DNA of 64,000 nt from Bacteroidota bacterium (GTDB taxonomy: Bacteria > Bacteroidota > Bacteroidia > Bacteroidales > F082). The translations under genes and the position numbers were made by a program. The stretch lies in contig WOUZ01000005.1 in NCBI GenBank assembly GCA_009773165.1, forward strand, positions 124,001 through 188,000, given 5' to 3'. A model generated the notes under the pieces. The model was given only the letters and a program-made list of their open reading frames with translations. It had not been told where the DNA came from and did not search any database. Positions 1 through 64,000 of this stretch are shown in pieces; the first letter of the stretch is position 1, and the number at the start of each line of letters is the position of its first letter.

Positions 1-2
1 TT

Positions 3-2239
<2,237 letters not shown>

Positions 2240-2374
2240 CAGGTAACTTTTCGATTTTGTTCATCCGTCATAAATGCAAGTTCATCCTTCTAATGTCGTG
2301 ATTCATCGGAATTCTGGATGTCATTTTTCAGAATTGAGGCTCTTTTGCATCATAAACATTAAAACGAAAACTTT

Positions 2375-2899
2375 ATGAAAACCACTATTCTATTTTGCTT
2401 ACTTTTTGTTTCACAACTTATTTAAGCCAGTGAACTTCCGTGTCAAAATATTCGCGGTAAGGTTAAGGATCAAACAACACAACTTCCATTACCCGGAGCA
2501 ACCATTGTATTACTTAATAGCTCTCCTTTGGTAGGCACAACCTCCGATAATATGGGAAATTTCAGTATTTCAGGAATTGAAATTGGTCGCTACAGCTGAA
2601 AATTCAGCTATATTGGATACAAAGATATCGTCCTGAATAACCTTTTACTTAATACCGGAAAGGAGTTAATACTGGAAGTTGAACTGGAAGAAAGTGTGTT
2701 TCAACAAAACGAAGTTGTAGTAACTGTCAATGGTGAAAAAAGCGATCCTATCAATTCAATGGCTGTTGTAAGTGCACGAGGATTTACTGTTGAAGAAACA
2801 GGCCGATATGCCGGATCAAGGAATGACGTAGCATGCATGGCTTCGAATTATGCAGGTGTTTTGGGAGCCAATTCCTCCTGGAAGTCTTTATTTACGTGA
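2375..2899 (+). pseudogene. Decayed TonB-dependent receptor (carboxypeptidase-regulatory-like N-terminus)
   Basis: A single reading frame from ATG 2375 encodes a signal peptide (MKTTILFCLLFVSQL), then a CarboxypepD_reg-like domain (IRGKVKDQ, PLPGATIVLL, GTTSDNMGNFSISGIEIG, SYIGYKDI) and the start of a TonB plug (ETGRYAGSRNDVACMASNYAGV). It is interrupted in frame by TAA at 2423-2425 and TGA at 2597-2599, and ends at TGA 2897-2899, where an intact receptor would continue for some 600 or more residues. Just before that end, another frame reads LYLRDNS, reminiscent of the plug motif IRGNSP, which hints at a frameshift. The barrel is gone. Neighbouring genes are intact and use TAA and TGA normally, so stop-codon recoding is not a good explanation. 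Confidence 0.8.
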
Positions 2900-2925
2900 T
2901 AATTCGCTGCATTAACTTAAATTTG
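2891..2925 (+). promoter_or_regulatory. Candidate promoter of the glutaminase gene
   Basis: A Bacteroidota-type -7 element TAAATTTG (TAnnTTTG) lies at 2918-2925, 37 bases before the glutaminase ATG. The best upstream partner is TTTA at 2891-2894, with a 23-base spacer, longer than the usual 19-21. It lies at the very end of the receptor pseudogene. The -7 match is good and the -33 match is weak. Confidence 0.35.
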
Positions 2926-2962
2926 CTCCGTAAATGTTAAAAAAAAACGCATTATCAGGCAC

Positions 2963-3907
2963 ATGACACATCAGCTAGAAAGTATTCCTCCGATAGATTA
3001 CCAGCAGCTTATCGAAACAATTTATCACGAAACAAAACATTTGGCTCAGCTGGGAAAAGTGGCGGATTATATTCCGGCTCTTGCCCGTGTTAACCCGGAT
3101 TTATTTGGTCTAAGCGTAGTAACACAAGAAGGAAAACTACACTATGCTGGAGACCATGAGGTTCCCTTCTCGATTCAAAGCGTTTCTAAACTTTTTACTT
3201 TCACATTGGCTTTCAGCCATTTGGGTTCATCTATTTGGAATCGGTTAGACAGAGAACCTTCAGGAACTTCATTCAATTCGCTGATACAACTCGAATATGA
3301 ACATGGTATTCCTCGCAATCCATTTATAAATGCAGGCGCCATTGTTGTGGCTGATTTGTTGCTCGATTTGTGTAAAGATCCTCTTGAAAGCTTGCTCTCA
3401 TTTATTCAGGAGCTAAGTGGAAATAATCAAGTGAATTACAATGAGGATGTTGCAGAATCTGAACGACTAACCGGCCATCGGAATTTTGCTCTTGCTCATT
3501 TCATGAAAAGTTTTAGAAACATTCACAATCCTGTTGAGAAGGTGTTGGATATTTATTTTCATCAATGTGCGATTGAAATGAACACCGATAGTTTAGCTCA
3601 AAGTGTTTCCTTTTTGGTTCACAACGGAATAAATCCCCTCAATGGGAAAACTGTTTTAAACCCCAGTCAGGCAAAACGTTTGAAAGCCCTTATGTTGACC
3701 ACCGGATTGTACAATGAGTCGGGTGATTTTGCTTTTAGAGTTGGGATGCCTGCAAAAAGTGGTGTTGGAGGTGGCATCGTAGCTTTAATTCCTGATGTTT
3801 TAAGCATAGCCGGATTTTCTCCGGCACTGAATGAAAAGGGAAATTCAATTGCTTGTATTGAAGCAATGGAACGCTTTACGACCTATTCAGGCAAATCCAT
3901 TTTTTAA
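2963..3907 (+). CDS. glsA: Glutaminase A
   Basis: Hydrolyses glutamine to glutamate and ammonia. The 314-residue protein has the serine-dependent beta-lactamase-like fold of the family: VPFSIQSVSK carries the SxxK pair Ser73/Lys76, followed by EPSGTSFNS, RNPFINAGAI, the SGDFAFRVGMPAKSGVGGG motif near the C-terminus and a VLSIAGFSPALNEKGNS tail. The protein is complete. It lies alone between the receptor pseudogene and a large kinase. It could feed ammonia and glutamate metabolism together with the distant gdhA, but there is no direct linkage. No terminator hairpin is apparent downstream. Confidence 0.95.
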   Translation: MTHQLESIPPIDYQQLIETIYHETKHLAQLGKVADYIPALARVNPDLFGLSVVTQEGKLHYAGDHEVPFSIQSVSKLFTFTLAFSHLGSSIWNRLDREPSGTSFNSLIQLEYEHGIPRNPFINAGAIVVADLLLDLCKDPLESLLSFIQELSGNNQVNYNEDVAESERLTGHRNFALAHFMKSFRNIHNPVEKVLDIYFHQCAIEMNTDSLAQSVSFLVHNGINPLNGKTVLNPSQAKRLKALMLTTGLYNESGDFAFRVGMPAKSGVGGGIVALIPDVLSIAGFSPALNEKGNSIACIEAMERFTTYSGKSIF

Positions 3908-4227
3908 TCTACCCATCGCCAAAAGTTGTTGATTTCGTATTCTGTTTTCAACTAAAAACCAAATTTTTTTTCTCACAAAAATGCAACAAAGCGCTTTGGT
4001 ATAGGTCATTTCTGATTTTTTTCCTCTAATTGATGTTTTTTTTTGAAAAAAACTTGACAAAGTCATTTGTGATTGTATTTTTACTGGAACTTTCCAAAAA
4101 TAGGAACCAACTAACGCTAAAATCCCATTTTGAACTGAGTATAATTATAAATCAACACTAACAAACAAAAACTTTTTTACTAATACTATGAGCAAGATGC
4201 TCTTTGTAATTAAGTTCAACATACTAG
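3908..4227. other. Intergenic region with no recognised gene
   Basis: This AT-rich spacer of 320 bases separates glsA from the hybrid kinase. It has long T and A runs but no clear TAnnTTTG promoter and no convincing terminator hairpin. A 26-codon open frame from ATG 4188 (MSKMLFVIKF...) runs out of frame into the kinase start and has no support as a gene. The kinase promoter presumably lies here but I cannot place it. Confidence 0.5.
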
Positions 4228-7200
4228 ATGAAACACATGGACAACGAAGCTTTCAATTCATTTTTTAAAGGAGTACCTCGTCCGATGGCACAACTTCAAC
4301 TTTTGTCTGATACAGCTGAAGCTATCGCCGATGGAGTTTTAATACAGTATAACACTGCTTTTGCGTCACTTTTTGAAGACGAAACTAATTCACTTGCAGG
4401 GCAAAAACTTCGTGATCTATTCCCTGAATTGCTCCAAAACCACTGGCAGTGGACTCAACAGATGAAAAGTTTAAGTCAGACCGGAAGGTGTGATCTTTAT
4501 GTCAGAACAAAAGACCCGAATGCCAAAAGTTATCACCTTGAAGGGTGGATTTCAGGAACTGACAGTTGTTTAATATCATTATTTGATGATCAGAATAATA
4601 AAAATTTTAAGTCTGTTGTTGCGGATGTAGCCCACAAACCTCAGAATTTACTTGAGATCAATCAGAAAATAATTTTCCTTTTTGACTCCTCTGCCACAAT
4701 CATTGATTTTCATTGTGACAACTATAAAACTTCAAACAAACAACATGATTCAATAATTGGAAAAAAGGCGCAGGAAATTCTTTCTGAAGGACTTAGCAGT
4801 TCGATTTTAGCAGGAATTAAAAATGTTTTAGCGAGCAAGAAAGTAGTTGAGTCTGAAGTTAGTGAATACATCAATGGTTCTGAGCAATTTTTTGAAACCT
4901 GCTTTCTACCTCAGGACAAAGACAATGCTTTAGTATTAATACGCAATACGACGGTTCATCATCTGATCGAAAGAAGTTTGAATTTTAAAGATAAAATTCT
5001 TGAAGCGGTAGCAAAGTCAAATCAGGTATTAGTAAGTCATATTTGTATAACTGATGCTATTAATCAAGCTCTTGCAATTATTGGTGAAGCAACAAAACAA
5101 GACAGGGTATATATTTTTGCTTTTCATAATGATAGTGAAACCGATGAAATATTAATGAGCCAACTTTTTGAATGGTCGAATGAAGGAATCATTCCACAAA
5201 TTGGCAATTTGGATCTGCATAATATTCCTGTCATGGAAATAGCACCACGTTGGTTTGAACAGTTGTCTGCCGGAACTGCGCTTCATGGACCTATTGCAGA
5301 TTTCCCTGATACCGAAAAAGGAGTGCTCGAGGCACAGCAAATTATTTCTTTGCTTGTTGTACCTGTTATGATCGAAGAAAAGTGTTGGGGTTTTGTTGGT
5401 TTCGACAATTGCCATGAGGTTGTAAAATGGTCGGAATCTGATATTGCCATTCTCCGTACAATGGCATCTGCTTTGGGAACAGCAATAAATCGCGAAAAAC
5501 AAAGATCTGAGCTGATGCACAACAAGCAACAACTTGAGGAATCCAACAAGCGCTATCGTTTAATTGCTGAAAACACCTCCGATGGGATTTTAATTCTTGG
5601 GAAAGATAACAGGATGGAATATGCTTCGCCTTCCTACTTACGACAACTGGGATACAAAGAAGATGAAACCCCATTTTTTGATCCCGAGCTCATCTATTCT
5701 ATCATTCATCCCGATGACCGGGACGAAATATTCAACTATATTGAGCAAGCTATGGCAGCAGGTCTGCCACAACTAACATATTCTTACCGTGCTCTTCATC
5801 AAAATGGCGTATATATCTATTTAGAAGATCATTGCAGCTTCAGTTATGATGATCAGGGACATGTAAAAAACAGTTATGTTATAAGTCGCGATATAACCGA
5901 ACGTAAGCTCACAGATGAAATACTCATTTCAAATGAACGAAAATTCAGGGCTATAACCGAAACAGCTAACGATGCAATCATTGTTTCCAACAGTAAAGGC
6001 GAGATAATATTCTGTAATCCTAAGGCAGGTGAAATTTTTGGATATCCTGAAAATGAACTACTTGGACATTCATTTGAAAAATTAATACCCCTTGACAGAA
6101 GAGATGACCATCACCATTTTTTTCATGCCTATGTTAAAACAAAGGTTTCACATATCCTTAGAAGGCCTATGGAATTCCTTGGACTCAGGAGTGATGGAAA
6201 ACTGATCCCAATAGAAATATCTTTATCGAGCTGGGATAATTTCTCTGATGTCATCATTGCTGCAAATATCCGTGATATAACTGAACGTAAAAAAACCGAA
6301 CAAATTCAAAAAATTCAGAACGAAATTGTTGAAGCTATTACTCAATCGAGCGATCTTTTATCACTAATGCAACTTATTCAGGATCAATTAAATAAAATTG
6401 TTGATGCAAACAACTTTTATGTTGCATTCCTAAATAAAGAGAACAATACTTTTACAGCGCCTTATTGTGCCGACGAATCGGATCGCACTACTTTTTGGAA
6501 TGCTGCCCGATCGGTAACTGGTCTGGTGGTTGAGAAAAAGAAACCATTACTTTTAACAAAAACCGATATCAATAACCTAATAAATGAAGGTGTTGTTGAT
6601 TTGATTGGCACTCCAAGTTCATGTTGGTTGGGTGTTCCGCTCATTGAAGATGGAGAAGCCATGGGGGCTTTTGTTTTGCAGAGTTACGACAACGAACATG
6701 CATATACAAACACTGATTTGGAAACAATGAATTTTATTTCACATCAGATTACTATGGCCATACAGCGAAAAAAGACCGAGCAGGAAATTCAGTTGCTCAT
6801 TAAAGCTGTTGAGCAAAGCCCGGTTAGTATTGTTGTAACTGATTCAGAAGGTACGATAGAATATGTTAATCCAAAATTTACGCATGTAAGTGGTTATCAG
6901 CCACAAGAAGCTATTGGACAGCATACCCGGATTCTAAAATCAGGACTTCAGAGCAGTGAAGTTTACAAGCATTTATGGCACGAAGTTAGTTCAGGACGCG
7001 AATGGTCAGGTGAGCTGCAAAACCGAAAGAAATCAGGTCAATTGCATTGGGAACGCATTTCAATTTCCCCTATTACAAATTCAAATGGTATTATCACACA
7101 CTTTGTTGCCATAAAAGAAGATATAAGTGAGATTAAGAAAATGCTTGAGGATTTACTAGTTTCCAAGCAACAGGCTGAAGCTGGCAATCTGCTTAAAACT

Positions 7201-8304
7201 GCTTTCATGAATAATATTTCACACGAAATCAGAACACCTCTGAATCACATGCTAGGATTTAGCAATATGCTTCTTGATCCTGATTTAAGTATAGAAGAAA
7301 GGTCAGAATTTTATGAGATTATAACTACTGGCAGCGACAGACTTATTCAAACAGTAAACGATTACATGGACATTGCTTTGCTGGCATCAAACACAATAAC
7401 TCAACACCTAGCTTCTGTTCCTTATAAAAAACACATTCAGGAACTTTTCGAAGCCTTTAAAAAGAAATACAAACACAAAAAAATTCAAACTCAGCTTATT
7501 TTTACCAGGAATGGTCAAGAGGATAAAAGCGCTGATAGTTACAATTTACTTATTGACAAAGAATTATTAACAAAAGCAATTGGTCATTTAATTGATAATG
7601 CCTTCAAATTTACATCAAATGGTACTATTACTGTTGAAGTTGAAAAATCCAACGGGCAATTAACTACGTCAATAAAGGATAGTGGTATTGGTATAAAAGA
7701 TTCAGAACAAAGAAACATCTTTCACTATTTTACCCAAGCCGATAATTCAAGTACCAGAACTTTTGAAGGAAGCGGACTTGGACTTTCAATTGTAAAAGGG
7801 ATAGCTGATGTGCTTAAAGGATCAGTTTGGTTGGAATCTGAATATGGAAAAGGGTCAGCATTCTTTTTCTCCGTTCCGGATTGCGAGGAGCCAGAAGTTA
7901 AGATTTCAGAAGTGGCTAAGCCTGTAAAAGTTACTGACCCCACCGTTCTTATTGTTGAAGATGAGGTGAGCAATCGGCAGGTGCTCAGATTGATGTTGAA
8001 AAGACTGAAAATAAAAGTAATTGAAACATCTAATGGTGTTGAGGCTGTGGAAGCGTGCAGAACTAATAACACCATTTCGCTAGTTCTGATGGATATAAAA
8101 ATGCCCGTTATGGATGGCTATGAAGCAACGCGAATCATTAAAAAAGAATATCCGGCATTACCAATCATTGCAGTAACAGCTTATGCCTTAAGTGGCGACA
8201 GCCAAAAAGCAATTGCGGCCGGCTGCGATGCCTATCTGAGCAAACCTGTGAGTCAGGAAGGCCTGTCTTCGGCAATCTCAAACTTTATGTATCTTTCAAA
8301 TTAG
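4228..8304 (+). CDS. Large soluble hybrid sensor histidine kinase / response regulator
   Basis: A multi-sensor two-component protein of 1358 residues. Approximate domain order: PAS-like (12-130), PAS-like (143-250), GAF (272-421), PAS (442-561, RYRLIAENTSDGI), PAS (572-691), GAF (700-845), PAS (855-971, AVEQSPVSIVVTDSEG), HisKA (988-1058), HATPase (1111-1218, with GSGLGLSIVKG) and receiver (1240-1355). The phosphoacceptor His is His999 in ISHEIRTPLNH and the receiver phosphoacceptor is Asp1289 in LMDIKMPVMDGYE. No transmembrane helix or signal peptide is visible, so it should sense intracellular signals. There is no adjacent output regulator, so the phosphorelay partner lies elsewhere. The ligands of the GAF and PAS domains cannot be told. 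Confidence 0.93.
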   Translation: MKHMDNEAFNSFFKGVPRPMAQLQLLSDTAEAIADGVLIQYNTAFASLFEDETNSLAGQKLRDLFPELLQNHWQWTQQMKSLSQTGRCDLYVRTKDPNAKSYHLEGWISGTDSCLISLFDDQNNKNFKSVVADVAHKPQNLLEINQKIIFLFDSSATIIDFHCDNYKTSNKQHDSIIGKKAQEILSEGLSSSILAGIKNVLASKKVVESEVSEYINGSEQFFETCFLPQDKDNALVLIRNTTVHHLIERSLNFKDKILEAVAKSNQVLVSHICITDAINQALAIIGEATKQDRVYIFAFHNDSETDEILMSQLFEWSNEGIIPQIGNLDLHNIPVMEIAPRWFEQLSAGTALHGPIADFPDTEKGVLEAQQIISLLVVPVMIEEKCWGFVGFDNCHEVVKWSESDIAILRTMASALGTAINREKQRSELMHNKQQLEESNKRYRLIAENTSDGILILGKDNRMEYASPSYLRQLGYKEDETPFFDPELIYSIIHPDDRDEIFNYIEQAMAAGLPQLTYSYRALHQNGVYIYLEDHCSFSYDDQGHVKNSYVISRDITERKLTDEILISNERKFRAITETANDAIIVSNSKGEIIFCNPKAGEIFGYPENELLGHSFEKLIPLDRRDDHHHFFHAYVKTKVSHILRRPMEFLGLRSDGKLIPIEISLSSWDNFSDVIIAANIRDITERKKTEQIQKIQNEIVEAITQSSDLLSLMQLIQDQLNKIVDANNFYVAFLNKENNTFTAPYCADESDRTTFWNAARSVTGLVVEKKKPLLLTKTDINNLINEGVVDLIGTPSSCWLGVPLIEDGEAMGAFVLQSYDNEHAYTNTDLETMNFISHQITMAIQRKKTEQEIQLLIKAVEQSPVSIVVTDSEGTIEYVNPKFTHVSGYQPQEAIGQHTRILKSGLQSSEVYKHLWHEVSSGREWSGELQNRKKSGQLHWERISISPITNSNGIITHFVAIKEDISEIKKMLEDLLVSKQQAEAGNLLKTAFMNNISHEIRTPLNHMLGFSNMLLDPDLSIEERSEFYEIITTGSDRLIQTVNDYMDIALLASNTITQHLASVPYKKHIQELFEAFKKKYKHKKIQTQLIFTRNGQEDKSADSYNLLIDKELLTKAIGHLIDNAFKFTSNGTITVEVEKSNGQLTTSIKDSGIGIKDSEQRNIFHYFTQADNSSTRTFEGSGLGLSIVKGIADVLKGSVWLESEYGKGSAFFFSVPDCEEPEVKISEVAKPVKVTDPTVLIVEDEVSNRQVLRLMLKRLKIKVIETSNGVEAVEACRTNNTISLVLMDIKMPVMDGYEATRIIKKEYPALPIIAVTAYALSGDSQKAIAAGCDAYLSKPVSQEGLSSAISNFMYLSN

Positions 8305-8319
8305 GAACAAAAGCACTAA

Positions 8320-9051
8320 TCACTGTTTCAATGCAGCTTTGGTAAAAATAAAAGCAGGAATTTCCTGATTGAAGGCTATGGTTGTTATTTTAAAAATAGT
8401 CCCATCACCCTGTTTAAGCATGTCTTTATATACTACTGTCAGCGGAAACCAGCGATTCTGAACTTTTGTTACGTCTTTCATTTCAGTTTGCTTTAAAAGT
8501 TTACCACCTTTTGCATACATCTCTTGTTTTAGCGGAACGTAACGTTCGGCATCTACCCATATTTTCTGACTGTAATATGCTACATCAACCACTTTTGCGG
8601 TTAGCTCGAGAATCAAAGTTTTTCTATCTCCAAGAAGTTCATTTCCAATGATTTTGGATTCATACATTTCCGACAATTTTCTGTCATCCATCATATCTTC
8701 GTATGAAAGGTCGCTTCCCATAACTGATTGACGAAGCATATGACCTGAAAGTTGAATTGTACGATCTGTTGTTGGAGAATAAACCCATAATTGTTTTTCA
8801 AGTTTTAGCATTTTAGTTCCCTTTTCAGAGGCAGGAGAGAGATACTCAGTAAACGACTGCTTATTTCCGGCTGCATAGGTCTTCGAAGTGATCGTCCGGC
8901 TATTTCTCTTCCCTTGTATTGTCATTGAAGACTCTAATACACGATTAGTTGAAGTCATATTTGCATCCACTCTTGCCAGAACATCTTCAGCTGTCTGCGC
9001 CTTTAAAATAGTTGAGTAGATTAGGAATAAAACAAGGATATAATTTTTCAT
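8320..9051 (-). CDS. LolA-like outer-membrane lipoprotein-sorting family protein
   Basis: A periplasmic protein of 243 residues with an N-terminal signal peptide (MKNYILVLFLIYSTILKAQ). The body is a LolA/COG2834-like half-barrel: repeated beta segments such as SMTIQGKRNSRTITSK, GTKMLKLEKQLWVYSP, LSGHMLRQSVMGSDLSYEDM and KIWVDAERYVPLKQEMY are typical of this family next to FtsX-type ABC transporters. It is the last gene of a six-gene minus-strand operon behind two permeases, an ATPase, a barrel and a TetR regulator, 21 bases after the preceding permease. I infer that it carries a hydrophobic or lipid cargo across the periplasm. It is not the housekeeping LolA by context. It ends convergently with the hybrid kinase. 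Confidence 0.8.
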   Translation of the reverse strand: MKNYILVLFLIYSTILKAQTAEDVLARVDANMTSTNRVLESSMTIQGKRNSRTITSKTYAAGNKQSFTEYLSPASEKGTKMLKLEKQLWVYSPTTDRTIQLSGHMLRQSVMGSDLSYEDMMDDRKLSEMYESKIIGNELLGDRKTLILELTAKVVDVAYYSQKIWVDAERYVPLKQEMYAKGGKLLKQTEMKDVTKVQNRWFPLTVVYKDMLKQGDGTIFKITTIAFNQEIPAFIFTKAALKQ

Positions 9052-9072
9052 GAATTCATCATTATTAATTGA

Positions 9073-10347
9073 TTATGATTCAAGTTCTTTAAAAAGTGAA
9101 GCAGTTTGTCGCTTAAAAATACCAATTCCGGAAAGTGCTGTTCCTAAAACAGTTGACACAATACCAGGGAAAAATCCAATATAGTAATCAGTTAAGGTGA
9201 TGCGTGCTTTAATAACAGTTGGAAACATCAAGGTTGCGCCTTCCATAGCACCACTAATATCCAGACCGTATCGCTGCAGTAAATAGGCAAAAAACAGACC
9301 AAGAATTGTACCTGTTATTGTTCCGCCTATGCCAATAAGCAACGATTCATAAATCATTGTTTTGTAAACATGGATTTTTTCTTCACCAATAGCTATGCGC
9401 AGTCCAACCTCGCCATAACGACGCAATCCGCCCAAAAGACCCGCATTCCAAAGAACCAATGACATGGCAATGATAAAGATCAATGAAACATAAAATGACC
9501 AAACCTTTGCCATCTCAACATATTGGCCCATCGAACCCTGCTGACCCAAACTCTTCATTAATGGTGCATAAGGATCATCAACATTTTTAAAAGAAGCATT
9601 GAATTCTGAAGCTATTTTAGTTGCTCTGTCATCATTATAATATCCATCTTTAAAAAAACCCAACAGCTCACCAGAAGCATTCTGCATTTCCAAAGCCTTT
9701 CTAATATCTTCAATATCAGCTATTACAGTCCCTCTGTCCATCATTTCCACACCGAATACAACAGTACCTGCAAGCTTCAAATTGTACATTGTCATGCTCC
9801 CATTCATGGATGAACCCATTAAAGTAAAAACATCACCGATTTTCAAACCAAGCTTGCGGGCAAAATCATCACTTAACAAGGCTTCATTTGGATGTTGTGC
9901 CAAAGCTCCTTCTTTAATAGCATTTGAGATCTTCATTCGGTCGACATCCCCTTTTTGGGCATCTAAAAGATGAATTGCAAAACCTATTGCAGGTCCTTGT
10001 GCCTTTGTATCACCATTAACATCCGGAACATCAATCAATCCTCCAAACTGAATGCGTTCGGTCCACTCCAGTTCCGGATAACTTCTTTGTAGTGAAGCCA
10101 ATGTTTTATCCGAGTCTAAAAGTGCCAGATCATTTGGAATCTGATCGCTTAGTTCAGCGTAGGCACGCGTCATAACTTTGACATGGCCATAAGAAAAACG
10201 TGCATTCATTTCAATTGTATCACCCATAAAACCAGTTATATAGGCATGCATAAACACCGTAAGCATCACTCCTGTTGCTACAACAATAATGGGTAATCGA
10301 CTGCGGCTTTTATCGCGCCAGAGCCCTTTCAATAAGAAACGTATCAT
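9073..10347 (-). CDS. FtsX/LolCE-type ABC transporter permease
   Basis: Inner-membrane permease of 424 residues. The topology is one N-terminal transmembrane helix (about 17-40), a large periplasmic domain (about 45-270), then three helices in the C-terminal FtsX domain (VSLIFIIAMSLVLWNAG, the ESLLIGIGGTITGTILGL region, and one near the C-terminus). The motif GLRRYGEVGLRIAIGEEK resembles the coupling region preceding the second helix in MacB/LolC proteins. Its start overlaps the stop of the upstream permease gene by 4 bases (ATGA arrangement), so translation is probably coupled. Two different permeases plus a single ATPase match the LolCDE stoichiometry. Confidence 0.88.
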   Translation of the reverse strand: MIRFLLKGLWRDKSRSRLPIIVVATGVMLTVFMHAYITGFMGDTIEMNARFSYGHVKVMTRAYAELSDQIPNDLALLDSDKTLASLQRSYPELEWTERIQFGGLIDVPDVNGDTKAQGPAIGFAIHLLDAQKGDVDRMKISNAIKEGALAQHPNEALLSDDFARKLGLKIGDVFTLMGSSMNGSMTMYNLKLAGTVVFGVEMMDRGTVIADIEDIRKALEMQNASGELLGFFKDGYYNDDRATKIASEFNASFKNVDDPYAPLMKSLGQQGSMGQYVEMAKVWSFYVSLIFIIAMSLVLWNAGLLGGLRRYGEVGLRIAIGEEKIHVYKTMIYESLLIGIGGTITGTILGLFFAYLLQRYGLDISGAMEGATLMFPTVIKARITLTDYYIGFFPGIVSTVLGTALSGIGIFKRQTASLFKELES

Positions 10348-11519
10348 TGTAATTTCCCCCTTAAAGCTTCTGTTGGATTCATTTTTGCAATCTTTCGCGA
10401 TGGCAGGTAACTTACGATCGCTGTTGTTAAAAGAACAATAAAGACAGTCGTGAAAACTAAGCTCAGGCTGTACATAGGATAGAGCGTTTGTGCTATGGCC
10501 ATGCCAAACTCGCTGGTATCAATGGGCATCGTCCAACCAGCTTTTGCTTGCCAACTCAGAAACGGAACACCATACAATGCTCCAACAAAAGCAGCAAATA
10601 CAGCGTGCATGCTCCCCTCTATAGTAAATAATCCTACAACTTGCCGACGTGTGTATCCAAGTGCAATGTAGGTACCAATTTCCTTTTGTCTGCGGAAAAT
10701 GGATAAAACCTGAGTGTCAAAAATTGCTAACATAGCAAGAAAGAGGAGTATTATATACATGACTGTTTGCCCGGATGACTTTGTTTTTATCATTTCATCC
10801 ACTTGCTTTGTTAAAAAAGCTTTGTCCTTTGATAACCAGCTAGTTGGTGGATCTTTTAAAAGTTTTTCGTCACTAAAAGAAATTATAGTAGCCTGATTTG
10901 TCAGCAATGTCATTTTTTGAAGTTCTGCCAACGGGATATAAACCTGTGCATTTTCAATAGCAGGGACATTTGAAGCAAATACTCCTGCAATTACAACATC
11001 TCTTGCATCAAAAGTGCCATTTGCGTCCCTCCAACGGATGGTAACGATGTCACCCTTTTTAAGGCGACAGCTTTTAGCCATCATATGACCGATCAAAGCA
11101 GGCAATTCTTCTGAAATGGTGTCGAGCTGGATCGAAGGAATTCGAAAAAGCTGTTGTTCAGGGCGAATTCCTTTTAAGATAACCGACTGCATGCGACCCT
11201 CAGGGAAAATAGAAGCCTGAACAAACAGCATTGGTTCAGTAAGACCCTCTTCTAATAGAGGTGTGATTGTGTTTGGCAATTCTGCATGACTATCCTGAAT
11301 CGAAAGTGGATCAAAAGGATCATAAGCTTCGTGCCACCACTGACCTTCAGCAATTTGCCATTGCTTCATGTCGGTCTTAGCCTGGTAATCCCAGCCCATC
11401 AAAACACCTTTAAGCCAAATAATGATCACGAATGAAAACGATAAAACAATCACATTCAACCATGTACGAAGGCCAGCACCAATCAAATTGCGATATGCCA
11501 GTTTTAATGCTAATTTCAT
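10344..11519 (-). CDS. FtsX/LolCE-type ABC transporter permease
   Basis: The second permease of the module, 391 residues, divergent from its partner. It has one N-terminal helix (WLNVIVLSFSFVIIIWLKG), a periplasmic MacB_PCD-like domain including the ILKGIRPEQQLFRIP segment, and a C-terminal FtsX domain with helices near MYIILLFLAMLAIFD, the GLFTIEGSMHAVFAAFVGALYG region and LVFTTVFIVLLTTAIVS. It ends in the usual YLPSRKIAKMNPTEALRG tail of MacB/LolCE permeases. It overlaps both neighbours by 4 bases. It should pair with the downstream permease and the LolD-like ATPase. Confidence 0.88.
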   Translation of the reverse strand: MKLALKLAYRNLIGAGLRTWLNVIVLSFSFVIIIWLKGVLMGWDYQAKTDMKQWQIAEGQWWHEAYDPFDPLSIQDSHAELPNTITPLLEEGLTEPMLFVQASIFPEGRMQSVILKGIRPEQQLFRIPSIQLDTISEELPALIGHMMAKSCRLKKGDIVTIRWRDANGTFDARDVVIAGVFASNVPAIENAQVYIPLAELQKMTLLTNQATIISFSDEKLLKDPPTSWLSKDKAFLTKQVDEMIKTKSSGQTVMYIILLFLAMLAIFDTQVLSIFRRQKEIGTYIALGYTRRQVVGLFTIEGSMHAVFAAFVGALYGVPFLSWQAKAGWTMPIDTSEFGMAIAQTLYPMYSLSLVFTTVFIVLLTTAIVSYLPSRKIAKMNPTEALRGKLQ

Positions 11520-12232
11520 GACTTTGTACCATTTAAATCAACAACAAAATCATCCTTATCTACCTTACCATCAAGTAAATAAACCTTCCTGCGTAAATAA
11601 CTGATAACTTTTTCATCATGGGTAGCAAAAATAAAAGTTGTTCCTAATTCCTGATTTAATTTTTGCATTGTCTGAATGATGTGATGTGAATTAGCAGCAT
11701 CAAGATTGGCTGTGGGCTCATCTGCCAATACAAGTGAGGGCCTTTTAACCATCGCCCTTGCTATTGCAACTCTCTGGCTTTGTCCACCAGATAATTGTGG
11801 GGGCTTAGAATTCATTTTATCGTTCAGGCCAACCCATTCCAAAGCATCCATGACCATTTTATGACGTTCTTTTGAAGGAATATTAAGTAACAACAATGGA
11901 AATTCAATATTTTCATAAACTGTATGAACAGCTAAAAGATTATAGCTCTGAAATATAAAGCCAATCTTCTCCTTTCGTAACTGGGCTGCTTCCTTTGCGC
12001 TGAGGTGTCCGATTGAGTATCCCAGAACTTCAACCAACCCTTTGCTTGGCACATCGAGTGATCCAATAATGTTTAATAATGTTGTTTTACCAGAGCCACT
12101 TGGACCAATCAAACCTGCGAATTCAGCCTTATAGAACTCAAGATCAATACCGTTTAAAGCCGTAAATTCATCTTTCCCAACAGGAAATCGCTTGATTAGC
12201 TGAGATATACGAATAATTATTTCTTCTTTCAT
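11516..12232 (-). CDS. LolD/MacB-type ABC transporter ATP-binding protein
   Basis: ATPase of 238 residues that energises the two FtsX permeases downstream. Visible motifs are Walker A GPSGSGKT (43-50), the Q-loop segment IGFIFQSYNLL, the ABC signature LSGGQSQRVAIARA, Walker B LVLADEPTANLD and the H-loop FATHDEKV. The MacB/LolD subfamily is indicated by the FNLL-like SYNLL and by the gene context. It overlaps the next gene by 4 bases and lies 14 bases after the barrel gene. All catalytic elements are present. Confidence 0.93.
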   Translation of the reverse strand: MKEEIIIRISQLIKRFPVGKDEFTALNGIDLEFYKAEFAGLIGPSGSGKTTLLNIIGSLDVPSKGLVEVLGYSIGHLSAKEAAQLRKEKIGFIFQSYNLLAVHTVYENIEFPLLLLNIPSKERHKMVMDALEWVGLNDKMNSKPPQLSGGQSQRVAIARAMVKRPSLVLADEPTANLDAANSHHIIQTMQKLNQELGTTFIFATHDEKVISYLRRKVYLLDGKVDKDDFVVDLNGTKS

Positions 12233-12246
12233 AGGATGAAATAGTA

Positions 12247-13389
12247 TTAATGTGTCGAATGATTATAAACCACCATCAACTGAAAACCTTTACCTGAGAA
12301 GGTATTTCCTTCCTGTTTCTGTGAAGGGATACGATAGGTGGATGGATTCCACCAACCCATCGCATGAAGGTTGATTTTATTGAACTGATGCTGAAAACTA
12401 ATAAACGAGTAGGTAGTTTTAAAAAGCCAGTCACGGTATAGGATTACACTTACCTGATCGAACAAACTTATTGGATATGAAGCAGATAAAGCAGTAAAAC
12501 CTAATGGACTGTCTGAATATCTAAAAACTTTTTTACTATATGTGGCAAATAGCTGTTCAAGCGTCAAATGCAACCCATTACCTATTCCAAATGTATAATC
12601 CGTCCCAACACTAATCATCTGTTGGTTTGTTAGACTATCCAGCGAATGATCAAGATGTGTAAGTGTTGCTTCGAACCACAACCCAACTTTCAAATCCCAT
12701 TTGCCGTCTAACCCATATCTTTGTTCGGAGACAGAAAAACGATCATTACCAATTGGTCGTAGCGATGAGATATTTGCCCAACGCTGATGAAAACTGAATG
12801 CCAGTTCACCACCTCCGAATGGGTATTGCAACCTCCCTCCTGCCTCAGGCAATTTCGTATCGGAGGGATAAAGCTCCCAGGTTTTAGGTTTGTCTTCAGG
12901 AAGTAAAACCCATACCCAAACATTAGCGTTATTTAAAAAGTAATAACGACCCAGAACTGCCCAAACGCCATCAGTCAGCTGCAAAGGATCGCGGGGATCG
13001 ATCTGATCAAACCACATCAAGGGGCGAAGCATGCTGGCCGAGCCGAAATTAATTTTTTGCAATCCAGCTCTTATCTCTAGTTGCTCGTTCGAATAGCGAG
13101 CCCAAAATCGATAAGCTTTGAGTTGAGCATCAGCAAATAATGAATCAGGATGGTGGTACTGAACGTAAGCGTTTAAATTTGCAGATGCCTCAAAATCAAT
13201 AAGATTTTTATTTTTTTGAATTTTATAGTTAAGTTGTGGCAGGTACCTTGACCCAATCTGAACCGATTTATTTTCGGTTACATTAGCCCAAAGTGAAGCT
13301 TGTCCGCTCCAAAATAGTCCACTTTCATTTTGTCCATAACTTTGGCTGACTAAATAAAAAAGCAACACAAAAAATATGGACCTTTTCAT
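12247..13389 (-). CDS. Outer-membrane beta-barrel protein of the Lol-like module
   Basis: A 380-residue secreted protein with signal peptide MKRSIFFVLLFYLVSQSYGQ and alternating amphipathic strands rich in Tyr and Trp (for example KVGLWFEATLTHLDHS and GLHLTLEQLFATYS). It ends in GKGFQLMVVYNHSTH, compatible with a C-terminal barrel strand. A segment LQKINFGSASMLRPLMWFDQIDPRDPLQLTDG is typical of DUF1302-like or alginate-export-like barrels. Its position between the TetR gene (9 bases away) and the ABC genes makes it the outer-membrane partner of the exporter by inference. The substrate is unknown. Confidence 0.72.
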   Translation of the reverse strand: MKRSIFFVLLFYLVSQSYGQNESGLFWSGQASLWANVTENKSVQIGSRYLPQLNYKIQKNKNLIDFEASANLNAYVQYHHPDSLFADAQLKAYRFWARYSNEQLEIRAGLQKINFGSASMLRPLMWFDQIDPRDPLQLTDGVWAVLGRYYFLNNANVWVWVLLPEDKPKTWELYPSDTKLPEAGGRLQYPFGGGELAFSFHQRWANISSLRPIGNDRFSVSEQRYGLDGKWDLKVGLWFEATLTHLDHSLDSLTNQQMISVGTDYTFGIGNGLHLTLEQLFATYSKKVFRYSDSPLGFTALSASYPISLFDQVSVILYRDWLFKTTYSFISFQHQFNKINLHAMGWWNPSTYRIPSQKQEGNTFSGKGFQLMVVYNHSTH

Positions 13390-13398
13390 TTTATGTTA

Positions 13399-13986
13399 TT
13401 AATTTTGATGTGGTGCAATACCAAAAGTAAATAGCCGGGCGAGTTGTAATATCACTTCCTGCGGATTGCCACAGAGTTCGAGTAGATAGGGGTCATTAAT
13501 GGAATCAACGATACGTTGCGAAATATACATTACAAATTCAGGCTTAAAATCCTGTCTGAAATCGCCTCTGGCCTGAGCATTTTTAAATTCCTCAATAATT
13601 TGTTCAATGTAGTTATTTGTTGTAGCGGTTATAAATTGTTTCAGGCCAGTTTCTTCATCACCATAAAAATCCATTAAAAAATCCTTGCTGATGTTTTCAG
13701 TGGCTTCAGATTTCAGTTTCATGATCATTTCCATTTTTACAGCAGCACTTTTGTCGCTCTGCATAACTTCTTTAAACTTGATCAACCCGTTTTGAACTTC
13801 AGCTAAATAGATTGATTTAGCGAGTGTTAGTTTATCAGGATAGAACTTGTAGAATGTCATTTTACTTATCCCGGCAGTCTTACAGATTTCCTCTACAGTA
13901 ACTTTCTTAAAACCAAACTTCCAGAAAAGCTGTTTTCCAGCAACTAATACTGCGGCTTGTTTCTTTGGAAAAGAGTGTACGGTCAT
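13399..13986 (-). CDS. TetR-family transcriptional regulator
   Basis: A 195-residue regulator heading the operon. The N-terminal helix-turn-helix spans about residues 28-55 (VTVEEICKTAGISKMTFYKFYPDKLTLAKSIY), a clear TetR DNA-binding signature. The C-terminal region is a variable helical ligand-binding domain. As first gene of the operon that also encodes the barrel and ABC exporter, it probably represses its own transcription and responds to the exported compound or to an envelope signal. A promoter with an overlapping inverted repeat lies just upstream. Confidence 0.92.
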   Translation of the reverse strand: MTVHSFPKKQAAVLVAGKQLFWKFGFKKVTVEEICKTAGISKMTFYKFYPDKLTLAKSIYLAEVQNGLIKFKEVMQSDKSAAVKMEMIMKLKSEATENISKDFLMDFYGDEETGLKQFITATTNNYIEQIIEEFKNAQARGDFRQDFKPEFVMYISQRIVDSINDPYLLELCGNPQEVILQLARLFTFGIAPHQN

Positions 13987-14009
13987 TTACCTATTGGACA
14001 TATTTCGTA

Positions 14010-14040
14010 CAAAAATAATCAATATGTATATTTTGTCAAG
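14010..14040 (-). promoter_or_regulatory. Promoter and putative operator of the TetR/Lol-like operon
   Basis: On the minus strand a -33-like CTTG (14037-14040) is separated by 19 bases from TATTTTTG (14010-14017), which fits the TAnnTTTG -7 consensus of Bacteroidota. Six-base inverted arms ACAAAA (14009-14014) and TTTTGT (14031-14036) frame the spacer. Binding there would block the promoter, which suggests autoregulation by the TetR protein whose ATG lies 24 bases downstream. Promoter assignment is by consensus. The operator is inferred, and its inner half is not symmetric. Confidence 0.5.
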
Positions 14041-14209
14041 TGTTATTAAAGAAATGATAGACTTACTTATTCCTGTTTCTACACATCCAATATGACTATC
14101 GTAAAAACGACTAAAGAATCTGTGAATGCTTATAGTTTTGACTGAACGTTAAATTAGGCGATTCTTTAGAATAATAAACCACATCTCCAAAAAAATGGAT
14201 TATCAAAAA

Positions 14210-14884
14210 TTAATTCGACAGTTTATTTTCTCTGACAACACGTTCACTTTGTTCTTCGTTGAATATATATACCAACCTGAATGTGAGTGTGTTATTATAC
14301 TGATGCCTTGTCCAGATTGTTGTGCCTCCAACAGTTGAAAACTCCCGGGTTCTTATTTTTAGCATTGAATATGAATACCTGAAATTAAACTTCAGTTTTT
14401 TATAAATTTTCATCTTAAGATCCAACAGAACAGACAAATCGTTGGGTTTATAAATTTTGTTTTGGGCTGTAGTTCGGGTTTGTCTGCCATGCTCCCATTC
14501 AGCAGCATCAATAAGTCGGGCCCAGGATAAACCTGTGCCCACTGTGATAAACTCCTTATCGGTATAATGAATCAACACAGGAATTTCAAGGTAATTAAGA
14601 TTTAATTTATAAGCTCCATTCAATGAATCCATCGAATACTGGGCTTTTTGACGGGCTCCTTTCTGTGAAAAAGAAGTCTCCATCGAAATATCCCAATTCT
14701 TTTTAAATGGTATCATCACACCAACACCAAAATTTGCGCCTGTTTTCTTATAACCATATGCTTCATCACCATCCACTTGAGCCATAATCAACCCTCCGGC
14801 TACAAAACCTTTGATAAATTGTGCATTCACAATATGTGAGATAAGAAGAAGACATGCAACCCAAAAGACCTTTTTTAACATCAT
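14210..14884 (-). CDS. Porin-family outer-membrane beta-barrel protein (PorT-like)
   Basis: A 224-residue secreted protein with signal peptide (MLKKVFWVACLLLISHIVNA) followed by strands of an eight-stranded-type barrel: GVGVMIPFKKNWDISMETSFSQKGA, YLEIPVLIHYTDKEFITVGTG and KLKFNFRYSYSMLKIR. The order fits the outer_membrane_beta-barrel_2 (PorT-like) family common in Bacteroidota. It stands alone, 223 bases upstream of the TetR gene and divergent from the thiolase operon. The exact role is unknown. The tail after the last strand is unusually charged. Confidence 0.72.
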   Translation of the reverse strand: MMLKKVFWVACLLLISHIVNAQFIKGFVAGGLIMAQVDGDEAYGYKKTGANFGVGVMIPFKKNWDISMETSFSQKGARQKAQYSMDSLNGAYKLNLNYLEIPVLIHYTDKEFITVGTGLSWARLIDAAEWEHGRQTRTTAQNKIYKPNDLSVLLDLKMKIYKKLKFNFRYSYSMLKIRTREFSTVGGTTIWTRHQYNNTLTFRLVYIFNEEQSERVVRENKLSN

Positions 14885-15185
14885 GGTTAATTTTCTACAA
14901 AACTAACGAAAAGACGGCAGTAGTATTGCAAAGATTTTCATCATTTGGCAAACTAAAAATTGCGGGAAAAACTTCGTTCTCATCATAATAGGCTTCCTGC
15001 TAAGATCATTGAATGACAAGAATTATCTCTTCATATAGTATTGATATTCTGTCTATTAGTTAAATATTATTTAAAATACATATATAAGTCAACCCAAGCG
15101 AATTTCCTTTCAGATATGATAGATGCACACGTTTGAAATTCCTTTGCTTCAATTAATCAAAAAAAGGAAAAAAATCATTTTCGTT
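14885..15185. other. Divergent intergenic region
   Basis: About 300 bases between the barrel gene (minus) and the thiolase gene (plus). On the minus strand TAGTTTTG (14898-14905) with TTTG 23 bases further upstream (14929-14932) is a possible promoter for the barrel gene, but it would leave a leader of only some ten bases. I see no TAnnTTTG element for the thiolase operon. The stretch 15123-15185 is open in the thiolase frame but is Lys/Ile-rich and unlike thiolase, so it is probably leader. Confidence 0.4.
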
Positions 15186-16364
15186 ATGAAAAAAGCAGTT
15201 ATCGTTTCAGGTGCCCGAACTCCCATCGGAAATTTTGGTGGCTCATTATCCGGCTTAAGTGCTGTTGAATTGGGTAAAATTGCAGCAACAGAGGCTATCA
15301 ATCGCGCAGGAATAAGCCCTGATCTAATTGAAGATGTGATAGTTGGAAATATTCTTTCAGCTGGTCTAGGACAGAATATTGCACGCCAAATCGGCATTAA
15401 AGCTGGCACACCAGAAACGACTCCTGCAATTACCATCAACCAACTTTGTGGTTCAGGTTTAAGAGCTGTGATGATGGCTGCGCAGCAAATTATTTCAGGC
15501 GAGTCGGAAATAGTTTTGGCAGGGGGCACAGAAAGCATGTCAAATGCGCCTTACTTATTGCCAAAAGCCAGAAACGGGTACCGAATGGGTGACGGTGTCA
15601 TTGTTGACAGTATGATTCTGGATGGCTTAACCGATGCCTTCAATAACTATCATATGGGTATTACTGCTGAAAATATTGCAGAAAAATGGGGAATTACCCG
15701 CGAAGAACAGGACGCTTTTGCGCTGCTAAGCCAACAAAAAACAGAGGCTGCCCAGAAAAACGGGAAATTTGATAATGAAATTGTTTCGGTTGTTATTCCT
15801 CAAAAAAAAGGCGATCCAATCATCGTTAAAGATGATGAATTTCCAAAGCATGGAATGACTTTGGATAAACTTACAAAACTAAGACCAGCTTTCAAGAATG
15901 ATGGCACTGTGACAGCAGGCAATGCTTCGGGAATAAATGATGGTGCTGCCATGCTGATTCTAATGAGTGAAGAAAAAGCGAATGAACTGGGATTAAAACC
16001 TTTGGCAACCATCGAAGGCTATGCATACGCTGCGTTAGATCCAAAAATCATGGGTTACGGACCAGTTCCTGCTACAAAAAAAGCACTTGCAAAAACAGGC
16101 TGGAAAATAGAAGATATTGATCTTATTGAAGCGAATGAAGCATTTGCAGCTCAGTCATTGGCCGTTGCAAAAGATTTGGCTTTAAACCCCGCAATTGTCA
16201 ACGTTAATGGAGGCGCTATCGCGCTTGGACATCCCGTTGGTGCATCGGGCGCACGTATTCTCATAAGCTTGATTTATGAGATGAAAAAACGTGATGCGAA
16301 AAAGGGTCTTGCAACATTGTGTATTGGTGGCGGTCAAGGTATCTCCATGTTGGTATCCATGTAG
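15186..16364 (+). CDS. Acetyl-CoA C-acetyltransferase (thiolase)
   Basis: Catalyses thiolytic cleavage of acetoacetyl-CoA to two acetyl-CoA, or the reverse condensation. The protein has 392 residues, the normal thiolase II length. The nucleophile is Cys88 in [22 protein letters not shown], the substrate-binding [10 protein letters not shown], the catalytic [10 protein letters not shown] histidine and the general-base cysteine in CIGGGQG are all present. I chose ATG 15186 ([19 protein letters not shown]) because it matches the conserved thiolase N-terminus; an in-frame ATG at 15123 would add 21 unrelated residues. It is the first gene of an apparent operon with a dehydrogenase, symporter, CoA-transferase and two KAS III-like enzymes. 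Confidence 0.94.
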
Positions 16365-16405
16365 TTAAATAATTAAAGTATTATTAGATTCAAACTAAAT
16401 AACAA

Positions 16406-17149
16406 ATGAAAAAACTTGAATATAAAGTTGCTATTATCACTGGAGGCGCTGATGGCATTGGAAAAGCAGCAGTGAAACGATTTGCTGAAGAAGGCGCTAA
16501 AGTTATAATTTGGGACATGAACGAAGAAAAAGGTTCATCTACTGCAGCATCTTTCTCCGAAAGCGGTCTTGATGTCATTTTTATGAAAGTAAATACTGCT
16601 GATTTCGAGCAGGTTAACAAAGCTACTTTAGAAGTTATTGCTAAATACACTCAAATTGATGTGCTTGTTAACAATGCTGGAATTACGCGCGACAGCACCT
16701 TAAAAAAAATGACAACAGAACAATGGCAATCAGTAATTGATGTTAATCTCACTGGAGTTTTCAACTGTACTAAGTGTGTTGCCGCTTTTATGACAGAACG
16801 TAATTATGGAAGGATCATAAATACTTCATCAGTGGTTGCACTTTACGGAAATTTTGGACAAACGAATTATGTTGCAACGAAGGCTGCTCTGATTGGAATG
16901 ACAAAAACACTGGCAAAAGAACTTGGTCGTAAAGGCATCACTGTAAATGCTGTAGCTCCTGGCTTTATTGCAACTGAAATGGTTGAAAAAATGCCAGAGA
17001 ATGTTTTGGCTGGCATGCGTGATAAAACTCCGGTTGGACGCCTTGGGAAACCAGAAGAAATTGCTGCTGCCTATTTATTCCTTGCAAGCGACGAAGCTGC
17101 ATTTATAAATGGTGCCGTGATAAGTGTGGATGGAGGAGTAACAATTTAA
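16406..17149 (+). CDS. Short-chain dehydrogenase, probable 3-hydroxyacyl-CoA dehydrogenase (FabG/PhaB-like)
   Basis: A 247-residue SDR enzyme interconverting 3-oxoacyl and (R)-3-hydroxyacyl thioesters. The nucleotide-binding TGGADGIG is at 12-19, NNAG at 89-92 and the catalytic Ser142-Tyr155-Lys159 set in SSVVALYGNFGQTNYVATK. The C-terminal NGAVISVDGG motif is standard. An Asp at position 37, at the end of the second beta strand, is the usual mark of NAD(H) rather than NADP(H) preference and would suit oxidation of 3-hydroxybutyryl-CoA in catabolism. It follows the thiolase by 41 bases. A housekeeping FabG role is less likely, since no acyl carrier protein or other fatty-acid genes are nearby. 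Confidence 0.88.
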   Translation: MKKLEYKVAIITGGADGIGKAAVKRFAEEGAKVIIWDMNEEKGSSTAASFSESGLDVIFMKVNTADFEQVNKATLEVIAKYTQIDVLVNNAGITRDSTLKKMTTEQWQSVIDVNLTGVFNCTKCVAAFMTERNYGRIINTSSVVALYGNFGQTNYVATKAALIGMTKTLAKELGRKGITVNAVAPGFIATEMVEKMPENVLAGMRDKTPVGRLGKPEEIAAAYLFLASDEAAFINGAVISVDGGVTI

Positions 17150-17159
17150 CCAAATCTAT

Positions 17160-17206
17160 TTGCTTATTTTTACATGATCTGATAGAATCATGTACATAGA
17201 AAGCAA
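17160..17206 (+). repeat. Intercistronic two-tier inverted repeat
   Basis: In the 84-base gap between the dehydrogenase and symporter genes, a perfect 8-bp inverted repeat TACATGAT (17171-17178) / ATCATGTA (17187-17194) encloses an 8-base loop. An outer pair TTGCTT (17160-17165) / AAGCAA (17201-17206) can stack on it. No T-run follows, so it is not an intrinsic terminator. It may be an RNA-processing or stability element that adjusts symporter expression within the operon; this is inference. Confidence 0.5.
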
Positions 17207-17233
17207 GTATTTTTAACACTGAAATATAATCAT

Positions 17234-18802
17234 ATGGCTACAGCACAACAAGTTACAGGAGGATGGATTTTAATTGGGATCTATGCTATTGCTATTCTGT
17301 TTTTCGTAATCAGAGGAGCAATACGGACAAAAAGCATGCAAGACTATGCTTTGGGCTCTGTGAATTTTTCCCCTTTCTTTGTTGGATTATCATTAGCTGC
17401 TGCTATGACAAGTGCAGCTACTTTTGTCATCAACCCCGGATTAATTGCAGCATACGGTTTTAGTGCGGTCTTGTCTTTTGGTTTGTTCTTTCCTTTGGCC
17501 TCGCTGGCATCATTGGTTTTTTTAACAAAAAGCTTTCGCAGATTTGGCAGCAGTGTAAAAGCCCTTACCCTCGCCAGCTGGATAGGTAACAGATATCAGA
17601 GTAAACCATATGCTATTTTTATTGCTTTTTTATCCGTTTTACTTATAACTTTTATTGTACTGATTCTTGTAGCCATAACGAAAGTTTTGAGTAATGCACT
17701 GAATACCAATGAGGTGTACACTCTGCTTTTTGTAATAATCTTTGTTTTTGGTTACATGATGTTTGGAGGTGCAAACTCCATGGTTTATACCAATACGATT
17801 CAGGCAGTTGTTATGGTTATTGTTGCTATTATCTTATTGGTATCTGGTTATCCCTATCTAAAAGACGGATTAAGCGTATTTGTTGAGAAGCTCAAAACCA
17901 TTGATCCGGGTTTGATTAACAGTACATATCCTCAAAGTCCGTTGTTCAGGAGTTTTTTTGAGATTGCTATCGTTCAGATGATTGTTGGAGCTGCCGTTGT
18001 TTGTCAGCCACATATCATTACAAAGTCCCTCTTATTAAAAAAAGAGAGTGACGTGAACAACTTTCTTATTTCAGCAGTAATCATACAGGCGCTTTTTTAT
18101 TCAGTTGTTGTTGCAGGTCTATATGCTCGTTTAACTTTTCCCGATCTGCAATCTGAAGGTCAACCACTTGGTATTGATGGTATTATCCCTGCTTATGTAG
18201 TTAAAATATTTGCTGAAGGCTGGTTTGCAATACTCGTCGGGTTAATTGTGATCCTTGGTTTACTTAGTGCAGGATTGTCTACTATTGAAGGATTGATTCA
18301 AAGTTTGAGTACAACGATCACTTCTGATATAATCAAGCCAATTTTTGGCAAGAATTTTCAGAATGAAAAAAGTTACGTCACAATCAACAGGATTGTCATT
18401 GTTTGTATGGCTATAGCTGCATTTCTGGCATCGAGAGAGCAACTTATTAGGCCCAACCTTAGTGTTGCTATTTTTGCACAGAACGGTGTATACTCGTTTT
18501 TTTCGATAAACTTTGTTCCTATTGTTTTTGGAATATTTGCCAGGGACATCAAACGAAATACAGCGATAACAGGATCCTTAACAGCATTATTAGTATATTT
18601 TATGGTATATTATTTACTTCCTTGGTTAATTCAAAACCATGGAATGAGTACCGGATATTTCGATATATATTTTACGGGAAAGACACAAAATCCTGCTATC
18701 GCTGCAGCAACTGCTATCGTTATAGCCTCAGCGGTTTCATTAGCTTTGTATCAATATCAGCGTTTTCAACATAAAAATTCTCAAACAGCATCTGCACTAT
18801 GA
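17234..18802 (+). CDS. Sodium:solute symporter (SSS family)
   Basis: A polytopic inner-membrane transporter of 522 residues with about 13 predicted helices, beginning ILIGIYAIAILFFVIRG. The early segment MQDYALGSVNFSPFFVGLSLAAAMTSAATFV is the hallmark SSS N-terminal region, where a small-residue stretch in helix 1 forms part of the sodium site. The family includes acetate, monocarboxylate and proline carriers. Embedded between a dehydrogenase and a CoA-transferase, it most probably imports a short-chain carboxylate that is then activated to its CoA ester. The specific substrate is inferred from context only. It overlaps the CoA-transferase gene by 4 bases, so the two are translationally coupled. 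Confidence 0.9.
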   Translation: MATAQQVTGGWILIGIYAIAILFFVIRGAIRTKSMQDYALGSVNFSPFFVGLSLAAAMTSAATFVINPGLIAAYGFSAVLSFGLFFPLASLASLVFLTKSFRRFGSSVKALTLASWIGNRYQSKPYAIFIAFLSVLLITFIVLILVAITKVLSNALNTNEVYTLLFVIIFVFGYMMFGGANSMVYTNTIQAVVMVIVAIILLVSGYPYLKDGLSVFVEKLKTIDPGLINSTYPQSPLFRSFFEIAIVQMIVGAAVVCQPHIITKSLLLKKESDVNNFLISAVIIQALFYSVVVAGLYARLTFPDLQSEGQPLGIDGIIPAYVVKIFAEGWFAILVGLIVILGLLSAGLSTIEGLIQSLSTTITSDIIKPIFGKNFQNEKSYVTINRIVIVCMAIAAFLASREQLIRPNLSVAIFAQNGVYSFFSINFVPIVFGIFARDIKRNTAITGSLTALLVYFMVYYLLPWLIQNHGMSTGYFDIYFTGKTQNPAIAAATAIVIASAVSLALYQYQRFQHKNSQTASAL

Positions 18803-20109
18803 ATCCATTGGAAACCCTATTTAAAAATAAATTAATCAGCATTGAAGAAGCTGTAGGACTTATAAAAAGTGATACGGATATTATTGTAGCTCAGTGTGCA
18901 TCGGAGCCACAAGGTTGCATGTCGAAATTTCACCTTGCAAAAGACCGGGTTGCTGATGTACAGGTTTTTTCGGTTTTAACGCTAAAACCTTATGATTTTT
19001 ATATGCTGCCCGAAATGAAGGGACACTTTGAACTTTGCAGCTGGTTTCATGCTGCAGGCTCACGACAAGCGCTGAAAGCCAAAACAGGTACAGTAACTTA
19101 CGTTCCAAATATGCTTCACAGAGCAGCTTCCGACAGGCTTAAAGTTAGAAACCCGCATCTGTTTTTTGGAACTTGCACCCCTCCTGATGAAAAAGGATTT
19201 GTTTCACTATCACTTGGAATCACTTACGAAAAGGATATACTCGAAAAAGCAGAAATAGTGGTGCTTGAAGTAAATAGTTTTCTTCCAAGAACCTTAGGTG
19301 ACACACAAGTTCATATCTCGGATGTTGACTATTTTGTTGAATATCACCAAATGCCTCCTACCCTTCCTGAACCTCAACCCGATGAAACAGCGTTGAAAAT
19401 TGGCAAACATATAGCCGAACTTGTTGAGGACGGGTCAACAATTCAATTAGGAATAGGTGAGATTCCCAATGCATGCGCACTTTCACTTATGGATAAAAAA
19501 GATCTTGGTGTTCATACCGAAATGTTTGTTGACAGCATGATGGAATTATATGAAGCCGGAGTTATCACGAACACGAAAAAATCGATTCATAAAGGGAAAT
19601 TTGTCTGCACTTTCGCCATGGGAAGCGAGAAACTCTACAAATGGCTCGATAACAATATGGCTGTCGAGTTCTTACGTGGCAAATATGTCAACGATCCCTG
19701 TGTGATGAAACAAAACAACAAAATGGTCTCCATCAACACCTGTATAATGATTGATTTCACAGGACAGGTTTCAAGCGAATCCATTGGAATTGAGCAATAT
19801 TCAGGAACAGGGGGACAATCAGATACTGCTGTTGGAGCCATTGAAGGTCATGACGGAAAAGGCAAATCGATTATTGCATGCCGTTCAACAGCCAGAGCCG
19901 GTAAGATTTCAACGATTGTGCCTGTTTTGCCTGAAGGCAGTGCTGTAACTTTACACCGGAGTCATACTGACTATGTTGTTACTGAATGGGGAAGTGTTCA
20001 ACTGACTGGCAGGACGGTACGCGAACGCACCAAAGCCCTGATCTCGATTTCTCATCCCGATTTTCGCGAATCACTCACATTACAAGCTCAAAATCTTGGT
20101 TTTATTTAA
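18799..20109 (+). CDS. Acetyl-CoA hydrolase/transferase family CoA-transferase
   Basis: A 436-residue class I-type CoA-transferase of the acetyl-CoA hydrolase / 4-hydroxybutyrate CoA-transferase group. It shows LFFGTCTPPDEKGFVSLS, a glycine-rich QLGIGEIPNA and the conserved DLGVHTEMFVDSMMELYEAGVITN, in which Glu241 corresponds to the catalytic glutamate that forms the glutamyl-CoA thioester. The C-terminal GTGGQSDTAVGA and KISTIVPVL motifs complete the fold. It probably transfers CoA from acetyl-CoA to the acid imported by the symporter encoded immediately upstream, with which it overlaps by 4 bases. The acceptor acid (acetate, acetoacetate, hydroxybutyrate or similar) cannot be fixed. Confidence 0.9.
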   Translation: MNPLETLFKNKLISIEEAVGLIKSDTDIIVAQCASEPQGCMSKFHLAKDRVADVQVFSVLTLKPYDFYMLPEMKGHFELCSWFHAAGSRQALKAKTGTVTYVPNMLHRAASDRLKVRNPHLFFGTCTPPDEKGFVSLSLGITYEKDILEKAEIVVLEVNSFLPRTLGDTQVHISDVDYFVEYHQMPPTLPEPQPDETALKIGKHIAELVEDGSTIQLGIGEIPNACALSLMDKKDLGVHTEMFVDSMMELYEAGVITNTKKSIHKGKFVCTFAMGSEKLYKWLDNNMAVEFLRGKYVNDPCVMKQNNKMVSINTCIMIDFTGQVSSESIGIEQYSGTGGQSDTAVGAIEGHDGKGKSIIACRSTARAGKISTIVPVLPEGSAVTLHRSHTDYVVTEWGSVQLTGRTVRERTKALISISHPDFRESLTLQAQNLGFI

Positions 20110-20147
20110 TCAAAACCAGGCAAAAGTTAGACCATAAAAATAAAAGG

Positions 20148-21155
20148 ATGTTACCCATACATATCATAGGAACAGGCATTTATGCCCCGGGACAGGCAAT
20201 CAACAATTCAATGCTGATGCAATTAACCGGACTTACTTTCGACAGTGAAAAGTTAGAAGGTAAACTCGGCATTTATCAACGGCACATAGCTCATTTGGTT
20301 GGGATTAACGAGACAACTGCAGATTTTGCTACCGAAGCGGCTCGAGCAGCAATCAAGTCGGCTGGAATTAGCGCTTCTGATCTTCAGTTAATTATAGTTG
20401 GAACAGACACTCCTGAATACATCACTCCAGCTACCTCTATTCTGGTACAAGGACGATTACAAGAAGGAGAAAAATGGTCATCAACCTTTGATGTTGCAGC
20501 TTCATGTGCCAGTTTTACGATTGCTTTCGACAATGCTGTAAGATTGATGGCAACCGACGTAAGCATACAATACGCCCTAGTAATCGGTGTTTATAACATG
20601 CCGGCATATCTTCGTCCTGATGATGCCTTTGGCTACAGCATATTTGCTGATGGAGCAGGCGCAGTAGTTTTGGGAAGGAATAAGGAATCGGGTTCAGGAT
20701 ATATTGGAAGTCAAATGCTTACAGATGGAACGCAGAATGATTATATCGGCATTTATGCTGGTGGAACGCACAACCCTGTTACAAAAGAGCTACTCGATCG
20801 TAAAGAAAACGGGCTATTGAGCCTTAAACCTTTACCAGGTGACAGAAATATTCGTTTGTGGCCAATGGTTGTCAGACAATTACTTAACAAATATGAAATT
20901 GAAATTGAAGAAGTTGATCACTTTATTTTCACACAAATAAACAAATCCGTGATCAAAACTGTGATGGACACTCTTGGTGTTTCTATGGAAAAAACAACAA
21001 CCGTTATGAATCTTTATGGATATACAGGTTCAGGTTGTGTGCCGATGGCTTTCCATCATGCCGTTTCAGATGACACGATCAAACGAGGTGATAAGGTAGT
21101 GTTTATGGCATCAGGAGCAGGTCTGGCAGTTGGTAGTAACCTTTTTGTTTACTAA
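20148..21155 (+). CDS. KAS III-like thiolase-fold enzyme with altered active site
   Basis: A FabH-fold protein of 335 residues. I chose ATG 20148 (MLPIHIIGTGIYAPGQ) because the conserved N-terminal strand begins there and AAAGG precedes it; the longer in-frame start at 19986 lies inside the CoA-transferase gene. Cys120 in DVAASCASFTIAFDNAV is the acyl-enzyme cysteine. At the position of the FabH histidine (HQAN) the sequence is TQINK (Thr262), and at the asparagine motif (GNTS) it is GYTG (Tyr292). Without His and Asn it is unlikely to do the usual malonyl decarboxylative condensation. It may be an acyltransferase, a hydrolase, or one half of a heterodimer with the next gene product. Confidence 0.85.
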   Translation: MLPIHIIGTGIYAPGQAINNSMLMQLTGLTFDSEKLEGKLGIYQRHIAHLVGINETTADFATEAARAAIKSAGISASDLQLIIVGTDTPEYITPATSILVQGRLQEGEKWSSTFDVAASCASFTIAFDNAVRLMATDVSIQYALVIGVYNMPAYLRPDDAFGYSIFADGAGAVVLGRNKESGSGYIGSQMLTDGTQNDYIGIYAGGTHNPVTKELLDRKENGLLSLKPLPGDRNIRLWPMVVRQLLNKYEIEIEEVDHFIFTQINKSVIKTVMDTLGVSMEKTTTVMNLYGYTGSGCVPMAFHHAVSDDTIKRGDKVVFMASGAGLAVGSNLFVY

Positions 21156-21204
21156 AGATTCAACAAAATCAATCAATTCGGCTTCAGCAATAGAATTAAA
21201 CAAA

Positions 21205-22230
21205 ATGGAAAGCACAACTTTTAATGTAGGTATCGTAGGCACAGGAATTTATATTCCATCAGGACGTATGACATCTGCAGAAATATCGAAAGCAACTAAC
21301 GACCAATGGTCGAAGGAGGCAATCGAACAAAAACTTGGAATAATTGAAAAACCCATTCCGGGAAAAGATGACGGGACACAGGAAATGGGAGCGCTGGCGG
21401 CTTTGGATTGCTTGAAAAATACTGGTATTCAAGCCACTGATATTGACCTGATTATATCAGTGGGCGAAGAATGGAAGGAGTATCCATTAACAACCACGGG
21501 CATTTATATTCAACATCGCATTGGGGCGGTAAACGCCTGGGCTTTTGATCTTCAGCAACGATGCTGTACGACCGTGGCAGCAATGAAAATTGCAAAAGAT
21601 ATGATGTTTGCCGATCCGGAAATTAATACAGTTCTTATTGCAGGTGGTTATCGCAACGGAGATTTTATCGATTATGCTGATTCTTCTGTTTCATTTATGT
21701 TTAACCTGGCTGCTGGAGCAGGAGCAATTCTTTTGCAAAAGAACCTGGGAAAGAATATCCTTCTTGGAACACACATCATTACCGATGGCAGTATGGCTCG
21801 CGATGCAGGTGTCGAGTTTGGCGGAACAGAAAAACCTATTACATGTTCCGTAGCCGATGTTGCTTACAAATCATTAAGGGTATTTGATGAGAAACACATG
21901 AAAGACAGACTCAACGAAGTTTCGATGCCAAATTGGGTGCACTGCATTAACGCTGCCTTTGAAAAATCGCATTTGCCTGTAGAATCCATTGGATACTTAG
22001 CCTCCCTGCATTTCAAACGATCGATGTATGAAGCATTTGTGAATCAGCTCGGTCTGGATATGAATCAAACTATTTACCTTGAGAAATTTGGACATATCGG
22101 ACAAATTGACCAGATACTTTCCATTCATCTGGCTCTTGAACAAGGGAAAATTCACAAAGGCACAATTGTTTCGATGATCGCTGCAGGCATTGGTTATGCC
22201 TGGGGTGCGAATGTCATTCAATGGGGATAA
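21205..22230 (+). CDS. Second KAS III-like enzyme, divergent active site
   Basis: A 341-residue FabH-fold protein adjacent to and divergent from the preceding one. ATG 21205 (MESTTFNVGIVGTGIYIPSG) gives the family N-terminus; the in-frame start at 21130 overlaps the upstream gene and adds an unrelated leader. Cys120 in DLQQRCCTTVAA aligns with the nucleophile. The FabH His/Asn positions are changed: LASLHFKRS places His269 one residue out of register and FGHIGQID has His297 where Asn normally sits. It therefore keeps a Cys with two nearby histidines. The pairing with the upstream gene recalls paired KAS III subunits such as PqsB/PqsC, but the substrate here is unknown. Confidence 0.85.
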   Translation: MESTTFNVGIVGTGIYIPSGRMTSAEISKATNDQWSKEAIEQKLGIIEKPIPGKDDGTQEMGALAALDCLKNTGIQATDIDLIISVGEEWKEYPLTTTGIYIQHRIGAVNAWAFDLQQRCCTTVAAMKIAKDMMFADPEINTVLIAGGYRNGDFIDYADSSVSFMFNLAAGAGAILLQKNLGKNILLGTHIITDGSMARDAGVEFGGTEKPITCSVADVAYKSLRVFDEKHMKDRLNEVSMPNWVHCINAAFEKSHLPVESIGYLASLHFKRSMYEAFVNQLGLDMNQTIYLEKFGHIGQIDQILSIHLALEQGKIHKGTIVSMIAAGIGYAWGANVIQWG

Positions 22231-22340
22231 AACATGGTCTTATCTAATATATTCTTCATATTTAATTATATATCAATGTTTTACAAATTTTTTTTATAAA
22301 TTTATACTATTAAGTCAACCTTAAGAATCTTGTTTAAATT

Positions 22341-22371
22341 ATTGTTCTTTGAAGCTTAATTATTTACTTTG
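22341..22371 (+). promoter_or_regulatory. Possible promoter of the surface lipoprotein gene
   Basis: ATTG (22341-22344) is followed after 20 bases by TACTTTG (22365-22371), one base short of the TAnnTTTG consensus. It sits 27 bases before the lipoprotein ATG in a 168-base, very AT-rich gap after the second KAS III gene. It may give independent expression of the downstream envelope genes. Confidence 0.3.
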
Positions 22372-22398
22372 TTTCATAACCCTAAATTCACAATCATC

Positions 22399-22902
22399 AT
22401 GAAAAAACTAGTTTTAATTCTTATCGCGTTTACGCTCGTTATCAGTTCCTGCAAAAAAAGTGAGGAAGAGGATGTTTACAATCCATCGGAAGACGGCCTT
22501 GTTGGTCAGTGGCAATCATCAGGCAGCAATGTTGCTGTTCTTTTGACTACCTATTTTGGTGTTGACTCCATTTATGCAAAATTCAACGACAACAATACTT
22601 ATTTGGTTGAATCGTTTGCTGCAGGCGCAAAAACCACTTATTCAGGCACTTTTGTACAAACGAAACCTGCAACAGGAACCATTTGGACAATTGTTTTGAA
22701 TCAAAGCTCACCAACTGCTGTAACCAGCGAAGGTATTTTTGAAATTACTACTGTAGCTGAAAAATATCAGATGCGTTACGAAGTTGCTCAAACAACTCCT
22801 AGTATTGGTGCAACACCTCCAACCGTTGCAGCCGGTTTCGGCAGCACCAGTGGCGGCGCATTGGGAACAATTAACATTCAAACATTTGTTCAAATTAAGT
22901 AA
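22399..22902 (+). CDS. Small surface-type lipoprotein, function unknown
   Basis: A 167-residue lipoprotein. ATG 22399 gives a proper signal peptide, MKKLVLILIAFTLVISSC, with lipidated Cys18; the in-frame ATG at 22369 adds a leader that would spoil it. Directly after the cysteine comes KKSEEED, an acidic cluster that matches the lipoprotein export signal for surface exposure known in Bacteroidota. The mature part (GLVGQWQSSGSNVAVLL, YAKFNDNNTYLVES, TYSGTFVQTKP) resembles lipocalin-like or 'DUF' beta-sandwich lipoproteins that start with a GxWxS segment. It lies between the acyl-CoA operon and a barrel gene and is followed by a terminator. Confidence 0.78.
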   Translation: MKKLVLILIAFTLVISSCKKSEEEDVYNPSEDGLVGQWQSSGSNVAVLLTTYFGVDSIYAKFNDNNTYLVESFAAGAKTTYSGTFVQTKPATGTIWTIVLNQSSPTAVTSEGIFEITTVAEKYQMRYEVAQTTPSIGATPPTVAAGFGSTSGGALGTINIQTFVQIK

Positions 22903-22914
22903 TTGAACAGAATT

Positions 22915-22962
22915 AAAAGATCAGGATAGCGTCACACATGGCACTGTTCTGATCTTTTTTTA
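22915..22962 (+). terminator. Intrinsic terminator after the lipoprotein gene
   Basis: Inverted arms AAAAGATCAG (22915-22924) and CTGATCTTTT (22949-22958) form a perfect 10-bp stem with a 24-base loop, followed by more T residues. It lies just after the lipoprotein stop and should separate it from the barrel gene, at least partly. Confidence 0.75.
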
Positions 22963-23000
22963 TACCATCTGCTTTCTTGAATCATTTAAATCATTGACAG

Positions 23001-24593
23001 ATGAAAAAATTAGTTACACTTTCTTTTCTGTTTATTCTTAGTCTTCATTTACTTTCCCAACTTCCATCAAACCAATATTTTACAAAAGAAATCCCTCAAA
23101 AAGCCAATAAAGAATTTCAATTTCTTGCTTTTTATATCAATCAGGCGGTGATTTCGAATATGTATCCCGAAAACGACTTCCTTAAAGGCCAGGTAGTTGG
23201 CCGTCTTTTCGGAGGAAACACAACCAAAACAAGCAACGAGTTTACAAGCGCCTATGTTGAACAGCGCCTCATCCCTTTCTTTATTTATCAGCCAAGTCTT
23301 TTCAATGGAAAAGCGGTTTTACGCGCTTCATTTGAACTGGATTGGACATGGGGAGATGCTGCCTATGGGGCCGGAGGAAACTTTGGAGGAGGTTTCTCTG
23401 CTGACCAGGTGAACCTCCAAACACAAAACCTTGAATTGGAGCTTAATCCGTTCAAAGGTGTGTTTATTAATATTGGGCTTCAGCGCATTTTCGACACGCC
23501 ATACAATCCATATAAAACGATGTTCGATAAAATGACCACTACGGGCTACCGGCTGGCATATTTTGGAACAGATGGTGTGGGCATTTCCGTACGAAAAGAC
23601 TGGGATTTCTCACGAATGAAGGCTGGATATTATAAGCTTTATGAAAATTACGTACATCTGAACGATGATGTGACGCTGATGGAACTAACCGGTGAAAAAG
23701 ACATCACCCGAACCTGGAAATTGGGCGCTTCGGCCTATTATTTGCGTGACAGAGCTTCCGGAGCTGGTGGCGTTTCTATATTAAGTCAAGGATTGAATAG
23801 CTTGCTAGCTACTCACAACGGAGTTTATAAATTCAATTTCGGAAACGTACCATACAAAGCTGATATCCTTTGGCTAGGTACATTTTTTGGACGTAATACC
23901 GAGCAATGGATTGATCCTCTGACGATTACTGGATTCGTTAATTTCAATATCGGAAGTGCTGATACACTTGAAAATCAAGAAGTCTCATCAGATAAATGGA
24001 CAAGAGCGGCTGATATTTTCGGTTTTGCTGCTAATATTCGTGCCTCTTATCGTTATGGTCAAACTCTAAATGACGTTGTGACTTTGGATGCTATCTATTC
24101 ATCAGGCGATGCTGACGGACTTAAAGACGGCAAGTATTCCGGAGTTATTACCGGTAATCAATGGGGAGCGCCGGGTGCAATATTTGTTAGTTCAGGCTCG
24201 TATATTCTCATGCCTCACGGTAATGTAGTCAATCGCTACACGCCGGCAATTCTCGACATTTCAAATATGGGGTATGGCATGACAGGCATCACATTAAACG
24301 CATCAAAAGGTATTATTCCTAATCGCCTCAATGCCAAAATTGGGGGAGCGATGGCATTGAGCAATGTACAACCACTGGGGGGTGGAAATATGATAGGAAC
24401 GGAATTTAATGGCAATATTGCTTATAATTTCGGTCCTTTTGTAAGCCTTGAGCTGCATGGTGCTTATCTAATCCTTGGCGATTTTTACGATAGTAAACAA
24501 AACTCTTATGGAAGTCCGGTGAATGGTGGTCTCGATGAGCGACCGGTAAATCCGTGGACAACCTTCTTAGTTTTCAAATGGCTCATGTTTTAA
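23001..24593 (+). CDS. Outer-membrane beta-barrel (porin-like) protein
   Basis: A 530-residue secreted protein with signal peptide MKKLVTLSFLFILSLHLLSQ and many alternating strands, for example QNLELELNPFKGVFINIGLQRIFD, KAVLRASFELDWTWGD and FVSLELHGAYLILGDFYD. It ends TTFLVFKWLMF, whose terminal Phe is typical of barrels inserted by the BAM machinery. It contains GISVRKDWDFSRMKAGYYKLYENY, consistent with a large porin of the type that carries hydrophobic substrates, though I cannot assign a named family. It is 19 bases upstream of a lipoprotein hydrolase gene, so the two probably act together, with the barrel importing what the hydrolase processes. Confidence 0.72.
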   Translation: MKKLVTLSFLFILSLHLLSQLPSNQYFTKEIPQKANKEFQFLAFYINQAVISNMYPENDFLKGQVVGRLFGGNTTKTSNEFTSAYVEQRLIPFFIYQPSLFNGKAVLRASFELDWTWGDAAYGAGGNFGGGFSADQVNLQTQNLELELNPFKGVFINIGLQRIFDTPYNPYKTMFDKMTTTGYRLAYFGTDGVGISVRKDWDFSRMKAGYYKLYENYVHLNDDVTLMELTGEKDITRTWKLGASAYYLRDRASGAGGVSILSQGLNSLLATHNGVYKFNFGNVPYKADILWLGTFFGRNTEQWIDPLTITGFVNFNIGSADTLENQEVSSDKWTRAADIFGFAANIRASYRYGQTLNDVVTLDAIYSSGDADGLKDGKYSGVITGNQWGAPGAIFVSSGSYILMPHGNVVNRYTPAILDISNMGYGMTGITLNASKGIIPNRLNAKIGGAMALSNVQPLGGGNMIGTEFNGNIAYNFGPFVSLELHGAYLILGDFYDSKQNSYGSPVNGGLDERPVNPWTTFLVFKWLMF

Positions 24594-24612
24594 CTTATCA
24601 ATGATATAACAC

Positions 24613-25569
24613 ATGAAAAAACATATATACACTATTCTCCTAATCGCCCTGGCTTTATCACTGAGCAATTGCAGCACACCTTATAAAGCAGTTCCAAAAC
24701 TTGGAAAGATGGACGAAATGCAATATAAACACGAAGTAAAAAAAGTGTTTCTACCCAGATCAGGTTATAGCATAGCTTACACCGATGAGGGAAAAGGTGA
24801 GAAAACAATCATTTTTATTCATGGTTTAGGGAGTTACCTCCAGGCCTGGAAAAAGAATGTTGAAACACTCAAATCGAATTACAGATGCATTTCAATTGAC
24901 CTTCCCGGATATGGAAAATCCAGTAAAGAACCTCATAGCGGTCAGATGACCTTTTATGCTTCAATTATTGATGAAATTAGTCAGGAATTAAAACTAGGAC
25001 AGGTTTATCTCGCCGGACATTCCATGGGTGGACAAATTGCAATTACTACCGTTTTGAAGTATCCATCACTTGTTAAAGGTTTAATTCTTGTCGATCCAGC
25101 AGGTTTTGAACCATTTCACAAAGGACAGAAGCAATGGTTTCGTAATGTAATGACAGTAGATGGGGTTCGTTTGACAACGCCAGAAGCCATACAAAATAAT
25201 TTGGCCAGCAACTTTTACCGCCTGCCTGATGACGCTGATTTTATGATTACAGATCGTTTGGCTATGCGCTCAGCCGTTGACTTTGAGGCTTATTGCTATG
25301 CTGTCGTGCAATCCGTTCATGGTATGGTCGATAACCCGGTGATTGATTACCTTCAGGAAATAAATGTTCCTACATTGATTTTCTTTGGTGAAAATGACAA
25401 TTTGATCCCCAATAGATTTTTAAATCCCGGCAAGACTGTAAATATTGCTAAAAGTGGAGCAAACAAAATTAAAGGGAGCAAATTGGTTATGGTGCCAAAA
25501 TGTGGCCATTTTATGATGTTTGAAAAAGCAGATGTATTTAATAATGAGGTTATTAGTTTCTTAAAATAA
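24613..25569 (+). CDS. Alpha/beta-hydrolase lipoprotein
   Basis: A 318-residue lipoprotein hydrolase: signal MKKHIYTILLIALALSLSNC with lipidated Cys20 and a following STPYK that lacks the acidic surface signal, so it is expected on the periplasmic side. The catalytic triad is visible as Ser137 in GHSMGG, Asp262 in FFGENDNLIP and His299 in KCGHFMMFE. The oxyanion segment is FIHGLGSY. The fold is that of small-ester or lipase-like hydrolases. Linked to a barrel and close to an acyl-CoA operon, it may release a short or medium acyl acid from an ester, but that is inference. A terminator follows. Confidence 0.9.
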   Translation: MKKHIYTILLIALALSLSNCSTPYKAVPKLGKMDEMQYKHEVKKVFLPRSGYSIAYTDEGKGEKTIIFIHGLGSYLQAWKKNVETLKSNYRCISIDLPGYGKSSKEPHSGQMTFYASIIDEISQELKLGQVYLAGHSMGGQIAITTVLKYPSLVKGLILVDPAGFEPFHKGQKQWFRNVMTVDGVRLTTPEAIQNNLASNFYRLPDDADFMITDRLAMRSAVDFEAYCYAVVQSVHGMVDNPVIDYLQEINVPTLIFFGENDNLIPNRFLNPGKTVNIAKSGANKIKGSKLVMVPKCGHFMMFEKADVFNNEVISFLK

Positions 25570-25594
25570 CATATAGTTTATTGGTTAGTGCATT

Positions 25595-25628
25595 AAAAAG
25601 GAGGCAAATAAAACTGCTTCCTTTTTTT
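25595..25628 (+). terminator. Intrinsic terminator after the hydrolase gene
   Basis: Arms AAAAAGGAGGCA (25595-25606) and TGCTTCCTTTTT (25615-25626) pair with one G-T wobble around an 8-base loop and continue into a T run. It closes the lipoprotein-hydrolase transcription unit. Confidence 0.8.
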
Positions 25629-25747
25629 ATTATTATTTTCTTTCAACCACTAAATCTGCCAGCAAGTAGAAATATCTCAAATGATTTCCATAGAAAATTC
25701 ATGAATCAGACCTCAAAATTTTGTAATTTCAGCCCCAAATCCAGAAT

Positions 25748-27184
25748 ATGAAATACAAACTTGTTGCTTTCAGTGATTTTGCCAATCAGCTTTACCCACA
25801 CGAAGCCGATTATTTATTAAGCATCAACAAATTCACCAAAGAAATCAACAGAGAGATTTTATTAACCATTCATTACAATTGTCATCATACTGATCAGGTG
25901 AAAGAATTTGATGTGAATGTTGATAAAAGAACCTATTCCTACATCAAAAATTGGGTGATTGAATCATTAGAAAAAGCTGACGTTGACAGGTTTTATGAAT
26001 GGCTGCTCACAACTGAAAAACAGGTGATGCTTGATGCTATTTTGGCCGATGAAGAACGTGAAGTAATTTCCTTTTTTAAACTCATTACTCCTTCACACTA
26101 TTATTTCTTGAGATTTTATGAGTTAGTTCAACATTTCAGAGACTACCTTCTTATCCGTGTACGAAATATTTTTTACAAACCTACCAACATCTATTTGAAG
26201 CAAAATGAGTCGGCATACCTACGTGGGTTGGCTGTAAATAAGCAACTTAATCAAGCAACAGTTGAGATTATTCACCGTCATGAATCACCTGAAGCTGGTC
26301 CTTCAGCATTTTCCGATTTCCTTCATACGACTTTTTCTGATGTTTCACTTGATGGATACACGCGCTACAGGGCTGCAGTTCGGTTGACTTTCCACTACTA
26401 TAATTTCCGTGAGTTTGAGAACCTTCGAAGCCTTTATGACACACTGGATCAAGAATTTAAAGGAGATGTTTTTTATTCAAAACGACTCTTGTCGAACTTT
26501 TATTCCAACCGCGCCATGATGCATAGCAAACTTAATGAGCTTAACAGAGCCGAACATTATGGTTACCTATCCATTCGTCAAAAGAACAGTGATTTTTTGT
26601 TTTATCTGGCTAACCTATGCGGTGTTTTGTTGCGAAATAAAAAGTATGAGAAGGCCCTGAAACTTATGAATCAATCAATCCCCGACCTTAAAAACACCAA
26701 TAGTTTTTATAATAAAATTGGTTTTGTCAGTTTTTATATCCGCACACTTGTTTACAACAACAAAAGTAAAAATGCAGTTAGCTATGCCACTACATTTTTG
26801 GAAGCCTACAAAAAGGAAATCTTTGATACACGATGGCATTTATTCTTCTCAGCTTATTTGCAAGCCTTGCTGAACGCTGAAAAATACAGCAAAGTTATTT
26901 CGATTACCAAGCGATATAATCTTATCGGATTAGAAAAAAAATTCATCGACAGTACAGTCTATACTCCTGTTCTTCAATGGTATAACGAAGTTGCTTTATA
27001 CATTGAAGGTAAACAAAGCAAAGATCTTTTATTGGAGACAATCTTTCAATCAGCCAGCAAACTTCTGGGTCACACCTACAAATCCAGTAGAATAACTGAG
27101 TTTTTGGATCACCTGAAAGATTGTATTCCTGCTGAGATAGAAGAGATTAAAGCAAAGCTTAAGACGCTTCAGGAGCAACGATAA
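25748..27184 (+). CDS. Conserved-looking helical (TPR-like) cytoplasmic protein, function unknown
   Basis: A 478-residue protein with no signal peptide or transmembrane helix. The C-terminal two thirds look like helical repeats of TPR or half-a-TPR type: FYSNRAMMHSKLNELNRAEHYG, DFLFYLANLCGVLLRNKKYEKALKLMN and NKSKNAVSYATTFLEAYKKE. The N-terminal part (MKYKLVAFSDFANQLYPHEADYLLS) has no motif that I know. It stands alone between two terminators or convergent genes. Repeats of this kind usually mediate protein contacts. No function is proposed. Confidence 0.7.
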   Translation: MKYKLVAFSDFANQLYPHEADYLLSINKFTKEINREILLTIHYNCHHTDQVKEFDVNVDKRTYSYIKNWVIESLEKADVDRFYEWLLTTEKQVMLDAILADEEREVISFFKLITPSHYYFLRFYELVQHFRDYLLIRVRNIFYKPTNIYLKQNESAYLRGLAVNKQLNQATVEIIHRHESPEAGPSAFSDFLHTTFSDVSLDGYTRYRAAVRLTFHYYNFREFENLRSLYDTLDQEFKGDVFYSKRLLSNFYSNRAMMHSKLNELNRAEHYGYLSIRQKNSDFLFYLANLCGVLLRNKKYEKALKLMNQSIPDLKNTNSFYNKIGFVSFYIRTLVYNNKSKNAVSYATTFLEAYKKEIFDTRWHLFFSAYLQALLNAEKYSKVISITKRYNLIGLEKKFIDSTVYTPVLQWYNEVALYIEGKQSKDLLLETIFQSASKLLGHTYKSSRITEFLDHLKDCIPAEIEEIKAKLKTLQEQR

Positions 27185-27229
27185 GAAATGTTCAGCCAGT
27201 AATCTCGAAATTGTGCAAGAATTTATTTC

Positions 27230-27811
27230 TTAACCTTTATTCAAAATTCCAACAAAGCGATACGGTAGAAGAGCATCCTCTCCTGCATAATCAATACCAA
27301 TACGTGGCCCAGAAACAAGTGTTTTGATCAGATTTGGAACTGCATTTTCAAACCAAATTACATCTCCATCTAAACTTAAACAATTGTGCTTTAGTGTGAT
27401 GCCCATTGATTTTGTTAACTTTGCTGGTCCGTTAGCCAGGTCCACCATAGCAACTTTTCTGCCTCTGCGTTGCTGCATAATATCTTCTCCAACTAAAGGA
27501 AACAGCCCCCGAATCAGCACGGCATGAGGGACGCCTTCAGCAGCAGTAACAACATTAAAAAGATGATGCATCCCATAACTAAAATAAACATAAGCAATAC
27601 CACCTGATCGGTACATTACCTCAGTTCGAGTTGTTTTTCTATCACCAAAAGCATGGGAGGCGCGATCGGATATTCCGGCATAAGCTTCAGTTTCAACGAT
27701 AATGCCACAACAATACATTCCATCAATAAAGCTATGCATCGTGCACCCTATTAATGATGTCGCAAGAGAAACAACGTCATCATGTAAGAAATAATCTTTG
27801 CTAATTTTCAT
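27230..27811 (-). CDS. 3-methyladenine DNA glycosylase (AAG/MPG family)
   Basis: Removes alkylated and deaminated purines in base excision repair. The 193-residue protein carries the AAG hallmarks: IVETEAYAG, DRASHAFGDRKTTRTEVMYRSGGIAYVYFSYGMHHLFNVVT, AVLIRGLFPL, LANGPAKLTKSMGI and SGPRIGID near the C-terminus. The catalytic glutamate lies in VETEAY. It is encoded 5 bases downstream of recQ on the same strand, so the pair forms a DNA-repair transcription unit. The length is normal. Confidence 0.94.
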   Translation of the reverse strand: MKISKDYFLHDDVVSLATSLIGCTMHSFIDGMYCCGIIVETEAYAGISDRASHAFGDRKTTRTEVMYRSGGIAYVYFSYGMHHLFNVVTAAEGVPHAVLIRGLFPLVGEDIMQQRRGRKVAMVDLANGPAKLTKSMGITLKHNCLSLDGDVIWFENAVPNLIKTLVSGPRIGIDYAGEDALLPYRFVGILNKG

Positions 27812-27816
27812 TAAAT

Positions 27817-29745
27817 CTAACTGATATCCATTTGTTTACGAAGTACCAACCGTTCAGAATCATCTTTTTGTAAGACACGGTTTTCGAGTAACCACCTAAT
27901 GGCTAACAGGACTTTTTCTTCGGAATAACCCTCAACTTCAGCCACAATTTCAAAAAGAGGATAGGGCCTTTCACGCAACATCTCCAGTAATTTCGATCGA
28001 ATGTTACCAAACTCTATGTCAGTAAGCTGAAGCCTGTTACGATTTGTACAAACGTCGCATTTCCCGCAACGATGATCAATTTTTTCACCAAAATAGGCTA
28101 GCAGCTGTATGCTCCTGCATTTCTCCTGGTTGTACACAAAATCTATTACCGCCTGCATGCGTTTTGCTCCAGTCTTTTTTCGATCGCTGTAATGTTCCTT
28201 ACTAAGCTGAAGATGATCTACTAAACGTCTTTCAGTCAAAAAAACGAGTTGGGGCCGGTCTTTTCGGGGAATATATGTCAGAAAAGACAATTTCATAAGC
28301 TTTTGAAGGTACTCAACAACTTTCTCAATAGTAAGCCCTGTTTTTCGGCTAATATCTTCTTCTCTTACAGGAATAAACTCAGTAAAAAGACCAGGGTAGG
28401 ATCGTAAGAGACTTTTTATAAACCCATCATATGCAGGCTGTTCCACTTGAAAACGATATAAATCTTCCCTATTTGCCTGAACATATAAACGTGCTGGGGT
28501 CTTCAAACCCTCCGTCATCATCATCAAGCCCTCTTTTTCAAAGAGCTGCAAAGACGAATACACCTCTAATAACGGAAAATTATAGTTTTTAGCAAATTCA
28601 GACAAATCAAAGTCAAAGCTCTGATTATTGCCACTTCCAACAGGGATTTGAAAATAATTGCCTATTGCCTGATAGATAGCTTTTATCTGCTTTGGGTCAG
28701 GGAACGTAGCCTCATAATTGGTTTTAATTTGTTTAACATCCTGATCAGCAACAAGTAACCACGCTGAAGATTCTTTTCCATCACGCCCACCTCTGCCAGC
28801 CTCCTGAAAATAGGCTTCGAGGCTATCGGGTAAATCCATATGAGCAACAATTCTCACATCAGGTTTATCAATTCCCATCCCGAAGGCATTAGTAGCAACC
28901 ATTACTTTAGTACGCCCATACATCCATGCTGATTGCCTTTCATCGCGTTGCTTTGCATCAAGTCCGGCATGATAATAGGTTGATAAGATTCCCTTTGAAG
29001 ATAGATATTCAGCAATTTCGCGAGTACGTTTTCTGTTTCTTACATAAACAATACCGCTTCCACTTTTCATATTTTCAAAAAGACGCTGTAATGTCCCATA
29101 CTTATCAGGATGTTTTATAACATTATAAGTCAGATTCTTACGTTCATAACTCGTTTGATAGACATTATTTTTTCTGAAATTGAGCTTCTGTTGTATATCC
29201 AGAACCACTTCAGGAGTTGCAGTAGCGGTAAGTGCCAAAACCGGAACATTAGGAAGGTAAGGCCGAATTGTGGCAATTTGCAGATATGGCGGTCTGAAAT
29301 CGTAACCCCATTGTGAGATACAATGTGATTCATCCACCGCTATCAGATTGATTCGCATGCGTTTAAGTAGCTCCATAAACCGATCGGTAACAAGCCGTTC
29401 AGGTGAGACATACAAAAACTTCAACTGACCGAAAACACTCTTATTATAGATGATTTCCAGTTCATTATAATGCATGCCGGAATAAACTGCTGCAGCCGGA
29501 ATGCCAATTTTTTTCAGATGTTGCACTTGGTCTTTCATAAGTGCTATCAAAGGGGTAATGACGAGACACATTCCCTCCATTACAAGGGCAGGAACTTGAA
29601 AACAAACGGATTTCCCACCACCTGTTGGTAATAGTGCAAGGGTATCATTTCCTGCAATAACAGCATCAACAATCTCTTCCTGCATAGGCCGAAATGCAGG
29701 ATATCCCCAGAATTTCAGTAATACATCGCTTGATTGTTTACTCAT
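27817..29745 (-). CDS. recQ: ATP-dependent DNA helicase RecQ
   Basis: A 3'-5' helicase of 642 residues acting in recombination and repair. Motif I is LLPTGGGKS (Lys45), motif II is DESH (138-141) in AVDESHCISQWGYDFRP, motif VI is DSLEAYFQEAGRGGRDG. The RQC zinc cluster is seen in EKCRSIQLLAYFG...CGKCDVC. A winged helix and a further helical segment (VYSSLQLFEKEGLM, RRLVDHLQLSKEHY) are present; a typical HRDC domain is not obvious. It is the first gene of the recQ-aag unit. No promoter with the TAnnTTTG signature was found in the 73-base gap upstream. Confidence 0.95.
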   Translation of the reverse strand: MSKQSSDVLLKFWGYPAFRPMQEEIVDAVIAGNDTLALLPTGGGKSVCFQVPALVMEGMCLVITPLIALMKDQVQHLKKIGIPAAAVYSGMHYNELEIIYNKSVFGQLKFLYVSPERLVTDRFMELLKRMRINLIAVDESHCISQWGYDFRPPYLQIATIRPYLPNVPVLALTATATPEVVLDIQQKLNFRKNNVYQTSYERKNLTYNVIKHPDKYGTLQRLFENMKSGSGIVYVRNRKRTREIAEYLSSKGILSTYYHAGLDAKQRDERQSAWMYGRTKVMVATNAFGMGIDKPDVRIVAHMDLPDSLEAYFQEAGRGGRDGKESSAWLLVADQDVKQIKTNYEATFPDPKQIKAIYQAIGNYFQIPVGSGNNQSFDFDLSEFAKNYNFPLLEVYSSLQLFEKEGLMMMTEGLKTPARLYVQANREDLYRFQVEQPAYDGFIKSLLRSYPGLFTEFIPVREEDISRKTGLTIEKVVEYLQKLMKLSFLTYIPRKDRPQLVFLTERRLVDHLQLSKEHYSDRKKTGAKRMQAVIDFVYNQEKCRSIQLLAYFGEKIDHRCGKCDVCTNRNRLQLTDIEFGNIRSKLLEMLRERPYPLFEIVAEVEGYSEEKVLLAIRWLLENRVLQKDDSERLVLRKQMDIS

Positions 29746-29818
29746 TTTTCTTGATATTAATTACCTGAAAAAGCTGTTTCTTATAATACAGTGCCAAAAC
29801 AGGGATATATAGCAAAAA

Positions 29819-31414
29819 TCAATCCTTATCCAGTAAATTAGTGATAAGCATCACCAATTCAGATTGCTGAATTGGTTTTGTTATGTAATCATCGCAGCCG
29901 GCAGCTTTGGCATCATCCTTCCCTTTTTCATAGGCAAAAGCCGTTTGAGCAATAATCGGAAGTAATGGATTCATTTCTTTTATCTGTTTCGTTGTTTCAA
30001 ATCCATCCATTGCCGGCATCATCAAATCCATTAAAACCAATGAAAGTGAAGGATTATTTTTTGAAATCCGAACAGCTTCTGCTCCGTCTTTTGCCCACAA
30101 AACAACGGCTCCGGAATTTTTCATCAAAGATTTGTAATACAGATAATTAGACTCAACATCGTCGACAACCAGGAAAGTCTTACCAGCCCAATCAGGTAAT
30201 TTAAACGACGCTGCTTTCCTGAATGAGCCAGAATTTTCGCTTGAAATGGAAGAATTAGGAAGCGTAAAATAAAACGTACTTCCCTTCCTGAACTCGGAGT
30301 CGAACCAAATTCTACCGCCCAGGAGTTCTACTAATTGTTTAGTGATTGAAAGCCCAAGACCTGTGCCTTCAGCATTGTGACCCATTGAAGTGTCGAATTT
30401 GGCAAAGCGTTGAAAAATAAGATGCACTTTGTCACGTTCAATCCCCATACCGGTATCTTTTACAAAAAACTGAACAAAGTCTTGTTTTATCTCAGTAAAT
30501 CCAAAATGAATTGAACCTTCATCAACAAACTTCAAGGCGTTGGTAAGCAAATTGGTAAAAATCTGTCTGAATCTGTTTGGATCTGTTTCAAGTATTAATG
30601 ATGCATCAGGAGAAGGTCTATCAATAACAATTTTAACATGATCTTTTCCTTTAGCTTTTTTAAGGTTTTCGATCGTCAGATACATCTCGTCAAGAACGGC
30701 ATTTACATCCACTCTGGTTATCATGGTTTTAACCTGTCCTGCCTCGATCTTGGAAATATCAATAATATCATTAATCAATTGCAACAAGGTATCCCCTGCC
30801 GATTTAATCATCTCGACAAATTCCTGGGTCTCTTCATCAAAGGTGTTATTTTCGAGCATCAAGTCAGAAAATCCAAGAATCGAATTAAGGGGTGTTCGTA
30901 TTTCATGCGACATATTTGCCAGAAAGATCGTTTTCAACCGATCGTTTTCCTCGGCTTTAATACGACTCTCCTGTTCAACTAACAAGGCTGCAATCTCTTC
31001 AGTTAGTTCATTCAACTGCAAGACACTATAATCCAATTGTTGTGAAACTGAATAGAACTTCGATTTAAAAAAACGTGTTTCTGAATCGTTTTTACAACTC
31101 AAATCAAGTTGAACCTCCTCACCCACAAACGCCAGCAAAAAGGCATTCTCAAGAGCATCATAATCAGTAAATCCGTTGGAAAAACAAAATTCTGCAATCT
31201 TACTGCTTGATTCAACTTTGCTGAAATTAAATAAACTGAAGGCTTTTTTATTAACCCAAATTATATCACGTTGTCGGTTTATAACAATGTAGGCTGAATC
31301 GGAATTTGAAGCCAGCGATTTAAAGATATCAGCTTCAATTGTATTTAAGAAAGCTGCCGATCCAATGAATCCTGAGTCTTGTCCAGCTGTCAAGCTATCC
31401 GACTGACTTTCCAT
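29819..31414 (-). CDS. Hybrid sensor histidine kinase / response regulator
   Basis: A soluble 531-residue hybrid kinase: an N-terminal PAS-like domain (about 30-125, with DSAYIVINRQRDIIWVNKKAFSLF), HisKA with phosphoacceptor His170 in MSHEIRTPLNS, HATPase domain with GTGLGLSITKQL, and a receiver with Asp463 in LMDLMMPAMDGFE. There are no transmembrane helices. It resembles the C-terminal part of the large kinase at 4228-8304 in architecture and may derive from the same expansion. No response regulator lies next to it. Confidence 0.92.
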   Translation of the reverse strand: MESQSDSLTAGQDSGFIGSAAFLNTIEADIFKSLASNSDSAYIVINRQRDIIWVNKKAFSLFNFSKVESSSKIAEFCFSNGFTDYDALENAFLLAFVGEEVQLDLSCKNDSETRFFKSKFYSVSQQLDYSVLQLNELTEEIAALLVEQESRIKAEENDRLKTIFLANMSHEIRTPLNSILGFSDLMLENNTFDEETQEFVEMIKSAGDTLLQLINDIIDISKIEAGQVKTMITRVDVNAVLDEMYLTIENLKKAKGKDHVKIVIDRPSPDASLILETDPNRFRQIFTNLLTNALKFVDEGSIHFGFTEIKQDFVQFFVKDTGMGIERDKVHLIFQRFAKFDTSMGHNAEGTGLGLSITKQLVELLGGRIWFDSEFRKGSTFYFTLPNSSISSENSGSFRKAASFKLPDWAGKTFLVVDDVESNYLYYKSLMKNSGAVVLWAKDGAEAVRISKNNPSLSLVLMDLMMPAMDGFETTKQIKEMNPLLPIIAQTAFAYEKGKDDAKAAGCDDYITKPIQQSELVMLITNLLDKD

Positions 31415-31500
31415 TTTGTTTTCGTTTGGTGTTAAAATAGAGGATGTTGATTATTAAGTTGTAAAAATAAGCTTTAGTTTGAAAGAGAGAGCACAAATAC

Positions 31501-31704
31501 TCACTTTTCTTCCCGAAGTTTCATATTTCCCTTAATATGCTTGGGGAAATAAGGACAATGCCGGCAGCCATTACCGCAACAATAGCCCCTTCTTTTTAAA
31601 AACCCCTCAGTCATAACCCTATAACCATTTTCCAGATAGAAATCCTCCCCATCCTTTAATTGGTTGTTGAAACGGTTGTATTTGTCTTCATCAGGCAATT
31701 TCAT
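31501..31704 (-). CDS. Small cysteine-rich DUF5522-type protein
   Basis: A 67-residue protein whose central RRGYCCGNGCRHCPY motif identifies the DUF5522 family of Bacteroidota and related bacteria. The four cysteines and the histidine suggest a metal-binding site. It lies 2 bases downstream of the membrane glycosyltransferase-like gene and is probably cotranscribed with it. The function is unknown. A tail rich in Lys and Glu follows the motif. Confidence 0.8.
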   Translation of the reverse strand: MKLPDEDKYNRFNNQLKDGEDFYLENGYRVMTEGFLKRRGYCCGNGCRHCPYFPKHIKGNMKLREEK

Positions 31705-31706
31705 AA

Positions 31707-33506
31707 TTAAATTGGGTATATATTTATCTCAAAATCATCGAGTTGAAACAAGCCTGACGACTTATTCCAAACATAAATTTTTACTTGCTTGTGTTCTTTT
31801 GTCCAGGCTGGCACTTTAAAGCCAAAAGTAGTGTTACACCATTCATTGATTATATAATCAGGTATCTGTTTGACTTTAAATGTTTTATAAAATAGAAGCT
31901 GATTATCAAAACCAGTTGACGCATATACCAGTAATGCTTCGGATGTTGCGTTTTGAACAAGTTCACGAAACATAAGATTGACTGAAACATACAACTCTTT
32001 CTGCGTTACAGGCAAGCTCTGCCCTGATAAAACTAATGTTGGGCTATAAATGTTGGATTGATTAAGTTCGGCTAAATACGACCCGCTATAAGCTGAAGTT
32101 GAGGAAACAACTCCGTTCGAAGTCCAGAAATTCGAAGGAGATTCCATATCATTAAGATAAGTAAGTCCATCATTATCTGCAAATTCTGCAAACACAGGCT
32201 CTGGGTAACTTCCAAATACATTTCGGTACTCAGCAGAAGTTTTCATGAATACATGCCAATATTTTTCCTTCGACATACTGTCTGGATGCAAAATACCTGT
32301 GTAATATTGATATGTTTGAATAAGGTTCAAGCTTACAACAACAGTTAAAAAGAGCAGCATTACCCATTTGCCTATAGGTTTAACAAGGAATTGCTGCAAC
32401 ATCATAGCAACAGGAATCATCAGCAAAGCGTAATGATCAATCATGGCACGCATACCAAAACTATCTCCAAAAAACCAATTCCACCATGATGATAACAGGA
32501 GTATCAAAAGAATTAAATAACCAAAAAAGGTCGATGCCATATAAAATGACCGTTGATACATCAAAACCAATGCAGGGACCACCAACAACATTAGTGGGGT
32601 ATAAATAAAAAATCCTTTACGATAGCTGAACAAAAAGGAAAGCAGCGCAGGTTCATTAAAGCGAAATCCTTCTTGACGATACGACCACAAGAACCAGTTT
32701 CCTGTTTGGATAAAATTAAAAAGTGGTTGAAGCATAAATACAGAAAGTGAAAGCAAAATAGCAACCAAGATAAGGGAAGGTTTTTGGAAAAGTGGTTTAA
32801 CCCTTTCTAAAAAAAGTGTTTTGCTCCCGGCAATAAAAAACAATGCAAATACAATAATCGCGTTTGTCGGGCGTATTAAAGCAACTAACCCTAAAACTAA
32901 AGATGCTATCATAAAGTAACTTACGTTAGCGGTTATAAAAAAACGCTTCGAAAACAACAGAAAAACCGAAATAGCAGCAAAAGAATAGACATGGGAATGA
33001 GAAGGATGCAAATAGGCATAATAGAATAAATTCGTTCCAAAAAGGAGCAAAACGATCGCCCATATCTGATTCTTTTTAAAAATATCATATAGCGACAACA
33101 GCTTTCGCACTGCGAGCAGACCTATCGCGAGGTATACAGCTGCAGAAAGCGACACAGCATACTGAAAAAGAATGGTATAGCCATCAGCCGGCATTCCGAT
33201 AATAACTGAATAAAGCCATGCAAGTAAAAAAAATGGAAGAATCATTAAAGCAGTTCCCAGGTAATACTTATTGATCATACCTTGCTCCGTCTTATAGAAA
33301 TAGTGTGCCATGTAATCAAGGCCTCTTCGTTCCTTCTCAACTTTATAAACAACTGTAAAATCAGTGGTATGATGTATAAATACAGAAGTTAAGTAAGCAT
33401 AATAACCACTTCCATCGCCATCAATAGTCCGGACAGCACTTCCACCGCGTCCTAACTGAATGAAAATAAAAATCAAAATAACACCGCCTGCAATAAAAGT
33501 TCTCAT
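31707..33506 (-). CDS. Polytopic membrane protein, glycosyltransferase 39-like
   Basis: About 599 residues from ATG 33506 (MRTFIAGGVILIFIFIQLG). A TTG at 33557 could add 17 residues and would overlap the lrp-like stop, but the signal-anchor helix begins after ATG 33506, so I prefer the shorter form. Roughly eleven to twelve transmembrane helices are followed by a C-terminal soluble beta-rich domain (about 420-599). An early luminal loop contains RTIDGDGSGYYAYL, the acidic motif typical of GT-C mannosyltransferases of the PMT/ArnT type. It probably transfers a sugar from a polyprenyl-phosphate donor to a surface molecule. The acceptor is unknown. Confidence 0.7.
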   Translation of the reverse strand: MRTFIAGGVILIFIFIQLGRGGSAVRTIDGDGSGYYAYLTSVFIHHTTDFTVVYKVEKERRGLDYMAHYFYKTEQGMINKYYLGTALMILPFFLLAWLYSVIIGMPADGYTILFQYAVSLSAAVYLAIGLLAVRKLLSLYDIFKKNQIWAIVLLLFGTNLFYYAYLHPSHSHVYSFAAISVFLLFSKRFFITANVSYFMIASLVLGLVALIRPTNAIIVFALFFIAGSKTLFLERVKPLFQKPSLILVAILLSLSVFMLQPLFNFIQTGNWFLWSYRQEGFRFNEPALLSFLFSYRKGFFIYTPLMLLVVPALVLMYQRSFYMASTFFGYLILLILLLSSWWNWFFGDSFGMRAMIDHYALLMIPVAMMLQQFLVKPIGKWVMLLFLTVVVSLNLIQTYQYYTGILHPDSMSKEKYWHVFMKTSAEYRNVFGSYPEPVFAEFADNDGLTYLNDMESPSNFWTSNGVVSSTSAYSGSYLAELNQSNIYSPTLVLSGQSLPVTQKELYVSVNLMFRELVQNATSEALLVYASTGFDNQLLFYKTFKVKQIPDYIINEWCNTTFGFKVPAWTKEHKQVKIYVWNKSSGLFQLDDFEINIYPI

Positions 33507-33553
33507 CGTGGTAAACAGATCATCGGACAAAGTTACAAAAAGGCCGGAGTTAA

Positions 33554-34024
33554 TCAAACAACAGGTAGCTCCCTTTCGAAACCGGCCTCGAGCGAAATAA
33601 ATGTCTCAGTGAAAGATATTTCTGGAATCGACTGAATTTTTTCGACAATCACCCTTTTCAAATGCTCATTATTTAAAGTGTAAATTTTCACCAGCAATGA
33701 ATATTTTCCACTGATATGGTGGCACTCAACAATCTCGGGTATCTGTTCAATCTTCTGAAAAACTTCATTATGAGTACTCGTTGACGTGAGGTTCACCTGT
33801 ATTCCAATAAATGCACATGTCATATAACCAAGCGCCTTTGGGCTTAAGCTAAAATGTGAACCAGCTATCACTCCAGCCTCCGTTAATTTGGCTACACGCT
33901 GATGAACAGCTGCGCCAGACACCCTACATTTACGCGCAACCTCAACAAAAGGCGTTCGTGCATCTTTAAGTAATAATGCCAAAATCCTCCTGTCGAGTGT
34001 ATCAATATGAAAGTTAGATTGCAT
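33554..34024 (-). CDS. Lrp/AsnC-family transcriptional regulator
   Basis: A 156-residue regulator with an N-terminal winged helix-turn-helix (DRRILALLLKDARTPFVEVARKCRVSGAAVHQRVAKL) and a C-terminal RAM/ASNC ligand-binding domain (VECHHISGKYSLLVKIYT). It is divergent from a PLP-dependent gamma-family enzyme gene, so the usual pattern of amino-acid-responsive control of the neighbour applies. The 127-base intergenic region carries three evenly spaced TGATCA-like sites. Its stop is close to the start region of the membrane protein gene, so the two may be cotranscribed. Confidence 0.94.
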   Translation of the reverse strand: MQSNFHIDTLDRRILALLLKDARTPFVEVARKCRVSGAAVHQRVAKLTEAGVIAGSHFSLSPKALGYMTCAFIGIQVNLTSTSTHNEVFQKIEQIPEIVECHHISGKYSLLVKIYTLNNEHLKRVIVEKIQSIPEISFTETFISLEAGFERELPVV

Positions 34025-34052
34025 GTTTAATCCATTTTAATTATATTATTGT

Positions 34053-34085
34053 CAAAATTAGTTCTAATAATTTATATTTTTCAAA
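34053..34085 (-). promoter_or_regulatory. Candidate promoter of the Lrp-type regulator gene
   Basis: On the minus strand TTTG (34082-34085) and TAATTTTG (34053-34060) are 21 bases apart, a full consensus Bacteroidota promoter. The -7 element ends 29 bases before the regulator ATG. The operator-like repeats begin immediately upstream of the -33 element. Confidence 0.5.
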
Positions 34086-34090
34086 TAATA

Positions 34091-34140
34091 TGATCAAATA
34101 AACTTCATTTTATCACATTATATTGACTTTTGATCACATA
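34091..34140. promoter_or_regulatory. Three phased TGATCA-like sites, candidate Lrp operator
   Basis: TGATCAAATA (34091-34100), TATCACATTA (34111-34120) and TGATCACATA (34131-34140) start exactly 20 bases apart, about two DNA helical turns. Two contain the palindrome TGATCA. The array lies between the divergent regulator and lyase promoters, and the third copy falls inside the lyase promoter spacer. Lrp-family octamers commonly bind such phased arrays, so this is the likely operator; binding has not been shown. Confidence 0.55.
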
Positions 34141-34152
34141 ATCATATTTTTG
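34122..34152 (+). promoter_or_regulatory. Promoter of the PLP-dependent lyase gene
   Basis: ATTG (34122-34125), a 19-base spacer and TATTTTTG (34145-34152) match the Bacteroidota promoter consensus. The predicted leader to ATG 34182 is about 25 bases. The third operator-like repeat overlaps the spacer, so regulator binding should act directly on this promoter. Confidence 0.55.
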
Positions 34153-34181
34153 TGTTAGAAAAATTTAACCCAAATTCCTTT

Positions 34182-35381
34182 ATGAAAAAAGATCCATCAA
34201 GCCGTATTTTTGATCTGAAACAATTCGGAGAATATGGTGACGTAAATCCATCCGTCACTGATTCAGCTACTTATACTTTCATGCAGGCTAAAACTATGAC
34301 CGATACATTTCATGGCGAAGCAGAAGGCTGTTTCCTTTATTCGCGTCATTGGAACCCCAGCAATAAATACCTTGCTGACGCCTTAGCTGCTATGGAAGGA
34401 ACCGAAGCAGGATGGGTTACTGCAAGTGGAATGGGAGCGATCACCACTGCTTTGTTGCAGCTTTGCAATAGTGGCGACCATATCGTTTCGAGCATGACAA
34501 CTTATGGAGGAACCTACGCTTTTATGCAAAACTGGCTTCCTCGGTTTAATATCGAAGTAACTTTTGTTGACATCACCAACCTTGAAGCTGTTAAAGCTGC
34601 TATCCGTCCAACAACAAAAGTCATCTACACCGAAACGATGACCAATCCTCTTTTGCAAATAAGCGATTTGCCTGAACTCAGCAAGATTAGTAAAGCTGCT
34701 GGTGCCAAATTAGTGGTTGATAACACCTTTACACCCATGATGGTCGCTCCCTTTCAGCAAGGTGCTGATGTAGTTGTTCATAGCATGACCAAATTTATCA
34801 ATGGCAAAAACGACTGCGTGGCTGGTGCTATTTGTGCATCGAACGCCTTTATCAATGAGTTGATCGACGTCAACAATGGTACTGCCATGCTTTTAGGACC
34901 TGTGCTTGATCCTTACAGAAGTTCAAGTATACTGAAAAACCTTCACACACTTCATATTCGAATGAAGCAGCATAGTTATAATGCTATGTATCTTGCAAAG
35001 AAATTCAAAGAAGTTGGACTGAAATTCAATTATCCCGGACTTGAAGAACACCGCGGTTATGCGACCTTAACCAAAATGTTGAATCAGCAATATGGATACG
35101 GTGGAATGATTTCAATTGACATGGAAACTGCGGAACAAGCTAATCGTTTGATGGAAAAAATGGAATTAGCCGATGTTGGTTACTTAGCTGTTAGTCTGGG
35201 TTATTTCAAAACATTATTCAGTAATAGCGGTAAAAGCACTTCTTCAGAAGTTCCGGCTGAGGTACAAAAAGAAATGGGGTTATCCGAAGGTTTGATTCGC
35301 TTTAGTGTTGGGCTCGATAACGACATTGAAGATACATGGCAACGCATCAAAACATGTCTTAAAGAAATAGAGGTTATTTGA
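34182..35381 (+). CDS. Cys/Met-metabolism PLP-dependent enzyme (gamma-lyase-like)
   Basis: A 399-residue fold-type I PLP enzyme of the cystathionine/methionine gamma-lyase group. PLP binds Lys204 in VVHSMTKFINGKND; VVDNTFTPMM carries the aspartate that contacts the pyridine nitrogen; YSRHWNPS and SGMGAITTALL are family motifs. ATG 34182 (MKKDPSSRIF) is preferred; an in-frame GTG at 34152 overlaps the promoter. At the site of the methionine gamma-lyase signature cysteine (YGCT) the sequence is TTYGGTYAF, so methionine gamma-lyase activity is not assured. It is probably controlled by the divergent Lrp regulator and is followed by a terminator. Confidence 0.88.
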   Translation: MKKDPSSRIFDLKQFGEYGDVNPSVTDSATYTFMQAKTMTDTFHGEAEGCFLYSRHWNPSNKYLADALAAMEGTEAGWVTASGMGAITTALLQLCNSGDHIVSSMTTYGGTYAFMQNWLPRFNIEVTFVDITNLEAVKAAIRPTTKVIYTETMTNPLLQISDLPELSKISKAAGAKLVVDNTFTPMMVAPFQQGADVVVHSMTKFINGKNDCVAGAICASNAFINELIDVNNGTAMLLGPVLDPYRSSSILKNLHTLHIRMKQHSYNAMYLAKKFKEVGLKFNYPGLEEHRGYATLTKMLNQQYGYGGMISIDMETAEQANRLMEKMELADVGYLAVSLGYFKTLFSNSGKSTSSEVPAEVQKEMGLSEGLIRFSVGLDNDIEDTWQRIKTCLKEIEVI

Positions 35382-35393
35382 CAAACCTTTTAA

Positions 35394-35434
35394 ACAAAAG
35401 AGGATGCCTGAAGAAAGCAGCCTCTTTTGTTTTA
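35394..35434 (+). terminator. Terminator between the convergent lyase and glucokinase genes
   Basis: ACAAAAGAGG (35394-35403) and CCTCTTTTGT (35421-35430) form a perfect 10-bp stem followed by TTTATTTTG. It ends the lyase transcript and overlaps the end of the convergent kinase gene, so it may work for both directions. Confidence 0.8.
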
Positions 35435-36172
35435 TTTTGTTCTATCAGCGGCAAAGCATGCGGCACCGATAATTCCAGCTTGGTTACGTAACGTAGCCGG
35501 TATTACTTTTGCTTTAACAGTAATCTGATTTTCAAATAATTCCATCTTTTTACTTACACCTCCGCCGATAATAAACATTTCTGGAGAGAAAAGTTTTTCC
35601 ATGTACATAAGGTATTTATTAAACCTTTTGCCCCATTTTTCCCAACTCATATGATTTCTTTCGCGGGCAGCATCCGAACAATAACGTTCAGCAATATCTC
35701 CTTTGAATTCGATATGACCAAATTCGGTCGAAGGAAGCAAAACCCCATCATTGAGCAGTGCCGACCCTATTCCGGTGCCGATTGTGAGTAACAGTACTAC
35801 ACCCGGAGCACCGTTTCCAGCTCCAAAACGAAGCTCAGCAATACCTGCTGCATCGGCATCATTAACAACAAAAACCGGCAACCCGGTCACTTCACTAAAA
35901 AGCTCCTCAGCATTCTTGTCAATCCATGAATGATCGATATTCGACGCGCTTTTTGCTACACCATTATTGATTAAAGCAGGGAAACCTACACCCACAGGTC
36001 CTGAAAAATTAAAATGCTTTACCAGCAATGAAACTGTTTCCGCAACAGCCTGAGGAGTAGCAGGTTGTGGCGTTACAATGCGATGCCGTTCAGATAATAA
36101 TTTACCGCTTTCAGTATCTACTATCGCTCCTTTTATGCCACTTCCACCAAAATCAATCCCTAAAGTTTCCAT
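35432..36172 (-). CDS. ppgK: Polyphosphate glucokinase (ROK family)
   Basis: A 246-residue ROK kinase phosphorylating glucose, in this family with polyphosphate and/or [22 protein letters not shown] holds the phosphate-binding loop, [20 protein letters not shown] the catalytic aspartate segment, [11 protein letters not shown] the second phosphate motif and [11 protein letters not shown] the EFGH metal/sugar segment. The ROK zinc-finger cysteines are not evident, as is usual for PpgK. ATG 36172 is chosen because the GIDFGG motif follows directly and a promoter lies just upstream; an upstream in-frame start at 36220 would precede the promoter. Confidence 0.9.
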
Positions 36173-36190
36173 ATTGTTGTATTTAGGTTT

Positions 36191-36221
36191 CAAATATAAC
36201 AGGATGATTTGGTTTGGCAAT
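36191..36221 (-). promoter_or_regulatory. Candidate promoter of ppgK
   Basis: On the minus strand ATTG (36218-36221) and TATATTTG (36191-36198) are 19 bases apart. It lies right after the gcvP terminator hairpin and 18 bases before the ppgK ATG, which supports the short start. Confidence 0.5.
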
Positions 36222-36224
36222 GCA

Positions 36225-36261
36225 TAAAAAAAAATAGACCTGAAAAAAATTCAGATCTATT
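36225..36261 (-). terminator. Intrinsic terminator of gcvP
   Basis: Arms 36233-36244 and 36250-36261 (AATAGACCTGAA / TTCAGATCTATT) pair at 11 of 12 positions with a 5-base loop. On the minus strand the stem is followed by a run of T, giving a strong terminator just after the gcvP stop. Confidence 0.82.
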
Positions 36262-36283
36262 CATTTATAATGACTTCTAAAGT

Positions 36284-39157
36284 TTATATGTAGGATGACA
36301 CTGGTGCACAAGTGCAAATAAGATTCCTGTCTCCAAAGGCATCATCAATGCGGGTGACAGGTGTGAAATACTTATCTGTTCGTAACCCAGGCAGTGGGAA
36401 TGCTGCTTTTTCGCGCGTGTAAGGATAATTCCAATCGGATGTAATTACCATTGCTGCAGTATGTGGTGCATTGTGAAAAACATTATTTGAACAATCAGCT
36501 ATGCCGTCTTCAATTTCCATAATCTCTTCTCTTATTGCAATCATTGCTTCCACAAAACGGTCCAGCTCAGCAAGAGGCTCACTTTCAGTTGGTTCTACCA
36601 TTAATGTGCCATGAACAGGGAATGCTACTGTTGGTGCATGAAACCCATAATCCATCAGTCGCTTGGCAATGTCAATAGCCGCAACATCAGCTGTTTTGCT
36701 GAATTGATTACAATCAAGAATCATTTCATGCGCAACAGTTCCTTTATTACCAGTATACAGAATTGGATAGTGGGATTTTAGCTTTTCTTTCAGGTAATTT
36801 GCATTCAGAATTGCAATTATAGTTGAGTAAGTAAGCCCTTCACCACCAAGCATTTTGATATATCCGTAGGAAATTGGCAGAATCATTGCGCTACCAAAAG
36901 GAGCAGCTGCAACGGCGCTAATAGCTTTGTTACCACCAGTTTTTACCTGACTGTGACCTGGGAGAAATTCCACCAAATGTGAGGCAACACCAATTGGGCC
37001 AACTCCAGGTCCTCCCCCTCCATGTGGGATAGCAAATGTTTTATGCAGATTCAAATGACAAACATCAGCTCCTACAAATCCTGGACTCGTGAGGCCAACT
37101 TGTGCATTCATGTTTGCCCCATCCATATATACCTGACCACCATTTGAATGAACAATCTCAATCAAATCGGTAATTCCTTTTTCATAAACGCCATGAGTAG
37201 ATGGGTAAGTAACCATGATAGCTGCAAGATTATCTCTGTTAGCTTCAGCTTTTTGACGAAGATCCTCAAGGTCAACATTTCCCATTTCGTCACATTTTAC
37301 TACGAGCACCTCCATTCCAGCCATCACAGCACTGGCAGGATTTGTTCCATGTGCTGAACTCGGAATCAGGCAAATATTCCGGTGGCCCTCGCCTTTACTC
37401 AGCAGATATTCACGTATCACCAACAAGCCGGCATATTCGCCACTTGCACCCGAGTTTGGTTGAAATGACATGGCTGCAAAACCTGTTATTTCGCACAAAT
37501 CTTTTTCAAGATTTTCGATAAGTTCCATGTATCCAGCAGCTTGTTCACGAGGAACAAAAGGATGAATAGAAGCGAATTCAGGCCAACTCAACGAAAACAT
37601 CTCAGCAGCTGCATTGAGTTTCATTGTGCATGAACCTAAAGGTATCATAGTTCTGTTCAACGCTAAATCTCTGTTTTCCAATTTCTTAAGATAGCGCAAC
37701 ATGTCTGTCTCAGAATGATATGAATTAAACACAGGATGTGTTAAATATGAAGAAGTACGCTTTAGTTCAGCAGGAAAAGTTTCCAACAATACACAATAAT
37801 CAGGTTCACACACATAATTAACATGCGGTAATCCTGTAGCTCCTGCTATAACAGAAACAATGTTATTAACATCAGCAAGTGTTGTTGTTTCTGCTAAACT
37901 TATTGAGAAATGCGTTTCATCAATATAGCGAAAGTTCATCCCATGAGCAACCGCGGCATCACATACGGCTTTTGATCTTCCTTCCAGTGCAAAACAGACT
38001 GTATCAAAGAAGGAAGAGTTAAGTTGTTTTACTCCAACTTTCGATGCCTCAATTGCTAAAACAGCTGTCAAAATATTGATATGACGGGCTATTTCTTTTA
38101 ACCCGGCTGGCCCATGATAAGTAGCATAAAATCCTGCCATTGAAGCAAGTAGTGCCTGAGCTGTGCAAATATTTGATGTTGCTTTCTCACGTTTTATATG
38201 TTGCTCCCTGGTTTGTAGTGCCATGCGAAGAGCTACATTACCCTGAGCATCTTTAGAAATACCAATGATACGTCCCGGAATGCTACGCTTATATTTATCT
38301 GTTGTTGCGAAAAATGCAGCATGAGGGCCTCCAAATCCCATTGGAACCCCAAACCGTTGAGTTGTACCAACAACAGCATCAGCACCCCACTCGCCAGGAG
38401 GCGTTATAAGTGTTAAGCTTAATAAATCGGCTGCAACTACAATTTGGATTTCTTTTTCTTTTAGAGCAGTGACTAAATCAGCATTTGATGTGATGTTACC
38501 AAATTGGTCAGGGTATTGAAGGAGTACTCCAAAGCAACTTCCATCCAAAGGAATTTCGTCAACAGTCCCAGCAATAATTTCGATATTCAAAGGCACAGCC
38601 CTGGTCTTAACCACTTCAGTTGTATGAGGAAAAACTCCGTTCACCACGAAAAACTTTGAAACACCTGCTTTCGTTTGCTGCCTGCTTCTACCGTTAAAGA
38701 ACATGATCATAGCCTCAGCAGCAGCGGTAGCTTCATCTAACAATGAAGCATTTGCAATTGGCAAAGCAGTTAAATCACTAACCATTGTTTGAAAATTCAG
38801 CAAAGCCTCAAGCCGTCCCTGTGAAATTTCAGCCTGATATGGTGTATAGGCAGTATACCAACCTGCATTTTCGAGCACATTTCTGGTTATTACTCCCGGC
38901 GTAATGGTATCATAATACCCCATACCGATAAAAGTCTTGAACATTTTGTTCTTATTTCCAAGTGTCTTAAGGTGATTCAGGTATTCATACTCATTTAATC
39001 CTGACCCGATATTTAACGGCTTCTTGAGCCGAATGCTATCTGGGAGTATCTCATAAAGCATTTCATCAATGGTATTGACGCCGATAACTTGAAGCATTTG
39101 CTTCACTTCGGTTTCTGAAGGACCAATGTGTCTTTTAACAAAATTATTGGTAATCAT
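36284..39157 (-). CDS. gcvP: Glycine dehydrogenase (decarboxylating), P-protein
   Basis: The PLP-dependent P-protein of the glycine cleavage system, 957 residues, a fused single-chain form. It decarboxylates glycine and transfers the aminomethyl group to the H-protein lipoyl arm. PLP binds Lys706 in NLHKTFAIPHGGGGPG. The N-terminal half contains RHIGPSETEVKQML and ANASLLDEATAAAEAM; the C-terminal half contains MIPLGSCTMKLNAAAEM and PSSAHGTNPASA. No other gcv gene is in the window. A -7 element TACCTTTG (minus strand, 39230-39237) and a perfect inverted repeat lie upstream, so its expression is probably regulated. Confidence 0.97.
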   Translation of the reverse strand: MITNNFVKRHIGPSETEVKQMLQVIGVNTIDEMLYEILPDSIRLKKPLNIGSGLNEYEYLNHLKTLGNKNKMFKTFIGMGYYDTITPGVITRNVLENAGWYTAYTPYQAEISQGRLEALLNFQTMVSDLTALPIANASLLDEATAAAEAMIMFFNGRSRQQTKAGVSKFFVVNGVFPHTTEVVKTRAVPLNIEIIAGTVDEIPLDGSCFGVLLQYPDQFGNITSNADLVTALKEKEIQIVVAADLLSLTLITPPGEWGADAVVGTTQRFGVPMGFGGPHAAFFATTDKYKRSIPGRIIGISKDAQGNVALRMALQTREQHIKREKATSNICTAQALLASMAGFYATYHGPAGLKEIARHINILTAVLAIEASKVGVKQLNSSFFDTVCFALEGRSKAVCDAAVAHGMNFRYIDETHFSISLAETTTLADVNNIVSVIAGATGLPHVNYVCEPDYCVLLETFPAELKRTSSYLTHPVFNSYHSETDMLRYLKKLENRDLALNRTMIPLGSCTMKLNAAAEMFSLSWPEFASIHPFVPREQAAGYMELIENLEKDLCEITGFAAMSFQPNSGASGEYAGLLVIREYLLSKGEGHRNICLIPSSAHGTNPASAVMAGMEVLVVKCDEMGNVDLEDLRQKAEANRDNLAAIMVTYPSTHGVYEKGITDLIEIVHSNGGQVYMDGANMNAQVGLTSPGFVGADVCHLNLHKTFAIPHGGGGPGVGPIGVASHLVEFLPGHSQVKTGGNKAISAVAAAPFGSAMILPISYGYIKMLGGEGLTYSTIIAILNANYLKEKLKSHYPILYTGNKGTVAHEMILDCNQFSKTADVAAIDIAKRLMDYGFHAPTVAFPVHGTLMVEPTESEPLAELDRFVEAMIAIREEIMEIEDGIADCSNNVFHNAPHTAAMVITSDWNYPYTREKAAFPLPGLRTDKYFTPVTRIDDAFGDRNLICTCAPVSSYI

Positions 39158-39229
39158 AATGTTATATAGAATAATAAGTAATTTATGTATCAGATAAATA
39201 CCTTAGGGGTATGTCAGTTAAAAACGCTG

Positions 39230-39237
39230 CAAAGGTA
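39230..39237 (-). promoter_or_regulatory. -7 element upstream of gcvP
   Basis: TACCTTTG on the minus strand matches TAnnTTTG and lies about 73 bases before the gcvP ATG. The expected -33 position (about 39257-39260) falls inside the inverted repeat at 39251-39284. No good TTTG partner is seen there, which may mean that activation by a bound protein is needed. Confidence 0.45.
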
Positions 39238-39250
39238 GAAATTGTTCAGA

Positions 39251-39284
39251 AATTAACACTACTTTTTCTTGTGTAGTGTTAATT
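39251..39284. repeat. Perfect 12-bp inverted repeat upstream of gcvP
   Basis: AATTAACACTAC (39251-39262) and GTAGTGTTAATT (39273-39284) are exact reverse complements separated by 10 bases, so the arm centres are 22 bases apart. The repeat covers the -33 region of the gcvP promoter. It is about 75 bases after the topoisomerase stop, but neither strand has a following T run, which argues against a simple terminator. A regulator-binding site is more likely. Confidence 0.6.
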
Positions 39285-39358
39285 AAATAACAGTGTTTTT
39301 CGTAATTTAAATCGATTGCAAATAAAAATTTTGAAGCAGGCAAAATTATACGGTTATG

Positions 39359-42076
39359 TTAAAAAGGCAACTCCATTTGTAAAGGACCCTCAGGTCTTTG
39401 CCGGCCTTTAATTTCTTCATCTGATGGTACAATAGTAACTTTCAAACTTTTTTCAGACTCAATTATAATTTTTTCATCACTTTCAACTGATTCAGAATCA
39501 ATAATATCACTATTTTCTTCAGATGTTGTTTCAGGCTCATCATCCACTACTTCCGGTTCATCAGGTTCTAAAACCTCAATAGCTTCTACCATTTGAGTTG
39601 AAATGCGTTTTCCTTTGGCTTTATAACTTTTTATGCCGATAAAATCTACCAGTTTTATCTCCTCATCTTCAGGTTTTTTACCCTTATCAGTTTCGGCATA
39701 TCGTACAAGAATTTTTGGTAATTCATCAAAGAGAACCATTATAAAAGAAGAAGAAGGATGTTCGCCAATGAGGCTAATTCTTTTATTTACAGGTGTTTCT
39801 TCTTCAATTTGTAGTCTTTTGATATAATGATAACCTGTTTCACCTTCAATATAAACCACTGAGAGCGTCTCATCGGGTTCATACTTTCTAAGCTGAGCCA
39901 TATCGTTCTCAAAATGTGTTGAGAGATCGTAGCCACTCAGTTTAATATCGCCATTGCTCATGACTGATAACAACTTGTCATCGCTCATGAAATCACCAAG
40001 ATAGAGTCCTCTGCTATCAGTATTCAGACGTTTGACCGTTTCATCGTACCAAATTGAACGGGCACCAAGAGTTGAAACACCATCTTCTCTTTTAGTAATT
40101 AATTTGATTGGATTTTTGGTGAGTGTGTTTCCTTTAGAAGCCCGGCCCTTGATTGTCATTGCAGCGAAATCGAACTCAAAACTGGTTTTCTTCAATTTTG
40201 GACGTGGTCTTAAAAGTACTTTCACTGTTTCGGCCTCACCATTTGGGTTGGCAGTGAAGTAAATAACTTTTGAATTGGGATTTCCGGCGGTAAGGTCATA
40301 TTCCTTGTCCCGCGTAACTCCCATCACTGCAAATCGTTTGACAAACCACGGACCTTTTTTGCCATCACGATAAACCATATTATATATAGTGCGGTCATCA
40401 TTTTTCCTGAATACATCAATATGTAAAATATTTTCACCAACAAATGATTTCCCGCTAACTTTTGTCACCAGAAATGTCCCATTCTCTCTGAAAACAATGA
40501 TATCATCAATATCAGAACATTCACATACAAATTCATCTTTTTTAAGTGAAGTACCTGCAAATCCTTCAATGCGATTGACGTAAAGTTTTTCATTATTAGC
40601 AGCCACAGCAGCAGCTTGAATGACATCAAAATTCCGTAACTCCGTTTTGCGTTCTCTCCCTGCTGCATATTTTTTCTTGATCTGCAGAAAAAACTGTATC
40701 GAATAATCAGTCAGGTTATTCAGATGATTATTCACCTCATCTATTTCATTTTCAACGCCTTTTATATGTTCATCTGATTTAAAGGAATTGAATTTAGAGA
40801 TTCGCTTGATCTTAATCTCGGTAAGTCGCAGTATGTCTTCCTGAGTAATATCTGACCGAAGCAATGGCCTGAAAGGTTCTAATCCATCTGCGATAGCAAC
40901 TAAAACCTGTTCCCAGGATTCGCATTGTTCAATGTCATGATAGATTCTGTTTTCGATGAATATCTTTTCCAAAGAAGACATATGCCAATCGGCTTCCAAC
41001 TCTTCCAAACGGATAAGTAATTCATTACGAAGCAGTTCCTTAGTCCGGTCTGTATTGTGTCTTAGAATCTGACTTACTCCCCAAAAAGCAGGTTTTCCAT
41101 TTGCTATCACACATGAATTTGGCGAAACGGATACTTCACACTGTGTAAAAGCATAGAGCGCATCAATGGTTTGATCAGGAGACGTACCCGGGTTCAGATG
41201 AATTACAATTTCTACATTCTGCGCTGTGTTGTCATCAATCTTTCTGATTTTGATTTTTCCTTTATCGTTGGCGCTAATAACAGAATCAATCAATCCTCCA
41301 GTAGTTGTAGTAAAAGGTATTTCATTGATAACCAGTGTTTTCTTATCGAACTGAGAGATTTTAGCCCTGATCCTGATTTTACCACCTCGTAATCCATCAT
41401 TATATTTTGAAACATCAGCCAGTCCTCCGGTTAAAAAATCTGGAAACAATTCGAAGGAATCACCTTTTAGATGGGCTATTGATGCATCAATTAGTTCGAC
41501 AAAGTTATGAGGAAGAATTTTTGATGCCAGTCCGACCGCTATCCCTTCAACGCCTTGCGCCAGTAGAAGAGGAAATTTTACTGGAAGTGTTACTGGTTCT
41601 TTATTTCTCCCGTCATAAGATAACTTCCATGTAGTGGTCTTAGGGTTAAAAATTACATCCTGAGCAAATTTTGATAAGCGGGCTTCGATATATCGGGAAG
41701 CAGCTGCGCTGTCGCCAGTTAAAATATTACCCCAGTTACCTTGCATATCAATGCTAAGTTCTTTTTGCCCTAGCTGTACAAGTGCATCACCAATAGAAGC
41801 ATCGCCATGAGGGTGATACTGCATCGTATGCCCAATGATGTTTGCAACCTTATTATACCTGCCATCATCGAGTTGTTTCATTGCATGAAGCAGCCTGCGT
41901 TGAACCGGTTTTAAGCCATCATTGATATCTGGAACTGCCCTTTCAAGAATCACATAAGAGGCATAATCCAAAAACCAATTTTCGTACATGCCATTAAGAT
42001 GCAAGGTGCGATATTGTTCTTTATTGCCTGTTTGCGAGGAACTTACCAAATCATTATTTTCGTTGTCCTGTGACAT
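39359..42076 (-). CDS. parC: DNA topoisomerase IV subunit A (ParC/GyrA family)
   Basis: A type IIA topoisomerase breakage-reunion subunit of 905 residues. YASYVILERAVPDINDGLKPVQRR opens the winged-helix domain; the active-site Tyr129 sits in AAASRYIEARL; YHPHGDASIGDA is the conserved quinolone-region segment. The beta-propeller-like C-terminal domain (about 510-810) lacks an obvious GyrA box, which favours topoisomerase IV. The last 65 residues are strongly acidic (for example DEPEVVDDEPETTSEENSD). It follows the BatA-like gene by 23 bases and is probably cotranscribed with it. Confidence 0.92.
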   Translation of the reverse strand: MSQDNENNDLVSSSQTGNKEQYRTLHLNGMYENWFLDYASYVILERAVPDINDGLKPVQRRLLHAMKQLDDGRYNKVANIIGHTMQYHPHGDASIGDALVQLGQKELSIDMQGNWGNILTGDSAAASRYIEARLSKFAQDVIFNPKTTTWKLSYDGRNKEPVTLPVKFPLLLAQGVEGIAVGLASKILPHNFVELIDASIAHLKGDSFELFPDFLTGGLADVSKYNDGLRGGKIRIRAKISQFDKKTLVINEIPFTTTTGGLIDSVISANDKGKIKIRKIDDNTAQNVEIVIHLNPGTSPDQTIDALYAFTQCEVSVSPNSCVIANGKPAFWGVSQILRHNTDRTKELLRNELLIRLEELEADWHMSSLEKIFIENRIYHDIEQCESWEQVLVAIADGLEPFRPLLRSDITQEDILRLTEIKIKRISKFNSFKSDEHIKGVENEIDEVNNHLNNLTDYSIQFFLQIKKKYAAGRERKTELRNFDVIQAAAVAANNEKLYVNRIEGFAGTSLKKDEFVCECSDIDDIIVFRENGTFLVTKVSGKSFVGENILHIDVFRKNDDRTIYNMVYRDGKKGPWFVKRFAVMGVTRDKEYDLTAGNPNSKVIYFTANPNGEAETVKVLLRPRPKLKKTSFEFDFAAMTIKGRASKGNTLTKNPIKLITKREDGVSTLGARSIWYDETVKRLNTDSRGLYLGDFMSDDKLLSVMSNGDIKLSGYDLSTHFENDMAQLRKYEPDETLSVVYIEGETGYHYIKRLQIEEETPVNKRISLIGEHPSSSFIMVLFDELPKILVRYAETDKGKKPEDEEIKLVDFIGIKSYKAKGKRISTQMVEAIEVLEPDEPEVVDDEPETTSEENSDIIDSESVESDEKIIIESEKSLKVTIVPSDEEIKGRQRPEGPLQMELPF

Positions 42077-42099
42077 GTAGCTTCTGTTTCAAACGGTTA

Positions 42100-44139
42100 T
42101 TATTTCCAAAAACGTAAAATTAATCCTTCAATAAGTAAAAACAATAAGACAAAAATGATCAGATACTTATACCAATGATTTCCTGATACGAGTAAATTTA
42201 TTTGTGATTGTGTTGTTCCTCCGGTATCTGTAACAACCTCATACTGTTTAAAGAATCGGCTTGCTCCAACCGCCTTAAGTTCATCTGATGACATATATTT
42301 GAGTCGCGACTCGTTACGATCAGCATTCAATGAAAAAATACTTATAAGTTGATCTGATGCGTACACGTTGTAATGTGATGATGATTTAAGTAATTGATTT
42401 ATAACTATTTGACTAGTTCCTGATTCAATAGCTATTCCTGGAATCACTTCCAATTCATTTGCATCGTCACGGACGCGTAAGACCGGATCTTCATTATCAG
42501 GAATGGATTTTAGAGGTATTTTAAGCTCATTTCCAGCAACATAATAGAGAGGTTGCGTTCCTGAACTCATTAATAGTATGCGATAAATGATTGGGGCAAA
42601 GAGGCTATTTCGGGAGAAGGATGAATAAGCAACATCAAAAGGTGTTGTGAAACCATAAACTTTACCACCCTTGCTTTTACCAGATACTACTAGAAATGAA
42701 TCCCCGTTAAGGAGATTCAAGAGTGAAAAAGCGGTCGACTTTTCTTCAATTTTGATTGGAAAACGTTTATAAACCTTAGGCAAATCAGCGTTTTCAGGAA
42801 TTTTTACAAAGACATTTTTGAACAAAGGATGCTTCTCTTCAATAGTAAATATCCGTGTTTGCACTGTGTCCTGTGCTAAGTACCCGAAACCAAACATTTT
42901 CGAAAAAGTTGAATAATCCACCAACCCTTTTGTTGCAGGTAAAAGAATCAAATTTCCTCCTGCTTCAACAAATTGCTCAAGCGACTGTTGCAAGCCTGTT
43001 GGAATGCTCTCTAACTGATTCAGAAAAATCAACTGATAAATTGAGAGTGATTGAAAATCGAGCTTCAAACGTTGTATGGCAGTCAACTGAACCGATTCGT
43101 TACCTTCAAAGAGCAGTGAAATCCATTGGTCTGGCGTATTTTCATATATCTCCAACACCTGCATTTCGGGCTGAATGATGAGTGAAAAAAACATTTCATC
43201 ATCAAAAACAATCGGGTAATCCTGAATAGATATGACCCCTTTATGGAAGCCAGCACCAGGGCTCAGAAATTGCATACTGGTATTTGCTACACTTTCAGCC
43301 TCAATGTCAAGATTTGTTACTGCGGTCTGAACTCCATCGAGCTCCATTCTGACAGGAATGCCTCTGATATCATCAGCACCTTCATTTGTAATGCGAAGAT
43401 GCATTATGGCTTCCATACCTTCCTGTAAAACAGGACTATCGAGCCATATTGAATCAATAAATACATTATTTTTTTCAGTTGCTGAGACCGGAAGCATAAA
43501 CAATCTCAGGGAGCTGTCGGAAGGAAGCCGATCCCAATCTGTTGCTTTTTGCTGAAAATCAGAATAAGCAAAAAGAAAACGATCTGTTGAAAGGTCCTCG
43601 GCATGCATGGCCTTGTTTCTGATTACCACATCACCAAAATCAACAGATGCCGGACTATGCTTTACCTGACTTAATTCATTAAGAAACTCCATCCTGCTTA
43701 AGGTGCGGCTGTGTCGGGGTTGAAAATCATTGGTGATCAATTGAAAGCGTGTGCCAAGTTCAAATTTCCCAGCCATGTGAACGGCTTGTTCTTTTACCTC
43801 TTCCAGCAAAGTCATTTCCCGGCCACGCAACTGCATACTTATGGAGTTATCGATATAAACTCCAACCAGTTGATTCTGTTTCACTTTTAGTGCTTCGTTG
43901 ACTGGAAAATAGGGTTGAGCAAATGCCAATACTAAAAAAAGGATCGCCAGCATTCTGGTTATCAGCACAATGAAATGCTTAAGCTTATTGGTTTTATTTG
44001 TTTCTTCCTGAAGGTTTTTGAGAAGCTCAATATTGCTAAATAAAATCACCTTATGCCTCCTGAAATTAAACAGGTGGATAATGATGGGTATCAGAAAAGC
44101 AAATAATCCCCACAACATGTATGGATTCTGAAAACTCAT
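42100..44139 (-). CDS. BatA-domain membrane protein with vWA-like region
   Basis: A 679-residue protein with two N-terminal transmembrane helices around a cytoplasmic loop (FLIPIIIHLFNFRRHKVILFSN, ITRMLAILFLVLAFAQPYF), the BatA/aerotolerance-regulator N-terminal domain of Bacteroidota, and a C-terminal anchor helix (YKYLIIFVLLFLLIEGLILRFW). GVYIDNSISMQLRG has the DxSxS pattern of a metal-dependent adhesion site in vWA domains. The middle part is a periplasmic beta-sandwich region and a glutamine-amidotransferase-like segment (QFVEAGGNLILLPAT). The biochemical role of the family is not settled. It lies immediately upstream of parC. Confidence 0.85.
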   Translation of the reverse strand: MSFQNPYMLWGLFAFLIPIIIHLFNFRRHKVILFSNIELLKNLQEETNKTNKLKHFIVLITRMLAILFLVLAFAQPYFPVNEALKVKQNQLVGVYIDNSISMQLRGREMTLLEEVKEQAVHMAGKFELGTRFQLITNDFQPRHSRTLSRMEFLNELSQVKHSPASVDFGDVVIRNKAMHAEDLSTDRFLFAYSDFQQKATDWDRLPSDSSLRLFMLPVSATEKNNVFIDSIWLDSPVLQEGMEAIMHLRITNEGADDIRGIPVRMELDGVQTAVTNLDIEAESVANTSMQFLSPGAGFHKGVISIQDYPIVFDDEMFFSLIIQPEMQVLEIYENTPDQWISLLFEGNESVQLTAIQRLKLDFQSLSIYQLIFLNQLESIPTGLQQSLEQFVEAGGNLILLPATKGLVDYSTFSKMFGFGYLAQDTVQTRIFTIEEKHPLFKNVFVKIPENADLPKVYKRFPIKIEEKSTAFSLLNLLNGDSFLVVSGKSKGGKVYGFTTPFDVAYSSFSRNSLFAPIIYRILLMSSGTQPLYYVAGNELKIPLKSIPDNEDPVLRVRDDANELEVIPGIAIESGTSQIVINQLLKSSSHYNVYASDQLISIFSLNADRNESRLKYMSSDELKAVGASRFFKQYEVVTDTGGTTQSQINLLVSGNHWYKYLIIFVLLFLLIEGLILRFWK

Positions 44140-44212
44140 GTTCTATTATTATGACCCGCAAAAGTAATGATTTAGGCTCAGATGCTGAAGCCAGTCTTGA
44201 GCAGTTTTCAAC

Positions 44213-44243
44213 AAAAAAGCCACCCCGTTAAGAGTGGCTTCTT
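44213..44243 (-). terminator. Intrinsic terminator of gdhA
   Basis: AAGCCAC (44217-44223) and GTGGCTT (44234-44240) form a 7-bp stem with a 10-base loop. On the minus strand the stem is followed by a T run (A run on the plus strand at 44213-44218), just after the gdhA stop. It isolates gdhA from the BatA-like gene. Confidence 0.8.
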
Positions 44244-44263
44244 TGATTCTGATCATTGCAGTG

Positions 44264-45601
44264 TTAAATTACACCCTGATCTATCATTGCATTGGCAACT
44301 TTTAGGAAACCAGCAATATTTGCTCCTTTTACATAATCTACATAACCATCTTCACGTTTTCCATGTTTCACACAGGCACCGTGAATGTTACGCATGATTT
44401 GGTGAAGTTTTTCATCCACTTCTTCGCGACTCCAGTTGTACTTGAGTGAGTTTTGTGACATTTCAAGACCAGAAGTGGCAACACCACCTGCATTTACTGC
44501 TTTTCCGGGTCCGAACAATACTTTATTGTGAAGGAATACTTCAACGGCTTCAGGTGTTGAAGGCATATTAGCACCTTCAGCCACACAGAAACATCCGTTT
44601 GCAACCAATAATTCTGCGTCAGCTTTTCCGAGTTCATTTTGTGTAGCACATGGTAAAGCTACTTCGCATTTCACTTCCCATGGACGTTTTCCAGCAACGA
44701 ACTGTGCACCAGGGAATTCAAGTGAATAAGGTTTCACTATATCCTGATTGGAAGCACGAAGTTCCAGCATATAGTTGATCTTCTCACCTGAGATACCATC
44801 CGGATCATAGATATATCCATCAGGACCTGAGATGGTTACAACCTTACCACCTAACTCGTTGACTTTACTAACAGCACCCCATGCCACGTTACCAAAACCA
44901 GAAATAGCAACTGTTTTACCAGCAAATGACTGACCTTTTGTAGCCAACATTTCTTGAGCAAAATAAACGGCACCAAACCCGGTTGCTTCCGGACGAATTA
45001 ATGAACCACCCCAGTTAAGTCCTTTTCCGGTAAGAACGCCAACATGTTCAAGGGTCAGTTTTTTGTACATACCAAACATGTATCCGATTTCTTTGCCACC
45101 CACGCCGATATCACCGGCAGGAACGTCTGTTTCTGGTCCGATCATACGCCATAGCTCCAGCATAAACGACTGGCAGAAACGCATGATTTCAGCATCTGAT
45201 TTACCTTTTGGGTCAAAATCAGAACCACCTTTTCCACCGCCCATAGGCAATGTGGTAAGGCTGTTTTTGAAAATCTGCTCGAATCCAAGGAATTTGAGGA
45301 TACTCAAATTCACACTTGGGTGAAAACGTAATCCGCCTTTGTATGGGCCGATAGCGTTGTTAAACTGCACCCTGTATCCTAGGTTTACGTGTACCTTTCC
45401 GTTATCATCAACCCATGGCACCTTAAAGGTAAGTGCCCTGTCAGGCTCAACAATACGTTCTATAATTCCTTTAGCTTCAAACTGTGGGTTCTGGTTTACA
45501 ACTTCTTCAATTGACTCCAGCACTTCGCGTACAGCCTGTAAGTACTCCAATTCTCCTGGATGTTTTTTCTCCAGGTCGTTCATAATTTTTTCAAGATTCA
45601 T
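44264..45601 (-). CDS. gdhA: NADP-specific glutamate dehydrogenase
   Basis: Hexameric-type assimilatory glutamate dehydrogenase of 445 residues that aminates 2-oxoglutarate. NAIGPYKGGLRFHPSVNLS and TTLPMGGGKGGSDFDPKGK contain the substrate and catalytic lysines; VPAGDIGVGGKEIGYMFG and the Rossmann segment VAISGFGNVAWGA follow; VNAGGVATSGLEMSQN is the C-terminal substrate motif. The length and motifs match the NADP-dependent GdhA of enteric type. It has its own promoter and terminator and is divergent from the trp operon. Confidence 0.96.
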   Translation of the reverse strand: MNLEKIMNDLEKKHPGELEYLQAVREVLESIEEVVNQNPQFEAKGIIERIVEPDRALTFKVPWVDDNGKVHVNLGYRVQFNNAIGPYKGGLRFHPSVNLSILKFLGFEQIFKNSLTTLPMGGGKGGSDFDPKGKSDAEIMRFCQSFMLELWRMIGPETDVPAGDIGVGGKEIGYMFGMYKKLTLEHVGVLTGKGLNWGGSLIRPEATGFGAVYFAQEMLATKGQSFAGKTVAISGFGNVAWGAVSKVNELGGKVVTISGPDGYIYDPDGISGEKINYMLELRASNQDIVKPYSLEFPGAQFVAGKRPWEVKCEVALPCATQNELGKADAELLVANGCFCVAEGANMPSTPEAVEVFLHNKVLFGPGKAVNAGGVATSGLEMSQNSLKYNWSREEVDEKLHQIMRNIHGACVKHGKREDGYVDYVKGANIAGFLKVANAMIDQGVI

Positions 45602-45669
45602 GGTCTTGGATTTAAAGTTTATTGCGTCAATGTCTGTGAACTTTTAACATTGTTAATTTCTTAACAGCG

Positions 45670-45702
45670 CAAAATTAGTACTTTTAAACCAAACTAAACA
45701 AA
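45670..45702 (-). promoter_or_regulatory. Promoter of gdhA
   Basis: On the minus strand TTTG (45699-45702) and TAATTTTG (45670-45677) are 21 bases apart, matching the Bacteroidota consensus at both elements. It predicts a leader of roughly 60 bases before the gdhA ATG. Confidence 0.58.
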
Positions 45703-45781
45703 TAAAAATCAGGTTTTTTTGAGCAAAGGCTTAAAGTGTATTGAGTCTAAATAAGAAAAATGCAATCGTTTGCTGATTAAA

Positions 45782-45801
45782 AGCGGACAGTAGCGGACAG
45801 T
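45782..45801 (+). repeat. Tandem 10-bp repeat AGCGGACAGT x2
   Basis: Two exact adjacent copies of AGCGGACAGT occupy 45782-45791 and 45792-45801; TGTCTG directly afterwards adds an inverted GACA/TGTC pair. The repeat is GC-richer than its surroundings and sits about 90 bases upstream of the trp -33 region and 80 bases upstream of the gdhA -33. A regulator-binding site for either gene is possible. Confidence 0.5.
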
Positions 45802-45888
45802 TGTCTGAAAATCACATGAAAAGCACTAAAATTAAAATTGCGGTACAAAGTAACAAACTGTCTACGAAAAAAAATATTCTTCAAACGC

Positions 45889-45917
45889 ATTGTTATTTCA
45901 AAATAAACTTATTTTTG
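45889..45917 (+). promoter_or_regulatory. Promoter of the trp operon
   Basis: ATTG (45889-45892) and TATTTTTG (45910-45917) are separated by 17 bases. The -7 element is a consensus match; the spacer is a little short. It ends 29 bases before the trp leader-peptide ATG, the position expected for an attenuated transcript. Confidence 0.55.
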
Positions 45918-45946
45918 CAGCCGATCCTGTATATAAAAAGGGCATA

Positions 45947-45994
45947 ATGAAAAGAAATTCTAACAATTGGTGGTGGCATCGTTTATCAACTTGA
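45947..45994 (+). CDS. trpL: trp operon leader peptide
   Basis: ATG 45947 to TGA 45992-45994 encodes MKRNSNNWWWHRLST, 15 residues with three consecutive tryptophan codons (45968-45976). It is followed by a hairpin-terminator and then trpE, the classical arrangement for ribosome-mediated attenuation: stalling at the Trp codons when charged tRNA-Trp is low should favour read-through. The segment carrying the Trp codons (45972-45980) can pair with 46009-46017 at 8 of 9 positions, forming the pause (1:2) hairpin. The translation has not been tested but three Trp codons in 15 are very unlikely by chance. Confidence 0.85.
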   Translation: MKRNSNNWWWHRLST

Positions 45995-46030
45995 AAAGCT
46001 GATGAAATGATGTGACCATTTATAAAACAT

Positions 46031-46067
46031 AAAAAAAGGTCTGTCGTTCGCGGCAGGCCTTTTTTGT
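46031..46067 (+). terminator. trp attenuator terminator
   Basis: An intrinsic terminator precedes trpE by 15 bases: the arms 46031-46046 and 46051-46066 pair along a stem with two G-T wobbles, the loop is TTCG, and a T run follows. The base of its 5' arm (GGTC, 46038-46041) can instead pair with GACC at 46014-46017, at the end of the leader's region 2. That is a short candidate antiterminator core, with only 4 clear pairs seen. It completes the trpL attenuator. Confidence 0.85.
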
Positions 46068-46082
46068 TTCAACAAACAAGCT

Positions 46083-47483
46083 ATGAAATTTAACATTCAA
46101 CGTAAACACAGCTCCGGAGATCTTCACACACCAGTGGGTCTTTATCTCGCCTTGCGCGACATTTATCCTTCTGCACTTTTACTCGAGAGTTCAGATTATC
46201 ACTCTGCAGGAAACAGCTCATCCTATATATGCTTACAGCCTTTAAGCAGTTTTGTGGTAAACAAATCCAGGGTTGAGATCAGGATAAAAGACAAAGTTAA
46301 ACTAAGTGAAAATTCTGATTCACAACATGTTTTGGAATATCTTAGAAACTTCCTCGAAGATTTCAATCAGGAAGGTCTTGAGGCTGGCGATGGAATTTAT
46401 GGGTATATCAGCTACGATGCTATCCAATTTTTTGAAGATATCGAGATTAACAAACGTGTTTCGAAAGATTTTGAACATCCTGAAATGATTTTCAGTGCTT
46501 TCCGGTTTGTGATTCATCTGAACCATTATAATGATAGTATGACGATCACGGAATTCTGCCCCGTTGATGAGGAGAGTACCTTTCCGCAACTAATGGCCCA
46601 TATCCACAATCAAAGAAATCCTGTTTTTCCATTTTCAACAACGAGTGAAACTGTTTCGAACATGGATGATGAAAGCTTTTTAGAGATGGTTCGTAAAGCT
46701 AAAACGAATTGCCGCAGAGGAGATGTATTTCAGGTTGTTCTTTCGCGTCAGTTTTCGGTTTCATATAAAGGCGACGATTTGAATGTTTACAGGGCATTAA
46801 GACGCATAAACCCCTCACCTTATCTTTATTATTTCGACTATGGGAGCTTCCGTATTTTTGGGTCCTCTCCTGAGAGTCAGCTCAAGATAAAAAATGGGAT
46901 AGCGACTTTAAACCCAATCGCAGGCACTTACCGTCGCACAGGAAATGATGCAGCCGATAAGCAATTGGCTGAACAACTGGCACTTGATCCTAAAGAAAAC
47001 GCTGAACATGCCATGTTGGTTGATCTGGCTCGCAACGACCTCAGCCGCAGCTGCCGTAATGTTGAAGTGGAAACTTATAAAGAAGTTCAATATTTCAGTC
47101 ATGTTATTCACCTGGTTTCAAAAGTCACAGGCTCAATGAAACAGAAAAACAATATCATCCAAACCATCGCTGACACATTCCCTGCAGGCACTCTTTCCGG
47201 AGCGCCTAAGCACCGGGCAATGCAGATCATCGACTATCTTGAACCACAAAGCAGAGGTTTTTATGGTGGTGCAGTTGGGTTCATTAGCTTCAAAGGTGAT
47301 GTCAACCTGGCTATTCTTATCCGCTCGTTTTTAAGTAAAAACAATCAGTTATTTTTTCAGGCAGGTGCAGGAATCGTAAATGCCTCTGATATTCACAGCG
47401 AATTGCAGGAGGTGAATAACAAACTGGCTGCTCTTCATAAAGCAATCGTCGTGGCATCTGATACAAACACAATAACTCATTGA
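46083..47483 (+). CDS. trpE: Anthranilate synthase component I
   Basis: Converts chorismate to anthranilate with ammonia supplied by TrpG. The 466-residue protein has the N-terminal tryptophan-binding motif LLESSDYHSAG, so feedback inhibition by Trp is expected, and the catalytic chorismate-binding domain: FQVVLSRQFSV, PSPYLYYFDYGSFRIFGSSPE, IAGTYRRTGNDAAD, DLARNDLSR and TFPAGTLSGAPKHRAMQIID. It is the first structural gene after the attenuator; trpG starts after a single base. Confidence 0.96.
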   Translation: MKFNIQRKHSSGDLHTPVGLYLALRDIYPSALLLESSDYHSAGNSSSYICLQPLSSFVVNKSRVEIRIKDKVKLSENSDSQHVLEYLRNFLEDFNQEGLEAGDGIYGYISYDAIQFFEDIEINKRVSKDFEHPEMIFSAFRFVIHLNHYNDSMTITEFCPVDEESTFPQLMAHIHNQRNPVFPFSTTSETVSNMDDESFLEMVRKAKTNCRRGDVFQVVLSRQFSVSYKGDDLNVYRALRRINPSPYLYYFDYGSFRIFGSSPESQLKIKNGIATLNPIAGTYRRTGNDAADKQLAEQLALDPKENAEHAMLVDLARNDLSRSCRNVEVETYKEVQYFSHVIHLVSKVTGSMKQKNNIIQTIADTFPAGTLSGAPKHRAMQIIDYLEPQSRGFYGGAVGFISFKGDVNLAILIRSFLSKNNQLFFQAGAGIVNASDIHSELQEVNNKLAALHKAIVVASDTNTITH

Positions 47484-47484
47484 T

Positions 47485-48060
47485 ATGAAACTACTTGTAT
47501 TTGATAATTATGATTCATTCACCTACAACCTGGTGCATATGATTGAAAAAAATACTGGAATCGAGCCGGATGTTTTCCGCAACGACAAGATTCCACTTGA
47601 CAAAATTGCTGATTATGATAAAATCCTCTTATCACCTGGGCCAGGGCTTCCTTCCGAATCAGGAATTCTTATTGAATTGATAAAAACTTATGCGTCAACA
47701 AAAAGTATTTTTGGCGTTTGTCTTGGGCTTCAGGCGATGGCAGAGGCTTTTGGTGGCAATCTTGAAAACCTTGAAAGTGTTTATCATGGCGTTGCAACTG
47801 ATGTTAGAGTGACAGATTCAAACGAACTACTTTTTAAGAATATGGCAGCTGTTTTTCAGGCAGGGCGTTACCACTCCTGGGTAGCAGAGAAATATTCATT
47901 ACCTGATTGCTTCAAAATTACTGCTGAAAGTGACGATGGCCTGATAATGGGTATCCGGCATAAGCAATTTGATTTGTCAGCTGTTCAGTTTCATCCTGAA
48001 TCGATTCTTACTACAAATGGAGAAAAAATACTCACAAACTGGCTAAACCAAACCACATGA
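47485..48060 (+). CDS. trpG: Anthranilate synthase component II (glutamine amidotransferase)
   Basis: A 191-residue class I glutamine amidotransferase delivering ammonia to TrpE. DNYDSFTYNLVHM is the conserved N-terminus, LLSPGPGLP the oxyanion strand, Cys79 in GVCLGLQAMAEAFGG the nucleophile, and His170/Glu172 in VQFHPESI complete the triad. It is separate from trpE, not fused. Its stop overlaps the trpD start by 4 bases. Confidence 0.96.
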   Translation: MKLLVFDNYDSFTYNLVHMIEKNTGIEPDVFRNDKIPLDKIADYDKILLSPGPGLPSESGILIELIKTYASTKSIFGVCLGLQAMAEAFGGNLENLESVYHGVATDVRVTDSNELLFKNMAAVFQAGRYHSWVAEKYSLPDCFKITAESDDGLIMGIRHKQFDLSAVQFHPESILTTNGEKILTNWLNQTT

Positions 48061-49046
48061 AAAAAATATTGGATAAACTCTATCAGCGACAACTTCTCGG
48101 TTATGAGGAAGCTCGTGAAATTCTAATCAAAATTGCACAAGGTCAATACAATCCTTCACAAATTGCATCATTTCTAACTGTTTTTATGATGCGGGGTGTT
48201 ACAGTTCAAGAACTTACGGGATTTAGAGATGCCTTGATGGAACTTTGTTTACCGGTTGATTTTGAAGGAATCGAGACCATCGATTTGTGCGGAACAGGCG
48301 GAGATGAAAAGAACACATTTAACATATCAACATTAGCCTCATTTGTGGTTGCAGCCGCCGGAATACCTGTTGCAAAGCATGGTAATTATGGTGTTTCAAG
48401 CATCAGTGGTTCGTCGAACGTACTGGAGTTTCTTGGGTACCAATTTAAAAATGACCGAGATCAACTTAAAAAGGAGTTAGTCGAAACCGGTATTTGCTTC
48501 ATGCATGCTCCTCTTTTTCACCCGGCTATGAAAACAGTTTCTCCGATTCGAAAAGAACTAGGCGTAAAAACATTTTTCAACATGTTAGGCCCTATGGTTA
48601 ACCCGTCAAAACCTACGTATCAGATGGTCGGGGTTTTCAGTCTCGAACTGGCAAGAATGTACCAATATATCTATCAGCAGGGCAATAGTAAATATGCAAT
48701 TGTTTATGGTTTAGATGGTTATGATGAGTGTTCACTTACTTCCGCTACCAAAATACTTAGTGGCAAAGGAGAAGATATTGTCGAATCAAAGGATTTCGGT
48801 TTAAAGCTTTGGAACCAAACTGATATTCATGGTGGGCAAAGTATCGAAGAAAGTGCGCGGATTTTTACTCAAGTACTTGAAGGTAAAGGAGAACAGGCAC
48901 AGGTAGAAGTGGTGCTTGCAAATGCAGCTATTGCTCTTCAATGTTGTTTTGACGAACAACTTACTGACAGCGTGACACGTGCACACGAAGCGCTTCAATC
49001 TGGTAAAGCACTTAAAATTTTCAACCAACTTATCTCAATGCAATGA
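48057..49046 (+). CDS. trpD: Anthranilate phosphoribosyltransferase
   Basis: Transfers phosphoribose from PRPP to anthranilate. The 329-residue protein has the PRPP and anthranilate motifs DLCGTGGDEKNTFNISTLAS, KHGNYGVSSISGSSNVLE and GVKTFFNMLGPMVNPS. The length is normal. It overlaps trpG and trpC by 4 bases each (ATGA and similar), indicating translational coupling. Confidence 0.96.
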   Translation: MKKILDKLYQRQLLGYEEAREILIKIAQGQYNPSQIASFLTVFMMRGVTVQELTGFRDALMELCLPVDFEGIETIDLCGTGGDEKNTFNISTLASFVVAAAGIPVAKHGNYGVSSISGSSNVLEFLGYQFKNDRDQLKKELVETGICFMHAPLFHPAMKTVSPIRKELGVKTFFNMLGPMVNPSKPTYQMVGVFSLELARMYQYIYQQGNSKYAIVYGLDGYDECSLTSATKILSGKGEDIVESKDFGLKLWNQTDIHGGQSIEESARIFTQVLEGKGEQAQVEVVLANAAIALQCCFDEQLTDSVTRAHEALQSGKALKIFNQLISMQ

Positions 49047-49846
49047 TACCTACAGAATTAGAAAAAATAGTTACAAACAAGGCTGCTGAAGTAGCCGAAC
49101 GTAAGAGTTTATATCCTGAAAAACTACTTCAAAAGAGTATTTTTTATAACTCAGATTGTGTTTCACTTAAAAAGTATTTATTACGTCCTGACCTAAGTGG
49201 AATTATCGCGGAATTTAAACGGAAATCACCTTCAAAAGGAAACATAAATCCTTATGCTTCAGTTGAATCAACGACCTTAGGTTATATGCAAGCCGGAGCT
49301 TCTGCTTTGTCGGTGCTCACCGATCAAAAGTTTTTTGGAGGAAGCAACGAAGATCTAATTACTGCCAGGAAATTCAACTTTTGTCCGATACTTCGTAAAG
49401 ATTTTATCATCGATCCCTACCAAATTATTGAGGCTAAATCCATTGGGGCCGATGTCATTCTATTGATTGCAGCGATTTTGACTGCCAAAGAAGTTAGAGA
49501 ATTTACAGAATTAGCAACCTCACTTGGGCTTGAAGTACTTCTTGAGTTGCACGAAGAAAGCGAAATAGAAAAAATCCCATCTACTTCAGTTTTGATTGGA
49601 ATCAACAACAGAAACCTAAAAACAATGGCTACTGACATTGAGACGTCAGCGAAACTAATTGGGAAACTACCAGAAGAATCGATAAAAATTGCAGAAAGTG
49701 GGATCAGAGATGCATCAACGATCTGTCAATTAAAAAAAATAGGATATCACGGTTTTCTTATTGGAGAGTATTTTATGCAGCATGCCCGTCCTGAGTTGGC
49801 TTGTCAGCAAATGATCAAAACTATGAAAACCATGATGCCATGCTAA
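49043..49846 (+). CDS. trpC: Indole-3-glycerol phosphate synthase
   Basis: Converts CdRP to indole-3-glycerol phosphate. A 267-residue TIM barrel with IIAEFKRKSPSKGNI (catalytic Lys), SVLTDQKFFGGS, FCPILRKDFIIDPYQIIEAKS, IGINNRNLKT and IAESGI. It is monofunctional: TrpF is encoded separately, with its start inside the trpC end (ATGCTAA). Confidence 0.96.
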   Translation: MIPTELEKIVTNKAAEVAERKSLYPEKLLQKSIFYNSDCVSLKKYLLRPDLSGIIAEFKRKSPSKGNINPYASVESTTLGYMQAGASALSVLTDQKFFGGSNEDLITARKFNFCPILRKDFIIDPYQIIEAKSIGADVILLIAAILTAKEVREFTELATSLGLEVLLELHEESEIEKIPSTSVLIGINNRNLKTMATDIETSAKLIGKLPEESIKIAESGIRDASTICQLKKIGYHGFLIGEYFMQHARPELACQQMIKTMKTMMPC

Positions 49847-50454
49847 AAATAAAGGTGTGTGGCATGCGTGACAAGGAAAATATCGAAGCATTGATCAAAC
49901 TTAAGCCCGATATCATTGGATTCATATATTCACCTGATTCAAAGCGTTTTGTTGGGTATGATTTTGAATTTCCAAAAATTGATAACATCCAAAAAGCCGG
50001 TGTATTTGTAAATTCACGTCTGGATCTAATCTTTACACAAGCTTCAAAAAACACCCTTGACATTATTCAACTTCATGGTGATGAATCACCTGAAATGTGT
50101 AAAAATTTAAAAGATTCGGGCTTTTACATAATTAAGGTGTTCCGAATCGGACCAAACTTTAGCTTCTTCCCAATAGAGTCTTACTTAGATTCTTGTGACG
50201 CCTTTCTTTTCGACACCGATGGTAAAACACCGGGTGGAAATGGATATCATTTCGATTGGAAGATACTGGACAACTATCCTTTTTCGAAAGAGTTCTTCCT
50301 GAGTGGCGGACTAGGGCCGGAAGATGCTTTAGAAATAAAGCGTTTAAAGCATCCACTTCTTACAGGAATCGATGTCAACAGCCGGTTTGAGATCCAGCCT
50401 GGAGTAAAAAACATTGAAAATTTAAAACAATTCATTCATGATATCAGAGAATAA
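49840..50454 (+). CDS. trpF: Phosphoribosylanthranilate isomerase
   Basis: Amadori rearrangement of PRA to CdRP. Start ATG 49840 gives [18 protein letters not shown], with the catalytic Cys7 in KVCGM, and overlaps trpC by 7 bases; an in-frame start at 49801 would add an unconserved leader within trpC. The catalytic aspartate lies in [14 protein letters not shown], and [12 protein letters not shown] and GIDVNSRFE are the phosphate-binding segments. 204 residues, normal length. Confidence 0.94.
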
Positions 50455-51646
50455 ATTATTTGAAGTTAGCGAGGATGGCTTCTATGGCGAGTTTGGCGGG
50501 GCATTTATACCTGAAATGCTTTATGCAAATGTTAAGCAATTGCAGACTCAATACCTTGATATATTGTCACTTACGTCATTCAAAAATGCTTATGACAACC
50601 TTCTTCGGGATTATGTTGGCCGACCCACACCTCTTTATGAGGCATTGAATCTGTCGAAAAAGTATGGTGCCCGCGTTTTTTTAAAGCGTGAAGACCTGAA
50701 TCACACAGGAGCACATAAAATAAACAATACAGTCGGGCAGGTGCTTTTAGCAAAACATCTTGGTAAAAAACGCATTATTGCTGAAACAGGAGCAGGTCAG
50801 CACGGAGTAGCGACAGCAACTGTTTGTGCCCTTATGCAACTTGAATGTGTAGTTTATATGGGAGCTGTTGACATAATTCGTCAAGCTCCTAATGTGGCAC
50901 GAATGAAGATGTTAGGTGCAAAAGTTGTGCCTGCTGTCAGTGGTAGCCGCACGCTGAAAGATGCCACAAACGAAGCAATTCGCGACTGGATCAACCATCC
51001 CGAAGACACCCATTATATTATTGGATCGGTGGTTGGTCCACACCCTTATCCCGACCTTGTGGCTCGCCTTCAAGCAGTTATTTCGGAAGAAATTATGCAA
51101 CAGTTAAAAACACAAACAGGCTCTGCTGATCCTGATTATGTGATTGCATGTGTTGGGGGTGGAAGCAATGCAGCAGGAGCCTTCTATCATTTTTTACACA
51201 ATGAAAAGGTTCAACTTATTGGTGCTGAAGCAGCCGGAGAAGGGATCGAATCAGGAAAAACAGCCGCATCACTTGTTGTTGGTAAAAGAGGCGTCATTCA
51301 TGGTTGTATGACCTCGCTTATGCAAACTGCCGATGGACAAATTGTTGAACCCCATTCTATTTCGGCAGGGTTGGATTATCCCGGAATCGGACCTCTTCAT
51401 GCCCATCTTTTTCAAACCGGAAGGGCATTATACAACAGCATAACCGATCAGGAAGCCCTTGATGCTGCTTTTGAACTTGCAAAAATGGAAGGAATTATAC
51501 CTGCATTGGAAAGCGCTCATGCACTTGCTGTTTTACCAAAAAGACACTGGAAAAAAGAAGATGTGATTGTTGTAAACCTCTCAGGAAGAGGAGATAAAGA
51601 TCTTGATACGTATATGAAAAATCTACCATCTTATGAACAGGCTTGA
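50438..51646 (+). CDS. trpB: Tryptophan synthase beta chain
   Basis: Condenses indole with serine. The 402-residue TrpB1-type protein shows [12 protein letters not shown], Lys94 in [14 protein letters not shown] as PLP-binding lysine, [12 protein letters not shown], the phosphate-cradling [12 protein letters not shown] and LSGRGDKDL. It overlaps trpF by 17 and trpA by 14 bases, so the three are tightly coupled. Confidence 0.97.
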
Positions 51647-52409
51647 AGCACATTTTACCAACAAACCAAAAAGAAATCTTGCAATTTACTTTTCAGCTGG
51701 TTACCCATCGATTGAAAGTATTGAACCAATAATTCTAACTCTTGAGCAAAATGGTGCCGATATCATTGAAATAGGAATGGCTTTTTCTGATCCACTTGCT
51801 GACGGTCCTGTCATTCAAAATAGCGGCACTTTAGCACTTGCCAATGGCATTACAACCGTAAAGATTTTTAATGAGCTGTCGACTATTCGTCAAAAAACAG
51901 ATTTACCTCTTGTTTTGATGGGATACCTCAATCCAGTTTTACAGTTTGGTTTCGAAGAATTCTTAAAGCAAGCATCTTTAACGGGGATTGACGGACTTAT
52001 TCTTCCTGATTTACCTTTAGAGATATTTGAACGGGATTACAAGACCCTTTATGAGTTTTATAATATTTTTCCAATCTTTCTCATCACTCCACAAACACCC
52101 GACGATAGGATTCATCATATCGATAAACTGAGTAAAGGATTTATTTATGCTGTATCCTCCTCATCTACAACTGGTTCATCCGAAGGGTTCAGTTTATCAC
52201 ATATCCGGTATTTCGAACGGCTTCAATCATTAAATCTTTCAAATCCTTTAATGATAGGCTTTGGCATCTCTAACCAAAAAACATTAGAAACCGTTTTTGA
52301 CAATGCTTCCGGAGCAATTATTGGAAGTGCATTTATCAAAAATCTTCAACCTTCTGCAAAAGATTATGGTATTACACAGTTTATGAATCAATTATTAAAC
52401 GAACAGTAA
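51633..52409 (+). CDS. trpA: Tryptophan synthase alpha chain
   Basis: Cleaves indole-3-glycerol phosphate and passes indole to TrpB. A 258-residue TIM barrel with catalytic Glu46 in [14 protein letters not shown] and Asp57 in PLADGPVIQ, then LPDLPLE and [13 protein letters not shown]. The residue before FSDP is Ala instead of the commoner Pro. It overlaps trpB by 14 bases and is followed after one base by the DAHP synthase gene. Confidence 0.95.
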
Positions 52410-52410
52410 A

Positions 52411-53427
52411 ATGATCATTCAACTCAAAAAAAATATTACTACAGAACAAAAACTATCTGTCATACAAGCAATTGAGAAAGTCAACTATCAGGTTAATGAA
52501 GTTAAAACCCAATACGGACATTATCTAATTGCAGTTGGGAAAAAAGAGTTTGACATCCGGAAAATCGGACATTTGAAAGGTATTGACGACATTCACAGGG
52601 TCACTGATTCCTACAAACTTGTATCTAAAAAATGGAGGGTTCACGACACAGATGTTGATCTGGGGGACGGAATTCATGTGAACAGGCAACAATTCTCCAT
52701 TATGGCAGGACCATGTTCGATAGAAAGTCCGGAACAGATTGATCAAACAATTGAGCACCTAAAAACGCACAACATCCGAATGATGCGCGGAGGTGTTTTC
52801 AAACCCCGTACCTCCCCTTACGCATTTCGTGGTGTTGGGTTGGAAGGGTTAAAAATATTCTCGGAAAAATGCAGAGCTGCCGGGATAAAGGTGGTTACTG
52901 AAGTGATGCAGGTATCACAAGTTGCTGAGATGCATGATTATGTAGATATTTTTCAAGTTGGCACCCGTAATGCGCAAAATTTCAATCTACTGGATGAACT
53001 TGGCAAGACAAATAAAGCAGTGATGCTGAAAAGAGGTTTTTCAGGCACGATTGAAGAATTGCTTCAGGCTGCAGAGTACGTTTTCTCTAACGGTAACGAA
53101 AAAATTATTCTTTGTGAACGCGGCATACGCACCTACGAAACTGCTTACCGTAACACCCTCGATCTAAACGCAGTACCCATTCTAAAAGAAAAATCTCATT
53201 TGCCTGTCATTGTTGATCCTTCGCATGGGGTTGGTTTGAGAAATTATATCGAACCAATGGCTCTTGCGGCTACAATGGCTGGCGCTGATGGTGTTATTGT
53301 TGAAGTGCATCAATGTCCCGAAAAAGCATTATCCGATGGGCAACAGACTCTTAATTACCCGGAAGCAAAACAACTCTATGAACGTTTACATGCTACTTAT
53401 GCGTTAAGAAAAAGCTTCAACGGATAA
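52411..53427 (+). CDS. 3-deoxy-7-phosphoheptulonate synthase with N-terminal regulatory domain
   Basis: The first enzyme of the shikimate pathway (DAHP synthase), 338 residues. An N-terminal ferredoxin-like domain (about 1-70, MIIQLKKNITTEQKLSVIQ) resembles the regulatory domain of the type I-beta (Thermotoga-like) enzymes. The catalytic barrel shows IMAGPCSIESPEQI, FKPRTSPYAFRGVGLEGLKI, MLKRGFSGTIEE, LCERGIRTYET and VDPSHGVGL. Placed one base after trpA, it should share the trp attenuator, linking entry into aromatic synthesis with Trp supply. A strong terminator follows. Confidence 0.93.
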   Translation: MIIQLKKNITTEQKLSVIQAIEKVNYQVNEVKTQYGHYLIAVGKKEFDIRKIGHLKGIDDIHRVTDSYKLVSKKWRVHDTDVDLGDGIHVNRQQFSIMAGPCSIESPEQIDQTIEHLKTHNIRMMRGGVFKPRTSPYAFRGVGLEGLKIFSEKCRAAGIKVVTEVMQVSQVAEMHDYVDIFQVGTRNAQNFNLLDELGKTNKAVMLKRGFSGTIEELLQAAEYVFSNGNEKIILCERGIRTYETAYRNTLDLNAVPILKEKSHLPVIVDPSHGVGLRNYIEPMALAATMAGADGVIVEVHQCPEKALSDGQQTLNYPEAKQLYERLHATYALRKSFNG

Positions 53428-53452
53428 CGATTTCGATTTGTAAAACCCGACT

Positions 53453-53499
53453 AAATGGGTATGGATGTAAAAAATATACCATCCGTACCCATTTTTTTT
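53453..53499 (+). terminator. Terminator of the trp operon
   Basis: Arms 53453-53466 and 53481-53494 (AAATGGGTATGGAT / ATCCGTACCCATTT) pair except for one T-G wobble, with a 14-base loop and a T run behind. It ends the trpL-E-G-D-C-F-B-A-DAHP synthase unit. The rest of the gap up to 53715 is AT-rich and shows nothing further. Confidence 0.85.
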
Positions 53500-53715
53500 G
53501 ATTCAAATGGAAATTTTTTTTAATTATTTCTTTTATAAGTAGTTATATAAGATAAAATACGAGAGTGAAGGTAAAAATGCATTCATTTTATGACTATTTG
53601 TTTAAAATTTTCGTCGAAATTTCTATCTTAAAAGAGGGGTGAAATGAAGTTTACAAAAAGTGGCACGCCTTTTGGAATTGCAGACGCATATCACGGACCT
53701 AAAAAATTTACCGTT

Positions 53716-55155
53716 ATGAAAAAGCTCATTTTATTATCGCTCATCTCCACTCTGCTAATTGGCTTTACACCTTTAATGGCTAATGATAATCCAAAAGAAT
53801 ATATAGGATTACCTGGAGATAATCTTAACCTGTATGCGGTTATGGACCTGTTTCAAAACTCCGAGACACTCGAAGGTTTTGAAAGAAGTTTAAATGACCC
53901 TGAAACCATCATCAACAACCTCGACCTGAACAGCGACAATCGCGTTGACTATATCATGGTTGAAGATTATCCTGACGGCAATATTCACAACATTGCACTT
54001 ATGGTAGCGCTGAGTAAAGATGAATTTCAGGATGTTGCTGTTTTTATTGTTGAAAAATTAAAAGATGGTTCAGTTCAGATTCAACTTATTGGGGATGAAG
54101 CCCTATATGGTAAAAATTATATCATTGAACCAAACTATTCAGAAACACCTAATCCTGGATATTCAGGGAACATCCAATCAGGCAGCAGCGCCAATGATAA
54201 CGTAACAATCGTTCACACAACGTATTACGAAGTTGCAAGCTGGCCAATGATTGTATACATAAGTGCTCCGACTTACAGAGGATGGAGATCATCATGGTCA
54301 TGGGGACATTATCCACCTTACTGGAATCCTTGGACACCATATTACTATCATTATTATTATGGTTACCATTATAACTCTTACAATCACTACTACGCCTACT
54401 ATCGTCCATGGAATCACTACCGTTGCAATAGCTATCACCAAAGCTATTACAAAAACCACCGGCAAACATCACATACTGTTATTGTTAATGTAAACAATGG
54501 AAGATACCGCGACACCTACAGCAGGCCTGAAAGAAGAAGAGATGGTGAAGTATTGTATTCACACAGAGCTAGTCAAGGAAATACACTTCCACGCAGGGTT
54601 TCCCCAAGAGCTACACCTGATCGTCAGGATGACAAACGTCCTGGTACTTCAGCCCGGCCAGCTTCTGAGCGGACTGACAGAGATAACAGAAGGCAGGATG
54701 AAGTAAGGGATGCCAGAGATACCCGCGATAACCGCAATGATGTTGTGAGACCAAAAACAGAAACACGTGAAAGGCCAGTCAACAGAGAAGAAGCTAAGCC
54801 AAAACGTGAAGACAGATCGGGTAACGATCGCGAATTAACCAGGCCTGCACCAGCACGTGATGTTGCAAAACCTTCGATGGATCGTGAAAAGAGATCAGAA
54901 CGTCCGACTCAAGCTCCATCACAACAAACGAATCCGGTTCGCAGCCAGGAGCAACGTGCAACACCAGCAAGACCTGCAAATAACTCGAATTCTGAACGTA
55001 AAAGCGAAACGCCAGACAGATCAGTAAGTAGCAGTAAGAACCAGAATAGCAGACCAGCAGCTACAGAAACAAAACAGGCTCCACGTAGTGAAACGCCTAA
55101 AAAAACTGAGACAAAGACTGAGACAAATCAGCGGAAAAATTCAGAAAGAAAATAA
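53716..55155 (+). CDS. Secreted protein with calcium-loop-like, Tyr/His-rich and charged low-complexity regions
   Basis: From ATG 53716 a signal peptide (MKKLILLSLISTLLIGFTPLMA) precedes 479 residues in total; the in-frame ATG at 53644 would precede the signal. A folded part (about 23-150) contains DLNSDNRVD at 70-78, an EF-hand-like calcium loop, then EDYPDGNIHNIALMVAL and VQIQLIGDEALYGKNYIIEP, which recur in Bacteroidota secreted proteins. Residues about 190-260 are rich in Tyr, His, Trp and Asn (WGHYPPYWNPWTPYYYHYYYG). Residues about 290-479 are Arg/Glu/Asp/Pro-rich and probably disordered. The function is unknown; an envelope or matrix role is possible. Confidence 0.72.
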   Translation: MKKLILLSLISTLLIGFTPLMANDNPKEYIGLPGDNLNLYAVMDLFQNSETLEGFERSLNDPETIINNLDLNSDNRVDYIMVEDYPDGNIHNIALMVALSKDEFQDVAVFIVEKLKDGSVQIQLIGDEALYGKNYIIEPNYSETPNPGYSGNIQSGSSANDNVTIVHTTYYEVASWPMIVYISAPTYRGWRSSWSWGHYPPYWNPWTPYYYHYYYGYHYNSYNHYYAYYRPWNHYRCNSYHQSYYKNHRQTSHTVIVNVNNGRYRDTYSRPERRRDGEVLYSHRASQGNTLPRRVSPRATPDRQDDKRPGTSARPASERTDRDNRRQDEVRDARDTRDNRNDVVRPKTETRERPVNREEAKPKREDRSGNDRELTRPAPARDVAKPSMDREKRSERPTQAPSQQTNPVRSQEQRATPARPANNSNSERKSETPDRSVSSSKNQNSRPAATETKQAPRSETPKKTETKTETNQRKNSERK

Positions 55156-55213
55156 GATTGAAAATAACATAGCTGAAATAAATCTTATAATATTCTGGAA
55201 AACCATTAAAACT

Positions 55214-55249
55214 AAAACCCGATTATCAGAAATGATGATCGGGTTTTTA
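55214..55249. terminator. Bidirectional terminator with GAAA loop
   Basis: Arms 55214-55228 and 55233-55247 (AAAACCCGATTATCA / TGATGATCGGGTTTT) pair with one wobble and close on a GAAA tetraloop, with T runs on both strands. It serves the secreted-protein gene and the convergent lipoprotein gene. Confidence 0.88.
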
Positions 55250-55308
55250 TTTGGTCGTGAATGTAATATACTTATTAAAAGCCTGTTAAGCAAGATTCCG
55301 TGAGGCTA

Positions 55309-55728
55309 TTAATCGACATTGGTACGATAATTTTCTGATAAAGGGACGATATATAGGTGATTTTCAGTGATAGAAATAATTTTCCATTCATAATCAGCCA
55401 ATCCACTCCAATTATCAACTGTGATTTTAATGATAGAGTCATTTATTGACCAGGAACCTTGAAAATTGCCATAAGTAATTGGTGGAGTACCGCACCATCC
55501 TACATTTTTCCTTTCAACTAAAACCTGATTTTCCTGAAAAGCAATGGCGTAATCATCTTTTGGTAAAGTAGTTGTACGATCAAATTTAACAAAGGAATTC
55601 TCAACTACACGGTTCGACCAAATTCCTTCCAAACCTTTGGGAACTGGTAATTGATTATCTGATTTCTTACATGAGTATAAAACACTAAAAAACAAGATCG
55701 CAAAACCAAGATAAAATGTCTTTTTCAT
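55309..55728 (-). CDS. Small lipoprotein, function unknown
   Basis: A 139-residue protein with signal MKKTFYLGFAILFFSVLYSC and lipidated Cys20, then KKSDNQLP, a weaker acidic surface-type signal. The mature part, GLEGIWSNRVVENSFVKFDR to VERKNVGWCGTPPITYGNFQGSWSIND, has the GxW start of lipocalin-like Bacteroidota lipoproteins. It is convergent with the preceding secreted protein. No function is proposed. Confidence 0.75.
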   Translation of the reverse strand: MKKTFYLGFAILFFSVLYSCKKSDNQLPVPKGLEGIWSNRVVENSFVKFDRTTTLPKDDYAIAFQENQVLVERKNVGWCGTPPITYGNFQGSWSINDSIIKITVDNWSGLADYEWKIISITENHLYIVPLSENYRTNVD

Positions 55729-55962
55729 ATAGAGGTAAAATTTTTCGTGAGATGTGATTTTGTCGTTTTTGGTTGCTTTAGTAGAAAAAGTTATTAAAAT
55801 TTGGCGCAGCTCAATCGCGTTTTAAATCCTGATTCATAAAAATGGTAAACATAGTGTTTGAATTGAAAGAAACGCGAATTCCGATCGTAAAAGTTCATCT
55901 TTTATTATGATGAAAATTTCAAATAATCAAAAAAAGTATTTCTCCTTTTATACTACTGTATA

Positions 55963-56385
55963 TCAATGCTTTAATTTAATATGGATGAGTTTCTTAATAT
56001 CAACAAGAGCTAAATCATCCAAAACGTCCAGACTAATACCACGTCCTTCAACAAATGGAACTGCGTTTCTGAGCTCAATCTTGATGTGTTCAGACACATC
56101 ACTTTCCATCACACTTTCAGTTGCTTTTTGCCCGAAAACAAATGCAACTTTTAAAAAGCCTATCCTGGGAAGCATGTAAATGATAGCTCGTTTCTTGTCC
56201 TTTATACGAAAACTCCATCCAAATTTTTTACCCGGGAAATTCCATTCAGCACGACCATCCGGATAAGCCTCCAAAACAAACTGCTGAATGCTTTTCCATA
56301 ATTTCAACTTATCGCCCAAAAATACCTCAAGAGCAGTTTCTGTGGGAATTACAGCTTTCTCCATAAAACAATTTACATCTTCCAT
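55963..56385 (-). CDS. DUF3788 family protein
   Basis: A cytoplasmic 140-residue protein with the family core YPDGRAEWNFPGKKFGWSFRIKDKKRAIIYMLP and FLKVAFVFGQKATESVM, which I recognise as DUF3788. The function is unknown. It is monocistronic, flanked by the lipoprotein gene and the S9 peptidase terminator. The plus-strand frame here is only its shadow. Confidence 0.85.
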   Translation of the reverse strand: MEDVNCFMEKAVIPTETALEVFLGDKLKLWKSIQQFVLEAYPDGRAEWNFPGKKFGWSFRIKDKKRAIIYMLPRIGFLKVAFVFGQKATESVMESDVSEHIKIELRNAVPFVEGRGISLDVLDDLALVDIKKLIHIKLKH

Positions 56386-56444
56386 AAATATAAATCTTTG
56401 TTAGTGTGACTATTAACACCATAAAAGTTTCAACGATCAAAAAT

Positions 56445-56478
56445 AAAAAAAGTCCGGCTTTGTTTCCGGACTTTTTTT
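56445..56478. terminator. Terminator after the S9 peptidase gene
   Basis: AAAAAAGTCCGG (56445-56456) and CCGGACTTTTTT (56466-56477) form a 12-bp perfect stem with a 9-base loop and symmetrical A/T tails, so it can work on either strand. It lies just after the peptidase stop. Confidence 0.85.
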
Positions 56479-56515
56479 ACAGTAATCAGCTGTTCAATTC
56501 TTTATTAGTTGCTGT

Positions 56516-58609
56516 TTATTTCAGCCAGCGGTCAAGCCAATGGAAAAAGGTACGCTGCCAGAGTACGCCATTCTGTGGTTTGAGTACCCAATGGTTTTCG
56601 TTTGGGAAATAAAGGTATTCAGCTGGGACTCCTTTTAATATAGCGGCATTATAAGCAGCCATACCTTGTGAAGCAACAATACGGTAATCGAGCTCACTGT
56701 GGATAACGAGCAATGGGGTGTCCCAGTTTTGAACAAACTTATGGGGTGAATTTGCATAGGACCATTGAGCAACTTTATTGTTTTTATCCCAGAAAGGGCC
56801 ACCTAAATCCCAATTGGCAAACCACATCTCTTCAGTTTCGAGGTATTGTTGCTCGAGGTTGAACATACCGTTGTGAGCGATGAAAGCTTTGAACCTTTTG
56901 TTATGATTTCCAGCCATCCAATACACTGAAAATCCGCCATATGATGCTCCTACTGCTCCTAACTTTTCGGCATCCACATAGGGTTCTTTCGAAACGGCAT
57001 CGATAGCACTGAAATAGTCTTTCATATTTTGTCCGCCATAATCACCACTGATTTGCTCGAGCCACTCCTGACCAAAACCTGGAAGTCCCCGCCTGTTGGG
57101 AGCAACGATGATATAATCGTTGGCTGCCATCATCTGGAAGTTCCAGCGGAATGACCAAAACTGACTTACTGTACTTTGCGGTCCTCCCTGACAGTAAAGT
57201 AACGCAGGATATTTTTTAGCAGGATCGAAATGTGGAGGATAAATCACCCAAACCAGCATCTGCTTGCCATCGGTTGTTGGAACCCAACGTTCTTCAACTT
57301 TTCCGAGTGCAAGTTTATTCAGCATTTCACTGTTGATTGAAGTAATTTGATTCTGAACTCCGGTGCTTTCATCAATAGCGACCAATTCAACAGGCGATGA
57401 CATCGACATGCGAGTACCCACAAGGCTATTCCCTGCAACCATCACACTGTTATAACTGTGAACTCCTTCTGTGATTTTCTTAATTTCTTTTGTTTCCAAC
57501 CCATAGGAATACACCTGGTCAAGTGCATGCCAATTGCTTACGAAATAGATCTTTGAACCGTCGTTTGACCAGGCCAGGCTTTGCACGTTCTGATCAAAAC
57601 TTTCTGTAAGATATTGTTTTTCACCTGTTTGTACATCAATCAAATAAAGCCTGATTTTATCTGCCTCATAACCATCACGCTCCATGCTTTCCCAAACGAT
57701 GAACCTGCCATCGGGTGAAAAAACAGGGTTCATATCATAGCCCATCATTCCGTTTGTAAGATTGAGGGTAGTTTTAGATTCGAGGTTGTACTGATACAGA
57801 TCTGAATTGGTGGAGAGGCTGTAATCTTTCCCCTTTTTCTTTCTGCTGGTATAAACAATACTTTTACTGTCGGGACTCCATGTAATTTGTTCCATGCCGC
57901 CAAAAGGCCCAACCGGCGATTCCCACTCTTCGCCTTCCATGATATCTTTCGAATTGCTCAGTTGTTTTCCATCGTACTCAGCAACAAAAATATGTGAAAA
58001 AGCATCAACCCAATGATCCCAATGACGATACATAAGGTCGTTATTCAAACGTCCGGTCGTTTTTGGAAGATCAGGATGTAGTTCTTTCACAAGTGATTTT
58101 TTCTCCACTTCTGAAAGATACAGTATTTTCTTCTGATCAGGAGAATAAGCAAAACCACCTATTCCTTGATCAACAGTACTGATCTGAACTTTCTCAGTCC
58201 CGTCAGGATTCATCTCCCACAGCTGCATACTGCCACTTTCGGCGCTCATGTAAGCAATTTTTTTCCCATCAGGACGCCAGCGTGGGTTGTATTCACCTCC
58301 AGCAGTAAAAGTGATCCGTTTAAAATCAGAACCGTCATGTTGCATGGTATACAGCTCCGAATTGCCCTTATTCTCTTCCAAATCGTAATAGGTGATCGAA
58401 AATAACAGGGTTTGTTGATCTGGCGAAACAGCTACTTCGCCAAGTCGTCCCATCGACCACAACAATTCAGCTGTAAGACGATCGCTACTCATCTTCAGCT
58501 CTTTAGGTCCGATAACTACTGGTTCATCTTTGATTTCAACTTTCTCATTTTTACATGACACAGCGCTTAGCATCAGCATCAATGCAATGGGGTAAAGGAT
58601 TTTTTTCAT
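56516..58609 (-). CDS. Lipoprotein S9-family (DPP/acylaminoacyl-type) peptidase
   Basis: A 697-residue lipoprotein with signal MKKILYPIALMLMLSAVSC (Cys19). The N-terminal half (about 35-390) is a TolB/PD40-like beta-propeller (GGEYNPRWRPDGKKIAYMS, VFSPDGRFIVWESM). The C-terminal alpha/beta-hydrolase domain has Ser556 in GASYGGFSVY, Asp641 in HSELDYRIV and His673 in NENHWVLKP. It probably cleaves small peptides in the periplasm or at the surface, as S9B/C peptidases do in asaccharolytic and peptide-using Bacteroidota. It is monocistronic with its own terminator. Confidence 0.94.
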   Translation of the reverse strand: MKKILYPIALMLMLSAVSCKNEKVEIKDEPVVIGPKELKMSSDRLTAELLWSMGRLGEVAVSPDQQTLLFSITYYDLEENKGNSELYTMQHDGSDFKRITFTAGGEYNPRWRPDGKKIAYMSAESGSMQLWEMNPDGTEKVQISTVDQGIGGFAYSPDQKKILYLSEVEKKSLVKELHPDLPKTTGRLNNDLMYRHWDHWVDAFSHIFVAEYDGKQLSNSKDIMEGEEWESPVGPFGGMEQITWSPDSKSIVYTSRKKKGKDYSLSTNSDLYQYNLESKTTLNLTNGMMGYDMNPVFSPDGRFIVWESMERDGYEADKIRLYLIDVQTGEKQYLTESFDQNVQSLAWSNDGSKIYFVSNWHALDQVYSYGLETKEIKKITEGVHSYNSVMVAGNSLVGTRMSMSSPVELVAIDESTGVQNQITSINSEMLNKLALGKVEERWVPTTDGKQMLVWVIYPPHFDPAKKYPALLYCQGGPQSTVSQFWSFRWNFQMMAANDYIIVAPNRRGLPGFGQEWLEQISGDYGGQNMKDYFSAIDAVSKEPYVDAEKLGAVGASYGGFSVYWMAGNHNKRFKAFIAHNGMFNLEQQYLETEEMWFANWDLGGPFWDKNNKVAQWSYANSPHKFVQNWDTPLLVIHSELDYRIVASQGMAAYNAAILKGVPAEYLYFPNENHWVLKPQNGVLWQRTFFHWLDRWLK

Positions 58610-58724
58610 ATACTGATTTCTTTCGTTTTGAACCGACTAAATTAGAATATTTTTCGCTTCTGTCGGGAAACAACTGCTATTTAGGTGTTTTCTTATCTCA
58701 GAGACTTAACTTCCTTTTGGAATC

Positions 58725-61400
58725 TTAAAGCCCGGCTGATAAATTCATGTCGCCGGCAACTCCGAAATAAATATTAAAAAAATGAGCTCCTTCAGATAGA
58801 GCAGGAAAAGTTGTTTCGTAATAAATAGTTGTTGCAGGTGCTTCAGAAGAAAAATTACCAAATGGTGTAAAAATCAACTCCGGCGAATCAGGAAAAACGC
58901 TTTCAGTGAGACTATTATCAAAATTACCTCCAATAATATAATTATGTCTTCCTCCGGGAAAAGGCGACATGCCCGGAAAGCCAATGGATCTGTATGCAAC
59001 CATCAACGCATCCAAAGCTGTCAGACTACCATTATTGTTAACATCAGCTAATTGCGAAATAAAAAAGTCAGGATTTGTTGGTTCACCAATCCATGGCAGT
59101 TGCTCCAAAACAGGGCTTTCAACTACCAAATAACTGATAATGAGCGCATCCAAAGCTGAAACCCCTGTCCAGCTGTTCCACAACCATGTATCGGAAAGCA
59201 ATCCGCTTTGGCTACTTTCCCACAAACGTAGCTTGAAAATCTGCTCCACCGCCAGGGAATCAACAGAAAAAACAAAAGAGTTTTCAGTCTGCTCCAGGCT
59301 AATCACTTCGGTTACTGCCACATTTTGACTATCAAATAACTGCACTTTCAAATCGTGAGCCTCCTGTGGTAGCGGAGTAGCATTCTGATTAAAAAAACGA
59401 AGCATTCCAGTCACTCTTACCTTTTTATTACCTGTTGTACGGATAAAAACAGGTCGCTCAGTAACCCGAAAACGTACTTTTCCTGATTGAATTGGCAAAA
59501 GTGATTCAATACCCAACGGTTGACCATTAGCAGGAAGTATCATTTTCACTGATCCCGAGACACCAACATTTAATTCAACATTTTGGACGACCGTGTTATT
59601 GGAAGTCGAACACCATACCGCATAAACTATTGTGTCTGAAGTTACAGAAGTGAATTTATACGCATTTACTTCTGTATTTCCTGTTGCAATCTCACTACTA
59701 AAACGTGTATTCTCAAGCTGTTTGCTCATGGTATTCACATAAAACCACGATTTTTTTGGTTGATGTCCATTCCAAATTTCATTTGTGAGTCCCGAACTAT
59801 TGTATTTGTTCGGATCAAGAGCATTTGCATCACGGAGCATAAAAACAAAAGCCTTATCAATACCAGCTGCAGCTGCTTCCAGAAATGATCTCATAATCCA
59901 CTGACCCTGAACTTCATAAATATCGTTAGTATCAATAACTACTGCTGCCTGAACGCTTTCAGGCTGTGTGTCATATCCAAATTCTGATAACCAAATTTCT
60001 TTTCCCGGGAGAAATGTGTTTCGGTATTCGACTATGGTTTTCAGCTTAAGTTTAAGGTTATCTGCTTCGGGGCTGATACCATGGGTTCCGTTTTCTGAAT
60101 AATGATGAAAATTCAAAACATCAGATGGAAAACCATTCTGCCGGTTAAAATCGCTCCATAACTTCATACACCGAACATACTCCAAATTAAGGCTAGCCAA
60201 ACCACCCATTACCATTTTTACCTGAGGATCAGCAACTTTCATTCCTTTTGTTGCCCCAAGCGCTCCGTTGTGTCCATCGTAATCAGCGCTACACATTGTA
60301 GCAAACTCATCGGGTGTGAAATAACCTCCTCTTGTAAACCACCATTTATCAGGTTCATTCCAGTTTTCTATATAGTTGATAAGAGATGTACCACTTTTGG
60401 GTTGCTGATCGGCTTTAAGTTTTAACAATGAAGCATTTACAGGCGTTTTGCCATAACGTGCAGCAAACTGAAACATATAATCAGCATGTTCGATGTAGGA
60501 AAAAGGAAGCAATGGGTTTTCACCTAAGCTCAATGGTTTATGCTGCGTTAATGAGTCATCAAATCCTGTTATATAAGGTGCTGCACCCTGAAGGTCGGGA
60601 CTCACAATGAGTTTGTTCGATTTTAAATCTGTGTAAAAATCATCGAAATAAAAACCCCAGCCAGGTCCGCTTACCCAACTTGGATTCCAGGCATATTGGT
60701 TATTAGGATAGCCTCGATAATCAGTAGTAGTATTGCCTTCATCCCAACCCCAATTATGATATTCTCTCACATTTCCTACACAACTCAATTTATCGATTGG
60801 ATCATTTATAAACCCATTTACTCCCATAAAATGTTGCATCAAAGGCGAAATATGCTGAACAGGTAATGGTGGTTCAGATGATTGTCCAACCGGAGTTCCA
60901 TAAACAACAATTTCAGCAACGCGTGTTGAAGGTCCCGGAATCCGAAACATTAAAAAACGTGACGTAGTGTTTATTGGTAGCTCGCGCCAACTATTATAGG
61001 TATTCAACAAAATACCTGCTTTCTTAACCCAGCTTGCGGGAGTGCCTGTAAAAATATGTAAGCTATCGCTGTCATTTACATCGAATAACCATAAAGAGCT
61101 GATTGAATACGCTTTGCCAAGATCCAGAACAATCATCGCAGGATAATAAATATCGGCATTGATCCATCCGGGTGAAAAAACTGTGACAGGCTGTCCTGCA
61201 TTTCCCGAAGCAGGATCATTTGCAAGTTGTTGCTCATCAACCCAAAGTGAGGCATCGCCTTTTGTACTGAAATTATAAAACATCGAAGCATCCAGATTTA
61301 TTTTCTGCTGCGTAAATGTTTCTTTACCAATAACAAACAGGAATAGTACCAATACTAACCTGCTTATCTTGCCAGATAAAATTATATTTATTTTTTTCAT
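58725..61400 (-). CDS. Secreted clan-A-like glycoside hydrolase with dockerin-like repeats
   Basis: About 891 residues from ATG 61400, whose signal peptide is in KISRLVLVLFLFVIGKETFTQ; an in-frame start at 61484 lies inside the small upstream gene and is rejected. A discoidin-like N-terminal region (MIVLDLGKAYSISSLWLFD) precedes a TIM-barrel-type domain with NEP (Glu349) in IENWNEPDKWW and Glu473 in WLSEFGYDTQP, the pattern of clan GH-A acid/base and nucleophile. After a beta domain come two ALDAL repeats (about 740-800, DVNNNGSLTALDALMVAY), dockerin-like calcium segments, and a final GDMNLSAGL reminiscent of the GDVN end of such Bacteroidota modules. The substrate is unknown. Confidence 0.78.
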   Translation of the reverse strand: MKKINIILSGKISRLVLVLFLFVIGKETFTQQKINLDASMFYNFSTKGDASLWVDEQQLANDPASGNAGQPVTVFSPGWINADIYYPAMIVLDLGKAYSISSLWLFDVNDSDSLHIFTGTPASWVKKAGILLNTYNSWRELPINTTSRFLMFRIPGPSTRVAEIVVYGTPVGQSSEPPLPVQHISPLMQHFMGVNGFINDPIDKLSCVGNVREYHNWGWDEGNTTTDYRGYPNNQYAWNPSWVSGPGWGFYFDDFYTDLKSNKLIVSPDLQGAAPYITGFDDSLTQHKPLSLGENPLLPFSYIEHADYMFQFAARYGKTPVNASLLKLKADQQPKSGTSLINYIENWNEPDKWWFTRGGYFTPDEFATMCSADYDGHNGALGATKGMKVADPQVKMVMGGLASLNLEYVRCMKLWSDFNRQNGFPSDVLNFHHYSENGTHGISPEADNLKLKLKTIVEYRNTFLPGKEIWLSEFGYDTQPESVQAAVVIDTNDIYEVQGQWIMRSFLEAAAAGIDKAFVFMLRDANALDPNKYNSSGLTNEIWNGHQPKKSWFYVNTMSKQLENTRFSSEIATGNTEVNAYKFTSVTSDTIVYAVWCSTSNNTVVQNVELNVGVSGSVKMILPANGQPLGIESLLPIQSGKVRFRVTERPVFIRTTGNKKVRVTGMLRFFNQNATPLPQEAHDLKVQLFDSQNVAVTEVISLEQTENSFVFSVDSLAVEQIFKLRLWESSQSGLLSDTWLWNSWTGVSALDALIISYLVVESPVLEQLPWIGEPTNPDFFISQLADVNNNGSLTALDALMVAYRSIGFPGMSPFPGGRHNYIIGGNFDNSLTESVFPDSPELIFTPFGNFSSEAPATTIYYETTFPALSEGAHFFNIYFGVAGDMNLSAGL

Positions 61401-61546
61401 TTTTTGTTGATTATCAGCGCTGCCAAGACCCCTGGAATCCATCCTGCTAATGTGAGCAGAAATACGATCAATACTGATCCGCATCCTTTGTCAACCACAG
61501 CAAGTGGCGGAAACAAAATGCATATTAAAACTCTCAAAAGTGACAT
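61397..61546 (-). CDS. YqaE/Pmp3-family small membrane protein
   Basis: A 49-residue gene in the gap upstream of the hydrolase, too short for standard ORF cut-offs. It begins MSLLRVLICILFPPLAVV, then DKGCGS, then VLIVFLLTLAGWIPGVLAAL and a short charged end (INKK). The two hydrophobic helices and the FPPLAVV...TLAGWIPGVLAA pattern are those of the UPF0057 (Pmp3/YqaE) family, small hydrophobic proteins linked to membrane potential and stress. Its TGA overlaps the hydrolase ATG (ATGA), so the two are translationally coupled. The stop and start spacing make a chance frame unlikely. Confidence 0.8.
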   Translation of the reverse strand: MSLLRVLICILFPPLAVVDKGCGSVLIVFLLTLAGWIPGVLAALIINKK

Positions 61547-61768
61547 AGTGCTAGTAAAGATAAAGATTAAACCTGTTTTATTTCACCAAAAACCCGCTGA
61601 TGCATTTATTGTTTCACCAAAAGCAGATGATATTTTTTTGCATCGCTGTGGACTTCAATATCCATTTTCATTATCAAATCATTGTGTAAAGCTAAGCTTT
61701 TATTGCTAATTTCGGCAACTGAAATCAGTGTAAACTCAAAAATGTCTTTTTTAATACTATTTAAATAA

Positions 61769-62770
61769 ATGAAATACAGATTATTACTTCTTATAGGTTG
61801 GTTATCCTTCACTCAATTAAATGCTCAGGACACCTTTTCAATCGTTGCCGTTGATACCGTTACAGGTGAGGTTGGGAGCGCAGGTGCAAGCTGCATTGAT
61901 AATAGTGCTATTGCAGGCGGAGCAAAAATAATCAGTGATATTATACCAGGAAGGGGGGCAATTCATACCCAATCTTACTGGCTGGCCACAAACCAGGTAA
62001 ATGCCCATAACCGGATGGTAGCCGGTGATTCACCTCAACAGATTATTGATTGGCTTGTGGCAAATGACGCACAAAATCTACCCGGGAGACGGCAATATGG
62101 TATTGTTGATATGGATCCTTTCGGAAGTCCCCGCTCAGCAGCTTATACCGGAGCTACAAGCATGGACTGGAAAGGCCACATTACTGGCCGGAATTATGCA
62201 ATTCAGGGAAATATTCTGCTAAACGAAGGCATAATTGATTCGATGGAAGTACGTTTTCTTCGGACAGAAGGCACCCTATCTGACAAATTGATGGCTGCTT
62301 TGCAAGGTGCTAATGTTCCAGGCGCTGACTCACGCTGCCTTAGCGAAGGTGTTTCCTCTCTCTCTGCATTTATACGTATGGCTAAAATTACAAACCATCC
62401 TGATACCCTTTTTCTCGATTTGAATGTGCCCCAAGCTCCCTATGGAGTTGAACCAATTGATTCATTACAAGTTCTTTACGATAACTGGAAAATGATTACC
62501 ACTTTGCCTGATAATCAAAAGGAAAGAGCTGAAAAATGGGAAATATTCCCCAACCCTGCAGGTGATTTCCTTTACATAAAAGTCGCTGACAATGCTGACC
62601 AATTTGCTGAACTTTTAATTTCAGATCAAAATGGCAGTGAGCTAAAACGGATTAAACGATCGAATTTTTCCAACGCAATCGACGTTAGCACATTCCGATC
62701 AGGAACTTATATTATAACAATGATTAATTCCGACGGAGGTCAGACTTACAAAAAATTCATCAAAAACTAA
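61769..62770 (+). CDS. Secreted DUF1028 protein with type IX sorting domain
   Basis: A 333-residue protein with signal MKYRLLLLIGWLSFTQLNAQ. The DUF1028 core is seen in DTFSIVAVDTVTGEVGSAGASCIDNSAIAGG and QSYWLATNQ. The C-terminal 75 residues (EKWEIFPNPAGDFLYIKV to TYIITMINSDGGQTYKKFIKN) are a T9SS type A sorting domain: a beta-sandwich with FPNP and a basic C-terminal Lys/Asn end. It should be exported and anchored by the type IX system, of which PorQ is encoded next. DUF1028 relatives are Ntn-hydrolase-like, but a catalytic role is not established here. Confidence 0.9.
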   Translation: MKYRLLLLIGWLSFTQLNAQDTFSIVAVDTVTGEVGSAGASCIDNSAIAGGAKIISDIIPGRGAIHTQSYWLATNQVNAHNRMVAGDSPQQIIDWLVANDAQNLPGRRQYGIVDMDPFGSPRSAAYTGATSMDWKGHITGRNYAIQGNILLNEGIIDSMEVRFLRTEGTLSDKLMAALQGANVPGADSRCLSEGVSSLSAFIRMAKITNHPDTLFLDLNVPQAPYGVEPIDSLQVLYDNWKMITTLPDNQKERAEKWEIFPNPAGDFLYIKVADNADQFAELLISDQNGSELKRIKRSNFSNAIDVSTFRSGTYIITMINSDGGQTYKKFIKN

Positions 62771-62904
62771 ATTTGCTAATAGCTTACTTACAAACACCTA
62801 ACTCATTTCCAGCGGCAGCTTTGAATTTATCATTCAATGCAGGTAATTCAACAACAATAAAAAGAGAGCATTCTACGTTCTCACGCAGATATCAAAAACA
62901 AGGC

Positions 62905-63969
62905 ATGCAAAAGAATAGATTTTTACCATTTTTAAGTGCATTTTTTCTTTTCACAATGTTTTTTTCCAGCACAGTGCTTCATGCACAGATCGGTGGAAGA
63001 GGCACTTACGACTTCCTTAACACTACCGTTTCGCCCAGAGTAGCAGCTCTCGGAGGCAGCGCGCTACCAATCGACGACAACGATATTCAGCTTACAGCTT
63101 TCAACCCTGCCCTTATCAATCCGGCAATGAATAATCAGCTAAGCCTTTCATATGTCGATTATTATGCTGATCTGGGTTTCAGCAGTGTTCAGTTTGGTAA
63201 AAAGATCGAAAATGTTGGGAATTTTGTGGCAAGTCTGCATTATTTCAATTACGGTAAATTTGAGTATGCGGATGAAACAGGTAACAGAGACAATACATTT
63301 GGCGCTTCTGATTACTCGCTATCACTTGGCTGGGGAAGGCAACTTGATTCAAATTTTTCTATTGGTGCCAATGCCAAATTCATTGCTTCTCAATTTGAGA
63401 GTTACAACTCATTTGGAATCGCTGTTGATGTTGCTGGCACATACCTTAGTAAAAGTGGTTGGCTCTTTTCGTTAACAGCACGTAACATTGGCTCTGAACT
63501 CAAATCCTATCTTCCTGGCGACGCTTCGGCAATGCCGTTTTCGATGCAGCTTGGAGTGTCTAAACGATTGGATCATGTGCCTTTCAGACTTATTTTACTT
63601 TATGATCATATCCAAAAATGGGATCTAACTTACAAAGATCCTATCGACCTGAAAGGAAGAATTGATCCTATCACAGGTGTTAGCTCTGAGTTGAATGGTG
63701 CTGAAAAATTTGCAGATCAGTTTATGCGTCACATTATTTTAGGCGGTGAATTTTATATTGGTAAAGGTCTGACTCTCAGAGGTAGTTACAATTACAAAAG
63801 ACGTCAGGAAATGCAGGTACCTGATAAGTTAGCTATGATAGGTTTCGCCTGGGGTGTTGGAATCAAAATTTCCAAATTCCAAATCAATTACGCCCGTTCA
63901 ACATTTCATGTGGTTGGATCACCAAATTACATTTCGATTGCAACCAATCTCGATAGTTTTAAGCGTTGA
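62905..63969 (+). CDS. porQ: Type IX secretion protein PorQ
   Basis: A 354-residue outer-membrane protein. ATG 62905 gives MQKNRFLPFLSAFFLFTMFF...AQ, a proper signal peptide; a frame open from 62773 lacks one. The mature protein starts IGGRGTYDFLNTTVSPRVAALGGSALP, the PorQ/PorV-like FadL-type pattern, and continues in Tyr-rich barrel strands. PorQ takes part in shuttling T9SS cargo to the attachment complex at the cell surface. Its neighbour is a T9SS cargo (DUF1028). No further por gene is in view before the window ends. Confidence 0.88.
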   Translation: MQKNRFLPFLSAFFLFTMFFSSTVLHAQIGGRGTYDFLNTTVSPRVAALGGSALPIDDNDIQLTAFNPALINPAMNNQLSLSYVDYYADLGFSSVQFGKKIENVGNFVASLHYFNYGKFEYADETGNRDNTFGASDYSLSLGWGRQLDSNFSIGANAKFIASQFESYNSFGIAVDVAGTYLSKSGWLFSLTARNIGSELKSYLPGDASAMPFSMQLGVSKRLDHVPFRLILLYDHIQKWDLTYKDPIDLKGRIDPITGVSSELNGAEKFADQFMRHIILGGEFYIGKGLTLRGSYNYKRRQEMQVPDKLAMIGFAWGVGIKISKFQINYARSTFHVVGSPNYISIATNLDSFKR

Positions 63970-63991
63970 TTCAATCCTGACATGAATCGTT

Positions 63992-63999
63992 TATCTTTG
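63992..63999 (+). promoter_or_regulatory. Promoter -7-like element at the right edge
   Basis: TATCTTTG near the right edge is a consensus TAnnTTTG -7 element, but the only upstream partner is a weak TTGA at 63966-63969 with a long 22-base spacer. It may serve the next gene, which lies beyond the window. Confidence 0.3.
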
Positions 64000-64000
64000 T

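Follow-up and report, generated by a model that had tools for sequence, protein, structure and literature searches.

A predicted leader-peptide attenuator of the Bacteroid-trp kind upstream of the tryptophan operon in a Bacteroidales genome

Background

The trp attenuator of E. coli combines Trp codons in a leader open reading frame (ORF), two of them adjacent, with a 1:2 hairpin, an antiterminator made of the terminator 5′ arm and the bases before it, and a terminator ahead of trpE. For Bacteroidetes, RF01692 was listed in 2010 as Bacteroid-trp, a probable cis-regulatory RNA (PMC2864571). Bacteroid-Trp has since been likened to the E. coli attenuator and found conserved before the F. psychrophilum trp operon (PMC6414381), strong clues of leader-peptide attenuation before amino-acid biosynthesis operons have been described in that species (PMC9723704), leader-peptide-like ORFs are mentioned for B. 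thetaiotaomicron (PMC7366714), and PMC4833913 cites a study of attenuation regulation by Lopatovskaya and colleagues.

Here we analyse a leader in a window of 64,000 nucleotides (positions 124,001 to 188,000 of contig WOUZ01000005.1, assembly GCA_009773165.1) from a Bacteroidota bacterium of the Bacteroidales family F082. A preliminary description had read it as a ribosome-mediated trp attenuator of a sort less documented in Bacteroidota than in Proteobacteria. The proposed mechanism is supported by the parts and predicted folds of the leader and strengthened by its relatives, but the claim of novelty is weak, since Bacteroid-trp was published in 2010. With that family and F. psychrophilum in print, it is experimental proof that is scarce, and our searches of open-access literature turned up no laboratory demonstration of trp attenuation in Bacteroidota. 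The switch in the window is an ordinary, very clear case of a known switch; from its sequence and modelled folding we put the probability that it is a tryptophan attenuator with a leader peptide, of the Bacteroid-trp type, at roughly 0.9.

Results

Leader architecture

The trp genes of the window lie on the forward strand in the order trpE-G-D-C-F-B-A, with a DAHP synthase gene, in a single run (46083–53427). The first gene of the operon, trpE (46083–47483), has TIGR00564 trpE_most as its best NCBIfam model at 404.9 bits, below the curated cut-off of 517.7; trpG, trpD, trpC, trpF, trpB, trpA and the DAHP synthase gene occupy 47485–53427, with model matches for trpF also below curated cut-offs. 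Upstream on the same strand, a predicted −7 promoter element (TATTTTTG, 45910–45917, consensus TAHHTTTG) ends 29 nt before the ATG of a 15-codon, presumably translated leader ORF (MKRNSNNWWWHRLST, 45947–45994, ATG at 45947 and TGA at 45992–45994). Because the G of this box sits at −5 in F. johnsoniae (PMC6847099), transcription would start at about 45922 and the predicted 5′ UTR would be 25 nt long. The three consecutive Trp codons noticed at the outset are present (45968–45976) and are invariant across nine aligned leaders.

The Trp-codon arm (45969–45988) is predicted to pair with 46000–46020 in a sequestering 1:2 hairpin (45969–46020) with 19 pairs and a further 3-bp stem inside (−22.0 kcal/mol), which is supported by folding and by R1 × R2 co-variation in 49 clusters; the shorter pairing first noticed, of 45972–45980 with 46009–46017 (8 of 9), falls inside it. 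The antiterminator arm R2 (45998–46021) has as its predicted partner 46034–46054, which comprises the terminator 5′ arm, the UUCG loop and four bases at the start of the 3′ arm, and both are supported by folding and by conservation of the pairs in relatives. A possible 4-bp switch to the terminator arm had been suggested earlier; this pairing exists (GACC at 46014–46017 with GGUC at 46038–46041) but understates an antiterminator of 20 bp. The strong TTCG-loop terminator described before trpE is recovered as a predicted intrinsic terminator at 46032–46065, with a 15-bp stem, the UUCG loop and a T run (−19.5 kcal/mol), 17 nt from trpE; a simple terminator scan missed it (0 found).

The stretch TGATGAAWTGATGTGA (46000–46015), kept in near relatives, contains overlapping stop and start codons (TGATG twice, and ATG-TGA). 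The need of R2 to pair most likely explains these overlaps; alternatively, they may permit reinitiation.

Relation to described leaders

RF01692 matches 45927–46045 over all 131 model positions at 37.2 bits, against a gathering score of 49 bits, so that by Rfam's own rule the window falls outside the family; no Rfam family exceeds its cut-off anywhere in the window. Of 20 further chosen trp-leader loci, four pass the RF01692 cut-off, none of them from the eight near relatives in the set (seven from the window's genus and one from its family). As 16 of the 20 score below 49 bits, the cut-off leaves out most leaders that we tested and appears too strict for so broad a group. The window leader has the features of Bacteroid-trp (an ORF with consecutive Trp codons, a hairpin over these codons, and a position before Bacteroidota trp genes), and its position, components and alternative predicted folds are like those of Bacteroid-trp, to which it is most likely homologous. 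The RF01692 model has in common with it the site before trp genes, the leader-peptide logic, the Trp-codon hairpin and the start of the terminator; unlike the window leader, the model ends in the terminator 5′ arm and, in its printed form, holds no antiterminator pairs.

Compared with the general architecture of the E. coli leader, rather than with its sequence, the window shares the Trp-codon ORF, the 1:2 hairpin, the antiterminator and the terminator before trpE, but has three adjacent Trp codons instead of two and an antiterminator that takes up all of the terminator loop and reaches into the beginning of the 3′ arm. It also differs in having no Shine-Dalgarno context, a feature of the phylum according to PMC6847099. 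The attenuators inferred in F. psychrophilum, a flavobacterium of another order, likewise imply leader-peptide attenuation; in the accessible text of that literature the likeness is drawn without antiterminator anatomy.

Conservation among relatives

We aligned the window leader with seven others of its genus (L029, L030 and L006–L010) and one of its family (L011). The Trp codons, R2 and the terminator are nearly letter-identical in these nine leaders, L010 being the most divergent. The antiterminator core keeps 17 of 17 pairs in eight of the nine (window included) and 14 of 17 in L010, and the 1:2 hairpin keeps between 13 and 19 of its 19 pairs. Outside L010, variation within 45998–46017 is confined to the bulged base 46007 and to 46017, which keeps its pair as C-G or U-G. 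Because nearly all pairs are invariant, this near-relative evidence is one of conservation and not of covariation.

Among 61 genomes (the window's own and 60 relatives), 26 contain TrpE at E ≤ 1e-60. An ORF with WW(W) lies within 350 nt of the TrpE match in 20 of the 26, window included, and farther upstream (>350 nt) in four more (L020, L023, L024 and L028), giving 24 of 26. The other two, L013 and L025, have no accepted WW(W) ORF in the 1500 nt upstream of TrpE, their WW matches being other frames of an apparent preceding gene. At such a criterion, TrpE is found in none of the remaining 35 genomes, which include members of the window's own genus, family and order; assembly gaps or diverged TrpE could contribute, and tryptophan synthesis may often have been lost in the family to which the window belongs. 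Among named Bacteroidota loci, 19 of 20 have a WW(W) ORF within 700 nt upstream, L033 being the exception. Gallibacterium, a 21st locus, was not counted; L029 and L030 are duplicates of L004 and L005, and L040 has the same leader as L035.

A sample of 296 genomes from the phylum contained 70 with TrpE at E ≤ 1e-100 (the window's own, one of the same order, 66 of the same class and two of other classes). A WW(W) leader and a terminator stand upstream of 66 of the 69 further TrpE genes, about 1.4 kb upstream in L074. Two of the other three (L071 and L081) have WLW and a terminator-like hairpin, and L059, which belongs to one of the other classes, has none. Since these counts exclude the 226 genomes without TrpE at that threshold, their generality is limited to one class and does not extend to the whole phylum.

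Several leaders depart from the simple arrangement. L016 (minus strand of its locus) carries tandem trp leaders before one trpE, the first ORF with WWW and a terminator and then a second, and L075 also has two leader candidates before trpE. In L023, L024, L028 and L074 the trp leader lies about 1.36–1.42 kb before trpE, apparently ahead of the preceding gene, and trpE is probably not the first gene of the operon.

Predicted folding with and without a ribosome

By predicted folding, the Trp codons are placed such that a ribosome stalled on them would open the 1:2 hairpin, and folding and conservation agree that antiterminator and intrinsic terminator are mutually exclusive. In the mechanism that we propose, polymerase would start near 45922 and a ribosome would begin the 15-codon ORF close behind it. 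With charged tRNA-Trp scarce, the ribosome would stall at one of the three Trp codons and cover the 5′ arm of the 1:2 hairpin; R2 (45998–46021), thus freed, would capture the terminator 5′ arm, loop and 3′-arm start as they emerge, and transcription would continue into trpEGDCFBA. With tryptophan plentiful, the ribosome would arrive at the stop codon and depart, the 1:2 hairpin (−22.0) would sequester R2 and the terminator would form.

Folded with the RNA masked up to the leading edge of a Trp-stalled ribosome and ending at 46056, the leader forms one long helix of 20 bp between 45998–46021 and 46034–46054, with bulges or mismatches at 46002, 46007, 46013 and 46018. Without a ribosome, the 1:2 hairpin, complete in the window (19 of 19 pairs), retains R2 with a mean pair probability of 0.90–0.91. 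Predicted upstream pairing of the window's terminator arm and loop is accordingly 0.85 in the stalled state versus 0.04 with no ribosome. Full-length RNA favours the terminator in every state (−21.7 at 46066), so that antitermination has to be kinetic, presumably through trapping of the antiterminator. The Trp codons are closer to the stop in the window (15 nt) than in L005–L011 and L029 (24–30 nt), and a ribosome at the stop leaves upstream pairing of 0.71 in the window versus 0.05–0.32 in those leaders, which counts against the proposed mechanism. With its stop so close to the Trp codons, the window leader must depend on the ribosome being released and on the 1:2 hairpin.

Mean upstream pairing across 104 leaders was 0.68 stalled, 0.12 at the stop and 0.36 with no ribosome, and in 100 of them the fall between the stalled and at-stop states exceeded 0.2, the exceptions being the window (L003), L027, L093 and L115. 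(L021 and L039, without an ATG start, were left out of the 106 here and in the start-site counts; the choice of terminator was automatic, taking the stablest hairpin ahead of a T run, and looks wrong in some leaders, e.g. L093.) For 49 cluster representatives the three states gave 0.67, 0.16 and 0.31 with the real sequences versus 0.39, 0.25 and 0.42 with R2 shuffled (one shuffle per representative). The stalled-to-stop fall is thus partly mere masking, as the shuffled controls also fall from 0.39 to 0.25.

These folds bear on the possibility that the leader senses translation generally, responding to any stalled or missing ribosome with tryptophan as one of several inputs. The full pattern (stalled >0.3, no ribosome <0.15) appears in only 37 of the 104 leaders (21 of 49 representatives versus 2 of 49 shuffled), and in many of the rest the antiterminator also arises in naked RNA, substantial upstream pairing remaining with no ribosome (the mean of 0.36 above, n = 104, against 0.42 with R2 shuffled), as such general sensing would allow. 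Against it, Trp runs are nearly universal at the leader position and naked RNA of the window itself closes the 1:2 hairpin, and we regard general sensing as unlikely.

Co-variation of R2 with the terminator loop

For co-variation we used 106 leaders, 40 preselected as having a leader and 66 from the phylum sample. The 40 left out L013, L025 and L033 (none accepted), L004, L030 and L040 (duplicates of L029, L005 and L035) and L049, which is not from Bacteroidota. Leaders were grouped by shared 6-mers into 49 clusters, the largest of 29, and a representative's own pairing was compared with its pairing to the partners of other clusters over 1000 permutations; these statistics ignore kinship between clusters.

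The pairing R1 × R2 scored −14.87 with own versus −11.73 with other partners (z = −9.7, 0/1000 permutations), and R2 × terminator loop scored −6.96 versus −4.63 (z = −9.2, 0/1000 permutations). R2 gave z = −9.1 with the 5′ arm plus loop, −5.1 with the loop plus 3′ arm, −3.9 with the 5′ arm and −1.0 with the 3′ arm, and the negative control R1 × loop gave −0.7. With the first partner shuffled, mean z ranged from 0.0 to −1.6, the lowest individual z being −2.8; composition therefore accounts for some of each z. An earlier version with 28 clades agrees for the loop (z = −7.9) and the 3′ arm (z = −0.9) but differs for the 5′ arm alone (z = −0.2), and an antiterminator on the 5′ arm alone was rejected, the loop scoring far more strongly in both versions. 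R2 and its loop partners change together, for example GUGAG/CUCAC, GGGUGU/ACACCC, CGGGA/UCCCG and GGGAAA/UUUCCC, and the antiterminator in the sampled lineages is therefore centred on the terminator loop. That loop is UUCG in the window's genus (UCCG in L010) and CUC, UCAC or similar in many other lineages. In limited searches of open-access literature we found no statement of a loop-based antiterminator, and the R2–loop co-variation is an addition not found in print; more may be visible in the alignment that supplements the 2010 paper.

The terminator could also be a constitutive damper with no tryptophan switch, the small ORF encoding a small protein or being incidental. Its great stability and its success at full length fit such a damper, as does the shortness of the ORF. 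Against a damper stand the co-variation of R2 with R1 as well as with the terminator loop, and a peptide that differs between lineages outside the Trp run although Trp run, arms and terminator are all retained; we hold it quite improbable.

Occurrence in the window and genome

The 191-nt leader region folds with z = −3.89, one of 200 shuffles being equally stable. By itself TGGTGGTGG is frequent in the genome (85 sites versus 70 for the reversed control); the pattern of Trp run, spacer and terminator arm has a single genome-wide match, at this leader (control 0). The antiterminator (−14.9) was equalled in stability by 68 of 2000 shuffles of 45987–46030, which suggests that in one sequence by itself it is only moderately unusual; its support therefore comes from relatives. 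In 41 single leaders, no more than 10 of 200 shuffles reached the pairing with the 5′ arm plus loop in 13 and with the loop plus 3′ arm in 11, the window itself giving 21/200 and 60/200, respectively. With per-sequence results this weak, single leaders do not prove the antiterminator.

A candidate second attenuator (L002 1501–1617; G000:C29:156952-157068, minus strand) matched RF01692 at 26.2 bits (E = 2.1) and was rejected, the Trp-run-plus-terminator pattern occurring only once in the genome; the match, which no ORF of ≥80 aa overlaps, is probably chance. His-run leaders were likewise rejected, as CAYx5 gave four overlapping matches at two places and its reversed control five.

Sensing of tryptophan or of a protein independently of the ribosome (TRAP-like, T-box or riboswitch) is the least probable explanation, with nothing found in its favour, given that the genome (98.85% complete) has no match to TRAP (mtrB), for which the same search was positive in B. 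subtilis, nor to TrpR, for which the family search was positive in E. coli and B. subtilis, that Rfam offers no family at cut-off in the window, and that Trp-codon conservation would be left unexplained.

Predicted leader starts near the 5′ end

One fixed ATG was assigned to each leader, either the first in frame or the last in frame before the Trp codons. With the first, 72 of 104 leaders have a TAHHTTTG box no more than 60 nt upstream, and in 29 of these 72 (15 of 29 boxed representatives) the box ends 4–8 nt before the ATG; with the last, it does so in 24 of 76 (12 of 29 representatives). Among 373 other ORFs of ≥150 aa, a small control with many intra-operon ORFs, 22 had a box and two of these had it at 4–8 nt. 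In L071 and L081, the leader peptide MINNIHAWLWQGNSKQNCAGCV and a near copy of it have their ATG 6–7 nt after a TATTTTTG box. A box-to-ATG distance of 4 nt places the transcription start, by F. johnsoniae spacing, on the ATG itself, and from this spacing many of the relatives' leader ORFs are probably leaderless. The window leader, with its box 29 nt from the ATG, is excluded from this prediction. For comparison, published proportions of short or missing 5′ UTRs are low, with 5′ UTRs of <10 nt for about 3.7% in B. thetaiotaomicron (PMC7366714), 5.5% leaderless in F. psychrophilum (PMC9723704) and, from 87% above 10 nt, 13% with 5′ UTRs of ≤10 nt in F. johnsoniae (PMC6847099). No statement on leaderless trp leaders was found in limited searches of open-access literature, and the prediction of leaderless leader peptides is an addition not found in print.

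Discussion

To the known switch this analysis adds a corrected antiterminator, cross-lineage co-variation with the terminator loop and predicted leaderless leader peptides. A tentative broader reading, to which we give somewhat less than even odds, is that Bacteroidota have a trp attenuator of their own, with an antiterminator seeded on the apical loop of the terminator and with a leader peptide whose translation, in many lineages, begins right at the 5′ end of the transcript. The window's genus would then be a variant, its 20-bp antiterminator running over the whole 5′ arm and the UUCG loop and its predicted 25-nt 5′ UTR being ordinary.

The loop-seeded antiterminator is a precise and mutable prediction that is missing from the Rfam model. 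The leader, from an apparently uncultured Bacteroidales-type lineage, together with its many relatives, supports control of tryptophan operons by a coupled ribosome without Shine-Dalgarno sequences. As attenuation needs a ribosome close behind the polymerase, trp leaders offer a ready test of transcription-translation coupling in Bacteroidota. If true, a leader peptide at the 5′ end would load the ribosome at once in a phylum that lacks Shine-Dalgarno sequences.
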